Source of the DNA: Pseudomonadota bacterium
GTDB lineage: Bacteria; Pseudomonadota; Alphaproteobacteria; Sphingomonadales; Sphingomonadaceae
Direction: 5' to 3'
Assembly (NCBI GenBank): GCA_963205265.1
Contig: CAUJJI010000036.1
Coordinates: forward strand, 1-64,000
DNA length: 64,000 bases
Shown here: positions 1-64,000 of the stretch, in pieces
How positions within the stretch are numbered: the first letter of the stretch is position 1
Layout: every line of letters starts with the position of its first letter
Made by a program: the position numbers and the translations under genes
Notes under the pieces: generated by a model
The model's input: only the letters and a program-made list of their open reading frames with translations
Databases searched by the model: none
Told to the model about the DNA's origin: nothing

Positions 1-85
1 CAAGCCCGGGACGACGATGAAGCCAACCCGAGACGACCTCATCACCACGTGATGCCAACCATTCAATGCAATGAACCAGTCTTAA

Positions 86-114
86 CAAGGTACCTTGCAT
101 AACATAGTACCTTG
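86..114. promoter_or_regulatory. Putative operator: CAAGGTACCTTG palindrome (86-97) within a larger dyad GGTACCTTGCATAACATAGTACC (89-111), plus a repeated TACCTTG
   Basis: Read from sequence; lies upstream of the urcA-like gene and the PadR-DUF1700-DUF2807 cluster. PadR operators are usually dyads. Confidence 0.5.
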
Positions 115-217
115 CGATAGATGATGGACACCGCGATGCGCCGGGTGATTCGGCGGCGGTGCCGGGGAAAAGATGGCGGCGGGCTGTGCCCGACCGGCCG
201 GAGCCAGGAGAAAGACC

Positions 218-531
218 ATGCGGACCACCACTCTCGCCTACGTACTCGCACCCGTCCTCGCCGTCGTGACGACGATCCTGCCGAACCACGTCTCCGCCGC
301 AGAAGCGCCGCGCGCGCAGGCCGTCGCGATCGCCGACCTCGATCTCGCCTCGGCAAGCGGACAACGCGAGCTCGATACGCGCATCCGGCGCGGAGCGTTT
401 GCGGGGTCGACACGACGCCTACCGGAACGCATGTTCCCGAAGCCGGGTCGATGACCTGCTTCCGCGAGGCGCTGCGCAGCCTTCGCGCGCGCGTTGCCCA
501 GGCGATCGCCGAGCAGCGCCGCGGCGGCTAG
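218..531 (+). pseudogene. UrcA-family secreted protein split by an apparent frameshift (~385-399)
   Basis: Start with AGGAG RBS and signal peptide MRTTTLAYVLAPVLAVVTTILPNHVSAAE, then UrcA-like VAIADLDLASASGQRELDTRIR; the C-terminal part (SVCGVD...MTCFREALRSLRARVAQAIAEQ) is in another frame. Confidence 0.6.
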
Positions 532-573
532 GCAACGGCTGCTCCCGCCCGGACATTTCAAGGAGACGATCGA

Positions 574-933
574 TTGCCCGAATCCATCGAAATCCAGCTC
601 AAGAAAGGCGTGCTGGTGCTCTGCGTGCTGTCGTTGCTCTCGCGCGGCAACAGCTATGCTTACGAGATCGCCAGCCGCCTCGCGCTGGCCGTGGGAATGG
701 GTGAAGGCACGATCTATCCGCTGATGCGACGCATGCAGTCCGATGGCCTCGTGGCGACCTACCTCGAGGAATCGCCGTCGGGGCCGCCGCGCAAGTACTA
801 CCGGCTGACCGATGCCGGTCGCGCCAGCCTGGCGGCGCAGCTTGCCGAATGGCGCAGCTTCGCCACGGCTGTCGAAAGCATCGTCGGTACCGCAGTCACC
901 CAACCTGCAGCAGAGGCGGAGACAGAACAATGA
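574..933 (+). CDS. PadR family transcriptional regulator
   Basis: KKGVLVLCVLSLLSRGNSYAYEI...GMGEGTIYPLMRRMQSDGLV...GPPRKYYRLTDAG is the PadR winged helix signature. Confidence 0.9.
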   Translation: MPESIEIQLKKGVLVLCVLSLLSRGNSYAYEIASRLALAVGMGEGTIYPLMRRMQSDGLVATYLEESPSGPPRKYYRLTDAGRASLAAQLAEWRSFATAVESIVGTAVTQPAAEAETEQ

Positions 934-1505
934 CCCGTGACGAATTCCTGAGGCGGCTGCAGCGCGGATTGAAAGGCCTCCCGGCCGAGACCGTCGGCGA
1001 TATCATGAACGACTACGCCGAGCATTTCGCCGCGGCTGGCGCAGAGGGACGCTCGGACGCGGAAGTGGCCGAAGCCCTGGGCGATCCCGCGCGCCTGGCC
1101 CGGGAGCTTCGGCTGGAAGCAGGCATCAGGCGCTGGGAAGAGGCCCGCTCGCCCTCGTCGGCCTGGACCGCGGTGATCGCCTTTCTCGGCCTCGGCGCTA
1201 TCGACATCCTCGTTCTGCTGCCGGTGCTCGTCACTGTGCTCGCGGTGATTTTCGGCCTCTATGTCGCCCTGCTCGGGGTCTTCGTCGGCGGCGGCGTCAC
1301 TCTGTTCACCGGGCCGTTCAGCGACTTCCCGGGCGGTACGGCCGCGGCGGTCCTGTGCGGACTTGGCCTGATGGCGGGCGCGGTGGCCTTCACGGCGCTG
1401 CTTTCGATCTTCTCGATCTGGCTGGTCAACGCGCTGCTGTGGTTCGGACGCCTGCATTACCGGGTCATCGAACCCGCCATAAAGCCCGAAAGGGATGAGC
1501 CATGA
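930..1505 (+). CDS. DUF1700 (HAAS domain) membrane protein
   Basis: MTRDEFLRRLQRGLKGLPAETVGDIMNDYAEHF... with TM segments; overlaps the padR stop. Confidence 0.85.
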   Translation: MTRDEFLRRLQRGLKGLPAETVGDIMNDYAEHFAAAGAEGRSDAEVAEALGDPARLARELRLEAGIRRWEEARSPSSAWTAVIAFLGLGAIDILVLLPVLVTVLAVIFGLYVALLGVFVGGGVTLFTGPFSDFPGGTAAAVLCGLGLMAGAVAFTALLSIFSIWLVNALLWFGRLHYRVIEPAIKPERDEP

Positions 1506-2221
1506 TCCGCAAGCTGTTCATCGTCTTCATCAGCGGCCTGTTGCTGTCGCTCGTTCTGCTCAGCGGCGCCTGGGTGCTGGGCGGCAAGCAGATCCTCGTG
1601 CACAACGGCAACGGCTGGAACATCGATTTCGACGGCGACGAGGCCAAGCGTCCCCGCACGACTCGAACGCTCGCCTTCGACGGAAGCAGGATTCTGACGA
1701 TCGACGGGCCGGTGCAATTGCGCTTTCGGCGAGGAGGCACGTCCCAGATGGTGGTCGAAGGCCCCCGGTCCGTAGTCGACCGGATCAGCCTCGAGAACGG
1801 CAAGCTCGTGCTGAAGGGTCGCGGAGCCTGGCTCAACGAAGGCGTCAAGCTGTCGCTCACCGCGCCGGCGCTGGCCGGCCTCGAACTGAACGGAGCGAGC
1901 AGTGTCGAGCTCGAAGGTCTCGATCAACCGGAATTCAGGATCGATGCACGCGGCGCGGTCGATCTCGACGCCGAGGGCAAGGTCCGCAAGCTGGTGGTCA
2001 ATGCCCGCGGCGCCGGCGACCTCGATTTCCAACGGCTCGAAGCCGAGGACGCCGCGATCGACGTGGCCGGAGTGGGGAATGTCGACATCAGCGCCAGTGG
2101 CGCGGTGAGCGCGACGATCGCCGGCGCCGGCAACGTCTCGCTGCATCGCCGGCCCCGGACCTTGACTTCGCAGATCAGCGGAGTGGGATCGGTCGACCAC
2201 GACTACCCGGGGGCAGAGTAA
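1502..2221 (+). CDS. DUF2807 / GIN-domain protein
   Basis: N-terminal TM and beta-repeat LELNGASSVELEGL...GAGDLDFQRLEAEDAAIDVAGVGNVDISASG. Confidence 0.85.
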   Translation: MIRKLFIVFISGLLLSLVLLSGAWVLGGKQILVHNGNGWNIDFDGDEAKRPRTTRTLAFDGSRILTIDGPVQLRFRRGGTSQMVVEGPRSVVDRISLENGKLVLKGRGAWLNEGVKLSLTAPALAGLELNGASSVELEGLDQPEFRIDARGAVDLDAEGKVRKLVVNARGAGDLDFQRLEAEDAAIDVAGVGNVDISASGAVSATIAGAGNVSLHRRPRTLTSQISGVGSVDHDYPGAE

Positions 2222-2230
2222 GCCCGCGGG

Positions 2231-3088
2231 TCAATGGACCGGGGGATCCTCGTCCGGAACCATGGCGACCGGGGCGACCGGCTCACCCGGTTCGCGCGGC
2301 GGCAGCGCGTTTTCCGGGACTTCGTCGATCTGCATTTCCGCGGTCGGCACATCGGCTAGGTTGCGGACACGGACGCTGATCTCGCGGCCGGTGATCGTCA
2401 ATTCGTTGAAGCCGGGCGGCGTCGACCGAATGCGTCGCGACAGCGTGCCCGCGCCGATCATTCGCAAGGGCCCGCCGTCCGTCTTCGCCACCATGTCGAA
2501 TGCGTCGTGGATGTGACCCGACAGCACGGCCAGCACGCCGCGCTCGGCCAGCGCCGCCATGGCCGCAGTTCCGCCGCGGGTCAGGAGCTTTCCGTCGTGC
2601 CGGCGCTCGATCAACGGGTGATGCGCCGTGACCAGAACGCGCATCCCGGTCGGCAAGGCGTCGATCGCCGCCAGAGTCTCAGCCAGTGCCTCGCCGGTGA
2701 TCCAGCCGTTGGACCACGGAAAGCGCCACTGCGCCCTGGCGGTCGTCTTCAAGGGCACCAGGGCAACTCCGGGAAGCTCGATTTCGCGCTCGACCATCAC
2801 TTCCATGCCGCGGAAGCGCCGATAAGGATCGGTGAAGCGCTCCCAGAGATTGAAATAGGGCATGTCGTGATTGCCGACTTCGACGGTGACCGGCCGGTCG
2901 ATCGCAGTGATCCAGTTGGCCGCTGCAGCGAACTCGCGGCGCCGCGCCCGCATCGTCAGGTCGCCGGTGATCGCTACTGCCTGCGGACGATCGCTGGCTA
3001 TGCAGCGCTCGACCCAGGCCAGCGCCGCGCGGTCTTCCAACCCGAAGTGAAGGTCGCTGAGGTGAAAGAGGAGGATCGGATCGGGCAT
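2231..3088 (-). CDS. Metallophosphoesterase
   Basis: LFHLSDLHFG...AITGDLT...VEVGNHDMP...TAHHPL...SGHIHD motifs. Confidence 0.92.
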   Translation of the reverse strand: MPDPILLFHLSDLHFGLEDRAALAWVERCIASDRPQAVAITGDLTMRARRREFAAAANWITAIDRPVTVEVGNHDMPYFNLWERFTDPYRRFRGMEVMVEREIELPGVALVPLKTTARAQWRFPWSNGWITGEALAETLAAIDALPTGMRVLVTAHHPLIERRHDGKLLTRGGTAAMAALAERGVLAVLSGHIHDAFDMVAKTDGGPLRMIGAGTLSRRIRSTPPGFNELTITGREISVRVRNLADVPTAEMQIDEVPENALPPREPGEPVAPVAMVPDEDPPVH

Positions 3089-3157
3089 CGGCCTATCGCA
3101 AGCAGATCGGCTATGGCTTGGGCAAGCGAAAACCGCCGCAAGGCAGCGCGGTTCCCT

Positions 3158-3424
3158 TCACACCCGGCCGCTGAGGATCAGCCAGGCGGCAAAGCCGTTG
3201 GCCAGGCTGTATCCGGCATAGACCCAGGCCCAGGCCGGAGAGCCTGCCGCAACCATCAGCATGGCCGCAACCAGCATCAGGAACTCGACCGCGAGGCTGA
3301 AGCGCCCGCCCAGGAGATGAAAGAACCACGGCATCCGCCCGAGCAGCGGATGTCGGCTCTCCAGCACCGCCTTGTGCATGGCGAAATTGGCTATGCCGAG
3401 CATGAACAGCAGGAAAATGGCCAT
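3158..3424 (-). CDS. Small hypothetical membrane protein
   Basis: 88 aa hydrophobic ORF between two genes. Confidence 0.6.
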   Translation of the reverse strand: MAIFLLFMLGIANFAMHKAVLESRHPLLGRMPWFFHLLGGRFSLAVEFLMLVAAMLMVAAGSPAWAWVYAGYSLANGFAAWLILSGRV

Positions 3425-3485
3425 GGCGCCCCTTCAGTCGAGCCCTGGCCAATGTAAGCCGGCCGACCGAAAAGGGCCAGCCGGC

Positions 3486-5012
3486 TCATCCCGCCTGAAG
3501 CAGGCCTTCCCGCGCGATCTTCTCCTGCCACTGGGCCGGCGCCAGGCGATGGACGTTGCTGCCCTCGCTGTCGACTGCGACGGTCACCGGCATGTCCTCG
3601 ACGGTGAATTCGTAGATCGCTTCCATGCCCAGGTCGGCAAAGCCAATCACTTCGGCCTTCTTGATCGCCCGGGCCACGAGATAGGCCGCCCCGCCCACGG
3701 CCATCAGGTAGGCCGACTTGTGTTTCGCGATGCATTCCGTTGCCGCCGGTCCGCGCTCCGCCTTGCCCACGCAGGCGAGCAGGCCGAGATCGAGCATCAT
3801 GTCCATGAACTTGTCCATGCGGGTCGCGGTGGTCGGTCCAGCGGGGCCGACCACTTCGTCGCGCACCGGATCGACCGGCCCGACATAGTAGATCACCCGG
3901 CCGCGGAAATCGACCGGCAGGGCCTCGCCCTTGGCCAGCATGTCCTGGATGCGCTTGTGTGCCGCGTCGCGTCCGGTCAGCATCTTGCCGTTGAGCAGGA
4001 GACGGTCACCGTGCTTCCAGCTCTGCACCTCCTCCGCCGTCAGCGCGTCGAGGTTGACGCGCTTGGCCGCCTTGTCGGGCGTCCAGTCGATCTTCGGCCA
4101 GTCGTCAAGCTTGGGCGTCTCGAGGAAGCTGGGACCCGATCCGTCGAGCGTGAAATGGGCGTGGCGGGTTGCCGAGCAGTTGGGAATCATCGCCACCGGC
4201 TTGCCGGCGGCGTGGCAGGGCCACTCCTTGATCTTGACGTCGAGGATCGTGGTGAGGCCGCCAAGCCCCTGCGCGCCGATGCCGAGCGCGTTGACCTTGT
4301 CGAAAATCTCGATGCGCAGCGCCTCGGTATCGGTCTGCGGACCGCGCGCCTTGAGCTCGTGCATGTCGATCTCGTCCATCAGCGATTCCTTGGCGAGCAG
4401 CACTGCCTTTTCAGCCGTTCCGCCGATGCCGATGCCGATCTGACCCGGCGGGCACCAGCCGGCGCCCATCTGCGGGATCATTTCGAGCACCCAGTCGACG
4501 ATCGAATCGCTGGGGTTCATCATCTTGAACTTGGACTTGTTCTCGCTGCCGCCACCCTTGGCCGCAACGTCGACCGACACCCTGCTGCCCGGCACCATTT
4601 CCACGTTCAGCACGCAAGGCGTGTTGTCCCTGGTGTTGCGACGCGTGAAGGCGGGGTCGGCGACGATCGACGCCCTCAGCTTGTTCTCGGGATGGTTGTA
4701 GGCGCGGCGCACGCCCTCGTCGACGACCTCCTGCAGCGACCTGTCGCTCTCCAGCCGGCAGTTCTGTCCCCACTTGAGGAAGACGTTGACGATGCCGGTA
4801 TCCTGGCAGATCGGCCGATGGCCCTCGGCGCACATGCGGCTGTTGGCGAGGACTTGCGCCATCGCATCCTTGGCTGCAGGATTCTGCTCGCGCTCCCAGG
4901 CGGCGGCGAGGGCGCGGATGTAGTCCATGGGATGGAAATAGCTGATGTATTGCAGCGCGTCGGCGATGCTTTCGATCAAGTCCTCTTCGCGGATGGTCAC
5001 CATACCCGACAT
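3486..5012 (-). CDS. fumA: Class I fumarate hydratase (4Fe-4S)
   Basis: CQDTGIVNVFLKWGQN, GAGWCPPGQIGIGIGGTAEKA, GPTTATRMDKFMD; start within the 522-aa ORF is inferred. Confidence 0.93.
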   Translation of the reverse strand: MSGMVTIREEDLIESIADALQYISYFHPMDYIRALAAAWEREQNPAAKDAMAQVLANSRMCAEGHRPICQDTGIVNVFLKWGQNCRLESDRSLQEVVDEGVRRAYNHPENKLRASIVADPAFTRRNTRDNTPCVLNVEMVPGSRVSVDVAAKGGGSENKSKFKMMNPSDSIVDWVLEMIPQMGAGWCPPGQIGIGIGGTAEKAVLLAKESLMDEIDMHELKARGPQTDTEALRIEIFDKVNALGIGAQGLGGLTTILDVKIKEWPCHAAGKPVAMIPNCSATRHAHFTLDGSGPSFLETPKLDDWPKIDWTPDKAAKRVNLDALTAEEVQSWKHGDRLLLNGKMLTGRDAAHKRIQDMLAKGEALPVDFRGRVIYYVGPVDPVRDEVVGPAGPTTATRMDKFMDMMLDLGLLACVGKAERGPAATECIAKHKSAYLMAVGGAAYLVARAIKKAEVIGFADLGMEAIYEFTVEDMPVTVAVDSEGSNVHRLAPAQWQEKIAREGLLQAG

Positions 5013-5170
5013 GCAGCGGCACTCCTTGGAAACAGGGGATTCGCGGGCCCCCATAAGCCTGTGAGCGGGGGTCCGTCAAAGCGCTTGGCGAGCTTGGCCG
5101 GTTCGCCTAGAAGGCCCCGCGACCGAACTGCCGGGGGGCACGAAGCTGCGGGCCGGCGGGGAAAAAGGAC

Positions 5171-5779
5171 TTGGTTGGAATGACCACTATCGAGCAACGA
5201 CCGACCGCGAGCTGCGATGCGGCGCGTCGCGCAATGATCGACAGCCAGTTGCGGACGAGCGGAGTCAACGAGCCCTGGGTGCTCGCCGCGATGGCAAGCG
5301 TTCCCCGCGAAGACTTCGTGCCGGCACAGATGCGCTCTTCGGCCTACATTGACCGCGCAATCCCCCTCGACGACGGTGGTTTTCTCGCGGCCCCGATCGT
5401 ACATGGCAGGATGCTGGCCGAAGCGGCGCCGACACGCGATGACAAGGCGCTGCTGGTCGGTGATGCCAAGGGCTACCTTGCCGCGTTGCTGCGCCCCCTG
5501 GTCGGCTCGCTCGACGCGATTGCTCCCGGACAAGCGACGGCCAAGCGCAAGAACGCCTATTCGCTGATCGTCGTCGACGGTGCTGCCGAAGAAGTGCCGG
5601 CGGCCCTCACCGGCCAGCTTGCCGAAGGGGGGCGACTGGTCGGGGGCCAGGTGCTTCGTGGCGTCACCCGGCTGGTGGTCGGCCGCAAGGTGGCTGGTGA
5701 AGTCACCCTGCTGCCGCTTGCCGAGATCGGCATCCCCGTGCTTCCCGAATTCTCCGCGCCGAAGCGCTGGAGCTTCTGA
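5171..5779 (+). CDS. Protein-L-isoaspartate O-methyltransferase-like protein, shortened and degenerate
   Basis: MIDSQLRTSGVNEPWVLAAMASVPREDFVP matches a PCMT N-terminus; motif I region reads LLVGDAKGYLAALL. Confidence 0.8.
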   Translation: MVGMTTIEQRPTASCDAARRAMIDSQLRTSGVNEPWVLAAMASVPREDFVPAQMRSSAYIDRAIPLDDGGFLAAPIVHGRMLAEAAPTRDDKALLVGDAKGYLAALLRPLVGSLDAIAPGQATAKRKNAYSLIVVDGAAEEVPAALTGQLAEGGRLVGGQVLRGVTRLVVGRKVAGEVTLLPLAEIGIPVLPEFSAPKRWSF

Positions 5780-5782
5780 ACC

Positions 5783-7240
5783 ATGCCGCGAGTCGCCGCA
5801 CGTGCCCGGCTTATCGCCGGCATTGCTCTGGTGACGACCTTGCCGGCACTGCCGGTACATGCCGACGATTTGCGCAGCGCATTGCTCAGCGCCTATCGGA
5901 CGAACCCGACCTTGCAGGCAGCGCGGGAGAACCAGCGCGCCAACGACGAGAACGTCCCGATCGAGAAAGCCGACGGGAGGCCCGCAGTCAGCGCCCAGGC
6001 GCAGCATGTCGAATATCTGCAGAAGAGCGCGAACAGTTTCACCAGCCCCGACAGGGTATTCAGCGCCAACGTTTCGCTGTCGGTGCCGATCTATCAGGGC
6101 GGCGGCGTGCGCAACGCGGTCAAGGCAGCCGAAACGCGCGTGGATGCAGGCCAGGCCGACTTGCGCGGCACGGAGTCTTCCGTCTTCAGCCAGGTCGTCC
6201 AGGCCTATATGGACGTGCTCATGACCGAGGCGGTCGTCGGCCTGAACCGCAGCAGTGTCGAAGTCCTGCGCGTCAATCTCGATGCCACCAGCGACCGTTA
6301 CGAAATCGGCGAGCTGACGCGCACCGACGTCGCACAGTCGGAAGCGCGGCTGGCACTTGCCCGCGGCGATGCACGCACGGCCGAAGCGAATCTGGTCGCG
6401 GCACGCGAACGCTATGTCCAGCTGGTGGGCAAGGCGCCCGGTGTTCTGGAGCAGCCGCCGCTGCTGCCCGGCATCCCGGTGACGCCCGAAGAAGCGGTTG
6501 CCGTCGCGCTCGAGAACAATCCCGACCTCATCGCAGCGCGAGAGCGCGCCAAGGCTGCGGGCTACGATGTCAGAGTCGCCGGTTCGAGCCGCTTGCCGCG
6601 CCTGGAGGTGTTCAGCCAGGGCGCCTATCAGAACTACTTCGACACGCTGGGAGGTAGCGGCGGCAGCGCAGCTTTCGCGCAAACCGAGAAGACCGCCCAG
6701 GCAGGTGTCCGGGCGTCGATCCCCATCTTCCAAGGCGGTCGACCTGCAGCCTTGCGGCGGCAGGCGCAGGCTCGTGCCGGCGCTGCCATGGAGAACGAGA
6801 TCGCGGCGGAACGCGATGTCATCGCCCAGGTGCGCTCCGCCTATTCGTCCTGGAAAGCCGCAAACGAGATCATCGCCTCGACGCAAAGCGCAGTCGACGC
6901 CGCCAGGCTGAGCCTGGAAGGCGTAAGAGCCGAGAACAGCGTCGGCAATCGCACGGTCCTCGACATACTCGATGCGGAACGCGAACTGCTCAGCGCCCAG
7001 GTGCAATTGGTCACGGCCAAGCGCAACGCATATGTCGCAGGATTTTCGCTGCTGGCGGCGATGGGCAAGGCCGAAGCGCGCGATCTCGGCCTCGACGGCG
7101 GTCCACTCTACGATCCGGACGTCAACTACAGACGCGTGCGCGGCAAGTGGTTCGACTGGGACGACGACCCCGCGCATGGCCCGCAATCGACGCGCACCGT
7201 TGACACGCCCGTGCAGGACGGGTCAATTCAGGCGAAGTGA
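5783..7240 (+). CDS. tolC: TolC family outer membrane protein
   Basis: Signal peptide; ALLSAYRTNPTLQAAR..., SVPIYQGGGVRNAVKAAE, VGNRTVLDILDAERELLSAQ. Confidence 0.92.
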   Translation: MPRVAARARLIAGIALVTTLPALPVHADDLRSALLSAYRTNPTLQAARENQRANDENVPIEKADGRPAVSAQAQHVEYLQKSANSFTSPDRVFSANVSLSVPIYQGGGVRNAVKAAETRVDAGQADLRGTESSVFSQVVQAYMDVLMTEAVVGLNRSSVEVLRVNLDATSDRYEIGELTRTDVAQSEARLALARGDARTAEANLVAARERYVQLVGKAPGVLEQPPLLPGIPVTPEEAVAVALENNPDLIAARERAKAAGYDVRVAGSSRLPRLEVFSQGAYQNYFDTLGGSGGSAAFAQTEKTAQAGVRASIPIFQGGRPAALRRQAQARAGAAMENEIAAERDVIAQVRSAYSSWKAANEIIASTQSAVDAARLSLEGVRAENSVGNRTVLDILDAERELLSAQVQLVTAKRNAYVAGFSLLAAMGKAEARDLGLDGGPLYDPDVNYRRVRGKWFDWDDDPAHGPQSTRTVDTPVQDGSIQAK

Positions 7241-7262
7241 ATCAGAGGGTAAAGGCAAGGCG

Positions 7263-7733
7263 ATGCGTCAGACCGGAGAGCCAACGGTTGAGGAAATCCT
7301 CGAATCGATCAAGAAGGTGATCGCGCGCGATAACCGGTCGAACGCGGACGAGAACCGCCCCCGCGGGCACGAAGCCCTGATCGAATCCGACGTTCTTCCC
7401 GAAGACGAAGTCTACGACGAGGACCAGGAAGAGGACGTGCTCGACCTCGCCGAGGAGTCGGCACTTGCGGAAGAAGCCAGCGTCGCGAACGAAGCGCCGC
7501 TGCTGACCGAAAATGCCCAGTCCTCGATGCGCGAGTCGCTCGCCGCGCTTGCCCTCTTGTCCGAGCCCCGCGCCCTGCCGCAGATCGTCCGCTCCGGCGA
7601 GACTTCGCTCGAAGGCCTGGCCCGGGAGCTGCTTCGACCGGCACTTGCCGAATGGCTGGACAAGAACCTGCCGCCGCTGGTCGAACGCATGGTGGCGGTC
7701 GAAATCGCCCGCATCGTCGGCAAGCGCGGCTAG
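7263..7733 (+). CDS. PopZ-like DUF2497 polar organizing protein
   Basis: N-term EPTVEEILESIKKVIARDN, acidic middle, C-term LARELLRPALAEWLDKNLPPLVERMVAVEIARI. Confidence 0.82.
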   Translation: MRQTGEPTVEEILESIKKVIARDNRSNADENRPRGHEALIESDVLPEDEVYDEDQEEDVLDLAEESALAEEASVANEAPLLTENAQSSMRESLAALALLSEPRALPQIVRSGETSLEGLARELLRPALAEWLDKNLPPLVERMVAVEIARIVGKRG

Positions 7734-7784
7734 CCCCCGTTTCCGCGCCCCAGCTCTTCGACAGACAGTACCCGCGGCGCCCGC

Positions 7785-8216
7785 ATGCCCAAGCCTGATC
7801 CCGGCCTACTCGATCCGGAGCGCTACCCGTTCCAATGCGAGATCTACCCGCGATTCGGCGATCTGGACATCAACCAGCACCTCAACAACGTTGCGCTTGC
7901 CGGCATCCTTGAGGAAGGCCGCGTCCACTTCCACCGCATCAGCAAGTACGAGGAAGCCGTGGCCGGCATCACCTCGATGGCGGCCAGCTTTGCAGTGGAT
8001 TATCTGGGCGAGGCTCATTACCCCGCACCGCTGACGATCCACGTCGCAGCGACGGCCATCGGCCGGACCAGCCACACGCTCGGCCAACTCGCGATGCAAC
8101 AGGGGCGGGTGATCGCCTATGCCCGGACCGTCCTGGTCTGCGTAAGCGGCGGCCGACCGGTGGAGAATTCGCCGCTTTTCATCGAAGCGGTACGCCCCTG
8201 GATGCTGCGCCCGTGA
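7785..8216 (+). CDS. Acyl-CoA thioesterase (hotdog fold)
   Basis: [27 protein letters not shown]. Confidence 0.85.
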
Positions 8217-8593
8217 CGAAGGCTGCGTCAATTCCTCCGGAAGAGCTGGCCGCCGCCCGGCGTGCGCTCGCGGCCTATGGGGGCGACGGGATTACCCGGC
8301 ACATCTTCATCTGCGCCGAATCCGAAAAAGGCGCATGCTGCTCGCGCGAAGTGGGGGCGCCGGCATGGAAATTCCTCAAGCGGCGGCTCAAGGAGCTCAA
8401 GCTCGACCGTAGTGTCTATCGGACCAAGGCCGATTGCCTGAGGATCTGCGCGGCCGGGCCGGTAGCGGTCGTCTGGCCCGATGGCGTCTGGTACCACAGC
8501 TGCACCGAGGCGGTCCTCGAACGCATCATCCAGGAACATCTCATCGGCGGCAGCCCAGTCGAGGACTATCGCCTGCGGCCCGCTTCGACCTAG
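8213..8593 (+). CDS. (2Fe-2S) thioredoxin-like ferredoxin
   Basis: [16 protein letters not shown]...[29 protein letters not shown]. Confidence 0.85.
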
Positions 8594-8614
8594 AATTCTC
8601 TGACACCAGCCTCG

Positions 8615-8920
8615 CTAGCGGTCGCCTTCGTCTCGCGTCGGGTCGACGATCGCGTCATCGTGTCCGGTGCCGTTGGACAGGAACACCAGGCCCATCAGCG
8701 CCGACATCAGCAGCATGGCAAAGCCGATGCCCAGCGCGGTCGCAATGTAGAAATGAATCGAGACGAAGCCGTTTAGCCAATAGAGCAGCACCACGGCCAA
8801 GGTCACCATGCCCAGCGTGACGACAGCCATGAACCGCATCAGACGGCGATAGCGCGCCCAGGCATGGGCGGCGGCATGCGGGTCATCGAGAGGAGAGCGG
8901 GGTACCATTGTCGAGGACAT
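8615..8920 (-). CDS. Hypothetical inner membrane protein (2 TM)
   Basis: Hydrophobic segments; start chosen at MSSTMVPRSP. Confidence 0.6.
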   Translation of the reverse strand: MSSTMVPRSPLDDPHAAAHAWARYRRLMRFMAVVTLGMVTLAVVLLYWLNGFVSIHFYIATALGIGFAMLLMSALMGLVFLSNGTGHDDAIVDPTRDEGDR

Positions 8921-9038
8921 CCTCTTTCGCGAGCCCATGAGCAAGAAGAAAGGGCCGAATCGTCAGAACGTTGCGGCAAACTGGCCACAAGGGTGCGATT
9001 ATGCCATGATGCTATTTCGGCGATCCGGGAGAGCGGCG

Positions 9039-9467
9039 ATGACTATCGGACGTGTGATCGAAGGCAGGAATACGGCAATTGTGACCTGCGATGTCGGCGC
9101 AAGCGTGGGCGAGGCAATTGCCCTGCTGGCGGAAAAGCGGATCGGTGCGCTCCCGGTCCTCGAAAACGGCGCAGTTGCCGGGATCTTCTCGGAACGGGAC
9201 GTGATCTATGGCCTGAAACGCCAGGGACCTGGCCTGCTCGATTGCCGGGTGGGCGAGGTGATGACCAAGCCGGCGGTCACGGCGCAGCCCGACATGCAGG
9301 TCTTGTCCGCGCTTTCCCTGATGACGCGGCGCCGCATCCGCCACTTGCCGGTCGTACAGGACGGGCAATTGATCGGCTTCGTTTCGATAGGCGACCTCGT
9401 CAAACACCGGATCGACCGTATCGAATCGGAAGCCGAGGCCCTGCGGACCTATATCCAGACAGCGTGA
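9039..9467 (+). CDS. CBS domain-containing protein
   Basis: Two CBS repeats: ALLAEKRIGALPVLENGAVAGIFSERDV and ALSLMTRRRIRHLPVVQDGQLIGFVSIGDLVK; start uncertain. Confidence 0.88.
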   Translation: MTIGRVIEGRNTAIVTCDVGASVGEAIALLAEKRIGALPVLENGAVAGIFSERDVIYGLKRQGPGLLDCRVGEVMTKPAVTAQPDMQVLSALSLMTRRRIRHLPVVQDGQLIGFVSIGDLVKHRIDRIESEAEALRTYIQTA

Positions 9468-9506
9468 TCCTTGCCGCAAGGGGTGTCACGCCTTACATCG
9501 ACGACG

Positions 9507-9839
9507 ATGAATGCCGCAGCCATCTTTCTGAGCCCCTCTGCCGCCGCCCGCGTGGCGGCGATCGCAGCAAAGCAGGCGAAGCCTGCCATCCTCCGCCTGT
9601 CCGTGGAGGGTGGTGGCTGTTCCGGCTTCCAGTACCAGTTCGGCCTGGCCGACGGTCCCGATAGCGAGGACCTGGTGACCGAGACCGACGGTGTGCAGCT
9701 CGTTGTCGACCCCGTCAGTCTCGAACTGGTTGCCGGATGCACGGTGGACTTCGTGGAATCGCTCGGCGGTGCTGCTTTTCGCGTCGAAAACCCGCAGGCC
9801 ACCGCCGGCTGCGGCTGCGGCTCGAGTTTCGCTGTGTGA
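9507..9839 (+). CDS. HesB/ErpA-like iron-sulfur cluster insertion protein
   Basis: LRLSVEGGGCSGFQYQF...NPQATAGCGCGSSF. Confidence 0.9.
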   Translation: MNAAAIFLSPSAAARVAAIAAKQAKPAILRLSVEGGGCSGFQYQFGLADGPDSEDLVTETDGVQLVVDPVSLELVAGCTVDFVESLGGAAFRVENPQATAGCGCGSSFAV

Positions 9840-10612
9840 TCAAGGTCGCCAGTTTCAACATAAACGGCATCAAGGCCCGGTTGCCGCGTCTGGTCGAATG
9901 GCTCGCTGAGACCCGGCCTTCGGTCGCCTGCCTGCAGGAAATCAAGACCCAGGACGAAGGGTTTCCCGCAAAGGACTTCGAGGCGATCGGCTATCAGGCG
10001 ATCTGGCACGGGCAGAAGGGCTTCAACGGCGTCGCCATTCTCGCCGATGGAGTCATGCCTGCCGAAGTCCGCCGTGGGCTCGATGGCGATCCCGAGGATG
10101 AACACTCACGCTATATCGAGGCCGACGTCTTCGGGCTGAGAGTCGCCTGCATCTACCTGCCGAACGGCAATCCGGTGCCGGGACCCAAGTTCGACTACAA
10201 ACTGCGCTGGATGGAGCGTCTACGCGCGCGCATGCACGAGATCGCCGCGGAGGAAGTGCCGGCGATAGTAACCGGCGATTTCAACGTGATCCCCGAAGAC
10301 AAGGACGTCTGGTCGCCGCAGGCCATGGCTGCCGATGCCCTGATGCAGCCGGAATCGCGAGACGCCTATGCCCGCCTGCTGGCCGACGGGTGGACCGACG
10401 CCCTCGACTTGCACAACCCACGGGGAGGGATCTGGACTTTCTGGGACTACCAGGCCGGCGCTTGGCAGCGGGACCACGGGTTCCGCATCGACCATGCCCT
10501 GCTTTCCCCCGAGGTCGCCGACCGGCTGGTCGCCGCGGGAGTCGACAAGGCCTATCGCGGCCGCGAAAAGGCCAGCGACCACGCGCCGATGTGGGTACAG
10601 ATCAAGAGCTAG
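9836..10612 (+). CDS. xthA: Exodeoxyribonuclease III
   Basis: GTG start; VASFNINGIKARL, CLQEIKTQ, VTGDFNVIPEDKDVW, DHAPMWVQ. Confidence 0.93.
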   Translation: MIKVASFNINGIKARLPRLVEWLAETRPSVACLQEIKTQDEGFPAKDFEAIGYQAIWHGQKGFNGVAILADGVMPAEVRRGLDGDPEDEHSRYIEADVFGLRVACIYLPNGNPVPGPKFDYKLRWMERLRARMHEIAAEEVPAIVTGDFNVIPEDKDVWSPQAMAADALMQPESRDAYARLLADGWTDALDLHNPRGGIWTFWDYQAGAWQRDHGFRIDHALLSPEVADRLVAAGVDKAYRGREKASDHAPMWVQIKS

Positions 10613-10702
10613 CCGCAGGTTATCCCGAGGGTGCCGGCGATGTGATCGCCGGTCGGGCGCAGAGGCCGCATCCCCGCCGGCGCAGGGACGCGGCGCAGCC
10701 AG

Positions 10703-11332
10703 TCAGCGATAGAAGATGTGGTTGTCGATCCGGGCGATGCGGGTCAGCCGCCAGCCCGGCGAGACGCGCGCGGCATGGAAGAACAGCGCTCCCTCCACGG
10801 GGCTGCGCCAGCTGTTGCTGTCGGCGATCTGCGCGATCGCCACGGCCTCGCGCCAGTGCCGCGAACTGGTGTCGATCGCCGGCATGGCATGGCCACGCAC
10901 GAAGGAGAACTGCGATGGCTGATAGACCACGCCGCAGTAACTTGCAGGGAAGCGACCCGACTTCGCCCGATTGACGACGACACGGCCGACGGCGAGCCGT
11001 CCGGGCAGCGATTCGCTCTTCGCTTCGAAGTAGATGGCGCCCGCAAGGCAGCGCATCTCGGACGAGAGCTGAGCGGGTTGTGGTTGGGCATAGACGAGCT
11101 CGGCCAGCGAGCTTGCCGATACGGGCGCAGGATCCTGAGGCTCGCTCACGTCGGGGAGCGACTGAACCATCGGCTGCGAGATGAACTGGGGAACTGGTTC
11201 TACTTCGATCGCCGGCGGCACGGATGCCGCTTGCTCTGCGATCGCGCCCGAACCCTGGGCGCTGGCAAGGGTAGCAAGGAAGGTAGCGGTGACAGCTATG
11301 GCGCTGGCCCGTTTCAGCTTTGAACTCATCAA
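10703..11332 (-). CDS. SleB-type cell wall hydrolase
   Basis: LAGAIYFEAKSESLPGRLAVGRVVVNRAKSGRFPASYCGVVYQPSQFSF. Confidence 0.88.
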   Translation of the reverse strand: MMSSKLKRASAIAVTATFLATLASAQGSGAIAEQAASVPPAIEVEPVPQFISQPMVQSLPDVSEPQDPAPVSASSLAELVYAQPQPAQLSSEMRCLAGAIYFEAKSESLPGRLAVGRVVVNRAKSGRFPASYCGVVYQPSQFSFVRGHAMPAIDTSSRHWREAVAIAQIADSNSWRSPVEGALFFHAARVSPGWRLTRIARIDNHIFYR

Positions 11333-11517
11333 ACCGTATTCTTGTGCGGTGGACGCGCTGCACAGGTGCTACGAACGCCCTGCATCGGAACGATGCGTGT
11401 CCGTACGCGGCCTGCCGCTTGTCCCCCGTCTGCGTGCTTGCCGGTCAGGCCTTGGTGCCTGTCCAGCCGCCTGCGCGTCAGCGGTGCGCGTCCCCATGGT
11501 CGGGGAATTGGCGCAGG

Positions 11518-11859
11518 TCAAGCGGTTCCCGTCGACAATCCGATAAATCGTTCACCATGCGCGATATCCAGTTCGACTATCCATGTATCGCGATCCTGGT
11601 TCGCACGACGCTCCAAGTATTCGGTAACTTCCATTGGATCTTCAGTGCTCTGTTGCTTGGACAGGTGCCAACTTCGACTGCCATCCAGGCTGGGCAAGCG
11701 TTCATAAACCCTTGCATTTCTGCCGCTTTCGGTCAGCACGACAATGATTGTCCCGGCATCGCGTTCACCTTTTTGCAGAACGGTGCCGAAACCTCCCGCT
11801 GCCTGGACCTGGCGGATCAGACCGAGCGCTTCGATATGCGCGGGCAAACGCGCGTCCAA
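11518..11859 (-). CDS. DUF1491 family protein
   Basis: DARLPAHIEALGLIRQVQAAGGFGTVLQKGERDAGTIIVVL...DTWIVELD. Confidence 0.75.
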   Translation of the reverse strand: MDARLPAHIEALGLIRQVQAAGGFGTVLQKGERDAGTIIVVLTESGRNARVYERLPSLDGSRSWHLSKQQSTEDPMEVTEYLERRANQDRDTWIVELDIAHGERFIGLSTGTA

Positions 11860-11860
11860 A

Positions 11861-12355
11861 TCAACCCCCGTCGCGCAGAGCGGTGGCGTAGCCGTCCAGC
11901 CCCGACAAGGCGATGCGCGATTTCATGAAAGTCCCGGTGCCGCGCCCGATTTCCTCTCCGTCGCTGTCGATCAGTCGCGCCTCGGCCACCAGCACCCGGC
12001 GCCTTCCGCTGATCCAGCGGCCTTCGGCAATCACGGTCCCGTGGCGTACCGGCTTGGTGAAGTGGAGATTGAACGAGGTCGTGAGCAGGAAACGATCGGT
12101 GATCAGCGTATTTGCCGCATAGAAGGCCGCGTCATCGAGCATCTTAAAATAGATCGTTCCATGCGCCGCACCTGCAGCGTGGTGGCAGCTTTGGTCCACG
12201 GCAAAAGTTATCCGCGACCGGCCCTCGCCGACGATCTGCAATTTGGACTGGAACAGCCGGTTTATCGGTGCCGAGGCATAGAGCCCCTCCAGCGCACGCC
12301 AGTGGAGTCGGGCGCCGGAGACTTCCGCGTCAGGCGGCGTCGCGGTCGTCGACAT
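11861..12355 (-). CDS. PaaI family thioesterase
   Basis: Hotdog pattern SCHHAAGAAHGTIYFKMLDDAAFYAANT. Confidence 0.8.
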   Translation of the reverse strand: MSTTATPPDAEVSGARLHWRALEGLYASAPINRLFQSKLQIVGEGRSRITFAVDQSCHHAAGAAHGTIYFKMLDDAAFYAANTLITDRFLLTTSFNLHFTKPVRHGTVIAEGRWISGRRRVLVAEARLIDSDGEEIGRGTGTFMKSRIALSGLDGYATALRDGG

Positions 12356-12824
12356 TGTGGAGGAGGCCGTATAGCGCTTCCACGCCCGGCGCACGGATCA
12401 GCGCCTCGTGCATGCGGTCGTCGCGCATGATGCGCGAGATGGCGGCAAGCGCGTGGAGATGGGCCGCGCCGGCGGCTTCAGGAGACAGCAGGCCGAATAC
12501 GAAGTCGACCGGCATTCCGTCGGCCGAATCGAAGTCCACCGGGGACTGCAGGCGCAGGAACACCGCAACGGGGCGATTGAGGCCTTCCACGCGCGCGTGC
12601 GGAATGGCGACCCCGCGCCCGAAGCCGGTACTGCCCAGCTGCTCGCGCTCTTCGATGCGCTTGCGAACCGTGTCGCGCTCGAGATGGTACACGTCCGCGA
12701 ACCGCTCGGCCAGCTGATCGAGGATTGCAGCCTTGGTATCGGCACGCACCGTCGCGACGGCTTCGGGCAAGAGTGTGTAAAGCGCGGTCATGGCCTCTAT
12801 CAGATAACAGACAGGCGTTTCCAA
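12330..12824 (-). CDS. ptsN: PTS IIA-like nitrogen regulatory protein
   Basis: GFGRGVAIPHARVEGLNRPVAVFLRLQSPVDFDSADGMPVDFVFGLLSP. Confidence 0.9.
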   Translation of the reverse strand: METPVCYLIEAMTALYTLLPEAVATVRADTKAAILDQLAERFADVYHLERDTVRKRIEEREQLGSTGFGRGVAIPHARVEGLNRPVAVFLRLQSPVDFDSADGMPVDFVFGLLSPEAAGAAHLHALAAISRIMRDDRMHEALIRAPGVEALYGLLHNVDDRDAA

Positions 12825-12857
12825 ACGATGTAGGGATCGGCTTCGAAAAGCGCGAGG

Positions 12858-12879
12858 GGGCCCGGAACGCGCCGGGCCC
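12858..12879. repeat. Perfect 8-bp stem hairpin GGGCCCGG-AACGCG-CCGGGCCC between hpf and ptsN
   Basis: Direct reading; no clear U-tract, so attenuator or processing site is as likely as a terminator. Confidence 0.6.
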
Positions 12880-12920
12880 TATATTACCATTTCGCCGGGA
12901 AAGCTACGAAGTAGCACTTC

Positions 12921-13487
12921 TCAGGTCGGTTCGACCCAGCCGATCGATCCGTCACCGCGTCGATAAACCATATTATGCTTGCCGGTACCAGCGTTTTTGA
13001 ACAGCAAGGCATTGGTATTGCGCAGGTCCAGCATCATGACCGCATCCGACACGGTCGCTTCGGGCACGTCGACCCGCGTTTCCGCAATCACGACGGGAGC
13101 GTCGGCCCCGACCTCCTCGACCTCGGCCGCGGGCTCTTCGAAGATGACGTAAGCCGCCTCTTCCGCCCGCATCGCATGTACGCTCTGTTCATGGCGATCA
13201 ACCAGGCGCCGCTTGTAGCGGCGCAGCTGCGTGTCGATCTTGTCGGCCGCCTGGTCCAGCGCAATATGGGCGTCTTGCGCGATACCCGCCCCCTTGAGGA
13301 CGAGGCCCTGCATCACATGGGTGACGATGTCGCAGCGGAAGAACCCAGCCGGGGCGCGGCCGAAGGTGACCGACGACGACAGCGCACGGCTGAAGTATTT
13401 CTCGACGATCGCGGACAGCCGCTCATTCGCGTGCGTCTGCAGCGCTTCGCCTGTGCTCATCTGGTGGCCGGAAACGCGGATGTCCAT
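12921..13487 (-). CDS. hpf: Ribosome hibernation promoting factor, long form
   Basis: MDIRVSGHQMSTGEALQTHANERLSAIVEKYF... and C-terminal VMMLDLRNTNALLFKNAGTGKHNMVYRRGDGSIGWVEP. Confidence 0.93.
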   Translation of the reverse strand: MDIRVSGHQMSTGEALQTHANERLSAIVEKYFSRALSSSVTFGRAPAGFFRCDIVTHVMQGLVLKGAGIAQDAHIALDQAADKIDTQLRRYKRRLVDRHEQSVHAMRAEEAAYVIFEEPAAEVEEVGADAPVVIAETRVDVPEATVSDAVMMLDLRNTNALLFKNAGTGKHNMVYRRGDGSIGWVEPT

Positions 13488-13514
13488 GAATGACCTTCTC
13501 CATGTGCTAGAGGG

Positions 13515-14198
13515 TTAACCGCTCCACAGCGGGGATTTGACGGATTCGAGAAATCGGGCATGAGCGGCCAGTTCGGCCGCCGTCGCGGCATGCGGCCGGG
13601 CCGGGCGAAAGATCCGCTCGCTACGCACGATGACGGTCGTGACTTCGATGCGGCGATCGACTTCGGCCGCAAGCTCCAGGCCGATCTGGCGCCCTCCGCG
13701 CAGTTCGACATAGACCTGGGCCAGCAATTCCGCATCGAGCAGGGCGCCGTGCTTGGTACGGTGGCTGCGGTCGATCCCGTAGCGCGTGCAAAGCGCGTCG
13801 AGTGAAAGCTTCGCGCCCGGATGGCGCACGCGCGCCAAGGCTACGGTATCGATCATCCGGCTCTTGCAAACAGGTTCGAGCCCGCACAGCCCCAGCTCGG
13901 CATTGAGAAAGCCGAAGTCGAAGCCGGCATTGTGCGCGACCAGGGGTGAATCCCCGAAGAAATCCAGCAGCTCCGCGGCAAGTTCGACAAAGCGCGGCTT
14001 GTCGGCGAGGAAAGCGTCGGACAAGCCGTGCACCGCTTCCGCTTCGGCCGGCATCGTCCGTTCCGGATTGAAATAGGCATGGAAAGTGCGCCCGGTCGCA
14101 ACGCGATTGACCATCTCGAAGCATCCGATTTCCACCATTCGATCACCTTTCAGGGGATCAAGCCCGGTGGTTTCGGTATCGAAGATGATCTCACGCAT
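13515..14198 (-). CDS. dnaQ: DNA polymerase III epsilon subunit
   Basis: MREIIFDTETTGLDPLKGDRMVEIG, HNAGFDFGFLN, GALLDAELLAQVY. Confidence 0.95.
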   Translation of the reverse strand: MREIIFDTETTGLDPLKGDRMVEIGCFEMVNRVATGRTFHAYFNPERTMPAEAEAVHGLSDAFLADKPRFVELAAELLDFFGDSPLVAHNAGFDFGFLNAELGLCGLEPVCKSRMIDTVALARVRHPGAKLSLDALCTRYGIDRSHRTKHGALLDAELLAQVYVELRGGRQIGLELAAEVDRRIEVTTVIVRSERIFRPARPHAATAAELAAHARFLESVKSPLWSG

Positions 14199-14249
14199 TT
14201 CTAGCCATATCGGCCTCTAGGCGGCACGAGGCAAGAGGGTCCCGTGCCA

Positions 14250-14864
14250 TTATTCGCTGCCGGTCAGGCTATGGACCAGGCGCTGCACCGCATGGCGGGT
14301 TTCGGCCAGCGAAGTGCCGGTATCGATGACGAAATCGGCACGCTCGCGCTTTTCCGCATCGGGGACTTGCAGGCCGAGGATCTGTTCGAACTTCTCCTCG
14401 GTCATGCCCGGTCGAGCCAGGACCCGCTGCCGCTGCGCCTCCGGCGATGCCGAAACGACGACCACGGCATCGACCTGCTCCCAGCCGCCCTTCTCGAACA
14501 GCAGCGGGATATCGAAGACGATGAGCGGCTTTGCCGCGTTGCACGCGAGGAACTCCTTGCGCATCGCCGCCACCGCGGGATGGACGATCGCCTCCAGGCG
14601 CTTAAGGGCTTCCGGATCGCCGAACACGGCCGCGCCCAGTTTTGGCCGATCGACACCGTTCGGACCGGTTGTCCCGGGAAAGGCTGCCTCGATCGCGGGG
14701 ATCAGTGCACCGCCCGGACCCTGCAGTTGGTGCACCGCGGCATCGGCGTCGAAGACCGGGACGCCGAGACCCTGGAACATCGCGGCGACCGCCGATTTGC
14801 CCATGCCGATCGAGCCGGTAAGGCCCAGGATGAACGGCCGCTCCGGGTGTGCGCTCCTACTCAC
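14250..14864 (-). CDS. coaE: Dephospho-CoA kinase
   Basis: GTG start overlapping the aroE stop by 4 bp; [41 protein letters not shown]. Confidence 0.94.
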
Positions 14865-15712
14865 TCGGTCAGCAATCCGCGCAGCTCCGCATCGCATTCG
14901 CGCGGAGGGGATCGACCGAAGAAGCAGGAGAATGCGCTGGCCGCCTGGCCGATCAGCATGACGAGACCGTCTGCGGTCGCGAAGCCCTTGCGGCGGGCTG
15001 CGGCAAGCAGATCGGTCTCCAGCGGCGCGTAGACCATGTCGAAGACCAAGGCGCCCTGGGCCAGTTCGCTGATCTGCGAAAGGACGAATGCCGGCATGCG
15101 CTCCTGGCCCACCATCCCGAGCTGCGTGGCATTGACCAGCAGCATTGCTTCGCAAAATGCCGGCGAGCCGCTTTCAAAGGCCACGCCGACGGCGAAGACG
15201 CCGCAACTTTCCGCGACCTTCACTGCCTTTTGCGGGTTGCGGGCAAGCACGAAGACCGATGCACAGCGTCGCCGGGCGAGTGCCGCGAAGGCCGCCCGGG
15301 CCGCACCCCCGGCACCTATGACGCAGACCTCCTGGCCTTGCAGCTCGAGCCCGTCGAGTGCTTCGTCGACTCCGTCGACATCGGTATTGGTGCCGACCAG
15401 CAGGCCGTTGCCGTCCTTGAAGACGGTGTTCACGGCCCCGATCGCACGGGCTTTCTCGTCGAGCTGGTCGAGGTAGGGCTGAACCTTCTCCTTGTGCGGG
15501 ATGGTGACGTTGCAACCGCGCCACGCCGGGTCGGCGCGCCGACGGGCGAAATAGTCGTCCAGCTCCCCGGGCAGCACCTGGCAGGCGCGATAGTCTGCAT
15601 CGATGCCGAGCCTGGCCAGCCAGAAGCCATGAATCGTCGGCGACTTCGAATGCGAGATCGGATCGCCGATCACTTCGGCATAGGGTCTGGTCGTTTCGAG
15701 GGGCTGGCTCAT
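14861..15712 (-). CDS. aroE: Shikimate dehydrogenase
   Basis: [39 protein letters not shown]. Confidence 0.95.
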
Positions 15713-16293
15713 GTCGGCAGCTCCCCTAGCCTGCGCAGGGAGCCGAGAACAGCCAGCAAGGGCATGCCCAGGACCGTAAAATAATCCCCGTCGATCGCCT
15801 CGAACAGCCTGACCCCGAGTCCCTCCATACGGAACACGCCGACGCAGCCCGATACTGCCGGCCATTCGGCACTCAGGTACGCCTCGATGAAGCCTGCCGA
15901 CAAATCGGCGACCTGCAGTCTGGCTACCGAACCGTAGTGCCACTCTGTCCGACCATCGCGGACGAGTGCCGCCGCGCTGTGCAGGTTCATCACCTTTCCG
16001 GAAAAGTATCGCAGATGTGCCGCGGCATCGTCACGCGAGTTCGGCTTGTCGAACCGCCGGCCGGCGACTTCGACCAGCGAATCGCTGCCGAGCACGAGCC
16101 TGCCCGGGAAATCGCCGGAAACCGCGGCTGCCTTGGCCTCAGCCAGGGCCAAGGCGACATCCCCAGGCGGTGCGCCCGCCAGGTCCGACTCGATAGCGCG
16201 TTCGTCGAGATGAGCCGGAACCGCCGTAAAGGCGATACCGGCCGCCTCGAGCATCGCCCGGCGGGAAGCGCTCTGCGAAGCCAGGATCAGCAT
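15709..16293 (-). CDS. maf: Maf-like nucleotide pyrophosphatase
   Basis: [29 protein letters not shown]. Confidence 0.93.
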
Positions 16294-16303
16294 GCAACCA
16301 TGC

Positions 16304-17149
16304 TCACAGGGCCTTGGAGCCGGCCGGTGCGGCGCCGCCGGCAGACTGGCGCTCGAAGTAGAGATTGATCACCGCTGCGGCAGTCTCCTCGATGGAGCGC
16401 CGTGTCACATCGATGACCGGCCAGCCGTTGTCGGCGAAGATGCGACGGGCGAACTGCACTTCTCGGGCGACGTTCTCGGTTTCGACATAGCTCGTGTCGG
16501 GCGCCTGCTGCAGGGAAAGGAGGCGGTTGCGCCGCACCTGAATCAGCCGCTCCGGCGCGGTCGTCAGGCCGACGACCAGCGGCCGGCGCAATCCGAACAG
16601 GGCAGCGGGAGGCGGGCTTTCGATCACGATCGGGATGTTGGCCGTCTTGTAGCCGCGATTGGCCAGGTAGATGCTGGTCGGAGTCTTCGACGTACGCGAT
16701 ACGCCGGCCAGGACGATATCGGCGTCCTCCCAGTCCTCCCAGGCCATTCCGTCGTCATGGGCGATGGTGAACTGGATCGCTTCGACTCTTGCGAAATAGG
16801 CCTCGTCCATCAGATGCTGGCGCCCGGGACGGCCCTTGGCTTCCTGCCCCAGCATGCTTTCCAATGCATCGGTCACCGCATCGAGGATGGCGACCGAGGG
16901 CAGGCCCAGCGCCCGGCAGTGTTCTTCGAGCCGCGTTCGCGTGCCGCCGTCGACCAGGGTATAGAGCACCAGGCCGGGATTGTTGGCGATGTCCCCCATG
17001 ATCCTGTCGAGATGTTGCCGCGAGCGGACCATCGGCCAGAAATGGCGAACGACATCGGCATTGTCGAACTGGGCCAGAGCCGCTTTCGCCATCATCTCCA
17101 GCGTTTCGCCGGTGGAATCTGACAGGAGGTGAAGATGGAGCCGAGACAT
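16304..17149 (-). CDS. Pyruvate, water/phosphate dikinase regulatory protein (DUF299; the RP001-type gene beside hemE)
   Basis: [55 protein letters not shown]. Confidence 0.94.
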
Positions 17150-17477
17150 GTCGAGCCAGGTGCAAGCGCTCGCCGGACGTGGAGAACCCTGCGCATAAAC
17201 CACGGGACGAGTGCGGTGACAACTTCGAGAGGCTTTTTCCTGCCCACTACCCGGGATTCGCTGCGCCGCTTGTGGACATGTGGAGCAGCCTACCCACAGG
17301 CTGGGGACAGTGGGGAAAAGCAATGCTTGACGCGCACCGCATGGGATTCGCAGGCGCGCTTCACTCTGTTCAATACAGGACAAATCGGGCAAGGGGCGGC
17401 TGTGCCCGCTTTCCACAGGCCAACTGACATCAGAATCCTATTTAAAATTCTATATATTTTGATTGGACTCCGCCTCG
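17150..17477. other. oriC: Candidate chromosomal replication origin (oriC)
   Basis: Non-coding gap between divergent DUF299 and hemE genes; CCACA-containing DnaA-box-like 9-mers at 17271-17279 (rc ATGTCCACA), 17290-17298 (CTACCCACA), 17409-17417 (CTTTCCACA); AT-rich block 17437-17466; conserved alphaproteobacterial neighbourhood. Confidence 0.75.
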
Positions 17478-18503
17478 ATGCCCGGTCTCCTCCTCCGTAC
17501 CCTCTGCGGTGAGAATGCTTCCGAACGCCCGATCTGGTTGATGCGCCAGGCCGGCCGCTACCTGCCCGAATACCGGGCATTGCGTGCGCAGCGGGAAGGA
17601 TTCCTGGGGCTGGTCTATGACAGCGACGCTGCTGCCGAGATCACCCTTCAACCCATCCGCCGTTTCGGCTTCGACGGGGCGATCCTGTTCTCGGACATCC
17701 TCATCGTTCCCTACGCGATGGGTCAGGATCTCGAATTCCTGGCCGGCGAGGGACCCAGGCTGTCGCCGCGGCTGATCGACCACGCGTTGGATGGCCTGCA
17801 CGCCGTCCCGCAGCGATTGACACCGATCTACGATACCGTGGCCAAAGTGAAGGCCGGGCTCGGCGGTGGACGCACTCTCCTGGGCTTTGCGGGGAGTCCT
17901 TGGACAGTCGCGACCTATATGGTGGCTGGGCAGGGCAGCCGCGACCAGCACGAGACGCGTGCGCTGGCCTATCGTGATCCCCAGGCCTTCCAGGCGATCA
18001 TCGACGCCATCGTCACCGTTACGATCGACTATCTTGCCGGCCAGGTCGTGGCCGGCGCCGAAGCGGTCCAGCTTTTCGACAGCTGGGCGGGAAGCCTGGC
18101 CCCGGCGGAGTTCGCGCGCTGGGTGATCGCTCCCAATGCCACGATCACTGCGGCTCTCAAGTCTCGCTTTCCCGATCTGCCCATCATCGGATTTCCCAAG
18201 GGAGCAGGCGAAAAGCTGACGGCTTACGTCGCCGAGACCGGGGTGGATGCCGTCGCTCTCGACGAGACGATCGATCCCGCCTGGGCCGCGAAAGCGCTGC
18301 CCGCGGGTCTGCCCGTGCAGGGCAATCTCGATCCGCTGCTGCTCCTGGCCGGAGGCAGCGAGCTCGAGCGCCGGGCCCGCTATATCCTCGACTGTTTTGC
18401 CGATCGGCCGCATGTGTTCAACCTCGGCCATGGCATAGGCCAGTACACGCCGGTCGAGCATGTGGAACAATTGCTCGCGGTGGTGCGCGGCTGGCGGCAC
18501 TAG
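17478..18503 (+). CDS. hemE: Uroporphyrinogen decarboxylase
   Basis: RPIWLMRQAGRYLPEYRALR, ILFSDILIVPYAMG, LVQLFDSWAG-like, QGNLDP. Confidence 0.96.
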   Translation: MPGLLLRTLCGENASERPIWLMRQAGRYLPEYRALRAQREGFLGLVYDSDAAAEITLQPIRRFGFDGAILFSDILIVPYAMGQDLEFLAGEGPRLSPRLIDHALDGLHAVPQRLTPIYDTVAKVKAGLGGGRTLLGFAGSPWTVATYMVAGQGSRDQHETRALAYRDPQAFQAIIDAIVTVTIDYLAGQVVAGAEAVQLFDSWAGSLAPAEFARWVIAPNATITAALKSRFPDLPIIGFPKGAGEKLTAYVAETGVDAVALDETIDPAWAAKALPAGLPVQGNLDPLLLLAGGSELERRARYILDCFADRPHVFNLGHGIGQYTPVEHVEQLLAVVRGWRH

Positions 18504-18517
18504 GCTATGGTCCGCTC

Positions 18518-18961
18518 ATGCAGCAGGTACTGGCTATGACATATCTCTGGCTGAAAGCCGGTCATATCATCTTCGTGATCTTCTGGATGGCGGGCCTGTT
18601 CATGCTGCCCCGCTATTTCGTCTACCATCAGGAAGCGGCACCGGATTCGCCCGAGAGCGCGGTCTGGGTCGATCGCGAGCGCAAGCTGCTCAAGATCATC
18701 CTGTGGCCTTCGCTGATCGTCGTCTGGGTGCTGGGGCTCGCCTTAGCAGTCACGACCGGCGCCTTCGCCCAGGGCTGGTTTCACGCCAAGCTTGCGCTCA
18801 CGCTGGCCCTGTCCGCCTATCACGTCTGGCTGGCCGGTTATGCTGCGGCCCTGGCGCGAGGGGAACGGAAGCTGACCGGCAAGCAACTGCGCATGTTGAA
18901 CGAGGTACCGGGCATCGCTGCGGCGGTGATCGTGGTTCTGGTCGTCGTCAGGCCGTTCTGA
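18518..18961 (+). CDS. hemJ: Protoporphyrinogen oxidase HemJ
   Basis: LWLKAGHIIFVIFWMAGLFMLPRYFVYH; TM-rich, directly after hemE. Start may be at 18539. Confidence 0.88.
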   Translation: MQQVLAMTYLWLKAGHIIFVIFWMAGLFMLPRYFVYHQEAAPDSPESAVWVDRERKLLKIILWPSLIVVWVLGLALAVTTGAFAQGWFHAKLALTLALSAYHVWLAGYAAALARGERKLTGKQLRMLNEVPGIAAAVIVVLVVVRPF

Positions 18962-19150
18962 ACGGCGACGATCAGCGCTGAACGCGGGCCGTCCCGAAGC
19001 CTGCGCCGATTGACGGAAACCGGTTGGACGACTATCTGGTAGTGACCTTACCGGCGCAGGATGGCCATTTGCTGGCTCGTCCGGATCCGCTTTCCCCAAG
19101 CCCGATTGATCGGCCGGCCGTCTCCAGATTTCGTTTTTCGGAAAAAACTC

Positions 19151-20407
<1,257 letters not shown>

Positions 20408-20420
20408 CGGGAGCCGATCG

Positions 20421-21146
20421 GTGCACGAACTGCTGCTGCTCGCTTCCGCGGTCTCCGACATCGGGGGGCCCGCGGCCATCTGGGACCACATCGTCAACGA
20501 CTTTTCGAATATCGGCACCCCGGCGGCCATGGCCGCCTTCCTCCAGGTGCTGATGATCGACATCGTGCTGGCGGGCGACAACGCCATCGTCGTCGGCGCT
20601 CTGGCGGCGGGCTTGCCCGATGCGCAGCGCAAGAAGGTGATCATGATCGGCGTGCTCGCCGCGCTGGTCCTGCGCATCATCTTCGCTCTCACGGTGAGCT
20701 GGCTGCTCGGCATCGTCGGGCTGGTGCTCGCCGGCGGCATCCTGCTGCTGTGGGTCGCCTGGCGCATGTATCGCGACATCCGCGGCCACAGCGCGAGCGC
20801 CGTCCCCGGCGGCTCGCCCGAGGTCGAGGGCGACGAATTTTCCGGCCTCACCCCGTCGAAGACTTTTGCTGCGGCCGCCTGGTCGGTTGCGATCGCAGAT
20901 GTATCGATGAGCCTGGATAATGTGCTGGCCGTCGCCGGCGCGGCACGCGATCATCCCGGCATTCTCATCGTCGGTCTGATCTTTGCCGTCGCGCTGATGG
21001 GCATCGCCGCCAACATCATCGCCAAATATATCGAACGCTATCGCTGGATCGCCTGGATTGGCCTGCTGGTCATCCTTTACGTCGCGATTAAGATGATATG
21101 GGACGGCTTCCACGAAGTCGCCCCATATGCGTTGACCATGGTCTGA
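20421..21146 (+). CDS. TerC/YjbE family integral membrane protein
   Basis: LMIDIVLAGDNAIVVGALAAGLP and VAIADVSMSLDNVLAVAGAA. Confidence 0.9.
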   Translation: MHELLLLASAVSDIGGPAAIWDHIVNDFSNIGTPAAMAAFLQVLMIDIVLAGDNAIVVGALAAGLPDAQRKKVIMIGVLAALVLRIIFALTVSWLLGIVGLVLAGGILLLWVAWRMYRDIRGHSASAVPGGSPEVEGDEFSGLTPSKTFAAAAWSVAIADVSMSLDNVLAVAGAARDHPGILIVGLIFAVALMGIAANIIAKYIERYRWIAWIGLLVILYVAIKMIWDGFHEVAPYALTMV

Positions 21147-21171
21147 CCGTCCTTCCCGGATAGGGAGGGAG

Positions 21172-21870
21172 TCAGGCCAGGTGCTTCTCGAAGAATTCCG
21201 CGGTGCGCCGGTCGGCGAGTTCTGCGGCCTCTACGTTGCGCCTTACGCCGTGCTCGGCCGCGAAACCGTGGTCGAGCCCTTCGTAGTCATGGATGGTGAC
21301 GTGCGGATTGCCGTCGAGCCCTTCGTGCACGGCCTTCTGCGCCTCGGCGGGAACGAAACCGTCGGCGGTCGGAACATGCAGCATCAGTGGATTGGCGATG
21401 GCGTGCGATTCGTTGAGCATCTGGTCGATACCGACGCCGTAGTAGCCGACGGCAGCATTCACGTCGGTTCGGGTGGCGGCCATGTAGGCGACCTTGCCGC
21501 CCATGCAGAAGCCCACCAATCCGACCTTCGCCACACCCTGCTGGCGACGGATCCAGTGAATCGTTGCCTCGACGTCGCGAATGCCCAGGTCGAAGTCGTG
21601 CTTCATCATGTAGCCGATCGCTTCCTGGAACTGCTCCGGGATATCGGCATCGAATTCCACGCCGGGCTTCTGACGCCAGAAGACATCGGGCGCGACCGCA
21701 AGGTAGCCTCTTGCCGCCCAGTCGTCCGCTTTCTTGCGGATGCCAGGGTTCACCCCAAAGATTTCCTGGATGACGATGATCGCGGCACGCGGGGTGCGGG
21801 CGGGACTGGCCACATAGGCGGGCATGCTGTCCTTGCCGTCGAGCGTGGGAATCTGGGTGTTGGTCGTCAT
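21172..21870 (-). CDS. Dienelactone hydrolase family protein
   Basis: AAIIVIQEIFGVNPGIRKKADDWAARGYLAVAPDVF, VGFCMGGKVAYMAA. Confidence 0.92.
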   Translation of the reverse strand: MTTNTQIPTLDGKDSMPAYVASPARTPRAAIIVIQEIFGVNPGIRKKADDWAARGYLAVAPDVFWRQKPGVEFDADIPEQFQEAIGYMMKHDFDLGIRDVEATIHWIRRQQGVAKVGLVGFCMGGKVAYMAATRTDVNAAVGYYGVGIDQMLNESHAIANPLMLHVPTADGFVPAEAQKAVHEGLDGNPHVTIHDYEGLDHGFAAEHGVRRNVEAAELADRRTAEFFEKHLA

Positions 21871-21975
21871 GGCGGGCTCTCCTGATGTTTCCTGCAATTG
21901 ACCTAGGCCGCAGCGGTGGACTTTGCCAAGGCCGTGTGTCAGCAATGTAACCTATTTGCAGCCTGGGAGCGCGGC

Positions 21976-22227
21976 ATGAAAGTCAATGTCGAGATCGATT
22001 GCACGCCGGAAGAAGCGCGCCGTTTCCTGGGCCTGCCCGATGTCAGCAAGGCGAACGAGGTCTATGTCGATGCCATGGCCAAGGCGATGCAGGGCGTCGG
22101 CAGCCTCGAGCAGCTTCAGGAGTATGCCAAGCAGATCGCGCCGATGGGCCAGATGGGCATGCAAATGATCCAACAGTTCCTGGAAGGCGGGCTGGGCGGC
22201 GGGAGCAAGCGGAAGGGCTCGGGCTAA
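21976..22227 (+). CDS. Small conserved hypothetical (DUF6489-like)
   Basis: MKVNVEIDCTPEEARRFLGLPDVSKANEVYVDAMAKAM. Confidence 0.7.
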   Translation: MKVNVEIDCTPEEARRFLGLPDVSKANEVYVDAMAKAMQGVGSLEQLQEYAKQIAPMGQMGMQMIQQFLEGGLGGGSKRKGSG

Positions 22228-22243
22228 TCGTAGTGGATGACCC

Positions 22244-23521
22244 ATGTCCGAGACGATCTTCGCGCTTTCGTCCGGGGCTCCTCCTGCTGCGATTGCAGTG
22301 CTCCGGATCAGCGGTCCCCAGGCTGGTCATGCGCTGAAGGCCTTGGCCGGCCATCTGCCGGCCGTGCGTCGAGCCTCCCATGTGACCTTGCGCGACGACC
22401 GGGGTGAAATGCTGGACCGGGCTCTGGCCTTGTGGCTCCCAGGCCCGGGTACCGCGACTGGAGAGGACGTCGCTGAACTGCATTGCCATGGTGGACGGGC
22501 GATCGTGTCCGCAGTCGAAGCGGCACTTGCCAGGCTGCCCGAGTTGCGCCGCGCAACTCCCGGGGAATTTACGCGCCGCGCTTTCGCCAATGGCCGCATC
22601 GACCTTGCCGAAGCGGAAGGACTGGCGGAATTGCTGCTGGCCGAAACCGAGTTGCAGCGCCGGAGCGCCATGGCCATGGCGGGCGGTGTCTTTTCCAGGC
22701 AGCTGGAAGAGTGGCGCAGTGCGTTGCTCGAATGCGCAGCGGCGGTGGAAGCGGTGCTCGACTTTTCAGATGAAGATGACGTCACTGCGTTGCCCGGGAG
22801 TTTCGCGGCGAAGGTCTCTACACTCCGCAGCGAGATCGCCGAGTGGCTGTTGCGGCCGCGTGCCGAAGCCCTGCGCGAGGGATTTCGGGTCGTCCTGGCG
22901 GGGCCACCCAATTCCGGGAAAAGCACTCTTTTCAATGCCTTGGTGGAATGCGAGGCGGCAATTACCGCCCCGATTGCCGGAACCACCCGCGATTTGTTGA
23001 CCCGGCCGGTCGCCATCGAGGGGGTGCCGTTTCTTTTCGTCGACACTGCCGGACTGCGCGATGAAACCGGCGATACGATCGAAGCGATCGGTGTCGCCAG
23101 GGCGCGGCAAGCTCTCGACATTGCCGATCTCGTCCTCTGGCTCGGCGCAGAGGGTGACGGTCCGATCGGTGCCTGGGAGATCGAGGCCCAGATCGATCGC
23201 ATCGATCACGTCGTCAAGGCATTCCCCCGTCACCGTGTCTCGGCGATTACAGGCCAGGGGCTCGACGATGTCCGATCCGAACTCGTCGCTGCGGCCGGGA
23301 GCGCGCTTCCCCGGCCTGGTGAGATTGCGTTGAACGAGCGGCAGCATCGCATTCTCACCGAGTCCATGGAGATGCTGACTGCGGTGGAGCAGCTGACCGA
23401 CCCATTGCTGATTGCCGAGCACCTTCGTTTGGCGCGTGTCGCTTTCGATGCCCTGGTCGGGCGGACGACGACCGAAGACATGCTCGATGCCTTGTTCGGC
23501 CGCTTCTGCATCGGCAAATGA
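22244..23521 (+). CDS. mnmE: tRNA modification GTPase MnmE
   Basis: TIFALSSGAPPAAIAVLRISGP, GPPNSGKSTLFNAL, IAGTTRD, C-terminal LFGRFCIGK. Confidence 0.97.
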   Translation: MSETIFALSSGAPPAAIAVLRISGPQAGHALKALAGHLPAVRRASHVTLRDDRGEMLDRALALWLPGPGTATGEDVAELHCHGGRAIVSAVEAALARLPELRRATPGEFTRRAFANGRIDLAEAEGLAELLLAETELQRRSAMAMAGGVFSRQLEEWRSALLECAAAVEAVLDFSDEDDVTALPGSFAAKVSTLRSEIAEWLLRPRAEALREGFRVVLAGPPNSGKSTLFNALVECEAAITAPIAGTTRDLLTRPVAIEGVPFLFVDTAGLRDETGDTIEAIGVARARQALDIADLVLWLGAEGDGPIGAWEIEAQIDRIDHVVKAFPRHRVSAITGQGLDDVRSELVAAAGSALPRPGEIALNERQHRILTESMEMLTAVEQLTDPLLIAEHLRLARVAFDALVGRTTTEDMLDALFGRFCIGK

Positions 23522-23523
23522 AA

Positions 23524-23539
23524 TGTTCCACGTGGAACA
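23524..23539. promoter_or_regulatory. parS: parS site 1: TGTTCCACGTGGAACA
   Basis: Perfect 16-bp palindrome matching the ParB parS pattern TGTTNCACGTGNAACA; between mnmE and mnmG. Confidence 0.93.
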
Positions 23540-23583
23540 GTTGGTCCTTTGACCGGATTCCCCGCCTCCTCTAAAGGCGCTGC

Positions 23584-25431
23584 ATGGCTTCGTACGACAT
23601 CATAGTCATCGGCGGCGGTCACGCCGGGTGCGAGGCGGCCGCAGTCGCAGCGCGCATGGGAGCGCGAGTGGCGCTGGTCAGCTTCGACCTCGCGGCCCTG
23701 GGAGCGATGAGCTGCAACCCCGCGATCGGCGGCCTCGGCAAGGGCCACCTCGTCCGCGAAGTCGATGCCTTCGATGGGCTGATCGGTCGTGCGGCGGATG
23801 CTGCGGCGATCCACTACCGGATGCTCAACCGCTCAAAGGGAAGCGCGGTGCAGGGCCCGCGCGTGCAGGCGGACCGGCGGCTGTTCAAGGCTGCCGTGCA
23901 GAGCCTGCTGTCCCAGCAGGAACAGCTGTTCCTCATCGAGGGCGAGGTTGCTGGCTTCCAGCTCACTGGCAACCGGGTTTGTGGGGTTACGCTCGGTGAT
24001 GGAACTTTCTTGGATGCGCGTGCAGTCATCCTCTGCACGGGGACATTCCTGGGCGGCACGCTTTACCGCGGCGAGGAAAGGTTTGATGGCGGCAGGATTG
24101 GCGAGGCCTCCGCTCGGCACCTGGCAGCGCAGATGCGGGATGCTGCGCTGCCGATTGCCCGCCTGAAGACCGGAACCCCGCCTCGTCTTGACGGACGGAC
24201 GATCGACTGGTCCCGACTCGACGAACAGCCATCGGATCAAGAGCCATGGACGATGTCGGCGCTCAACGCGAAGAGGAGCAATCCGCAGGTCTTTTGTGCG
24301 ATCACACGGACCAATCGCCGAAGCCACGATGTGATTAGAGAGAACCTGCATCGCTCGCCGATGTTCACCGGCGCAATCGAAGCGCGCGGTCCGCGCTATT
24401 GCCCATCCATCGAGGACAAGATCCACCGCTTCGCCGATCGTGACGGCCATCAGATATTCCTCGAGCCGGAAGGGCTCGATACGCATCTGGTCTATCCCAA
24501 CGGGATAAGCACTTCGCTGCCGGCGGAAGTGCAGCTGGAGATGCTGCAAACCATGGCCGGTCTTGAGCATGTGCAAATGGTCGTGCCCGGCTATGCCGTG
24601 GAATATGACCATATCGATCCTCGCGCTCTGCGCCCCAGCCTTGAGCTGCGGGAGATCGCGGGGCTCTATTGCGCGGGCCAGATCAACGGAACGACCGGTT
24701 ACGAGGAGGCGGCGGCACAAGGGCTCGTCGCTGGAATGCATGCTGCGGCCAGCGTTCTGGGCCGAGAGCCTGCCGCTCTCGATCGCGCCAACAGCTATAT
24801 GGCGGTAATGATCGATGACCTGACCTTGCAGGGGGTCAGCGAACCCTATCGCATGCTCACTGCCAGGGCGGAGTACCGGCTCAGGCTGCGCGCCAACAAT
24901 GCCACCACGCGCCTGACGCCGCTCGCCATCGCCGCCGGGTGTGTGGGCGAGGCCCGCCGACAGTGGTTTCGCCGCCGTGAGGAAAATCGCGAGCGCCTTG
25001 ATACAGTGCTGGATCAGGTGGTTTCAGGCGCCGAGCTTTCCTCTGCAGGTCTTCCGGTCAGGGAGGACACCGGCAAGTTGAGCTTGAGAGAGTGGCTGCG
25101 GTTCGGCGGTGTTGAACTTGCGGACTTGAGCGCGTGGTTGAGCGCGGAGGCTCTCGAGGATCCGGACCTGGCAAGCGAGATGGCCGAAGACGCGACCTAT
25201 GCGCCTTATCTGGCGCGGCAGGAAAGCGAGCTGCGCGAACTACGCGCCAGCGAGGCTCTGCCGCTGGGAGAATGGTTCCCCTACGAAGCCATACCGGGTC
25301 TATCGCGCGAGATGGTCGAACGTCTGGCGAAGGCTCGACCTGCGACCCTGGCTGCCGCCGGCAGGGTGCCAGGCGTTACGCCGGCAGCTTTGGCAGCACT
25401 CTTGGTCCATGCCCGCCGGATCGCAGCATGA
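23584..25431 (+). CDS. mnmG: tRNA uridine-5-carboxymethylaminomethyl synthesis enzyme MnmG
   Basis: [50 protein letters not shown]. Confidence 0.97.
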
Positions 25432-26066
25432 TCGAGACCGAAGCAGCTGCGCAGCAGTGGTTGCGCAGCCTCCCCGAATGCGATGACGCTGCCATGGCTC
25501 GGTTGGAATTGCTGGTCGCTCTGCTGATCGCTGAGAACGGGCAGCAAAATCTGGTTTCGGGGGCAAGCCTGTCGGAGGTTTGGCGGCGGCACATCGTCGA
25601 CAGTGCCCAGCTGCTGCAGTATGTTCCACGTGGAACATCGCCTTGGCTCGACCTCGGCACCGGCGCGGGGTTCCCGGGTCTGGTCGTGGCTGCGCTGCGG
25701 CCCGAGATCGACATTGCCTTGGTCGAATCCCGAAGCCGCCGGATCGACTGGCTCGAGCGCGCAATTGCTGCACTCCATCTTCAGTCGGCGAAGGTCGTCG
25801 GACAGAGACTCGAACTGATCCCGGCGTATCCGGTCAAGGTTATTTCCGCACGCGCATTTGCGCCCCTGGACCGCCTTGTCGAATTGTCCGCACGCTTTTC
25901 AACAAGCGAAACCGTCTGGCTGTTGCCGAAAGGGCGTTCGGCGCAGCAAGAACTCCAGTCCTTGACTGGATGGAATCACCTGTTCCACGTGGAACAATCC
26001 GTGACGGAGTCGCAATCAGGGGTTATTGTCGGCACACTTGCCGGCAGGAAGGACAAGCTCACGTGA
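25428..26066 (+). CDS. rsmG: 16S rRNA (guanine-527-N7)-methyltransferase RsmG
   Basis: [43 protein letters not shown] overlap with mnmG. Confidence 0.95.
25622..25637. promoter_or_regulatory. parS: parS site 2 (inside rsmG): TGTTCCACGTGGAACA
   Basis: Perfect match; encodes VPRGT in the rsmG frame. Confidence 0.93.
25981..25996. promoter_or_regulatory. parS: parS site 3 (inside rsmG): TGTTCCACGTGGAACA
   Basis: Perfect match; encodes FHVEQ in the rsmG frame. Confidence 0.93.
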
Positions 26067-26842
26067 TCCGTGTCGCTATCGCCAATCAGAAGGGTGGCGT
26101 GGGAAAGACCACGACGGCCATCAACATCGCCACTGCGCTGGCGGCCACCGGATGGCGTACCCTGCTGATCGATCTCGATCCCCAGGGGAACGCTTCCACG
26201 GGGATCGGCGTCGATCGGCCGACGCGGATTCGTTCATCCTATGACCTGGTCGTCGATGAAGTACCGCTCTGGGATTGCATCCAGCATACCAGGATTCCGG
26301 GCCTCGATATCGTCCCCGCCACTGTCGATCTTTCAGGCGCGGAGGTCGAACTCGTCGCGGTCGAAAATCGCACGGACCGGCTTCGAAACGCTCTGGCCCA
26401 CGATCTCGGCTACGACATCTGCTTCATCGATTGCCCGCCGTCGCTCGGACTGCTCACGTTGAATGCGCTCACTGCGGCCGATACGCTCCTGGTGCCGCTG
26501 CAGTGCGAATTCTTTGCGCTCGAAGGCCTCAGCCAGCTCCTGACGACGGTCGAGAGGGTGCAGCAGCGCTTCAATTCCGAGCTCGGAATCATCGGCGTGG
26601 CCCTGACCATGTTCGATCGGCGTAACCGCCTCACCGATCAAGTGGCCGATGACGTCCGTTCCTGTCTTGGCGGGCTCGTCTTCGAATCGACGATCCCGCG
26701 CAATGTCCGCCTTTCGGAAGCACCCAGCCACGGCCTGCCGGCCCTGGTCTACGATCATTCCTGCGCTGGCAGCCGGGCCTATATGGCCTTGGCTCGCGAG
26801 CTGATCGCACGGTTGCCGCCTGAACGGAGGAAGGCCGCATGA
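26063..26842 (+). CDS. parA: Chromosome partitioning ATPase ParA
   Basis: GTG start; VAIANQKGGVGKTTTAINIATALA, LLIDLDPQGNASTG, CFIDCPPSLGLLTLNAL. Confidence 0.96.
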   Translation: MIRVAIANQKGGVGKTTTAINIATALAATGWRTLLIDLDPQGNASTGIGVDRPTRIRSSYDLVVDEVPLWDCIQHTRIPGLDIVPATVDLSGAEVELVAVENRTDRLRNALAHDLGYDICFIDCPPSLGLLTLNALTAADTLLVPLQCEFFALEGLSQLLTTVERVQQRFNSELGIIGVALTMFDRRNRLTDQVADDVRSCLGGLVFESTIPRNVRLSEAPSHGLPALVYDHSCAGSRAYMALARELIARLPPERRKAA

Positions 26843-27807
26843 CTGACGATTCGATCATTCGCCTCTCGGCTTCCCCTCCCGATGGGTCGCCGCTTGCGGC
26901 CAAGCGTAAGCCGGCGCTTGGGCGGGGGCTCGGTGCACTTCTGGGCGAGACACGTCGGGAAGAGCCCCTGGCATCCACGGCGGTGGGTGAGGGCGGTGCA
27001 GCGATCGCTGCAGGAGGACTGGCCTTGCTGTCGGTCGCCGACATCGAGCCGCATCCAGCGCAGCCCCGCCGCCACTTCGACGAAGCGGCGCTTGAAGAGC
27101 TTGCTGCATCGATTGCACAGCGCGGCGTTATCCAGCCCGTGATCGTCCGTCCGCTGCGCGAGGGGCGGTATCAGCTGGTTGCCGGCGAACGCCGCTGGCG
27201 CGCCGCCCAGCGGGCGCAATTGCACGAGATTCCGGCATTGATCCGTCACCTCAGTGAGCGGGAGGTGATGGCGCTTGCGCTCATCGAAAACCTGCAGCGC
27301 GAGGACCTCAACCCGATCGAAGAGGCCAGAGCCTATCAACGGCTGGCCGACGACGAGGGCCTGACTCAGGCCGAAATCGCGCGAATGGTCGACAAGAGCC
27401 GCAGCCATGTCGCCAATCTGCAGCGCCTGCTGGCCTTGCCCCATACGGTTATGGTCCTGGTAGAGGACGGTCGCCTTTCGATGGGCCACGCTCGCGCGTT
27501 GATCGGCGCCGAATCGGCTCACGAGATCGCTGAAACGGCAGTGACGAAAGGCCTTTCGGTCCGCGAGGTCGAGCGTCTCGTGCGTCAGTCGCGCAGCGGT
27601 CGCGTCGCACGCCGGGCGCGGTCCCCGCGCGAGGATCGGGAGAATGCCGATATTGCCGCGGTGCAGGGGCACCTCGAGGATTTCCTCGGCTTGCCGGTGC
27701 GGATCAAGGCCGACGGCGATCCGCGCTCCGGCGCGGTGACGATCCGTTACACCACGCTCGACCAGCTGGATCTGATCTGCCAGCGCCTTACCGGCGGGTC
27801 GATATAA
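26839..27807 (+). CDS. parB: Chromosome partitioning protein ParB
   Basis: PALGRGLGALLG, VADIEPHPAQPRRHFDE, LVAGERRWRAAQRA, ALIENLQREDLNPIEEA; ATGA overlap with parA. Confidence 0.96.
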   Translation: MTDDSIIRLSASPPDGSPLAAKRKPALGRGLGALLGETRREEPLASTAVGEGGAAIAAGGLALLSVADIEPHPAQPRRHFDEAALEELAASIAQRGVIQPVIVRPLREGRYQLVAGERRWRAAQRAQLHEIPALIRHLSEREVMALALIENLQREDLNPIEEARAYQRLADDEGLTQAEIARMVDKSRSHVANLQRLLALPHTVMVLVEDGRLSMGHARALIGAESAHEIAETAVTKGLSVREVERLVRQSRSGRVARRARSPREDRENADIAAVQGHLEDFLGLPVRIKADGDPRSGAVTIRYTTLDQLDLICQRLTGGSI

Positions 27808-27853
27808 GCGTCTGTAATTTAAAGAATTATCGAAAGGGCTGGGCCACCCTGAC

Positions 27854-28525
27854 TCAGTCGACGCGGATTCGCTTGTCCGGCACGATCCTCACCCGCTTGC
27901 TCGGCATGCGCCTGGCTCGCGGTCGAACCGGCACGTCTTCGTAGACGTATTCGACGGTTTCGGTGCACTTCGGCTCGCGAGCAATCGCCGGCCCGGGTCT
28001 GCAGCAACCGTAAGCCGACGGAGCGTATGCAGGATGCGCATAGCCATAGCCGTACGCCGGCTGGGCGGCGTGGTAAGCGTAATAGGCGACATAGTCGTCG
28101 AGATAGGTCTCGCACTCGTCCCGTACGGATCGACTGTCTTCGGCCTTGTCGATCGCCATGCCCGCCGCTGCACCGATAGCGGCTCCGGCAACGGTGCCCA
28201 GCGTCCGGTGGTGGCGACCGGCGATGCGATTGCCGGCAACGCCACCGATCACGCCGCCGATGACGGCACCGCCGAGCCCGTCGTCGCGTACCGAGATCCG
28301 GCGCCGGCACTCGGCCAGCCAATGCGCCCGCAGGCCCGGCTCGATCATCGGCCGTGGCGCGCTTGGCGGCGGCGCAGCCTCCCGGTTCCATTCGGGCCTG
28401 TTGTCCGGTCCATCCGGTGCTACGCCCGGTTGCCGCTCTTGCGCCAGGGCAAGCGGCGCGCTCGCGATCGCGAGGGCAAAGCCGGCACCGACGGCGCAGG
28501 TCCGGAGATTGAAGCCGAGTTGCAT
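27854..28525 (-). CDS. Glycine-zipper secreted/envelope protein, hypothetical
   Basis: Signal peptide then GLGGAVIGGVIGGVAGNRIAG...VAGAAIGAAAGMAID. Confidence 0.75.
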   Translation of the reverse strand: MQLGFNLRTCAVGAGFALAIASAPLALAQERQPGVAPDGPDNRPEWNREAAPPPSAPRPMIEPGLRAHWLAECRRRISVRDDGLGGAVIGGVIGGVAGNRIAGRHHRTLGTVAGAAIGAAAGMAIDKAEDSRSVRDECETYLDDYVAYYAYHAAQPAYGYGYAHPAYAPSAYGCCRPGPAIAREPKCTETVEYVYEDVPVRPRARRMPSKRVRIVPDKRIRVD

Positions 28526-28724
28526 GGAATACCCCTGTCGATGACGGACGTGTCGTTAATCGACTATTTAGCATCGCAAGGCGCAGCGAACCAAGCTTCC
28601 CAGCCGATTATTGCGGTCGCTGTCCCGATTCGGAGCAGGTATCGGGCGCCGCGTTTTTCTGCATTCCCGTGGACCCGGCAAACGCAAACTTGCTGGCGGG
28701 CAACTCCCCGCCTATCTCGTCTCC

Positions 28725-30203
28725 ATGAATCCCTCTCTTCGCAAGCTTCTGGTCATAGCCGGCATCACGATCCTGGTCCTGGCGGCCCTGTTCATCTGGA
28801 TTCGCCACGGGAACCCGTCCGAGCGTAGTGTCGAGGTAACGATGGGCAAGGATCCCCTCCTTGTCGAACCGGACAGCGAGCGGATTCCCAGTGTCGGCCT
28901 GGCCGACCCCATCGGATGGAAGGCGGGGGAGCAACCGGTCGCACCCGCGGGCCTCGCGGTCGGTCGCTTCGCCGAAGGCCTCGATCACCCTCGAACGCTG
29001 CTGGCCCTGCCGAACGGCGACATTCTTGTCGCCGAGACCAATTCACCGCCACGGGACCTGAGCGGCATAGGCGGTTTCTTCATGAAGCTGTTCATGGGGC
29101 GAGTGGGCGCTGGGGGCCCCTCGCCGGACAAGATCATATTGCTGCGCGATTCAGACGGTGACGGCAAGGCCGAGGGCCGCTTCGTCTTCCGCGAGAAGGA
29201 TCTGGCATCACCGTCCGGCATGGCCTGGCGTGACGGCAAGCTCTACGTCGCCAATCACAATGCCGTCCTTGCTTTCGAGTTCGTTCCCGGAGCGACGGTT
29301 CTGGGTGGCACGGCGAAGAAGCTGATGGACCTGCCCGGCGGCGGCAACCACTGGATGCGCAATCTGCTGCTGAGCCCGGATGGCAAGAAGCTCTACGTTG
29401 CCGTGGGATCGGCCTCCAACATCGGCGAGAACGGCATGGCCGAGGAGGCGGGGCGCGCCGCCATCTGGGAAATCGACCTCGCGAGCGGCTCTCGCCGCCA
29501 GTATGCGGCGGGGCTGCGCAATCCCAACGGCATGGCCTGGAACCCTTCGACCGGCGAATTGTGGACCGTGGTCAACGAGCGCGACATGCTCGGGCCCGAT
29601 CTCGTTCCCGACTACCTGACCAATGTCCCGGTCGGGGCGCAGTATGGCTGGCCCTGGGTCTACTGGAAGGACCTGCAGGACTGGCGGGTGAAGGATCCAG
29701 TGCCGGATTTCCTCACCGAGTACAGCCGCAAGCCCGAATATGCCCTTGGTGCGCATACCGCCGCGCTGGGGCTGCTGTTCTCGACCGGCGGCAATCTGAT
29801 GGGGGACGGCTTCGCCAACGGCGCGTTCATCGCCCGTCACGGTTCGTGGAACCGCAAGCCGCTTTCGGGATACGACGTGATCTTCGTGCCCTTCGACGCC
29901 AATGGCAATCCTCAGGGCAAGGCGAAGCCCGTGCTGACCGGCTTTCTTTCCAAGCGCGACGAAGCACATGGTCGTCCGGTCTGGCTCTCTTGGGACAAGG
30001 CCGGGGCTCTGCTGGTCAGCGACGATACGGGCGGCATCATCTGGCGAGTCTCCTCGCCGGGCGCCAAGCCTTCGGCGGCACCGAAGCCCGTCGTGTCCGA
30101 ACCGATGCCGCCACAGCGCGACCTAAAGAGTCCGGAGGCCCGCTTCGAGGCCGACTTCAAATCCGGCACCGAGGGGCAGTACGCGCGGGTTTCGGGGCAG
30201 TAG
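28725..30203 (+). CDS. PQQ-dependent sugar (sorbosone-type) dehydrogenase, membrane-anchored
   Basis: GLDHPRTLLALPNGDILVAETN, LYVAVGSASNIGENG, YAAGLRNPNGMAWNPSTGELWTVVNERD; N-terminal TM. Confidence 0.9.
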   Translation: MNPSLRKLLVIAGITILVLAALFIWIRHGNPSERSVEVTMGKDPLLVEPDSERIPSVGLADPIGWKAGEQPVAPAGLAVGRFAEGLDHPRTLLALPNGDILVAETNSPPRDLSGIGGFFMKLFMGRVGAGGPSPDKIILLRDSDGDGKAEGRFVFREKDLASPSGMAWRDGKLYVANHNAVLAFEFVPGATVLGGTAKKLMDLPGGGNHWMRNLLLSPDGKKLYVAVGSASNIGENGMAEEAGRAAIWEIDLASGSRRQYAAGLRNPNGMAWNPSTGELWTVVNERDMLGPDLVPDYLTNVPVGAQYGWPWVYWKDLQDWRVKDPVPDFLTEYSRKPEYALGAHTAALGLLFSTGGNLMGDGFANGAFIARHGSWNRKPLSGYDVIFVPFDANGNPQGKAKPVLTGFLSKRDEAHGRPVWLSWDKAGALLVSDDTGGIIWRVSSPGAKPSAAPKPVVSEPMPPQRDLKSPEARFEADFKSGTEGQYARVSGQ

Positions 30204-30216
30204 CCGCGGGACAGGT

Positions 30217-31044
30217 TTACAAGGCCCTCCCGGCCCGCCCGGCGAGCTCGTTGACATATTGCCAGGCCACGCGCCCGGAGCGCGCGCCGCGGCGCTTAGC
30301 CCATTCCAGGGCATCGCCTGGCTCCCATTCCAGGCTGTAGTGGCCGGCATAGCCCGCGATTATGGCGAGGTAGTCGTCCTGGCTGCAATTGTGGAATCCG
30401 ACCGACAGGCCGAAGCGGTCGGCGAGCGCGAGCCTGTCGTCGACCGCGTCGCGGGGATTGATCGGATCGTCCTGTTCCGAAAGATGGCGCGGCACGATGG
30501 CGCGGCGGTTCGACGTCACTGCCAGCCGCACGTTGCCGGGCCGAGATTCGACGCCACCTTCGAGCCAGGAACGCAAGAGGCGGGGCCCGTTGCCGTCGCC
30601 CTCTTCGAAGCCGAGATCGTCGATGAAGACCATGAAGCGCCGATCTACCCGGCCCAGGGTGCCAAACAGCCCGGCAACGGCGTTGAGCGCTTCCAGGGCG
30701 ACCTGGACGAGCGCGATCGCGCCCGGATATTGCGCATCGGCAGCAACGACGCTGGAGCGCAGCAGAGCGGACTTGCCCATGCCGCGCGAGCCCCAGAGGA
30801 GCATATCGTGGGCGGCATGGCCGGCCGCATGTCGCGCCACATTTTCCGCGACGACGCATTTCTGGGCATCGATACCGCGAAGCAGGTCGAGTGCGGGTGC
30901 TTCGATGCGGCTGACGGCGCGAGCGCCTGCGCCGTCCCAGACGTAGGCAGGGTGCGACAGCCAGTTGGTCTCGGCAGCATCGGCCGGAGCAAGCCGTTCG
31001 AGTGCCGTGGCGATCCGCTCGAGCAAGGCGGCGGTGTCGCTCAT
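30217..31044 (-). CDS. DUF815 family AAA ATPase
   Basis: LLWGSRGMGKSALLRS (Walker A), FMVFIDDLGFEEGD (Walker B), VRLAVTSNRRAIVPRH. Confidence 0.87.
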   Translation of the reverse strand: MSDTAALLERIATALERLAPADAAETNWLSHPAYVWDGAGARAVSRIEAPALDLLRGIDAQKCVVAENVARHAAGHAAHDMLLWGSRGMGKSALLRSSVVAADAQYPGAIALVQVALEALNAVAGLFGTLGRVDRRFMVFIDDLGFEEGDGNGPRLLRSWLEGGVESRPGNVRLAVTSNRRAIVPRHLSEQDDPINPRDAVDDRLALADRFGLSVGFHNCSQDDYLAIIAGYAGHYSLEWEPGDALEWAKRRGARSGRVAWQYVNELAGRAGRAL

Positions 31045-32762
31045 CCTGCCAGGCTTTCGGCATCGAGGGCGTAGAGCAGCGCGGCCCCGCCGGTCGCAGC
31101 AGCCTTAAGGCCCATCGCCTCCGGCACGACACAATCGAGGAAATAGCGTGCGATCACCGGCTTGCTGCGGGCAATCCCCGCCGGCACATCCTCGGCGCCG
31201 GCCGCGCGCATCTGGCGAAGCAATTGCCAACCGGCGACAGCTACCGCGCACATCGTCTGGAACGGTACGCTGCCGGCAAGGCGGTCGTCGAGGCTGGCAT
31301 CCGACCGCATCCAATCGGCTACGTCACGGCAACTGTCGGCCAATTGCCGAAGAGTGGGAGTGTCCCCGGCCTCCCGTGCGATGTCGTGCATCAAGGCCGT
31401 GAGCACGCCGCCGTTTTCCAGGCCAAGCTTGCGCGTCACGAGATCGGCGGCCTGGATGCCGTTGGTTCCTTCATAAATCGGCGCGATGCGGGCATCACGG
31501 TAATACTGGGCGGCGCCGGTTTCCTCGATGAAGCCCATGCCGCCGTGGACCTGCACGCCGAGGCTCGCGACCTCGCAGCCGATGTCCGTCCCCCAGGCCT
31601 TGACCAGCGGCACCAGCAGATCCGCGCGCGCCTGCGCTGCACCGTCGCCCGCGGCACCGCGGTCTACCTGCCCGCAGCAGTAGTAGAGAAGCGCCCGTGC
31701 GCCCTCGGTCAAAGCCCGCATGCGCAGGAGCATGCGACGGACGTCGGGATGCTCGATGATCGCCACCGGGGTCCTGTCGGGTGACCCCGCGCGCGCCGAT
31801 TGGACTCGCTCGCGTGCATAGGCCATGGCCTTTTGCAGCGCCCGCTCGGCGATCTGCACGCCCTGGCTGCCGACATTGAGCCGCGCGGAGTTCATCATCG
31901 TGAACATGGCCTGCAGGCCCTGGTTCTCGGCTCCGATGATCTCGCCGATGCAGGCGCCGTTGTCACCGTAGCTCATCACGCATGTCGGTGAGGCGTGAAT
32001 GCCCATCTTGTGCTCGAGACCCACGGCCTTCAAGTCGTTGCGCGAGCCGGGAGACCCGTCGGCGTTGAGCTGGAACTTCGGCACGAGAAACAGCGAGATG
32101 CCTCGCGAGCCTGCCGGCGCGCCGGGCGTGCGCGCCAGGACGAGATGGACGATGTTCTCGCTCAGCTCGTGGTCGCCCCAAGTGATGAAGATCTTCGTGC
32201 CGGAGATAGCGTATTTCCCCGCGTGCTGCCCGTCGGTGATCGGTGTCGCCGAAGCGCGGAGCGCTCCTACGTCGCTGCCCGCTTGCGGCTCGGTGAGGTT
32301 CATCGTGCCCGACCATTCGCCGCTGATGAGCTTGGGCAGATAGAGGCGCTGTTGTTCCGGATTGCCATGGCGATGAAGCGCTTCGATGGCGCCGACGGTC
32401 AGCATAGGCATCAGGGCGAAGGCGAAGTTGGCCGACCCGAGACATTCGAGCACCACCGTAGCCAGCGTGAAGGGAAGCCCCTGGCCACCGAACTCCGGAG
32501 GGCCCGACAGGCTGTTCCAGCCCGCTTCGACATAGCCGTTCCAGGCTTCGGCAAAGCCGCCTGGCAGCGTGACCATGCCATTCGCCAGGCTTGCGCCCTC
32601 GACGTCGCCGATACGGTTCAGCGGCGCCCATTCCCCGGCAGCGAAGTCGCCTATGCCGGCGACGATCGCCGCGACGAGGTCGCTGTCTGGTGCCAGTTCG
32701 TCGATCCCGGCACTGATGCGAAGGGCGAAGACCTGTTCGGCGGTCGGTGGCGTAAAATCCAT
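31041..32762 (-). CDS. Acyl-CoA dehydrogenase
   Basis: MNLTEPQAGSDVGALRASA, IFITWGDHE, YYRDARIAPIYEGTNGIQAADLVTRKL. Confidence 0.94.
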   Translation of the reverse strand: MDFTPPTAEQVFALRISAGIDELAPDSDLVAAIVAGIGDFAAGEWAPLNRIGDVEGASLANGMVTLPGGFAEAWNGYVEAGWNSLSGPPEFGGQGLPFTLATVVLECLGSANFAFALMPMLTVGAIEALHRHGNPEQQRLYLPKLISGEWSGTMNLTEPQAGSDVGALRASATPITDGQHAGKYAISGTKIFITWGDHELSENIVHLVLARTPGAPAGSRGISLFLVPKFQLNADGSPGSRNDLKAVGLEHKMGIHASPTCVMSYGDNGACIGEIIGAENQGLQAMFTMMNSARLNVGSQGVQIAERALQKAMAYARERVQSARAGSPDRTPVAIIEHPDVRRMLLRMRALTEGARALLYYCCGQVDRGAAGDGAAQARADLLVPLVKAWGTDIGCEVASLGVQVHGGMGFIEETGAAQYYRDARIAPIYEGTNGIQAADLVTRKLGLENGGVLTALMHDIAREAGDTPTLRQLADSCRDVADWMRSDASLDDRLAGSVPFQTMCAVAVAGWQLLRQMRAAGAEDVPAGIARSKPVIARYFLDCVVPEAMGLKAAATGGAALLYALDAESLAG

Positions 32763-32820
32763 ATGGCCTTTCCTGGCATTGCTGCTTGGCATTCCTTGCA
32801 GCGGACTATAGCGGCAGGCC

Positions 32821-33768
32821 ATGACGGGCAACAACGAACCCCCGATCCGGCCTGCCGACGCGTCGGCGGTCGCGGCGGCAGCCGCGCTGCTGCGCAGCGG
32901 CGGGCTGGTCGCGGTCCCGACCGAGACGGTTTACGGCCTCGCCGCCCGGGCCGACAGCGATGCTGCGGTAGCAGCGATCTACCGGGCGAAGGGCAGGCCG
33001 GATTTCAATCCGCTGATCGTACATGTCGCCGACCTTGCGGCAGCGGAACGGCTCGCATGGTTCGATGATCGCGCGCTGCGGCTCGCCGCGGCATTCTGGC
33101 CCGGCGCCTTGACCATGGTCCTGCCCAGGCGAGACGATGCGCCGCTCGCCGCGGCGGTATCGGCCGGACTCCCGACCGTGGCTCTGCGCTGCCCTGCGCA
33201 TCCGGCCATGCGTGCCCTGCTCGTTGCGGCCGAGCTTCCCCTGGCAGCTCCTTCCGCCAACCGCAGCGGCGCCGTCAGCCCGACGAGCGCCGCCCACGTC
33301 GCCGCCTCGCTCGGGAACAGGGTCGATCTGATACTCGACGGTGGGAAATGCGATTCAGGGATCGAATCGACCATCGTTGCACTGCGGGAAAGCGGCGGGT
33401 GGCAACTCTTGCGTCCGGGACCGATAACGGAGCGTGAGATCTCGGCGGTTCTAGGGGGGGCGGCCGAAACCACGGTGCCGCTGGGAATAGAGGCGCCTGG
33501 CCAGCTTGCCAGCCATTATGCGCCCGGCAAGCCGGTGCGGCTCGATGCTCTCACGCCCGCGAGCGACGAGTTCCACATCGGCTTCGGCGAGATCGGGGGC
33601 GACTTCAATCTTTCGCCATCCGGCGATCTGGCCCAGGCCGCGGCGCAGCTTTACGCAGCACTGCATCGCGGTGCCGCATCGAGCCTTGCGCGCATCGCGG
33701 TGGCGCCGATTCCAGAGGAGGGCATCGGCACGGCGATCAACGACCGGCTGCGGCGCGCTGCCGCGTGA
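32821..33768 (+). CDS. L-threonylcarbamoyladenylate synthase
   Basis: LLRSGGLVAVPTETVYGLAARADS, KGRPDFNPLIVHV, APSANRSGAVSPTSAAHV, APGQLASHYAPGKPVRL. Confidence 0.94.
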   Translation: MTGNNEPPIRPADASAVAAAAALLRSGGLVAVPTETVYGLAARADSDAAVAAIYRAKGRPDFNPLIVHVADLAAAERLAWFDDRALRLAAAFWPGALTMVLPRRDDAPLAAAVSAGLPTVALRCPAHPAMRALLVAAELPLAAPSANRSGAVSPTSAAHVAASLGNRVDLILDGGKCDSGIESTIVALRESGGWQLLRPGPITEREISAVLGGAAETTVPLGIEAPGQLASHYAPGKPVRLDALTPASDEFHIGFGEIGGDFNLSPSGDLAQAAAQLYAALHRGAASSLARIAVAPIPEEGIGTAINDRLRRAAA

Positions 33769-33796
33769 AAGCCCCGTTCCCCGGGGCCCATAGCTG

Positions 33797-34118
33797 CTAT
33801 TCGCGCTGCAGATCCTGCATTTCCTCGTAAGCCTCGCGCGCCTTGCGACAGGCTTCTTCATCGTTCCGGTCGCATTGCTCTGACCGCCGCCGGTAGTCGC
33901 GCTCCAGCTTTCCGTAGCGCTCTTCCTGCTTGCGCAAGCGGCGGCCGCGTTTCTCGTCCGCTTCGGACTGGCTGGTCGTCGCCCAGTCGACGCCTTGGGA
34001 CACCACGCGAACCGGCGCCGTCACCACGCTGGCTGCAGTGCGGGCCAGGCAGCCCGCAAGCACCGGCGTGAGGCCCACCAGGACGATGGCAGCGAGGTTC
34101 CGGACATTCGGCATCATC
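33797..34118 (-). CDS. Small lipoprotein, hypothetical
   Basis: Lipobox-like LTPVLAGC, then charged coiled-coil-like C-terminus. Confidence 0.65.
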
Positions 34119-34174
34119 GTGCGACCATAACGTCCAGCGCTGACCTGCGGATGAACTCTGCGGACAGGCGACAT

Positions 34175-34212
34175 AAAAAAGGGGCCAACCGTTTCCGGCT
34201 GGCCCCCTTGGT
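34175..34212 (-). terminator. Rho-independent terminator of carD
   Basis: Minus strand: GGGGGCCAGCCGGAAACGGTTGGCCCCTTTTTTAT, stem-loop plus U-tract. Confidence 0.88.
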
Positions 34213-34230
34213 GATCACACCGGAGATCGA

Positions 34231-34764
34231 TCAAGCACTGGCAGCATTCTCGTAGTACTTCGGCGCATGCTCGTTGAGGATCGCAAGGATCTTCTTGAGA
34301 GCGGACGGCTCGTCGGTCTTTTCCATCGCCGCAAGCTCGCGAGCGAGGCGCGACGAAGCGGCTTCGAAGATTTGGCGTTCGGAGTAGCTCTGCTCGGGCT
34401 GATCCTCGGCCCGGAATAGGTCGCGAGTCACTTCCGCGATCGAGACGAGGTCGCCAGAATTGATCTTCGCCTCGTATTCCTGAGCGCGACGCGACCACAT
34501 CGTCCGCTTGACCTTCGGCTTGCCCTTGAGCGTATCGAGCGCTTCACGCAGCGTCTTGTCGGACGACAGCTTGCGCATACCGATCGATTCGACCTTGTTC
34601 ACGGGAACCCGAAGCGTCATCCGCTCTTTCTCAAAGCGAAGGACGTAAAGCTCGAGTTGCATGCCGGCAATTTCCTGACTTTGAAGCTCGATGACCCGGC
34701 CAACACCGTGCTTCGGGTAAACGACGTAATCTCCAACATCGAAGGCGTCAGCCTTGGCTGCCAT
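34231..34764 (-). CDS. carD: CarD family transcriptional regulator
   Basis: FDVGDYVVYPKHGVGRVIELQSQEIAG, VKRTMWSRRAQEYEAKINSGDLVSIAEVTRDLFR. Confidence 0.94.
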   Translation of the reverse strand: MAAKADAFDVGDYVVYPKHGVGRVIELQSQEIAGMQLELYVLRFEKERMTLRVPVNKVESIGMRKLSSDKTLREALDTLKGKPKVKRTMWSRRAQEYEAKINSGDLVSIAEVTRDLFRAEDQPEQSYSERQIFEAASSRLARELAAMEKTDEPSALKKILAILNEHAPKYYENAASA

Positions 34765-35131
34765 GTATCGTCCTTTCACATACAGGGCTTGTCACACGAC
34801 ACTCGGCATCAGGTTGAAGTCGAGCCCGATCGGTCCGATGGGTTCCATCAACCGCTTGCCGTGTCCCTGCCTTTCATGATTTGACAGCTGCCAACGGGCA
34901 GGAAGCCCCGGCAGTCCCAATTCATATAGCATGGCTGTAACAAAATTGCCAGAGGCCAGTATCCGGGCGTAGCTCACCCCGCCGAAAGCCGGGCAAAAGC
35001 GTCGCCCGGTCTTTGGCAGCAGCCCGGCCGATGCCGCAGGCACCAACCAGAGAATGCCGGTGCAGAGATCTAGCTCCCGGAACCTTTTCACTCCCTCCCG
35101 GATAAGCGGAAGGCGGCTCCAGGTCGACGGA

Positions 35132-35470
35132 TCAGTCGCCCTCGCCAGGCTCGGCCGAGAAGAATTTGTCGAACTTGTCGGCCACGCCCTTGAATTCGTC
35201 TGCGTCGGGCGGCGAATCCTTCTTCGAGGTGATGTTGGGCCACTCGGCCGAGTACTTCGAATTGAGCTCGAGCCATTGCTCGAGTCCGTTCTCGGTATCG
35301 GGGAGAATCGCCTCGGCCGGGCATTCGGGTTCGCAAACGCCGCAATCGATGCATTCGCTGGGATTGATGACGAGCATGTTTTCGCCCTCGTAGAAGCAGT
35401 CCACGGGGCAAACTTCCACGCAATCCATGTATTTGCAGCGGATACAGGCGTCGGTGACGACATAGGTCAT
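35132..35470 (-). CDS. fdxA: 7Fe ferredoxin FdxA
   Basis: [55 protein letters not shown]. Confidence 0.95.
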
Positions 35471-35781
35471 GGCTGCAAATCCCCTTCGGCAGCTTCGTTA
35501 CGATTGCCCGCTGCTATTGGAAAATTATTCTCCTCGTCAAGCACCCGATAGCAGCTTTGCGCTTCCGTTGCAGGTCCGCGTCGCGCCGGAAGGGCGAGAA
35601 GCTCGATCACACGGACGCCGTAGGTCAGTGGAATGACCAGCCGATCACCTGCCGTTACCTGCTGATGCGCGCGCTCCACGCGACGCCCGTTGAGACGGAT
35701 ATGCCCATCCTGCGCCATCGCCTGGGCAATGTTGCGTGTCTTCGCGAAGCGCAGGTACCAAAGGGCCTTGTCTATGCGCAT
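35467..35781 (-). CDS. S4 domain RNA-binding protein (HslR-like)
   Basis: [50 protein letters not shown]. Confidence 0.88.
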
Positions 35782-35803
35782 GGTGGAGGGCCGCTTCCGG
35801 CGA

Positions 35804-38362
35804 TCATCGGATGAGTTCGGCCAAGGCCGCGAAGGCGCCCCCGCGATAGACCGGCGCTGCCGCAGGCGGCTTCGGCCGCTCGGCATGCCGACGCGGCGGG
35901 CGCCAGCGCCAGGTGAGCGGCATCGGCGGTCCGTATGCACCCTCGCGCAGTTCCCTTGGGAGGATTGGCTGAAATCCGCCGAGCTGGAGAAGCCGCGCAT
36001 AGCTGCGCGTGGTCAGTCCCATCGAGATGGCACGGGCGGGATTCAGGACGATCGCTCGTTTGCCGGCAAGGACGCGCAGGCCATGCGCTTCCCGCAACAG
36101 CTTCTCGGCAATATCGAGCCGCAGCCACTGCTTGCCGGCTCTGCGATAGCCTCGCGGCGGCTGCTTGTCGCCGCCGGCCGCCATGACGGGCGGCATGGAC
36201 GGGTCGATCGGCTCCCGACGAGGCTTCCCCGCGGCGACGGCAGACAGTTCTCCCCACATTTCCAACGCATCGGGCCGCACCATGGCAGGTACGAACAGGT
36301 CGAGAGCACCGACCCGCACTCCCAGCCGAGCCAGGCGATGCCGTTGCACCTTGTCGAGATCGTCGATGCCCGAGCCTGCGCGATCGACCATACCTCCCGC
36401 TTCGACGAGGCGAATGAGCAATGCCCGCAGTTCGGTCCCCGTCTCCGGTTGGATGCTCGCCAGCTCCAGACGCCGGAGCGGTGCCAGCGGCTTCAGCCTT
36501 CGGTCCAGCCAGAGCGTCACGGCATCCAGCAGGGCCTTGCGCGATTGCGACGGGAGCGAATCAGCCGATGCATCGAGCTTGGCCTGCGGCGCCAATATGC
36601 TCTTGCCGCGCAGCAGATGGGCCAGTGCTCTGCCGTCGTGCACAATGGCCGCATGCCGCAACTCGAGCCCGATTTCGCCCGCTGCCAGCTGCCGCGCCAG
36701 CCGCTCGGCCCTTTCGCCGAGCAGCGTCGGTACATGGCGTTCGGCAGCCGCCAGCAGCAGCTTGTGGTCGGCGTGACGGGCAGCAGGATCGACGCGGAAG
36801 CGGAAGCCGTCGAGCGTGCCTATATGCTCGTTGTCCACCAGGACATCGTCGCCGTCCAGGTGAACGGGCAGCAATGCAGCGTCGGGTCCCAGCTTCTTCA
36901 TCAGCACGGCAGTCCGCCGATTGACGAATCGCTCGGTCAGCCGGGCATGCAAGGCATCGGAAAGCCGGGCCTCTACGGCGCGGGCGCGAGCTGCCATCTC
37001 GTCCCTGGCAAGCACCCAGTCGGGACGCTGAGCGATATAGGACCAGCTACGGATTGCGGCGATCCGGCCCTGCAGGGTGTCGATATCGCCCGAGGTATTG
37101 TCGAGCCCGGCAATGGCTTGCGCGACGAAATCGCCTCCGAGCACATCGTGCCGCAGCTCCTGCCAAAGGCGAGCTACGAAGCGGGCATGCACCTCTGCGC
37201 CTTGCTGACGGAAGTCCGGGAGCGAGCAGACTTCCCAGAACCGCCGGATCCCGCGTGGACCGGTCACGGTAGTCGCAACCGCGGGATCCTCTGCCAGGCG
37301 CTTGAGAACTGCCAGATCCATGGCTTCCGGAGCAGGGGCCAGCTGCGGAAGGCTCGGCGGCGCTTCCAGGTCGTCGATCAGCAATGCCAGACTGTCGAAG
37401 CGAGGTTCCGCCTCGCGCCAGAAGAGCTTGGTGAGCGGTGGGAAGCGATGCTCTTCGATCGCATAGACTTCCTCGTCGGTGAAAGCGGCGTCGTGGCCTG
37501 CAGTGCCGGCCAGCGTGCCGAAGCTGCCGTCGCGCTGGTGGCGCCCCGCTCTCCCGGCGATCTGCGCCATTTCGGCTGCCGTCAGCCGCCGCTGGCTTAT
37601 GCCGTCGAATTTCGAAAGCCCCGCGAAGGCGACATGACTGACGTCAAGGTTCAACCCCATGCCGATGGCATCGGTCGCAACGAGATAGTCGACTTCGCCC
37701 GATTGATAGAGCGCCACTTGCGCGTTGCGCGTCTGCGGAGACATCGCGCCCATGACCACCGCCGCTCCGCCGCGGAAGCGCCGCAGCATCTCGGCGATGG
37801 CATAGACCTGCTCGGCCGAGAAGGCGACGATGGCGCTGCGGGGCGGGATGCGCGACAGCTTTCGAGCGCCGAAATGCGAAAGCGTGGAGAAGCGGGGGCG
37901 ACCGATGATCTCGGCTTCCGGGACGAGAGCTTTCACCAGCGGCTCGAGTGTCGCGGAACCGAGGATCATGGTTTCCTCGCGCCCGCGGGCATTGAGCAGT
38001 CGGTCGGTGAATATATGGCCACGCTCGCGGTCGGCAGCGAGCTGCGCTTCGTCGAGCGCGACGAAGGCGAGATCGCGATCGATCGGCATGGCTTCGGCAG
38101 TGCACAGCAGCCAGCGGGCGTCCTTGGGCTCGATCCGCTCTTCGCCGGTGATGAGCGCGACCCGGTTCTCTCCCTTGATCGCGCAGACGCGATCGTAGAC
38201 CTCTCGAGCGAGCAGGCGCAAAGGAAAGCCGATGGCGCCGCTGGAATGGCCGCAGAGCCGCTCGATAGCGAGGTGCGTCTTCCCGGTGTTCGTCGGTCCG
38301 AGCACGGCCTTGACGTTTTGGGGGGCGCTGCGTCGCAAGGGGGCAGGCAGTCTGTCGGCCAT
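35804..38362 (-). CDS. Superfamily 2 helicase (SUV3-like, MgpS-like)
   Basis: VKAVLGPTNTGKTHLAIERL, FVALDEAQLAADRERGHIFTDRLL, VATDAIGMGLNLDVSHVAFAG, AQIAGRAGRH. Confidence 0.9.
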   Translation of the reverse strand: MADRLPAPLRRSAPQNVKAVLGPTNTGKTHLAIERLCGHSSGAIGFPLRLLAREVYDRVCAIKGENRVALITGEERIEPKDARWLLCTAEAMPIDRDLAFVALDEAQLAADRERGHIFTDRLLNARGREETMILGSATLEPLVKALVPEAEIIGRPRFSTLSHFGARKLSRIPPRSAIVAFSAEQVYAIAEMLRRFRGGAAVVMGAMSPQTRNAQVALYQSGEVDYLVATDAIGMGLNLDVSHVAFAGLSKFDGISQRRLTAAEMAQIAGRAGRHQRDGSFGTLAGTAGHDAAFTDEEVYAIEEHRFPPLTKLFWREAEPRFDSLALLIDDLEAPPSLPQLAPAPEAMDLAVLKRLAEDPAVATTVTGPRGIRRFWEVCSLPDFRQQGAEVHARFVARLWQELRHDVLGGDFVAQAIAGLDNTSGDIDTLQGRIAAIRSWSYIAQRPDWVLARDEMAARARAVEARLSDALHARLTERFVNRRTAVLMKKLGPDAALLPVHLDGDDVLVDNEHIGTLDGFRFRVDPAARHADHKLLLAAAERHVPTLLGERAERLARQLAAGEIGLELRHAAIVHDGRALAHLLRGKSILAPQAKLDASADSLPSQSRKALLDAVTLWLDRRLKPLAPLRRLELASIQPETGTELRALLIRLVEAGGMVDRAGSGIDDLDKVQRHRLARLGVRVGALDLFVPAMVRPDALEMWGELSAVAAGKPRREPIDPSMPPVMAAGGDKQPPRGYRRAGKQWLRLDIAEKLLREAHGLRVLAGKRAIVLNPARAISMGLTTRSYARLLQLGGFQPILPRELREGAYGPPMPLTWRWRPPRRHAERPKPPAAAPVYRGGAFAALAELIR

Positions 38363-38519
38363 CGCAAAGCAAATGTGGCACTGCCGGTCGGCTGCCGCAA
38401 GACCCGCCCCGGTCCTGCAAAGCCTCACAATCCACAGGCGCGACTTGGATTTAGCCAAAGATTAACCCTGAAGGTGCAGTGAGGGAGGCGCCTGTGGTTG
38501 CCGGTCCGCAAGGACCGAT

Positions 38520-41695
<3,176 letters not shown>

Positions 41696-41699
<4 letters not shown>

Positions 41700-43924
41700 C
41701 TCGACCGCCGGTCCGCCGCGCCTTGTTCGTCGCGACAATTCTCGTCGGCAGCTTCCTGCTGTTCCTTGTCCAGCCCATGGTGGCGCGCATGGCGCTGCCG
41801 CGATTGGGCGGCGCGCCCAATGTCTGGAACAGCGCGATGCTGGTATACCAGGCGCTGCTGCTCGCCGGGTACGGCTATGCCCACCGTTTGTCGGGGCTGA
41901 GCCTGCGGCGCCAGGCTACGATCCATCTCGCCTTGCTGCTGCTTGCTGCTGTAACTCTCCCGATCACCCTGGTCGACTTGCCGCCGGCCAGGCCCGGTTG
42001 GGAAGTCCTGTGGGTTCCGCTGCTGCTCGCCGTGACGGTGGGGCCGGTCTTCTTCCTGGTTTCGGCTCAGGCGCCGCTGATGCAGCGCTGGTTTGCCACT
42101 CATCCTGGTGCCGGCGAGCCTTGGCCGCTTTACGCGGCCTCCAATCTCGGCAGCTTCGCCGGGCTGATAGCCTATCCCTTGCTCGCCGAGCCCAACCTTC
42201 GCCTGCATGAACAGAGCCTCGCCTGGAGCATCGGCTATGGGTTGCTCGTTCTGCTGGTCGCGCTGACCGCCTGGACGCGATGGCGGATCGCTCCGATTTC
42301 CGACAGGGTCGCCGGCCAAACTACGGCAGAGGCGCCGGTCGAACAGATCGGCATGCGACGCATTGTCCTCTGGCTTGCGCTGGCTGCCGTCCCTTCGGGG
42401 CTGATGCTGTCGACGACGACCCATCTCACGACCGATATCTTCGCCATTCCACTGCTCTGGGTGATCCCGCTGGGGCTTTACCTGCTGAGCTTCGTGGTTG
42501 CCTTTTCGGAGCGCCGCTTCCTGGCCACGGCAATCGGGGTGGCCGCACCCTTCGTCCTGCTCGCTGCGGGAGGCTATGCCATGGTATCGCGCGGCTCGGG
42601 GACCTTGTCGCTGGCGCTGGCGAGCGTCGTCCTGCTCTTCGTCGTCGCGGTCGTGCTCCACAGCCGCATGTACGACCTGCGGCCTCCGGCCTCGCAGCTG
42701 ACGTTGTTTTATTTCGTGATGTCGGCCGGCGGCGCCCTTGGCGGGGTGTTCACGGCCCTGATCGCTCCAGTTGTGTTCGATTGGGTCTGGGAGCACCCGC
42801 TGCTGGTCTTCGCCGCTGCCCTTCTCATGCCGCTGCCAAGGCCTCTCGACTGGCGGCGCCTGCCCGGCCTCGATCCCGGCATGGTGCGGATCGCCCTGGT
42901 GGTGCTGGCCGCGGTCGCCGCTATTCTCGTATGGCTGCTCCATGGCTACCGCAACGAAGCCGCCGAGCCGCTCACCCAAGTGGCGCTGGTGATCGGGATC
43001 GCGACAATCGGACTGTTCCTCATCCCCTGGCGCTGGCTGTTTTTCGGCTTGCTTGCTGTCCTGATGCTCGCCCAGGGCGGCATCCATACGCTGCAGGCTT
43101 CGCGAGAGGGCGCGCGGACACGCAGCTACTTCGGCATCTACACCGTTCATGACTACCCCGAGGCGCAGCTCCGCACTCTGGCGCATGGAACAACGTTGCA
43201 CGGACAGCAGTCGACCGATCCCCGATCCGCTTGTGCGCCGATGACTTATTATGGCGCGGGATCCGGTGTCGCGATCACGATGGAATTCGCGCCGCGCGCA
43301 TTCGGGCACAATGCGCGCATCGGCGTCGTGGGCCTCGGCACCGGCACGCTCGCGGCATATTACAAGCCGGGTGAGACGTGGCGCTTCTACGAGATCGATC
43401 CAGCCGTGCTTGCCTTGTCGCGCGACGGCACTTTCACCTATGTCGCAAAATGCGCCCCCGACGCGAAAGTCGTGCTGGGAGACGCGCGGCTCGAACTAGC
43501 AAAGGTGCGACCGGGTTCGATCGACGTGCTCGCCGTCGATGCATTCTCGTCCGACGCCATTCCCCTCCACCTGCTGACGGACGAGGCCTTCGGCGTCTAT
43601 CTCGACGCCCTGTCGCCGCGCGGGATACTGCTCGTCCACATTTCAAACCGCTATATCGAGCTCGAGCCCGTCCTTGCTGCCGCGGCGCGGCGTAGAGGCA
43701 TCGCGGCTCTGGTGCGCGACGACAATCCCCAGGACCAGACGCTGCTCACGCCCTCGTCCTGGGTCGCGCTGAGCCGCGACCCACGTCAGCTCGAAGTCCT
43801 TGCCCGCTCCCGGCCCGGTGCGCCATGGGGCAGACTCGAGTCGCCCGCCGAACAGGGCTGGACCGACGACCACGCTTCGATCCTGCCCTATGTTCGCTGG
43901 CAACAACTATTGGGAAAACCATGA
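41696..43924 (+). CDS. Membrane-fused spermidine synthase-like protein
   Basis: N-terminal multi-TM domain; C-terminal IGVVGLGTGTLAAYYKPGETWRFYEIDPAVLALSR...DVLAVDAFSSDAIPLHLLTDEAF. Confidence 0.87.
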
Positions 43925-44493
43925 ATCCTGCGCGCAGTGACATCACCATCGTCCCGATCAACGGCAAGGCGCCGCGCATCCATTCCAGTGCCTTCATCGC
44001 TCCGGGCTGCCGGATCATCGGCAATGTCGAGATCGGCCCCGATGCCAGCGTCTGGTACAATTGCGTGATCCGCGCCGACGTACATCGGATCGTCATCGGC
44101 GCGCGGAGCAACATCCAGGACGGCACGGTCGTCCATTGCGACAGCCCCAAGCCCAAGCGCCCGAATGGCTTTCCGACGATCATCGGCGATGACGTGCTGA
44201 TCGGGCACATGGCGATGGTTCACGGCGCTACGCTGGAAGATCGCGCGTTCGTCGGGCTCGGCGCCATCGTCATGGACGGGTGCCAAATCCATTCGGACGG
44301 CATGCTGGCGGCCGGCGCGATGCTGACGCAGGGCAAGATCATCGAATCGCGGCAGCTTTGGGGCGGACGCCCCGCCAAGTACATGCGCGACCTGACCGAC
44401 GATGCGCTGGCCGACATGCAGGCCGGGGTGCAGGGCTATGTCATGAACGGCAGGCTGCATGCGGCAGCGCTCGATGGCCAGAGTCAGGGCTGA
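43921..44493 (+). CDS. Gamma-carbonic anhydrase family protein
   Basis: Left-handed beta helix: SAFIAPGCRIIGNVEIGPDASVWYNCVIRADVHRIVIGARSNIQDGTVVH. Confidence 0.92.
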   Translation: MNPARSDITIVPINGKAPRIHSSAFIAPGCRIIGNVEIGPDASVWYNCVIRADVHRIVIGARSNIQDGTVVHCDSPKPKRPNGFPTIIGDDVLIGHMAMVHGATLEDRAFVGLGAIVMDGCQIHSDGMLAAGAMLTQGKIIESRQLWGGRPAKYMRDLTDDALADMQAGVQGYVMNGRLHAAALDGQSQG

Positions 44494-44752
44494 ACTCCCG
44501 CCGGCGGAGGATATCCGCGCGCTTGCCGATGGCGGCGGGCGGTTGGCGGTACGGGTCACTCCCGGAGCAAGGACCGAATCGCTCGAGCTTGCCGGATGCA
44601 AGCTGCTGGCCAAGGTCAGGGCGAAGCCGGAAGACGGAAAGGCGAACGCCGCGGTTCTCGAACTGCTCGCTGCGGCGCTGGGCGTCGCACCCTCGCGGCT
44701 GCAACTGTTGCGCGGCGCAACTTCCCGGGAGAAGCTGGTGCAGCTGCCCTGA
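44474..44752 (+). CDS. DUF167 (YggU) family protein
   Basis: LAVRVTPGARTESLEL...KVRAKPEDGKANAAVLELLAAALGVAPSRLQLLRGATSREKLVQL. Confidence 0.88.
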   Translation: MARVRAELPPAEDIRALADGGGRLAVRVTPGARTESLELAGCKLLAKVRAKPEDGKANAAVLELLAAALGVAPSRLQLLRGATSREKLVQLP

Positions 44753-44754
44753 GA

Positions 44755-46017
44755 TCAGCGGTCCGGCTCGCTCCATTTCTCGGCGGCGAGGTTGCGCTGG
44801 CGCATGCGCAAGAGCAACCCCAGTGCGACACCGACGCCGATTGCGACGGTTAGATCGGCAAGCACCGTCAGCACCAGTGTCAGCCCAAGCAGCATGCGAT
44901 CGGGAAGTGGGGCAGAGAGATAGGTCCGCCACTTGTGCGGTTCGCTCATGTTCCAGGCGGTCGAAAGCAGGAGGGCGGCGAGCGCCGGCAGCGCGAGGAA
45001 CCCGGCGAGCGGTGCGGCCAGCATCATCACCAGCAGGATCGTCACGGCATGGACCAGACCCGCCACCGGGGTCTGGCCGCCGGCCCGGACATTGGTGGCA
45101 GTCCGCGCAATGGCGCCGGTAGCGGGCAAGCCGCCGAACAACGCCGATCCGATGTTAGCCCAGCCCTGGGCAAGCACTTCGGCGTTAGGCCTGTGGCTGC
45201 CGCCGATCAGGCGGTCGGCGACCATTGCCGAAAGCAGCGATTCGATTGCCGCCAGAAATGCGATGACCAGCGCCGAAGGCAGCAATTCGCTGATCCGGGC
45301 GAGGCTCACCACCGGCGCAGCGGGTAGCGGAAGGCTGCTGGGCAACGCACCATAGCTCGACGCGATCGTCGCAACCGGTAGCTCCAGCAGGACGACGGTG
45401 CCCGAAACCAGGGCCATCGCCACGACCAGGCCTGGAAATTTCGGAAATGCGCGGCGCAGGACGACGATCAGCAGCAGCGCGACCAGGCCAATTCCCACGG
45501 CGCTCCAGTTCACCGATTCCCTTGCTGCCCACAGCGCCTCGGCCTTCTCGAGGAATTCAGCCGGGACCGGACCGGTGGCAAGTCCAAGGAGGTCCTTCAG
45601 CTGACTGGTGGCGATGATGATGGCGATGCCGATGGTGAAGCCGTTGACGACGGCCTCCGGGACATAGGCGACCAGGTTTCCGGCGCGCAGCCAGCCGGCC
45701 AGAAGGAGAATGGCGCCGGCCATCAGAGTGGCAAGCACCAGCCCGTCGTAGCCATGTTGCGCGATGATCCCATAGACGATCACGATGAAGGCACCGGTCG
45801 GCCCGCCGATCTGCACCCGGCTCCCGCCCAGAAGCGAGATCAGAAAGCCGCCGACGATCGCGGTCACGAGCCCGGTGGCCGGCGCTGCTCCCGAAGCGAT
45901 GGCGATGGCGATGCTCAGCGGCATGGCGACCATGGCCACGGTCACGCCGGCGATCAAATCGGCACGCAGCTGCGCAGCCGAATAGGCTTGCATCGTCGTT
46001 ATCAGCTTCGGCTTCAT
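44755..46017 (-). CDS. SulP family anion transporter lacking a STAS domain
   Basis: LRADLIAGVTVAMVAMPLSIAIAIASGAAPATGLVTAIVGGFLISLLGGSRVQIGGPTGAFIVIVYGI; ends soon after the last TM. Confidence 0.92.
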   Translation of the reverse strand: MKPKLITTMQAYSAAQLRADLIAGVTVAMVAMPLSIAIAIASGAAPATGLVTAIVGGFLISLLGGSRVQIGGPTGAFIVIVYGIIAQHGYDGLVLATLMAGAILLLAGWLRAGNLVAYVPEAVVNGFTIGIAIIIATSQLKDLLGLATGPVPAEFLEKAEALWAARESVNWSAVGIGLVALLLIVVLRRAFPKFPGLVVAMALVSGTVVLLELPVATIASSYGALPSSLPLPAAPVVSLARISELLPSALVIAFLAAIESLLSAMVADRLIGGSHRPNAEVLAQGWANIGSALFGGLPATGAIARTATNVRAGGQTPVAGLVHAVTILLVMMLAAPLAGFLALPALAALLLSTAWNMSEPHKWRTYLSAPLPDRMLLGLTLVLTVLADLTVAIGVGVALGLLLRMRQRNLAAEKWSEPDR

Positions 46018-46117
46018 GTCCCGCCCCCCGTGTCATTTCAGGATTGGACGATGCAGTGCTGATCGGTCTCTCAGCAAGGAGGGAATTCCCGTAGGCGCGG
46101 TCCTGGCGCCGCCGCTT

Positions 46118-47710
46118 TCAGTCGCGCACCAATGCCTTCAGAGTCTCGATGTGGTCGGCTTCGTGCGCAGGTTTGTCCGTGCGGATGCGATTGATGCGGG
46201 GAAAGCGCATGGCCAGCCCGGACTTGTGGCGCTTGCTCAGATGCACCGAATCGAATGCGACTTCGAGCACGAGACTCTTGTCGGTTTCGCGCACCGGTCC
46301 GAAGCGGTTTACCGTATGGTTTCGGACATAACGGTCGAGCCATTTCAGCTCCTCGTCGGTGAAGCCGAAATAGGCCTTGCCCACGGGCAGCAGCTCGGCA
46401 CCTTGATCGGGATCGCCATCCCAACAGCCGAAAGTATAGTCCGAATAGAATGAGCTACGCTTGCCGCTTCCCCGCTGGGCGTACATCAGCACGCAATCCA
46501 CCAGCAGCGGGTCCCGCTTCCATTTGTACCATAGGCCGGTGCGCCGGCCGGCGACATAGGGGCTGTCGCGGCGCTTGAGCATGACGCCCTCGATGGCATC
46601 GTCCCGCGCACGTTCGCGAATGGCGGCGAGCTCGTCGAGGCTGGCGGCTTCGATCACTGCACTCAGGTCAAAGCGTTGTGGATCGAGCCTGGGCAGGAAC
46701 GATTCGAGCAGTGCGCGGCGCTGCACCCAGGATAGGCCGCGGAGATCTTCGCCCTCGACGATGAGCAAGTCGTACAGCCGCACGAAGGCGGGATAGTCTT
46801 CGAGCATCCGCTTCGGCACGGCCTTGCGGCCGAGCCGCTGCTGCAACGCATTGAAGCTTGCCGCGCCGCCTTCCTCGCCGCCTTGGTGACTGCCGCGGAC
46901 CAGCAGTTCGCCGTCGAGCACAGCCGGAATCTGCAGGGCTGCGGCCAGTTCGGGGAAGGTGCCGGAAATATCGTCGCCCGAACGCGAATAGAGCCTGGTC
47001 TCACCCCCGGCATTGACCAGCTGGACGCGGATACCGTCCCATTTCCACTCGGCGACATAGTCGACCATGTCGACGATCGTGTCTTCGAGCGGATGGGCAA
47101 GCATGAAAGGGCGGAACAGCGGCACATTCTCGGCCGATGGCGGAGGCGCCCCGTTCGCTGCCCAATCGAACAGCGGCAGGTACGGGGGGGTCTGGCCGTG
47201 CCAGTATTCCTCGACGTCATCGATCGCGACGTCGAAGGCCAGCGCGAAGGCAAGCTTGGCGAGACGTGCCGAAATGCCGATCCGCATCGCTCCGGTGGCC
47301 AGTTTGAGCAGCGCGAAGCGGCCGTTGGCGTCGAGCCGATCGAGCAACCTTGCAAGCTCGGGCAGCACGCTCGTCCGCGTCATTGCCGAGAGGGCTTCGA
47401 CGGCTTCGGAGACGCTTGGGGGGGCCGGTGGATCGGGGGGCTCCGGCCAGAGCAGGCTGGCGGTTTCGGCAGTATCGCCGACATAGTCGCGCGACAGGGC
47501 GAAGAGCACCGGGTCGATGCGTTCCGTCAGCAGGTTGCGGATCGTGGATGACTTCACCGCCGGGAAATCCAGCCCATCGGTCAGAGCTGCCAATGCCCAG
47601 CCGCGATCGGGATCCGGCGTACTGCGCAGATAGTCGGCGATGAGCTTGAGCTTGCCGTTTCGCGAGCGGGTGTAGACGAGCGAGTCGAGGAGGATGGCGA
47701 ATTCCTCCAT
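46118..47710 (-). CDS. ATP-dependent DNA ligase
   Basis: YVAEWKWDGIRVQLVNAGGETRLYSRSGDDIS (KWDG nucleotidyltransferase motif), MLKRRDSPYVAGRRTGLWYKWKRDPLLVD. Confidence 0.93.
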   Translation of the reverse strand: MEEFAILLDSLVYTRSRNGKLKLIADYLRSTPDPDRGWALAALTDGLDFPAVKSSTIRNLLTERIDPVLFALSRDYVGDTAETASLLWPEPPDPPAPPSVSEAVEALSAMTRTSVLPELARLLDRLDANGRFALLKLATGAMRIGISARLAKLAFALAFDVAIDDVEEYWHGQTPPYLPLFDWAANGAPPPSAENVPLFRPFMLAHPLEDTIVDMVDYVAEWKWDGIRVQLVNAGGETRLYSRSGDDISGTFPELAAALQIPAVLDGELLVRGSHQGGEEGGAASFNALQQRLGRKAVPKRMLEDYPAFVRLYDLLIVEGEDLRGLSWVQRRALLESFLPRLDPQRFDLSAVIEAASLDELAAIRERARDDAIEGVMLKRRDSPYVAGRRTGLWYKWKRDPLLVDCVLMYAQRGSGKRSSFYSDYTFGCWDGDPDQGAELLPVGKAYFGFTDEELKWLDRYVRNHTVNRFGPVRETDKSLVLEVAFDSVHLSKRHKSGLAMRFPRINRIRTDKPAHEADHIETLKALVRD

Positions 47711-47812
47711 TACGCGCCGTCCTGCGCCTGGCCGGGAACCGCGCGCCACCATGCGCGACGCCGCAACGGGTGAACGAGGATCCCGGCTTCCGCCGGGCTG
47801 ACGGGACCCTCC

Positions 47813-48817
47813 TCAATCATCCTCGTCCTCGTAGCCGACCATGGCTAGCGCCCGCGCCTTGCGCTGGTTGAGTTCGCACCAGCGCAGCAGCGCTTCCTCG
47901 CGTCCGTGGGTGATCCAGGTCTCGGCCGGATCGACCTCGGCGATCGTCGCGGTCAGCTCATCCCAGTCGGCATGGTCGGAGATGATCAGCGGCAGCTCGA
48001 CGTTGCGCTGGCGGGCACGCTGGCGCACGCGCATCCAGCCGGAGGCCATAGCCGTGATCGGGTCGGGCAGTCGGCGGCTCCAGCGGTCGGTGAGCGCCGA
48101 GGGTGGGCAGATCACCACCTGGCCGGCAAGGTCGGCCTTGGAGACGTCGGCAACCAGGCGCAGTTCGCCGAGATCGATCCCGAAGCCTTCGTAGAGCCGG
48201 CACATCCGCTCCATCGCGCCATGCAGGAAGATGGGCTCCGCATAGCCCGCGAGACGAAGCTCGGCGATGAGCCGCTGCGCCTTGCCGAGAGCATAGGCAC
48301 CCGCCAGCACGCAGCGATCGGGATTGGCCGCGCGGGTCGTCAACAGGCGAGCGATCTCCTCCTCGACGGGCGGATGGCGGAAGACGGGCAGTCCGAAAGT
48401 CGCTTCGGTGATGAGGATGTCGCAGCGAGTCGGCAGGAACGGCACGCAGGTGGGATCGAGGCGCCGCTTGAAATCGCCGGTGACGATCACGCGCTCGCCG
48501 GCATGTTCGAGCAGGATCTGGGCGGAACCGAGGACATGGCCGGCAGGAAGCCAGGTAGCGCGGACGCCGCCGGGCAGGCTTGTCGTCTCGCCATAGTCGA
48601 CGGGAACGCCGCCGCCGTCCAAGCCGTAGCGCAAGCCCATGATCGCCAGCGTCGGCGGTGTCGCCAGTGTGCGGCCGTGGCCGCCGCGGGCATGATCGGA
48701 ATGGCCGTGAGTGACCAGCGCGAGCTCGACCGGTCGCGCCGGATCGATCCAGCAATCCGCGGGGACAATGCGGATTCCCCAAGGTTCCGGCTGGATCCAG
48801 CCTCGATCGGCACGCAT
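47813..48817 (-). CDS. Ligase-associated MBL-fold DNA exonuclease
   Basis: LVTHGHSDHARGGHG, ILLEHAGERVIVTGDFKR, adjacent to ATP-dependent DNA ligase. Confidence 0.88.
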   Translation of the reverse strand: MRADRGWIQPEPWGIRIVPADCWIDPARPVELALVTHGHSDHARGGHGRTLATPPTLAIMGLRYGLDGGGVPVDYGETTSLPGGVRATWLPAGHVLGSAQILLEHAGERVIVTGDFKRRLDPTCVPFLPTRCDILITEATFGLPVFRHPPVEEEIARLLTTRAANPDRCVLAGAYALGKAQRLIAELRLAGYAEPIFLHGAMERMCRLYEGFGIDLGELRLVADVSKADLAGQVVICPPSALTDRWSRRLPDPITAMASGWMRVRQRARQRNVELPLIISDHADWDELTATIAEVDPAETWITHGREEALLRWCELNQRKARALAMVGYEDEDD

Positions 48818-48896
48818 GCATGCTAAATAGGACGGAGCGGCACAGGGTTCCAGCCGTAGGGTCTGGGGCAGCCATCGTGCACTGGGCCGGCGCAGG

Positions 48897-48934
48897 CCAA
48901 AAGCAAAGCGGCCGCCCCGCGAGGGACGGCCGCC
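48897..48934 (-). terminator. Rho-independent-like terminator after clpA
   Basis: Minus strand: GGCGGCCGTCCCTCGCGGGGCGGCCGCTTTGCTTTTGG. Confidence 0.75.
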
Positions 48935-48954
48935 ATGTGCCGGTTTGCGGCGGG

Positions 48955-51327
<2,373 letters not shown>

Positions 51328-51461
51328 TCAAGGCGCTTTCGTTGAGGAGACCGACTTTCCGTTGCAGGCGGAAAGTATGGGCCGGATTGGATTAACGACT
51401 ACGGAATGTTTCTGATCCCGATATGGGATTGCGTAGCGGCACTTGCGAGAGGCCGCGCCGT

Positions 51462-51680
51462 TCACGCGCTTCTCGGTTTGAATAGCGTTTCGGCTGCCAG
51501 CTTGTGGGCTGCGGCTCTGGCGCGGTGGTCCGCGACGCGGGCGATCTCATCCTCGAGCAAGGCGATGCGCGCGTCCAACTCGTCCAGCGAATAGCTATCG
51601 AGGCTTTCGCCGGCGAGCAGGCTGGCGGCTCCGAGTTTGCCGGGAGCGCCGCTGGGCCGTGGTCGATCGTCGTCGTCCAT
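51462..51680 (-). CDS. DUF1192 family protein
   Basis: LAGESLDSYSLDELDARIALLEDEIARV. Confidence 0.82.
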   Translation of the reverse strand: MDDDDRPRPSGAPGKLGAASLLAGESLDSYSLDELDARIALLEDEIARVADHRARAAAHKLAAETLFKPRSA

Positions 51681-51770
51681 TGCGCTGCAACATCGAATGC
51701 TCGGCGCTTGCTGTCAACCGGTGTGCGAGTTAGTGCCCGTATTTCTATCTATGCGGGCAACGAGGGGTGC

Positions 51771-52772
51771 ATGCCGGCAATCTCTGCTGATGTCATGAGT
51801 GCCGTGGGCTTCGATGCGCCCGGCGGGCCCGAGGTGTTGCGTCTCGAGCAGCTTGCCGTGCCGACGCCGGACGCCGGCGAGGTGCTGGTCAAGGTCGCCT
51901 TCGCAGGCGTCAATCGTCCCGACGTGGCGCAACGGCAGGGCACCTATCCGCCGCCGCCGGGCGCATCGCCGATACCCGGCCTGGAGATCGCTGGCGAAGT
52001 GGTCGCCGTCGGCGAGGGCGTGGACCCGGGCCTTGTCGGCCGCAACGTCTGCGCGCTGGTTTCCGGCGGAGGCTATGCGCAATATTGCCTGGCCAAGGTC
52101 GGGCATTGCCTGCCGGTGCCCGCCGCGTTGCCTCTGGCCGAGGCGGCGGCCCTGCCCGAAACTCTGTTCACGGTGTGGCACAACGTCTTCGAGCGCGGCT
52201 GGGCAAAGGAAGGCGAGACGATCCTCGTCCATGGCGGCACCAGCGGCATCGGCACCATGGCGATCCTGCTCGGCCGGCTGTTCGGGCTCACGGTGATCGT
52301 CACGTGCGGCAGCGCGGAAAAGTGCGCGAAGGCGAAAGCGATCGGCGCTGCCTTTGCGATAGACTACAAGGCCAGCGACTTCGTCGAGGAAGTGAAGCGG
52401 ATCACTGCGGGCAAGGGTGTCCAACTGGTCCTCGACATGGTCGCCGGCGACTATGTGCCGCGCAACCTCAAATGCCTTGCCGAAGACGGCCGCCACGTGA
52501 CGATAGCCGTCCAGGGCGGGGCCAGGGCGGAACTGAACATGGCGGTGGTGATGAGCCGCCGCTACACATTGACCGGCTCGACCCTGCGGCCCCGCTCCGC
52601 CGAGTTCAAGGCGCTGCTCGCGCAGGAGATTGCCCAGAACGTCTGGCCGCTGGTCGAGCAGGGGGAATTGCGCCCGGTCATGGACCGGCGCTTCCCGCTC
52701 GCAGAAGCCGCCGCGGCCCATGCGCGAATGGAATCGGGCGAACACATCGGCAAGATCGTACTGGAGATGTGA
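51771..52772 (+). CDS. NAD(P)H-quinone oxidoreductase
   Basis: VLVKVAFAGVNRPDVAQRQGTYPPPPGASPIPGLEIAGEVVAVG, ILVHGGTSGIGTMAILLG. Confidence 0.93.
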   Translation: MPAISADVMSAVGFDAPGGPEVLRLEQLAVPTPDAGEVLVKVAFAGVNRPDVAQRQGTYPPPPGASPIPGLEIAGEVVAVGEGVDPGLVGRNVCALVSGGGYAQYCLAKVGHCLPVPAALPLAEAAALPETLFTVWHNVFERGWAKEGETILVHGGTSGIGTMAILLGRLFGLTVIVTCGSAEKCAKAKAIGAAFAIDYKASDFVEEVKRITAGKGVQLVLDMVAGDYVPRNLKCLAEDGRHVTIAVQGGARAELNMAVVMSRRYTLTGSTLRPRSAEFKALLAQEIAQNVWPLVEQGELRPVMDRRFPLAEAAAAHARMESGEHIGKIVLEM

Positions 52773-52823
52773 TCGAACGCTCCGACCATGCTATGGCACT
52801 TCGGGGCGGAGGAGGCGACAAGC

Positions 52824-53447
52824 ATGGATGAGCTGGTCCTGCACGAAGATCCGCGCAGCGGGAATTGCTACAAGATCCGGCTGACGGCGGCCCTGTTGGG
52901 TCTGCCGCTCGAGCGGGTCGAATACGACATCATGAACGGCGATACCCGCCGGCCCGAATTCCTTCGTGACGTCAATGCCAATGGCCGCATTCCGGTTTTG
53001 CAGATCGGCACGGGCGACCGGCGGCGCTTCCTTCCGGAAAGCAATGCCGCCTGCTGGTATCTGGCCGAGGGAAGCCGGCTCGTTCCGGACAGCCGCTTCG
53101 ATCGCGCGGACATGCTGCGCTGGATGTTTTTCGAACAGTACAATCACGAGCCGAACGTCGCGACGCTGCGCTTCTGGCTGCAGTTCGTCGGCGAATCGCG
53201 CCTCAGCGAGTACCAGCGCAGCCAGATCATGCCCAAGCGGGCCGGCGGCGAGGCGGCGCTGGCGCTGATGGACGAACATCTCGCCACGCGGGACTGGTTC
53301 GTCGGATCTGATCCGACGCTCGCCGACATCGCGCTCTATGCCTATACGCACGTCTGCGAAGCTGGAGGCTTCCGCCTGCGGGACTACGCGGCGGTTTGCG
53401 GCTGGTTGGACCGCGTCGCCGCGCTGCCCGGCTATGTAGAGATGTGA
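52824..53447 (+). CDS. Glutathione S-transferase family protein
   Basis: SGNCYKIRLTAALLGLPLERVEYD...NANGRIPVLQIG...LPESNAACWYLAEGS. Confidence 0.9.
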   Translation: MDELVLHEDPRSGNCYKIRLTAALLGLPLERVEYDIMNGDTRRPEFLRDVNANGRIPVLQIGTGDRRRFLPESNAACWYLAEGSRLVPDSRFDRADMLRWMFFEQYNHEPNVATLRFWLQFVGESRLSEYQRSQIMPKRAGGEAALALMDEHLATRDWFVGSDPTLADIALYAYTHVCEAGGFRLRDYAAVCGWLDRVAALPGYVEM

Positions 53448-53492
53448 AAAGCTTGCCGGAAGGCGCACTTTGTTCTAGGCCGTGCGGCATAC

Positions 53493-53525
53493 GGCCGCTC
53501 CGCGAAGGGGCGGCCCTTATTGTTT
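53493..53525 (+). terminator. Putative rho-independent terminator after the GST gene
   Basis: GGCCGCTCC-GCGAA-GGGGCGGCC (one G:U pair) followed by CTTATTGTTT. Confidence 0.7.
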
Positions 53526-53571
53526 CAGCCCAAGTTGAATTAACCAGATCAGGTTCTGGCGGAGATTGACC

Positions 53572-54276
53572 GTGACCCAGCCCACCCCGCTGATGCCGCA
53601 TGCGACGGCATCCTGGCTCGTCGACAACACCTCGCTCACTTTCGAGCAGATCGCAGAATTCTGCGGACTGCATATCCTGGAAGTGCAGGCGATGGCCGAC
53701 GATCTCGCCAGCAGCAAGTATACCGGCCGCGACCCGGTCCGTGCCGGCGAGCTGACCATGGCCGAGATCGAGCGCGGCCAGGCCGATTCCGGCTACTCGC
53801 TCAAGATGCAGAAGGCGCCGGTGACGGTCAGCCGCACCAAGGGTCCGCGCTATACGCCGGTGTCGAAGCGGCAGGACAAGCCCGACGGCATCGCCTGGAT
53901 CTTGCGCCACCATCCGGAAATCTCGGATGCCCAGATCGGCAAGCTGATCGGCACCACGCGCAATACCATCGCGGCGATTCGCGATCGCACGCACTGGAAC
54001 ATCTCGAACATCCAGCCGAAGGACCCGGTCACGCTGGGCCTGTGCTCGCAGCGCGAGCTCGATGCGATCGTCGCCAAGGCGGCGAAGAAGGCCGGAGTCG
54101 AAGACGAGGGCGGCGATGACCTGCGCCTGGGCGACGACCGTGAAGCGCTGATCGAGGAACTGCGCGCCGAACGCGAAGCCGCTGCCAAGGCTGCCAGCGA
54201 AGCCGCGCAGGAAGCCGAAGTCCAAGCCTGGCTCGAAGCCAAGCGGGCGGCCGAGGCGGAAGAGCAGAACGGCTGA
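53572..54276 (+). CDS. DUF1013 / TrcR-like cell cycle transcriptional regulator
   Basis: LMPHATASWLVDNTSLTFEQIAEFCGLHILEVQAMADD...GTTRNTIAAIRDRTHWN; GTG start inferred. Confidence 0.88.
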   Translation: MTQPTPLMPHATASWLVDNTSLTFEQIAEFCGLHILEVQAMADDLASSKYTGRDPVRAGELTMAEIERGQADSGYSLKMQKAPVTVSRTKGPRYTPVSKRQDKPDGIAWILRHHPEISDAQIGKLIGTTRNTIAAIRDRTHWNISNIQPKDPVTLGLCSQRELDAIVAKAAKKAGVEDEGGDDLRLGDDREALIEELRAEREAAAKAASEAAQEAEVQAWLEAKRAAEAEEQNG

Positions 54277-54374
54277 GGGAACTGGTGCTGCGCGGGAGCA
54301 GATCTCGCGCTGCGCAAAGCTCCGCGGCTTCCATCGCACTTGCCCTGGGCCCTCCGCGCGTCCACACTGGCGGC

Positions 54375-56069
54375 ATGGATGAGAGGGCCCCAGAGCCCTG
54401 GCGCGAGCGCTATGCGCACCCCTGCGCCTGGGACCAGGAATTTCCGCCGCTGGCGATGACCGAGCTGTTCACGGCTGCGGTCGAAGAGCACGGCGATGGA
54501 CCACTGGTCGATTTCTACGGCCGGCTGTTCAGCTATCGCCAGATGCATGCTGAAGCCCGCGCTTTCGCTGCCGGGCTGCAGCAGCTGGGCATTGCCAAGG
54601 GCGATCGCATCGGCCTGTTCCTGCCGAATGTGCCGATCTACATTCCCGCCTATTTCGGCGCGATGATGGCCGGCGCGACGGCGGTCAATTTCTCGCCGCT
54701 CTACACGGCCGCAGAGCTAGAGGCGCAGGTCGTCGATTCGGGCACGCGGCTGATGGTGACGATCGATGCGCCTGCGCTGCTGCCGACGGCGCTCAAGGTG
54801 CTGCGCGAATCACCGCTCGAGCGGCTGGTGGTCGGCCATCTTGCCCAGATGCTGCCCTTCGCCATGTCGTGGGGCATGCGACTGTTTCGCCGCAGTGAGA
54901 TTTCGCCGGTCCCGAAGGCGCCGGATATCCTCGAATGGCGAGAGGTGCTGTCGGACCAGGAGCCGATGCCCGTGGCGATCGATCCGCTGAACGACCTCGC
55001 CTTGCTGCAATATACCGGCGGCACGACCGGCCGGCCGAAAGGGGCGATGCTGTCGCACCAGAACCTTTCCGCGAATGCCCGGCAGATCGAGGCCATCGAT
55101 CCGCACCGGCACGAGCGCGACATGATCGTCGGGGTGCTGCCCTTCTTTCATGTCTTCGCCAATGCCTGCGTGCTGAACCGGACGGTGGCGAACGGCGGCT
55201 GCATTGCCATGCTGCCGCGCTTCCAGGCCAAGCCGACCTTGGCGGCGCTGGAGCGGACGCGGGCCACGGCCATGCCAGGAGTGCCGACGATGTTCCAGGC
55301 CCTGCTCGACCATCCCGCCTTGGCAGGGACCGATTTCTCGAGCCTGCGGACCTGCATTTCCGGCGGCGCGCCGCTGCCGGCACCGCTCAAGCGCCAGTTC
55401 GAGGCGGAGACGGGGGCCCGGCTGGTCGAGGGCTATGGCCTGACCGAGACGTCCGGCGTCGTCTCGACCAATCCCTACGAGGCCGGCGAAAAGCCGGGGA
55501 CGATCGGCCAGCCTCTCCCGGCCACGCGCTTGCGGCTGCTCGACAAGGAGGACCCGACGCGCGATGCGCCCGCGGGAGAGCCCGGTGAACTGGCGATTCT
55601 CGGGCCGCAGGTGATGCAGGGCTATTGGAACAGGCCCGAAGCTGCGCGCGAAGCCTTCGCCATGCGGGGCGGCGAGCGCTGGCTGCGCACCGGCGACATC
55701 GCGGTGATCGACGCCGACGGCTATGTCCGGATCGTCGATCGCAGCAAGGACATGATCGCCGTCGGGGGCTTCAAGGTGTTCCCGAGCGTCGTCGAATCGA
55801 TGCTGCTGCAGAATCCCGCGGTCAAGGAAGCGCTGGTGATCGGCGTGCCGGATCCTTACCGCGGGGAGATGCCGCGCGCTTTCGTGACGCTGCAGCCCGG
55901 CGCCGAATCGACAGGCAAGAGCCTCGCGGATTGGCTCAACCAGCGCGTCGGCAAGCATGAGCGTGTCGATGAGGTCGTGTTGCGCGACAGCCTGCCCAAG
56001 ACCATGGTCGGCAAGCTCGACAGGAAGGCGCTGCGGGCGGAAGTCGCGGCCGAAGCGGCCAAGGCCTGA
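54375..56069 (+). CDS. AMP-binding long-chain fatty acid-CoA ligase
   Basis: LLQYTGGTTGRPKGAMLSHQN, EGYGLTETSGV, WLRTGDIAVIDADGYVRIVDRSKDMI. Confidence 0.94.
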   Translation: MDERAPEPWRERYAHPCAWDQEFPPLAMTELFTAAVEEHGDGPLVDFYGRLFSYRQMHAEARAFAAGLQQLGIAKGDRIGLFLPNVPIYIPAYFGAMMAGATAVNFSPLYTAAELEAQVVDSGTRLMVTIDAPALLPTALKVLRESPLERLVVGHLAQMLPFAMSWGMRLFRRSEISPVPKAPDILEWREVLSDQEPMPVAIDPLNDLALLQYTGGTTGRPKGAMLSHQNLSANARQIEAIDPHRHERDMIVGVLPFFHVFANACVLNRTVANGGCIAMLPRFQAKPTLAALERTRATAMPGVPTMFQALLDHPALAGTDFSSLRTCISGGAPLPAPLKRQFEAETGARLVEGYGLTETSGVVSTNPYEAGEKPGTIGQPLPATRLRLLDKEDPTRDAPAGEPGELAILGPQVMQGYWNRPEAAREAFAMRGGERWLRTGDIAVIDADGYVRIVDRSKDMIAVGGFKVFPSVVESMLLQNPAVKEALVIGVPDPYRGEMPRAFVTLQPGAESTGKSLADWLNQRVGKHERVDEVVLRDSLPKTMVGKLDRKALRAEVAAEAAKA

Positions 56070-56124
56070 TCTCGCCGCCGGCCGCCGGCACCGTAGCAGT
56101 GTCGGAGAACGGCTGGCTTGTGCC

Positions 56125-56538
56125 TCAGCTCGACGAGCTGGCGAGAATCAGATGCGACTCTGCAGTCTCGACCGCACCCGCCACGATGGCCGGAGCGCGC
56201 GGCGACAGGCGGCCGTCCACCTGGGCACCTTGCTCGATCGTCAGCGCGTCGTAGATCACATCGCCCTGGATACGCGCAGTCCTGAGAATCACCAGTTCGC
56301 GCGTCGCGATCGAGCCGCGGACGATCCCCGCCAGCCGCGCGCTTTCCGCGGTTATCCCGCCGACGATCTCGCTGGTCTCGCCCTGCACGAGGGCCTGGCA
56401 GGAAATGTCGCCCTCGATCGTGCCATCGATGTGGAGGTCGGCCGAGGCGCTGATGTCGCCTTTGATCCGGATATCCGGCCCGAGGATCGAGAAGGTCGCT
56501 CCCCCGCTTGCTCTGCTGGCGCTTGCCCGGCTGGACAT
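56125..56538 (-). CDS. Bactofilin (polymer-forming cytoskeletal protein)
   Basis: SILGPDIRIKGDISASADLHIDGTIEGDISCQALVQGETSEIVGGITAESARLAGIVRGSI. Confidence 0.9.
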   Translation of the reverse strand: MSSRASASRASGGATFSILGPDIRIKGDISASADLHIDGTIEGDISCQALVQGETSEIVGGITAESARLAGIVRGSIATRELVILRTARIQGDVIYDALTIEQGAQVDGRLSPRAPAIVAGAVETAESHLILASSSS

Positions 56539-56542
56539 GGTT

Positions 56543-57694
56543 CTAGTCTCCGGTGCGGGTTTCTTCGAGAACATCGGGCGCGGCCTCCAGGAAGGGTCTC
56601 GGATTGACGGGGCGGTCGTGGATGCGGACTTCGAAGTGGAGATGCGGGCCCGTCGAGCGGCCGGAATTCCCGATCGCGCCGATGACCGTGCCGGGTGCGA
56701 CCTGTTGGCCCGGCTGGGCGAGAAAGCGCGACATGTGCGCATAGCGCGTCATCAGCCCGTTGCCGTGGTCGATCTCGATGCAGTTGCCGTAGCCCTGACG
56801 CTGGCCGACGAAGCTGACCGTTCCCTTGGCCGCGGCATAGATCGGTGCGCCGATCGGCCCCTTGAAATCGAGCCCGGCATGGAACGCCGCACCGCCGGTG
56901 AAGGGGTCGGAACGGTAGCCGAATCCGGAAGAGATGTAGTTCTGGCTCGCCGGCAGGACCTGCGGGATGCCGGCAAGCCCGCGTTCCAGCGCGCTCATCC
57001 GCGCGAGGCTGAGGCCGAGGCGCTCGAAGCGGGGGTCGAGCGATCCGTCTGCGGACGTGGCGAGGCGGAACAGCGGACCACCCTGGGCGCTGCGGTCGTC
57101 GAATGCAGCGAGGATCGTCCCGGGATTGAGTCCGAGCTTGCTGATCGCCTGCGCGGCTTTGGCAGATCGGCGGTCGGCGAATCGGGTCAGGCGCTCGACG
57201 AAGGCGAGCTGGCGCGCTTCGGCTTCGGCAAGGCCGCGGGCTTCCGGAACGGCGAGGCTGACCTTGTTGACCGTGCGCGCCGCTTCCTCGCGGCTGTCGG
57301 AAACGGTTTCGCCCGGCTTCCTGTCCTGCGGCAGGTCGCCGAAATAGGTATCGGCCATGTTCTCGATGAAGTCCTGCCGCTTCTCGAGATCGGAAGCGAC
57401 GGCATCGAGGTTCTTGCGATAGGCGGAAACACGGCTTTCCGATTTCGCCACCTCTGCTTCGCGGTTGAGCAGGGCGAGTCGGTCACGGGTGGCGGAATAC
57501 TGCGAGATCGCCATCGAGGCCATGGTCACGCACCAGGCAGCCAGCAGCAGGGCGACAGTCGCCGCTGCTGCGATCTGCAAGCGAGACGATACCTTGATAA
57601 AGCGGACCTGGCCCTGCGATCGCATGAAGAATTCGCGATCGGGGAAATGGGTCCGCAAGCGGTCCATCAAGCCGCCAGCGTCCTTGCTTTTCAA
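56543..57694 (-). CDS. M23 family metallopeptidase (bactofilin-linked)
   Basis: YISSGFGYRSDPFTGGAAFHAGLDFKGPIGAPIYAAAKGTVSFV...[15 protein letters not shown]. Confidence 0.92.
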   Translation of the reverse strand: MKSKDAGGLMDRLRTHFPDREFFMRSQGQVRFIKVSSRLQIAAAATVALLLAAWCVTMASMAISQYSATRDRLALLNREAEVAKSESRVSAYRKNLDAVASDLEKRQDFIENMADTYFGDLPQDRKPGETVSDSREEAARTVNKVSLAVPEARGLAEAEARQLAFVERLTRFADRRSAKAAQAISKLGLNPGTILAAFDDRSAQGGPLFRLATSADGSLDPRFERLGLSLARMSALERGLAGIPQVLPASQNYISSGFGYRSDPFTGGAAFHAGLDFKGPIGAPIYAAAKGTVSFVGQRQGYGNCIEIDHGNGLMTRYAHMSRFLAQPGQQVAPGTVIGAIGNSGRSTGPHLHFEVRIHDRPVNPRPFLEAAPDVLEETRTGD

Positions 57695-57940
57695 ATTGAC
57701 CCCGCTTGCTCTTGCTTGCCTTCCCGAATGGCGTGGCGGCTAGCAGGAAGCAGGTGAGGAGGCGAATCGCTGGGCTCGATTCGCGCTGAGTCGAAATAGA
57801 GACGCGACGAAGCGAATGCGGGATCGGGAAAGGTTCTGCAAAGCGATAATGCAGGCAAGTTACCCCTCGGCGTGCGATTCACGCCAGGCGCAGAAATGCG
57901 GTCGGTGACAGGGCGGGCTTCCGGTGCTAGTCGGCGCTCC

Positions 57941-59215
57941 ATGTCCGTACAGACTCTTGTCGAGATTTCGCCCGAGGCCCTGGTCGAGCGGCTGGCGCTG
58001 GCCGGTCGTGCCGCCCAGCGCGTGCTGGCGCAAATGAGCGCTGAGGAAAAGGCGGCGGCGCTGCGCGCTGCGGCGCGATCGCTACGCGAAGCCGAAAGCG
58101 ACATCCTCGTCGCAAACGCCCGCGATCTGGCCGCGGGGGAGGCCAATGGCCTGACCAAGGCGATGCTCGACCGGCTCATGCTCGATCCGGCGCGGCTGGC
58201 CGGCATAGCCGCGGCGGTCGAGCAGGTTGCCGCATTGCCCGACCCGGTGGGGCAGGTGATCGACCGCAGCGAGCGGCCGAACGGCCTCCTCCTGTCGCGC
58301 GTGCGCGTGCCGGTAGGGCTGATCGGCATCATCTACGAGAGCCGGCCGAATGTCACAGCCGATGCCGCAGCGCTCTGCTTCCGCTCGGGCAATGCCGTGC
58401 TGCTGCGTGGCGGCAGCGAGGCGGTCCATTCCAACCGCGCAATCCACGCGGCGCTGGTGCGCGGCCTTGACGCCGCGGGCGCTCCGGTCGACGCGATCCA
58501 GTTGGTGCCCTCGCAGGACCGCGCCGTCGTCGGCGCGATGCTGGCCGCGGCCGGGCTGATCGACATGATCGTACCGCGCGGCGGCAAGAGCCTGGTCGCC
58601 CGGGTGCAAGCCGATGCGCGCGTACCGGTGCTCGCCCATCTCGACGGCATCTGCCACACCTACATCCACGCTGCGGCAGATCCGGCGATGGCCCGGACGA
58701 TCGCGCTCAACGCCAAGATGCGGCGCACCGGCATCTGCGGTGCGATGGAGACGCTGCTGCTCGACGCCCGTTTCCCGGCCTCGGCGGAAGTGGTCGCGGC
58801 GCTGCTTGACGCCGGCTGCGAGTTGCGCGGCGATGCGCGGGCGTGCTCGCTCGACAAGCGCATCCTTCCGGCCGGTGCCAATGACTGGGACACCGAATAT
58901 CTCGACGCGATCCTCTCGGTTGCAGTGGTCGACGGGCTCGAGGCAGCGCTCGATCACATCGATCGGCACAGTTCGCATCATACCGACGCGATCGTGACTG
59001 CCGATGCCGTGGCGGCAGAGCGCTTCCTCAACGAGGTGGACAGCGCGATCGTCATGGTCAACGCTTCGACGCAATTCGCCGACGGCGGCGAATTCGGCCT
59101 CGGCGCCGAAATCGGCATTGCCACGGGCCGCCTCCACGCTCGCGGCCCGGTCGCGCTCGAAGGTCTGACGACCTACAAGTGGCAGGTGCGCGGTACGGGC
59201 CAGGTCCGGCCCTAG
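57941..59215 (+). CDS. proA: Glutamate-5-semialdehyde dehydrogenase
   Basis: [64 protein letters not shown]. Confidence 0.96.
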
Positions 59216-59322
59216 CACCTGCGCGATACCCCTATGGCAGACCGGCCCGCCTGCGGGCGGCATCGGCGCTTGCCTTCGCCCGCGCCGCTCGCGCATGGTC
59301 GGCGCGAGGAAAGGACTCTCCG

Positions 59323-60372
59323 ATGCGCTACAACCCTCTCGGCTCCACCGGACTGCTGGTTTCGGAACTCTGCCTCGGCACGATGACCTTCGGCGACCAG
59401 CCGAGCCGCTTCTCGGCGATCGCCGGGCTCGACCAGGCGGCGTCCACCGCCCTCGTCCGCCAGGCCATCGACGCCGGCATCAATTTCCTCGACACTGCCA
59501 ACATCTACACGCTCGGCCAGTCGGAGAGCTTCACCGGCAAGGCGCTCAATGACCTCGGCATCCGGCGTTCCGACGTGATCGTCGCGACCAAGGCGGCCGC
59601 GCGCATGGGCGAGGGGCCCAACGACGGCGGCGCCAACCGCTATCACCTGTTGCAGCAGATCGACGCCAGCCTGAAGCGCCTGCAGCTCGACCATGTCGAT
59701 CTCTACCAGATTCACGCCTGGGATGCCGGCACGCCGGTCGAGGAGACGCTGCGCGCCCTGGAGGACATCGTCCGGTCCGGCCGCGCCCGCTATATCGGCG
59801 TGTCCAACTGGGCGGCCTGGCAGATCGCCAAGGCGCTGGGCATTGCCGAACGGCGCGGCTTCGACAAGTTCGTGAGCGTGCAGGCCTATTACACCGTCGC
59901 AGGCCGGGATCTCGAGCGCGAGATCGTGCCGATGCTGGCAAGCGAGGGGCTTGGCCTGCTCGCCTGGAGCCCGCTCGCCGGCGGATTGCTGTCGGGCAAG
60001 TACCGGCTCGGCAAGGACGGCAACCGTGGCGAGGGTCGTCGCGCCAGCTTCGACTTCCCACCGGTCGATCTCGACCGTGCCGAGGCGCTGATCGAGGCGA
60101 TGGCGCCGATGGCAGAGGCCCGCAGCGGAAGCATTGCGCAGATCGCGCTGTCCTGGCTGCTGCACCAGGACGCGGTGACCTCGGTGATCGTCGGTGCCAA
60201 GCGGACGGACCAGCTTGCCGACAATATCGCCGCCTGCGACGTCGCGCTGACAGCGGGCGAATTGGCCGAACTCGACAGGCTGAGCGCGCTGCCGCCGGAA
60301 TATCCCGGCTGGATGATCGGACGCCAGGCCGGTGACGGCGGCAGGGGTTCCCCCCGGCGGCGGCCGCAGTGA
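59323..60372 (+). CDS. Aldo/keto reductase
   Basis: MRYNPLGSTGLLVSELCLGTMTFG, FLDTANIYTLGQSE, DLYQIHAWD. Confidence 0.93.
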   Translation: MRYNPLGSTGLLVSELCLGTMTFGDQPSRFSAIAGLDQAASTALVRQAIDAGINFLDTANIYTLGQSESFTGKALNDLGIRRSDVIVATKAAARMGEGPNDGGANRYHLLQQIDASLKRLQLDHVDLYQIHAWDAGTPVEETLRALEDIVRSGRARYIGVSNWAAWQIAKALGIAERRGFDKFVSVQAYYTVAGRDLEREIVPMLASEGLGLLAWSPLAGGLLSGKYRLGKDGNRGEGRRASFDFPPVDLDRAEALIEAMAPMAEARSGSIAQIALSWLLHQDAVTSVIVGAKRTDQLADNIAACDVALTAGELAELDRLSALPPEYPGWMIGRQAGDGGRGSPRRRPQ

Positions 60373-60382
60373 GCGCTTCGGG

Positions 60383-61036
60383 GTGACCGGGCAGGGCCTG
60401 CGCACCGGGCTTCTCGGCGGCAGCTTCAACCCGGCGCATCGCGCGCACCGGCGGATCACGCAGTTCGCCATGGCAGCGCTCGGGCTCGACGAGACGTGGT
60501 GGCTGGTTTCCCCCGGCAATCCGCTCAAGCCGGCCGCCGGCATGGCGCCGCTCCCCAGCCGCCTCGCGGCGGCGCGGATGCAGGCACGCCGTGCGAGGAT
60601 CCGTGTCACCGCGATGGAGCGCGAGCTGGGCACGCGCTACACGGTCGATACGCTGCGGATGCTGCGCCGCCGCTGGCCGCGGCGTCGATTCGTGTGGCTG
60701 ATGGGGGCAGATAATCTCGCACAGTTCAGTCGCTGGAGGGACTGGCGCGGCATCGCGCGAATCATGCCGATTGCGGTGATCGCCCGGCCGGGCTATGATG
60801 CGGCTGCCTTCGCGAGCCCCGCGATGGCCTGGCTCAGGCGTTTCCGGACGACTGCCGCTGGACTTCGCAACCGGAAGGAATGGAGCGCTCCGGCGCTGGT
60901 GTTATTGCGTTTCGATCCCGATCCGCGTTCGGCGACGGCGATCCGCCAGGCCGATCCGCACTGGGCAAGCCGCTTCTCGGCGGCCGGCTTGCGCGATGGG
61001 GTGACGCACCATTCAATAGCTGCGGATAGCCTGTGA
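60383..61036 (+). CDS. nadD: Nicotinate-nucleotide adenylyltransferase
   Basis: GLLGGSFNPAHRAHRRITQFA, WLVSPGNPLKP, VWLMGADNLAQF; GTG start inferred (60332 also possible). Confidence 0.9.
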   Translation: MTGQGLRTGLLGGSFNPAHRAHRRITQFAMAALGLDETWWLVSPGNPLKPAAGMAPLPSRLAAARMQARRARIRVTAMERELGTRYTVDTLRMLRRRWPRRRFVWLMGADNLAQFSRWRDWRGIARIMPIAVIARPGYDAAAFASPAMAWLRRFRTTAAGLRNRKEWSAPALVLLRFDPDPRSATAIRQADPHWASRFSAAGLRDGVTHHSIAADSL

Positions 61037-61163
61037 GCGGGGCCCCGGCTTCGCTCGACCGGGGCGCCACGTTGCGCCCGATGCCGGCCAGCCCGCCGAT
61101 TGATTTTCAGAACACACCGCCCATCTATCCGAATCTCTGTGCACAGGAGCTTTTTCGACCTAC

Positions 61164-61571
61164 ATGAACCAGGCGCATCTTCAGCCGGCCGCCACCGGCC
61201 CCGCCGCCCCGCCCATCGCTTGCGAGCCCGGCTCGCTGCACGCTTTGGTGCTGCAATCGCTCGACGACGATCAGGCGCAGGACATCGTATCCATCCCGCT
61301 GGAAGGCAAGACGGCAATCGCCGATCACATGGTCATTGCTTCGGGCCGCTCGACTCGCCAGGTGACCGCCCTGGCGCAGAAGCTGGCCGAGCGCATCAAG
61401 CATGCTGGCTTCGGCCCGCCGCGCATCGAGGGCCTGCCTGCCGCAGACTGGGTTCTGGTGGATGCCGGCGACGTCATCGTCCATCTCTTCCGCCCCGAGG
61501 TGCGCAGTTTCTACAATCTCGAGCGGATGTGGGCATTCGGCGACGCTCCGGCCGCTGCCGGCGCGGCCTGA
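61164..61571 (+). CDS. rsfS: Ribosome silencing factor
   Basis: LDDDQAQDIVSIPLEGKTAIADHMVIASGRSTRQV, DWVLVDAGDVIVHLFRPEVRSFYNLERMW. Confidence 0.95.
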   Translation: MNQAHLQPAATGPAAPPIACEPGSLHALVLQSLDDDQAQDIVSIPLEGKTAIADHMVIASGRSTRQVTALAQKLAERIKHAGFGPPRIEGLPAADWVLVDAGDVIVHLFRPEVRSFYNLERMWAFGDAPAAAGAA

Positions 61572-61657
61572 TCCGGTACCCGCTGCGGCGTCCTTTGCCC
61601 CGAACGCGTTTCCGGACCTGTCCCGCCTCGGGACCGGTCCGAACCTGAGGCTCGACC

Positions 61658-62083
61658 ATGCAGCTCCATGTGATCGCGCGCGGCAAGATCGGCCGATCGC
61701 CAGAGGCCGAACTCGTCGAGCGCTATGCCAAGCGCATTGCTTGGCCCTTCAAGCTCACCGAACTGCCGGAAAGCGGCGGCCGGGTGCCGCCGCCGGTATT
61801 GGCGCCGGCGCGCAACGTGCTGCTGGACGAGCGGGGGAAGATCATGAGTTCCGAACAGTTCGCCGATCTGCTCGGCCGCTGGCGAGACGAGGGCGTCCGT
61901 GAGACGCGCTTCGTCCTCGGTGCGGCGGATGGTCATGGCGAGAAGGCGCGCCAGGAAGCGGACCTTTTGCTAGCCTTCGGCGCCATGACCTGGCCGCATT
62001 TGCTGGCGCGGGCATTGCTCGTCGAGCAATTGTGGCGGGCGACCAGCATTTTGGCTGGTCACCCCTATCACCGATCGGGTTAA
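61658..62083 (+). CDS. rlmH: 23S rRNA (pseudouridine-1915-N3)-methyltransferase
   Basis: MQLHVIARGKIGRSPEAELVERYAKRI, LDERGKIMSSEQFADLLG, LAFGAMTWPHLLARALLVEQLWRATSILAGHPYHR. Confidence 0.95.
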   Translation: MQLHVIARGKIGRSPEAELVERYAKRIAWPFKLTELPESGGRVPPPVLAPARNVLLDERGKIMSSEQFADLLGRWRDEGVRETRFVLGAADGHGEKARQEADLLLAFGAMTWPHLLARALLVEQLWRATSILAGHPYHRSG

Positions 62084-62093
62084 GAAGAGGTGC

Positions 62094-63314
62094 ATGACAT
62101 CCACACTGCGCCTCGCCCTTGTCACTATTCTGGCAACGACCTGTCTGGCCGTGGCCTCGGCCGTCGCGCAACAGGCGCCGATCTACGACGATGCGACAAG
62201 GGCCCGCCGTGCTCTCGCCGATGCGCAGGCGCAAGGCAGGGCCGCGAGCGCCAGGGCCCAGCAGCTGGAAGCCGACGCGGCGCGGGTGACCGAATCCGCC
62301 GAAAGGACCGCTCGCGAAGCTGCGGCCCTTGCAGCTCGCATCCAGCAGGCCGAGGCGGACATCGCCGGCCATGAGGCGAACATACGACTGATCGCGACAG
62401 CGCGTCGACAGCTCGCCGTCCGGCTGGCCGAGCGCCAGCGACCGCTGGTAAGGCTGACCGCGGCGCTGCAGCGGCTGTCGCGACGCCCTCCGGTGCTGGC
62501 ACTGCTGCGGCCCGGCTCGGTTCGCGACACCATGTACATGCGCGCCTTGCTGGCAACGCTGCTGCCGGAAGTCGAGCGCCGCACAGCCGCGCTCAAGGCA
62601 GAGATCGAACGCGGCAAGGCGCTCGAGCGCCGCGCACGCCTGGCAGCCCGGCGGCTGCAAGCCAGCGAGGGCGAATTGAAAGCCAAGCGGCAGGAGCTGC
62701 TGGCGCTGGAAACGCGGCAGCGCCTGCTGTCCCGCGCCGTCACCGGCAGCGCCGACCGCGAGGCAGAGCGCGCGCTGGCGCTGGCCGAGCAGGCGCGCGA
62801 TCTGGGCTCGCTCGTTTCGGATCTCGGCAAAGCCGGTGAACTGCGTGAAACGCTGGCGCGCCTGCCTGGACCGGTCATGCGGCCGGCGCGGCCGGAAGCG
62901 GCGCAGGTCGGTTCGGTCCAGCCGGACGATCGAGAGGCCGCCGCCGCCCTGTCCTACATCCTGCCGGTGGCGGGACGCCTGGTTACCGGCTTCGGCGACA
63001 CCACCGGCAACCGCCCGCAGTCGCAAGGCCTGGTGCTGGCCACCCGGCCGGGCGCGCAAGTGGTCGCCCCCGCCCCCGGCCGGGTCGCCTTCGCTGCACC
63101 CTATCGCGGCTATGGCCGGATCGTCATCATCGAGCATGGCGGCGGCTGGACGACATTGGTGACAGGCCTTGCCCAGCTTGATGCCCAGGTCGGGGAACAA
63201 CTGGTCGGCGGCTCGCCGCTCGGCGTCGCTGGGCCCGGTACGCCGCTCGTCACCGTCGAACTGCGCCGCGACGGCGAGCCGGTCAATCCGCTGCAATATG
63301 TGAAAGCGCTCTGA
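62094..63314 (+). CDS. EnvC-like murein hydrolase activator / M23 domain protein
   Basis: Signal peptide, long coiled coil, LytM-like C-terminus GRVAFAAPYRGYGRIVIIEHGGGWTTLVTGL. Confidence 0.9.
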   Translation: MTSTLRLALVTILATTCLAVASAVAQQAPIYDDATRARRALADAQAQGRAASARAQQLEADAARVTESAERTAREAAALAARIQQAEADIAGHEANIRLIATARRQLAVRLAERQRPLVRLTAALQRLSRRPPVLALLRPGSVRDTMYMRALLATLLPEVERRTAALKAEIERGKALERRARLAARRLQASEGELKAKRQELLALETRQRLLSRAVTGSADREAERALALAEQARDLGSLVSDLGKAGELRETLARLPGPVMRPARPEAAQVGSVQPDDREAAAALSYILPVAGRLVTGFGDTTGNRPQSQGLVLATRPGAQVVAPAPGRVAFAAPYRGYGRIVIIEHGGGWTTLVTGLAQLDAQVGEQLVGGSPLGVAGPGTPLVTVELRRDGEPVNPLQYVKAL

Positions 63315-63421
63315 CGCTTGCGGCTGCAGCCTTCCGCCCCATCTGCAGGGAACGCGCAACTGGCTTTCCCCGGCAGAGCGCGGTAAAAGCTGCTGAATTA
63401 CGCGAAAGGCACGCATAGCCG

Positions 63422-64000
63422 ATGAAACTTGCTTCTCTCACCCGCGCCGCGCTGCTGGTCACTGCCGTGGCGCTGCTGCCGGCGACGACTGCCGGCCTGG
63501 CAGCGGTCGACGCGCGGTCGGGCCCCCAGTTCGGCAAGCTGGTGGCGATCTACCAGTTGGTGAAGGCCAACTACGTCGATCCCGTCGACGACAACAAGCT
63601 GCTGAAGGGAGCGATCGAAGGCATGCTGGCCAGCCTCGATCCGCACTCGAGCTATCTCGACGGCGCCTCGCTGCAGCGGCTCGAGACGATGATCGACGGC
63701 AGCTATACGGGTCTCGGCCTCTCGGTGGTGATGGACGACGGCGCGGTGAAGATCGTTTCGCCGTTCCGTGGCAGCCCGGCGGAAAAGGCGGGCCTCAAGG
63801 CCGGGGATTACATCACCCATCTCGACGGCGTGCTCTACTATGACCGCGATCTCGACGAGGCTGTCGCCAAGATGCGGGGCGAGGCCGGGACCGCGATCCG
63901 ACTGACGATCTATCGGCCCGGCCGCGAGCAGCCGTTCGACGTTACCGTGACGCGCGGCGTCATCGAGCTCGAGCCGGTGACCGCCAAGCTCGAGGGCACG
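63422..64000 (+). CDS. S41 C-terminal processing peptidase, runs off the window end
   Basis: Translates MKLASLTRAALLVTAVALLPATT...YVDPVDDNKLLKGAIEGMLASLDPHSSYLDG...GLGLSVVMDDGAVKIVSPFRGSPAEKAGLKAGDYITHLDG (PDZ). Confidence 0.93.
   Translation, partial: MKLASLTRAALLVTAVALLPATTAGLAAVDARSGPQFGKLVAIYQLVKANYVDPVDDNKLLKGAIEGMLASLDPHSSYLDGASLQRLETMIDGSYTGLGLSVVMDDGAVKIVSPFRGSPAEKAGLKAGDYITHLDGVLYYDRDLDEAVAKMRGEAGTAIRLTIYRPGREQPFDVTVTRGVIELEPVTAKLEGT

Follow-up and report, generated by a model that had tools for sequence, protein, structure and literature searches.

In Caulobacter crescentus, the chromosomal origin Cori is located between hemE and a gene of the COG1806/DUF299 family (PMC1914354), and TCCCCA is the sequence of the Caulobacter W-box (PMC4285127). 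Ori-Finder placed the origin of Novosphingobium sp. PP1Y near hemE, as in N. aromaticivorans DSM 12444, and three DnaA boxes were reported for the PP1Y prediction (PMC4059872). The origin of Sphingopyxis is likewise predicted at hemE (PMC4741004).

The window, which is the whole 64-kb stretch of DNA that was analyzed, belongs to a metagenome-assembled genome (MAG) of 4.45 Mb in 253 contigs. The nearest named relatives of its HemE are from Novosphingobium, together with Sphingomonadales and Erythrobacteraceae MAGs, and the host is therefore taken as a Novosphingobium MAG. Sequence comparison predicts that a non-coding gap at 17150–17477 is, with very high probability, the oriC of this Novosphingobium, of the alphaproteobacterial hemE–COG1806 type. 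The origins predicted in PP1Y and N. aromaticivorans are from the same genus and likewise lie beside hemE; the accessible text of that report gives no detailed anatomy and does not mention motifs A and B described below (PMC4059872). Since hemE origins were already predicted for these two strains, the type of location is known, and it has strong support here. The origin of this MAG is thereby placed, and a testable base-by-base origin map is provided for the genus.

Flanking genes, DnaA-box-like sites, and AT-rich tract

The gap extends exactly from the DUF299 start codon at 17149 (minus strand) to the hemE ATG at 17478, which confirms the non-coding interval of about 330 bp reported in the initial annotation. 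The left boundary gene (16304–17149, minus strand) encodes a DUF299/COG1806 kinase-pyrophosphorylase (kinase-phosphorylase) with PF03618, and the right one is hemE (17478–18503, plus strand), encoding uroporphyrinogen decarboxylase with PF01208. These two Pfam families stand directly on either side of the gap, as in an origin of the hemE–COG1806 type. The gene order given earlier, dnaQ, coaE, aroE, maf, and DUF299 on one side and hemE, rho, mnmE, mnmG, rsmG, parA, and parB on the other, proved right, and all named genes except aroE and rsmG were checked by Pfam. The DUF299 protein is ~40–58% identical to its Novosphingobium relatives, and HemE of the same relatives is ~75–84% identical, which points to much faster evolution of the left boundary gene than of hemE.

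DnaA-box-like 9-mers cluster in the gap and nowhere else in the window. Three had been named previously, each matching TTATCCACA at seven of nine positions (17271–17279 on the reverse strand, 17290–17298, and 17409–17417). All three are present, but their number was too low: seven 9-mers with at most two mismatches to TTATCCACA start within 17178–17409, out of 60 in the entire 64 kb (Poisson P ~4e-8). Outside the gap, no 400-bp stretch of the window contains more than three. None of the gap boxes matches TTATCCACA above 7/9, and the cluster of putative DnaA-binding sequences that marks this origin type consists of seven near-boxes, all weak.

Site 1, TTCTCCACG (17178–17186, minus strand), has the consensus cTGTGGAtA on the plus strand of the relatives. 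Site 2, ATGTCCACA (17271–17279, minus strand; 7/9 to TTATCCACA), is followed by a second weak box, TGCTCCACA, at 17279–17287. Site 3, CTACCCACA (17290–17298, plus strand), forms an inverted pair with TGGGGA at 17302. On the minus strand, two W-box-like TCCCCA hexamers occupy 17302–17307 and 17311–17316, and the first of these positions reads TGTGGA in many relatives. Site 4, CTTTCCACA (17409–17417, plus strand; CTATCCACA or similar in relatives), is closest to the AT tract and has another weak box, CTGTGCCCG, in tandem upstream (17400–17408). Across the gaps of 40 relatives, TCCACA occurs 3.15 times per 330 bp compared with 0.34 expected. The host DnaA retains the canonical domain IV signature GRDHSTV and should therefore recognize the CCACA core.

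The AT-rich tract noted beside hemE was also borne out and mapped to 17438–17466 (plus strand), where it ends in a conserved GATTGG. It contains the most AT-rich 25-mer of the window, and no other 30- or 50-bp duplex in the 64 kb is less stable. The locus thereby has the easily melted tract of hemE–COG1806 origins, and this tract is a putative duplex unwinding element. As in the Bacillus-type basal unwinding system (BUS), the AT tract is adjoined by a DnaA box that has a weak tandem partner upstream. In contrast to that system, DnaA-trio runs here are no longer than in shuffled sequence. A BUS origin calls for at least three DnaA-trios after the proximal box; the window has a run of three, but the mean run in the 40 relatives was 2.68 compared with 2.61 in shuffles, showing no excess.

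Like this locus, Caulobacter Cori lies between hemE and COG1806/DUF299, contains an AT-rich stretch, and has weak DnaA sites, among them W-box-like TCCCCA hexamers. In contrast, no TGATCCACA G-box was seen in the gap, and it lacks any site within one mismatch of the CtrA sequence TTAA-N7-TTAA or the IHF sequence WATCAN5WTR; a single CtrA-like site with two mismatches occurs at 17442. Caulobacter-like CtrA gating of the predicted origin is not supported, because no CtrA site within one mismatch was found.

GC skew, dnaA position, and parS sites

The host assembly is a MAG in 253 contigs, and GC skew was therefore read in sampled stretches of three near-complete Novosphingobium relatives (G070, G120, and G067). 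In all three, the orthologous gap coincides with a sign change of the skew, as expected of the hemE–COG1806 origin type. A skew minimum clearly elsewhere, named in the initial annotation as evidence against an origin at this locus, was not found in these relatives. In G070, the largest contig (3,533,901 bp, or 3.53 Mb, of a 3.8-Mb genome in four contigs) was taken as the chromosome. Each of the nine 20-kb samples between 0.76 and 2.28 Mb showed negative skew, and the 11 samples located at or beyond 2.40 Mb or within the first 0.57 Mb were all positive. In a contiguous 240-kb stretch (2.28–2.52 Mb), the minimum was located at 2,406,441 and the motif A gap at 2,414,769, which are 8.3 kb apart. 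The opposite sign change falls at ~0.57–0.76 Mb, in a noisy stretch, and the antipode of the gap is near 0.65 Mb, so the gap lies opposite the terminus. A search for a dif-like site near the G070 terminus gave nothing convincing. The sign change in G120 is accompanied by several outlying samples of the wrong sign, and that in G067 is of low amplitude. Within the 64-kb window itself, skew is weak, and the two sides of the gap do not differ significantly in it (P 0.14).

Origins close to dnaA are common in bacteria outside this group. On this precedent, replication could start at dnaA and the hemE gap could be a secondary DnaA-binding region, but the relatives make this extremely improbable. dnaA is located 276 kb from the gap in G070, inside the negative-skew arm, and 880 kb from it in G067, again in a negative-skew region; the distance in G120 is 145 kb.

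Three identical parS palindromes lie within 2.5 kb of one another, 6–8.7 kb downstream of the gap and beside parAB (26063–27807, plus strand, with the start of parA approximate). These perfect TGTTCCACGTGGAACA sites are found between mnmE and mnmG (23524–23539) and, in two copies, inside the rsmG reading frame (25622–25637 and 25981–25996). All three have zero mismatches, and the shuffled expectation is 0.84 even with up to three mismatches allowed.

Conserved footprints and motif A

Pairwise identity in an alignment of 40 Novosphingobium gaps revealed sharp footprints of 64–93% that alternate with near-random spacers of 34–44%. Motif A is the most conserved block (mean pairwise identity 0.93), followed by the box at 17410–17424 (0.89), the GANTC block (0.84), TGACAACT (0.80), motif B (0.79), CTTGAC (0.79), the inverted box pair (0.76), box 2 (0.64), and the AT tract (0.60). 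Lengths are near-constant, with motifs A and B separated by 184–188 bp in 44 of 45 genomes. Motif A is the 13-mer ATAAACCACGGGA at 17195–17207 (plus strand). The conserved TGACAACT (17217–17224, plus strand) lies at a fixed distance from it, and GCTTGAC is conserved in the alignment at 17325–17331 (plus strand). Motif B, ACAAATCGGGCAAGG (17380–17394, plus strand), forms the left half of an imperfect dyad whose other arm is 17403–17412. This dyad, AAATCGGGCA / TGCCCGCTTT (17382–17412), adjoins the proximal DnaA box, and many relatives retain TCGGGCA...TCCCCGAT at this place. Four GANTC sites are present: GATTC at 17255–17259, GATTC at 17345–17349 (kept as GAgTC/GATTC in the Novosphingobium alignment), GAATC at 17433–17437, and GACTC at 17466–17470. 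The relatives' gaps contain 4.5 such sites on average compared with 1.0 expected. The host genome also encodes homologues of GcrA and of the CcrM RAMA domain, which together with the GANTC sites suggests a methylation-linked control as in other alphaproteobacteria.

From this anatomy, DnaA would bind individually weak boxes at 17178, 17271/17279, the inverted cluster 17290–17316, and 17409, and its assembly on them may be cooperative. The AT tract at 17438–17466 would then be opened from the box at 17409, and replication would proceed bidirectionally into the hemE–rho–parAB arm and the DUF299–maf–dnaQ arm. A further layer of control, specific to the lineage, is probably provided by motifs A and B together with the CcrM-type GANTC sites.

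The same conserved blocks could also be read as promoter and operator sites of a mere divergent promoter region serving the DUF299 operon and hemE, with the true origin elsewhere nearby. The flanking genes are indeed divergent, and motif A together with TGACAACT reads TTGTCA, 17 bp, GTTTAT on the minus strand, where TGACAACT could be a –35 element. At locus L088, an inverted-repeat (MITE-like) insertion at 1080–1170 parts the DUF299 gene from motif A, which is degraded there with one base missing; this is one case for the promoter reading. Against it, a sigma-70 scan of the gap found no promoter. A scan of the gap for terminators was also negative. A promoter region alone does not fit the DnaA-like box cluster, the AT tract, parS, and the near-constant length across the whole gap, or the skew minimum within 8.3 kb in G070. 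A promoter role is, moreover, compatible with an origin role, and the promoter-only explanation is considered very unlikely. The initial annotation proposed a probable oriC at 17150–17477 with weak boxes and rested its case mainly on synteny. The boxes are weak as described, but the case for the predicted origin does not depend chiefly on synteny, as box clustering, duplex instability, footprints, parS, and the relatives' skew all agree with it.

Of 120 Novosphingobium genomes, 90 have one exact match to motif A and none has a second, whereas the reversed control pattern gave three matches in all. In each of the 27 genomes where both positions are known, the 13-mer lies 268–316 bp upstream of the HemE match. 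Within the family, 84 of 250 genomes and 37 of 96 genera contain it, again in at most one copy per genome, while in a class-wide sample of other families it was found in 2 of 140 genomes, about the background rate. Named loci of Croceicoccus, Altererythrobacter, Erythrobacter, and Tsuneonella carry it. This near-unique 13-mer offers a simple origin finder for draft genomes of the group and could be used as a probe to pull down an origin-binding protein.

Motif A may be the binding site of an origin factor or equally part of the DUF299 operon promoter. The former is favored because the spacing between motif A and the remainder of the origin varies little. It can be tentatively hypothesized, with some doubt, that in Novosphingobium and Erythrobacter-like genera a dedicated origin-binding factor recognizes motif A, ~186 bp from motif B, and takes the place of CtrA-type control, while Sphingomonas and Sphingopyxis use a different set. 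A paper followed up for OpaA as a lead contained one mention of it and no binding sequence. Main-text passages of open papers contained no description of the single-copy motif, which alone among the leads seems to be new.

The hemE origins of Sphingopyxis and Sphingomonas share the boundary genes, DnaA boxes, and AT tract beside hemE with this locus (PMC4741004). In contrast, motif A is absent from the Sphingomonas and Sphingopyxis loci, and their gaps show a different conserved complement that includes GTCAAGCTGTTGGCAA. The two parts of the family differ in their motif sets but not in their boundary genes, which suggests that control of the origin was rewired and the genes bordering it were retained. 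At the Sphingomonas and Sphingopyxis loci L014–L051, GTCAAGCTGTTGGCAA contains GTCAAGC, which is the reverse complement of the Novosphingobium GCTTGAC.
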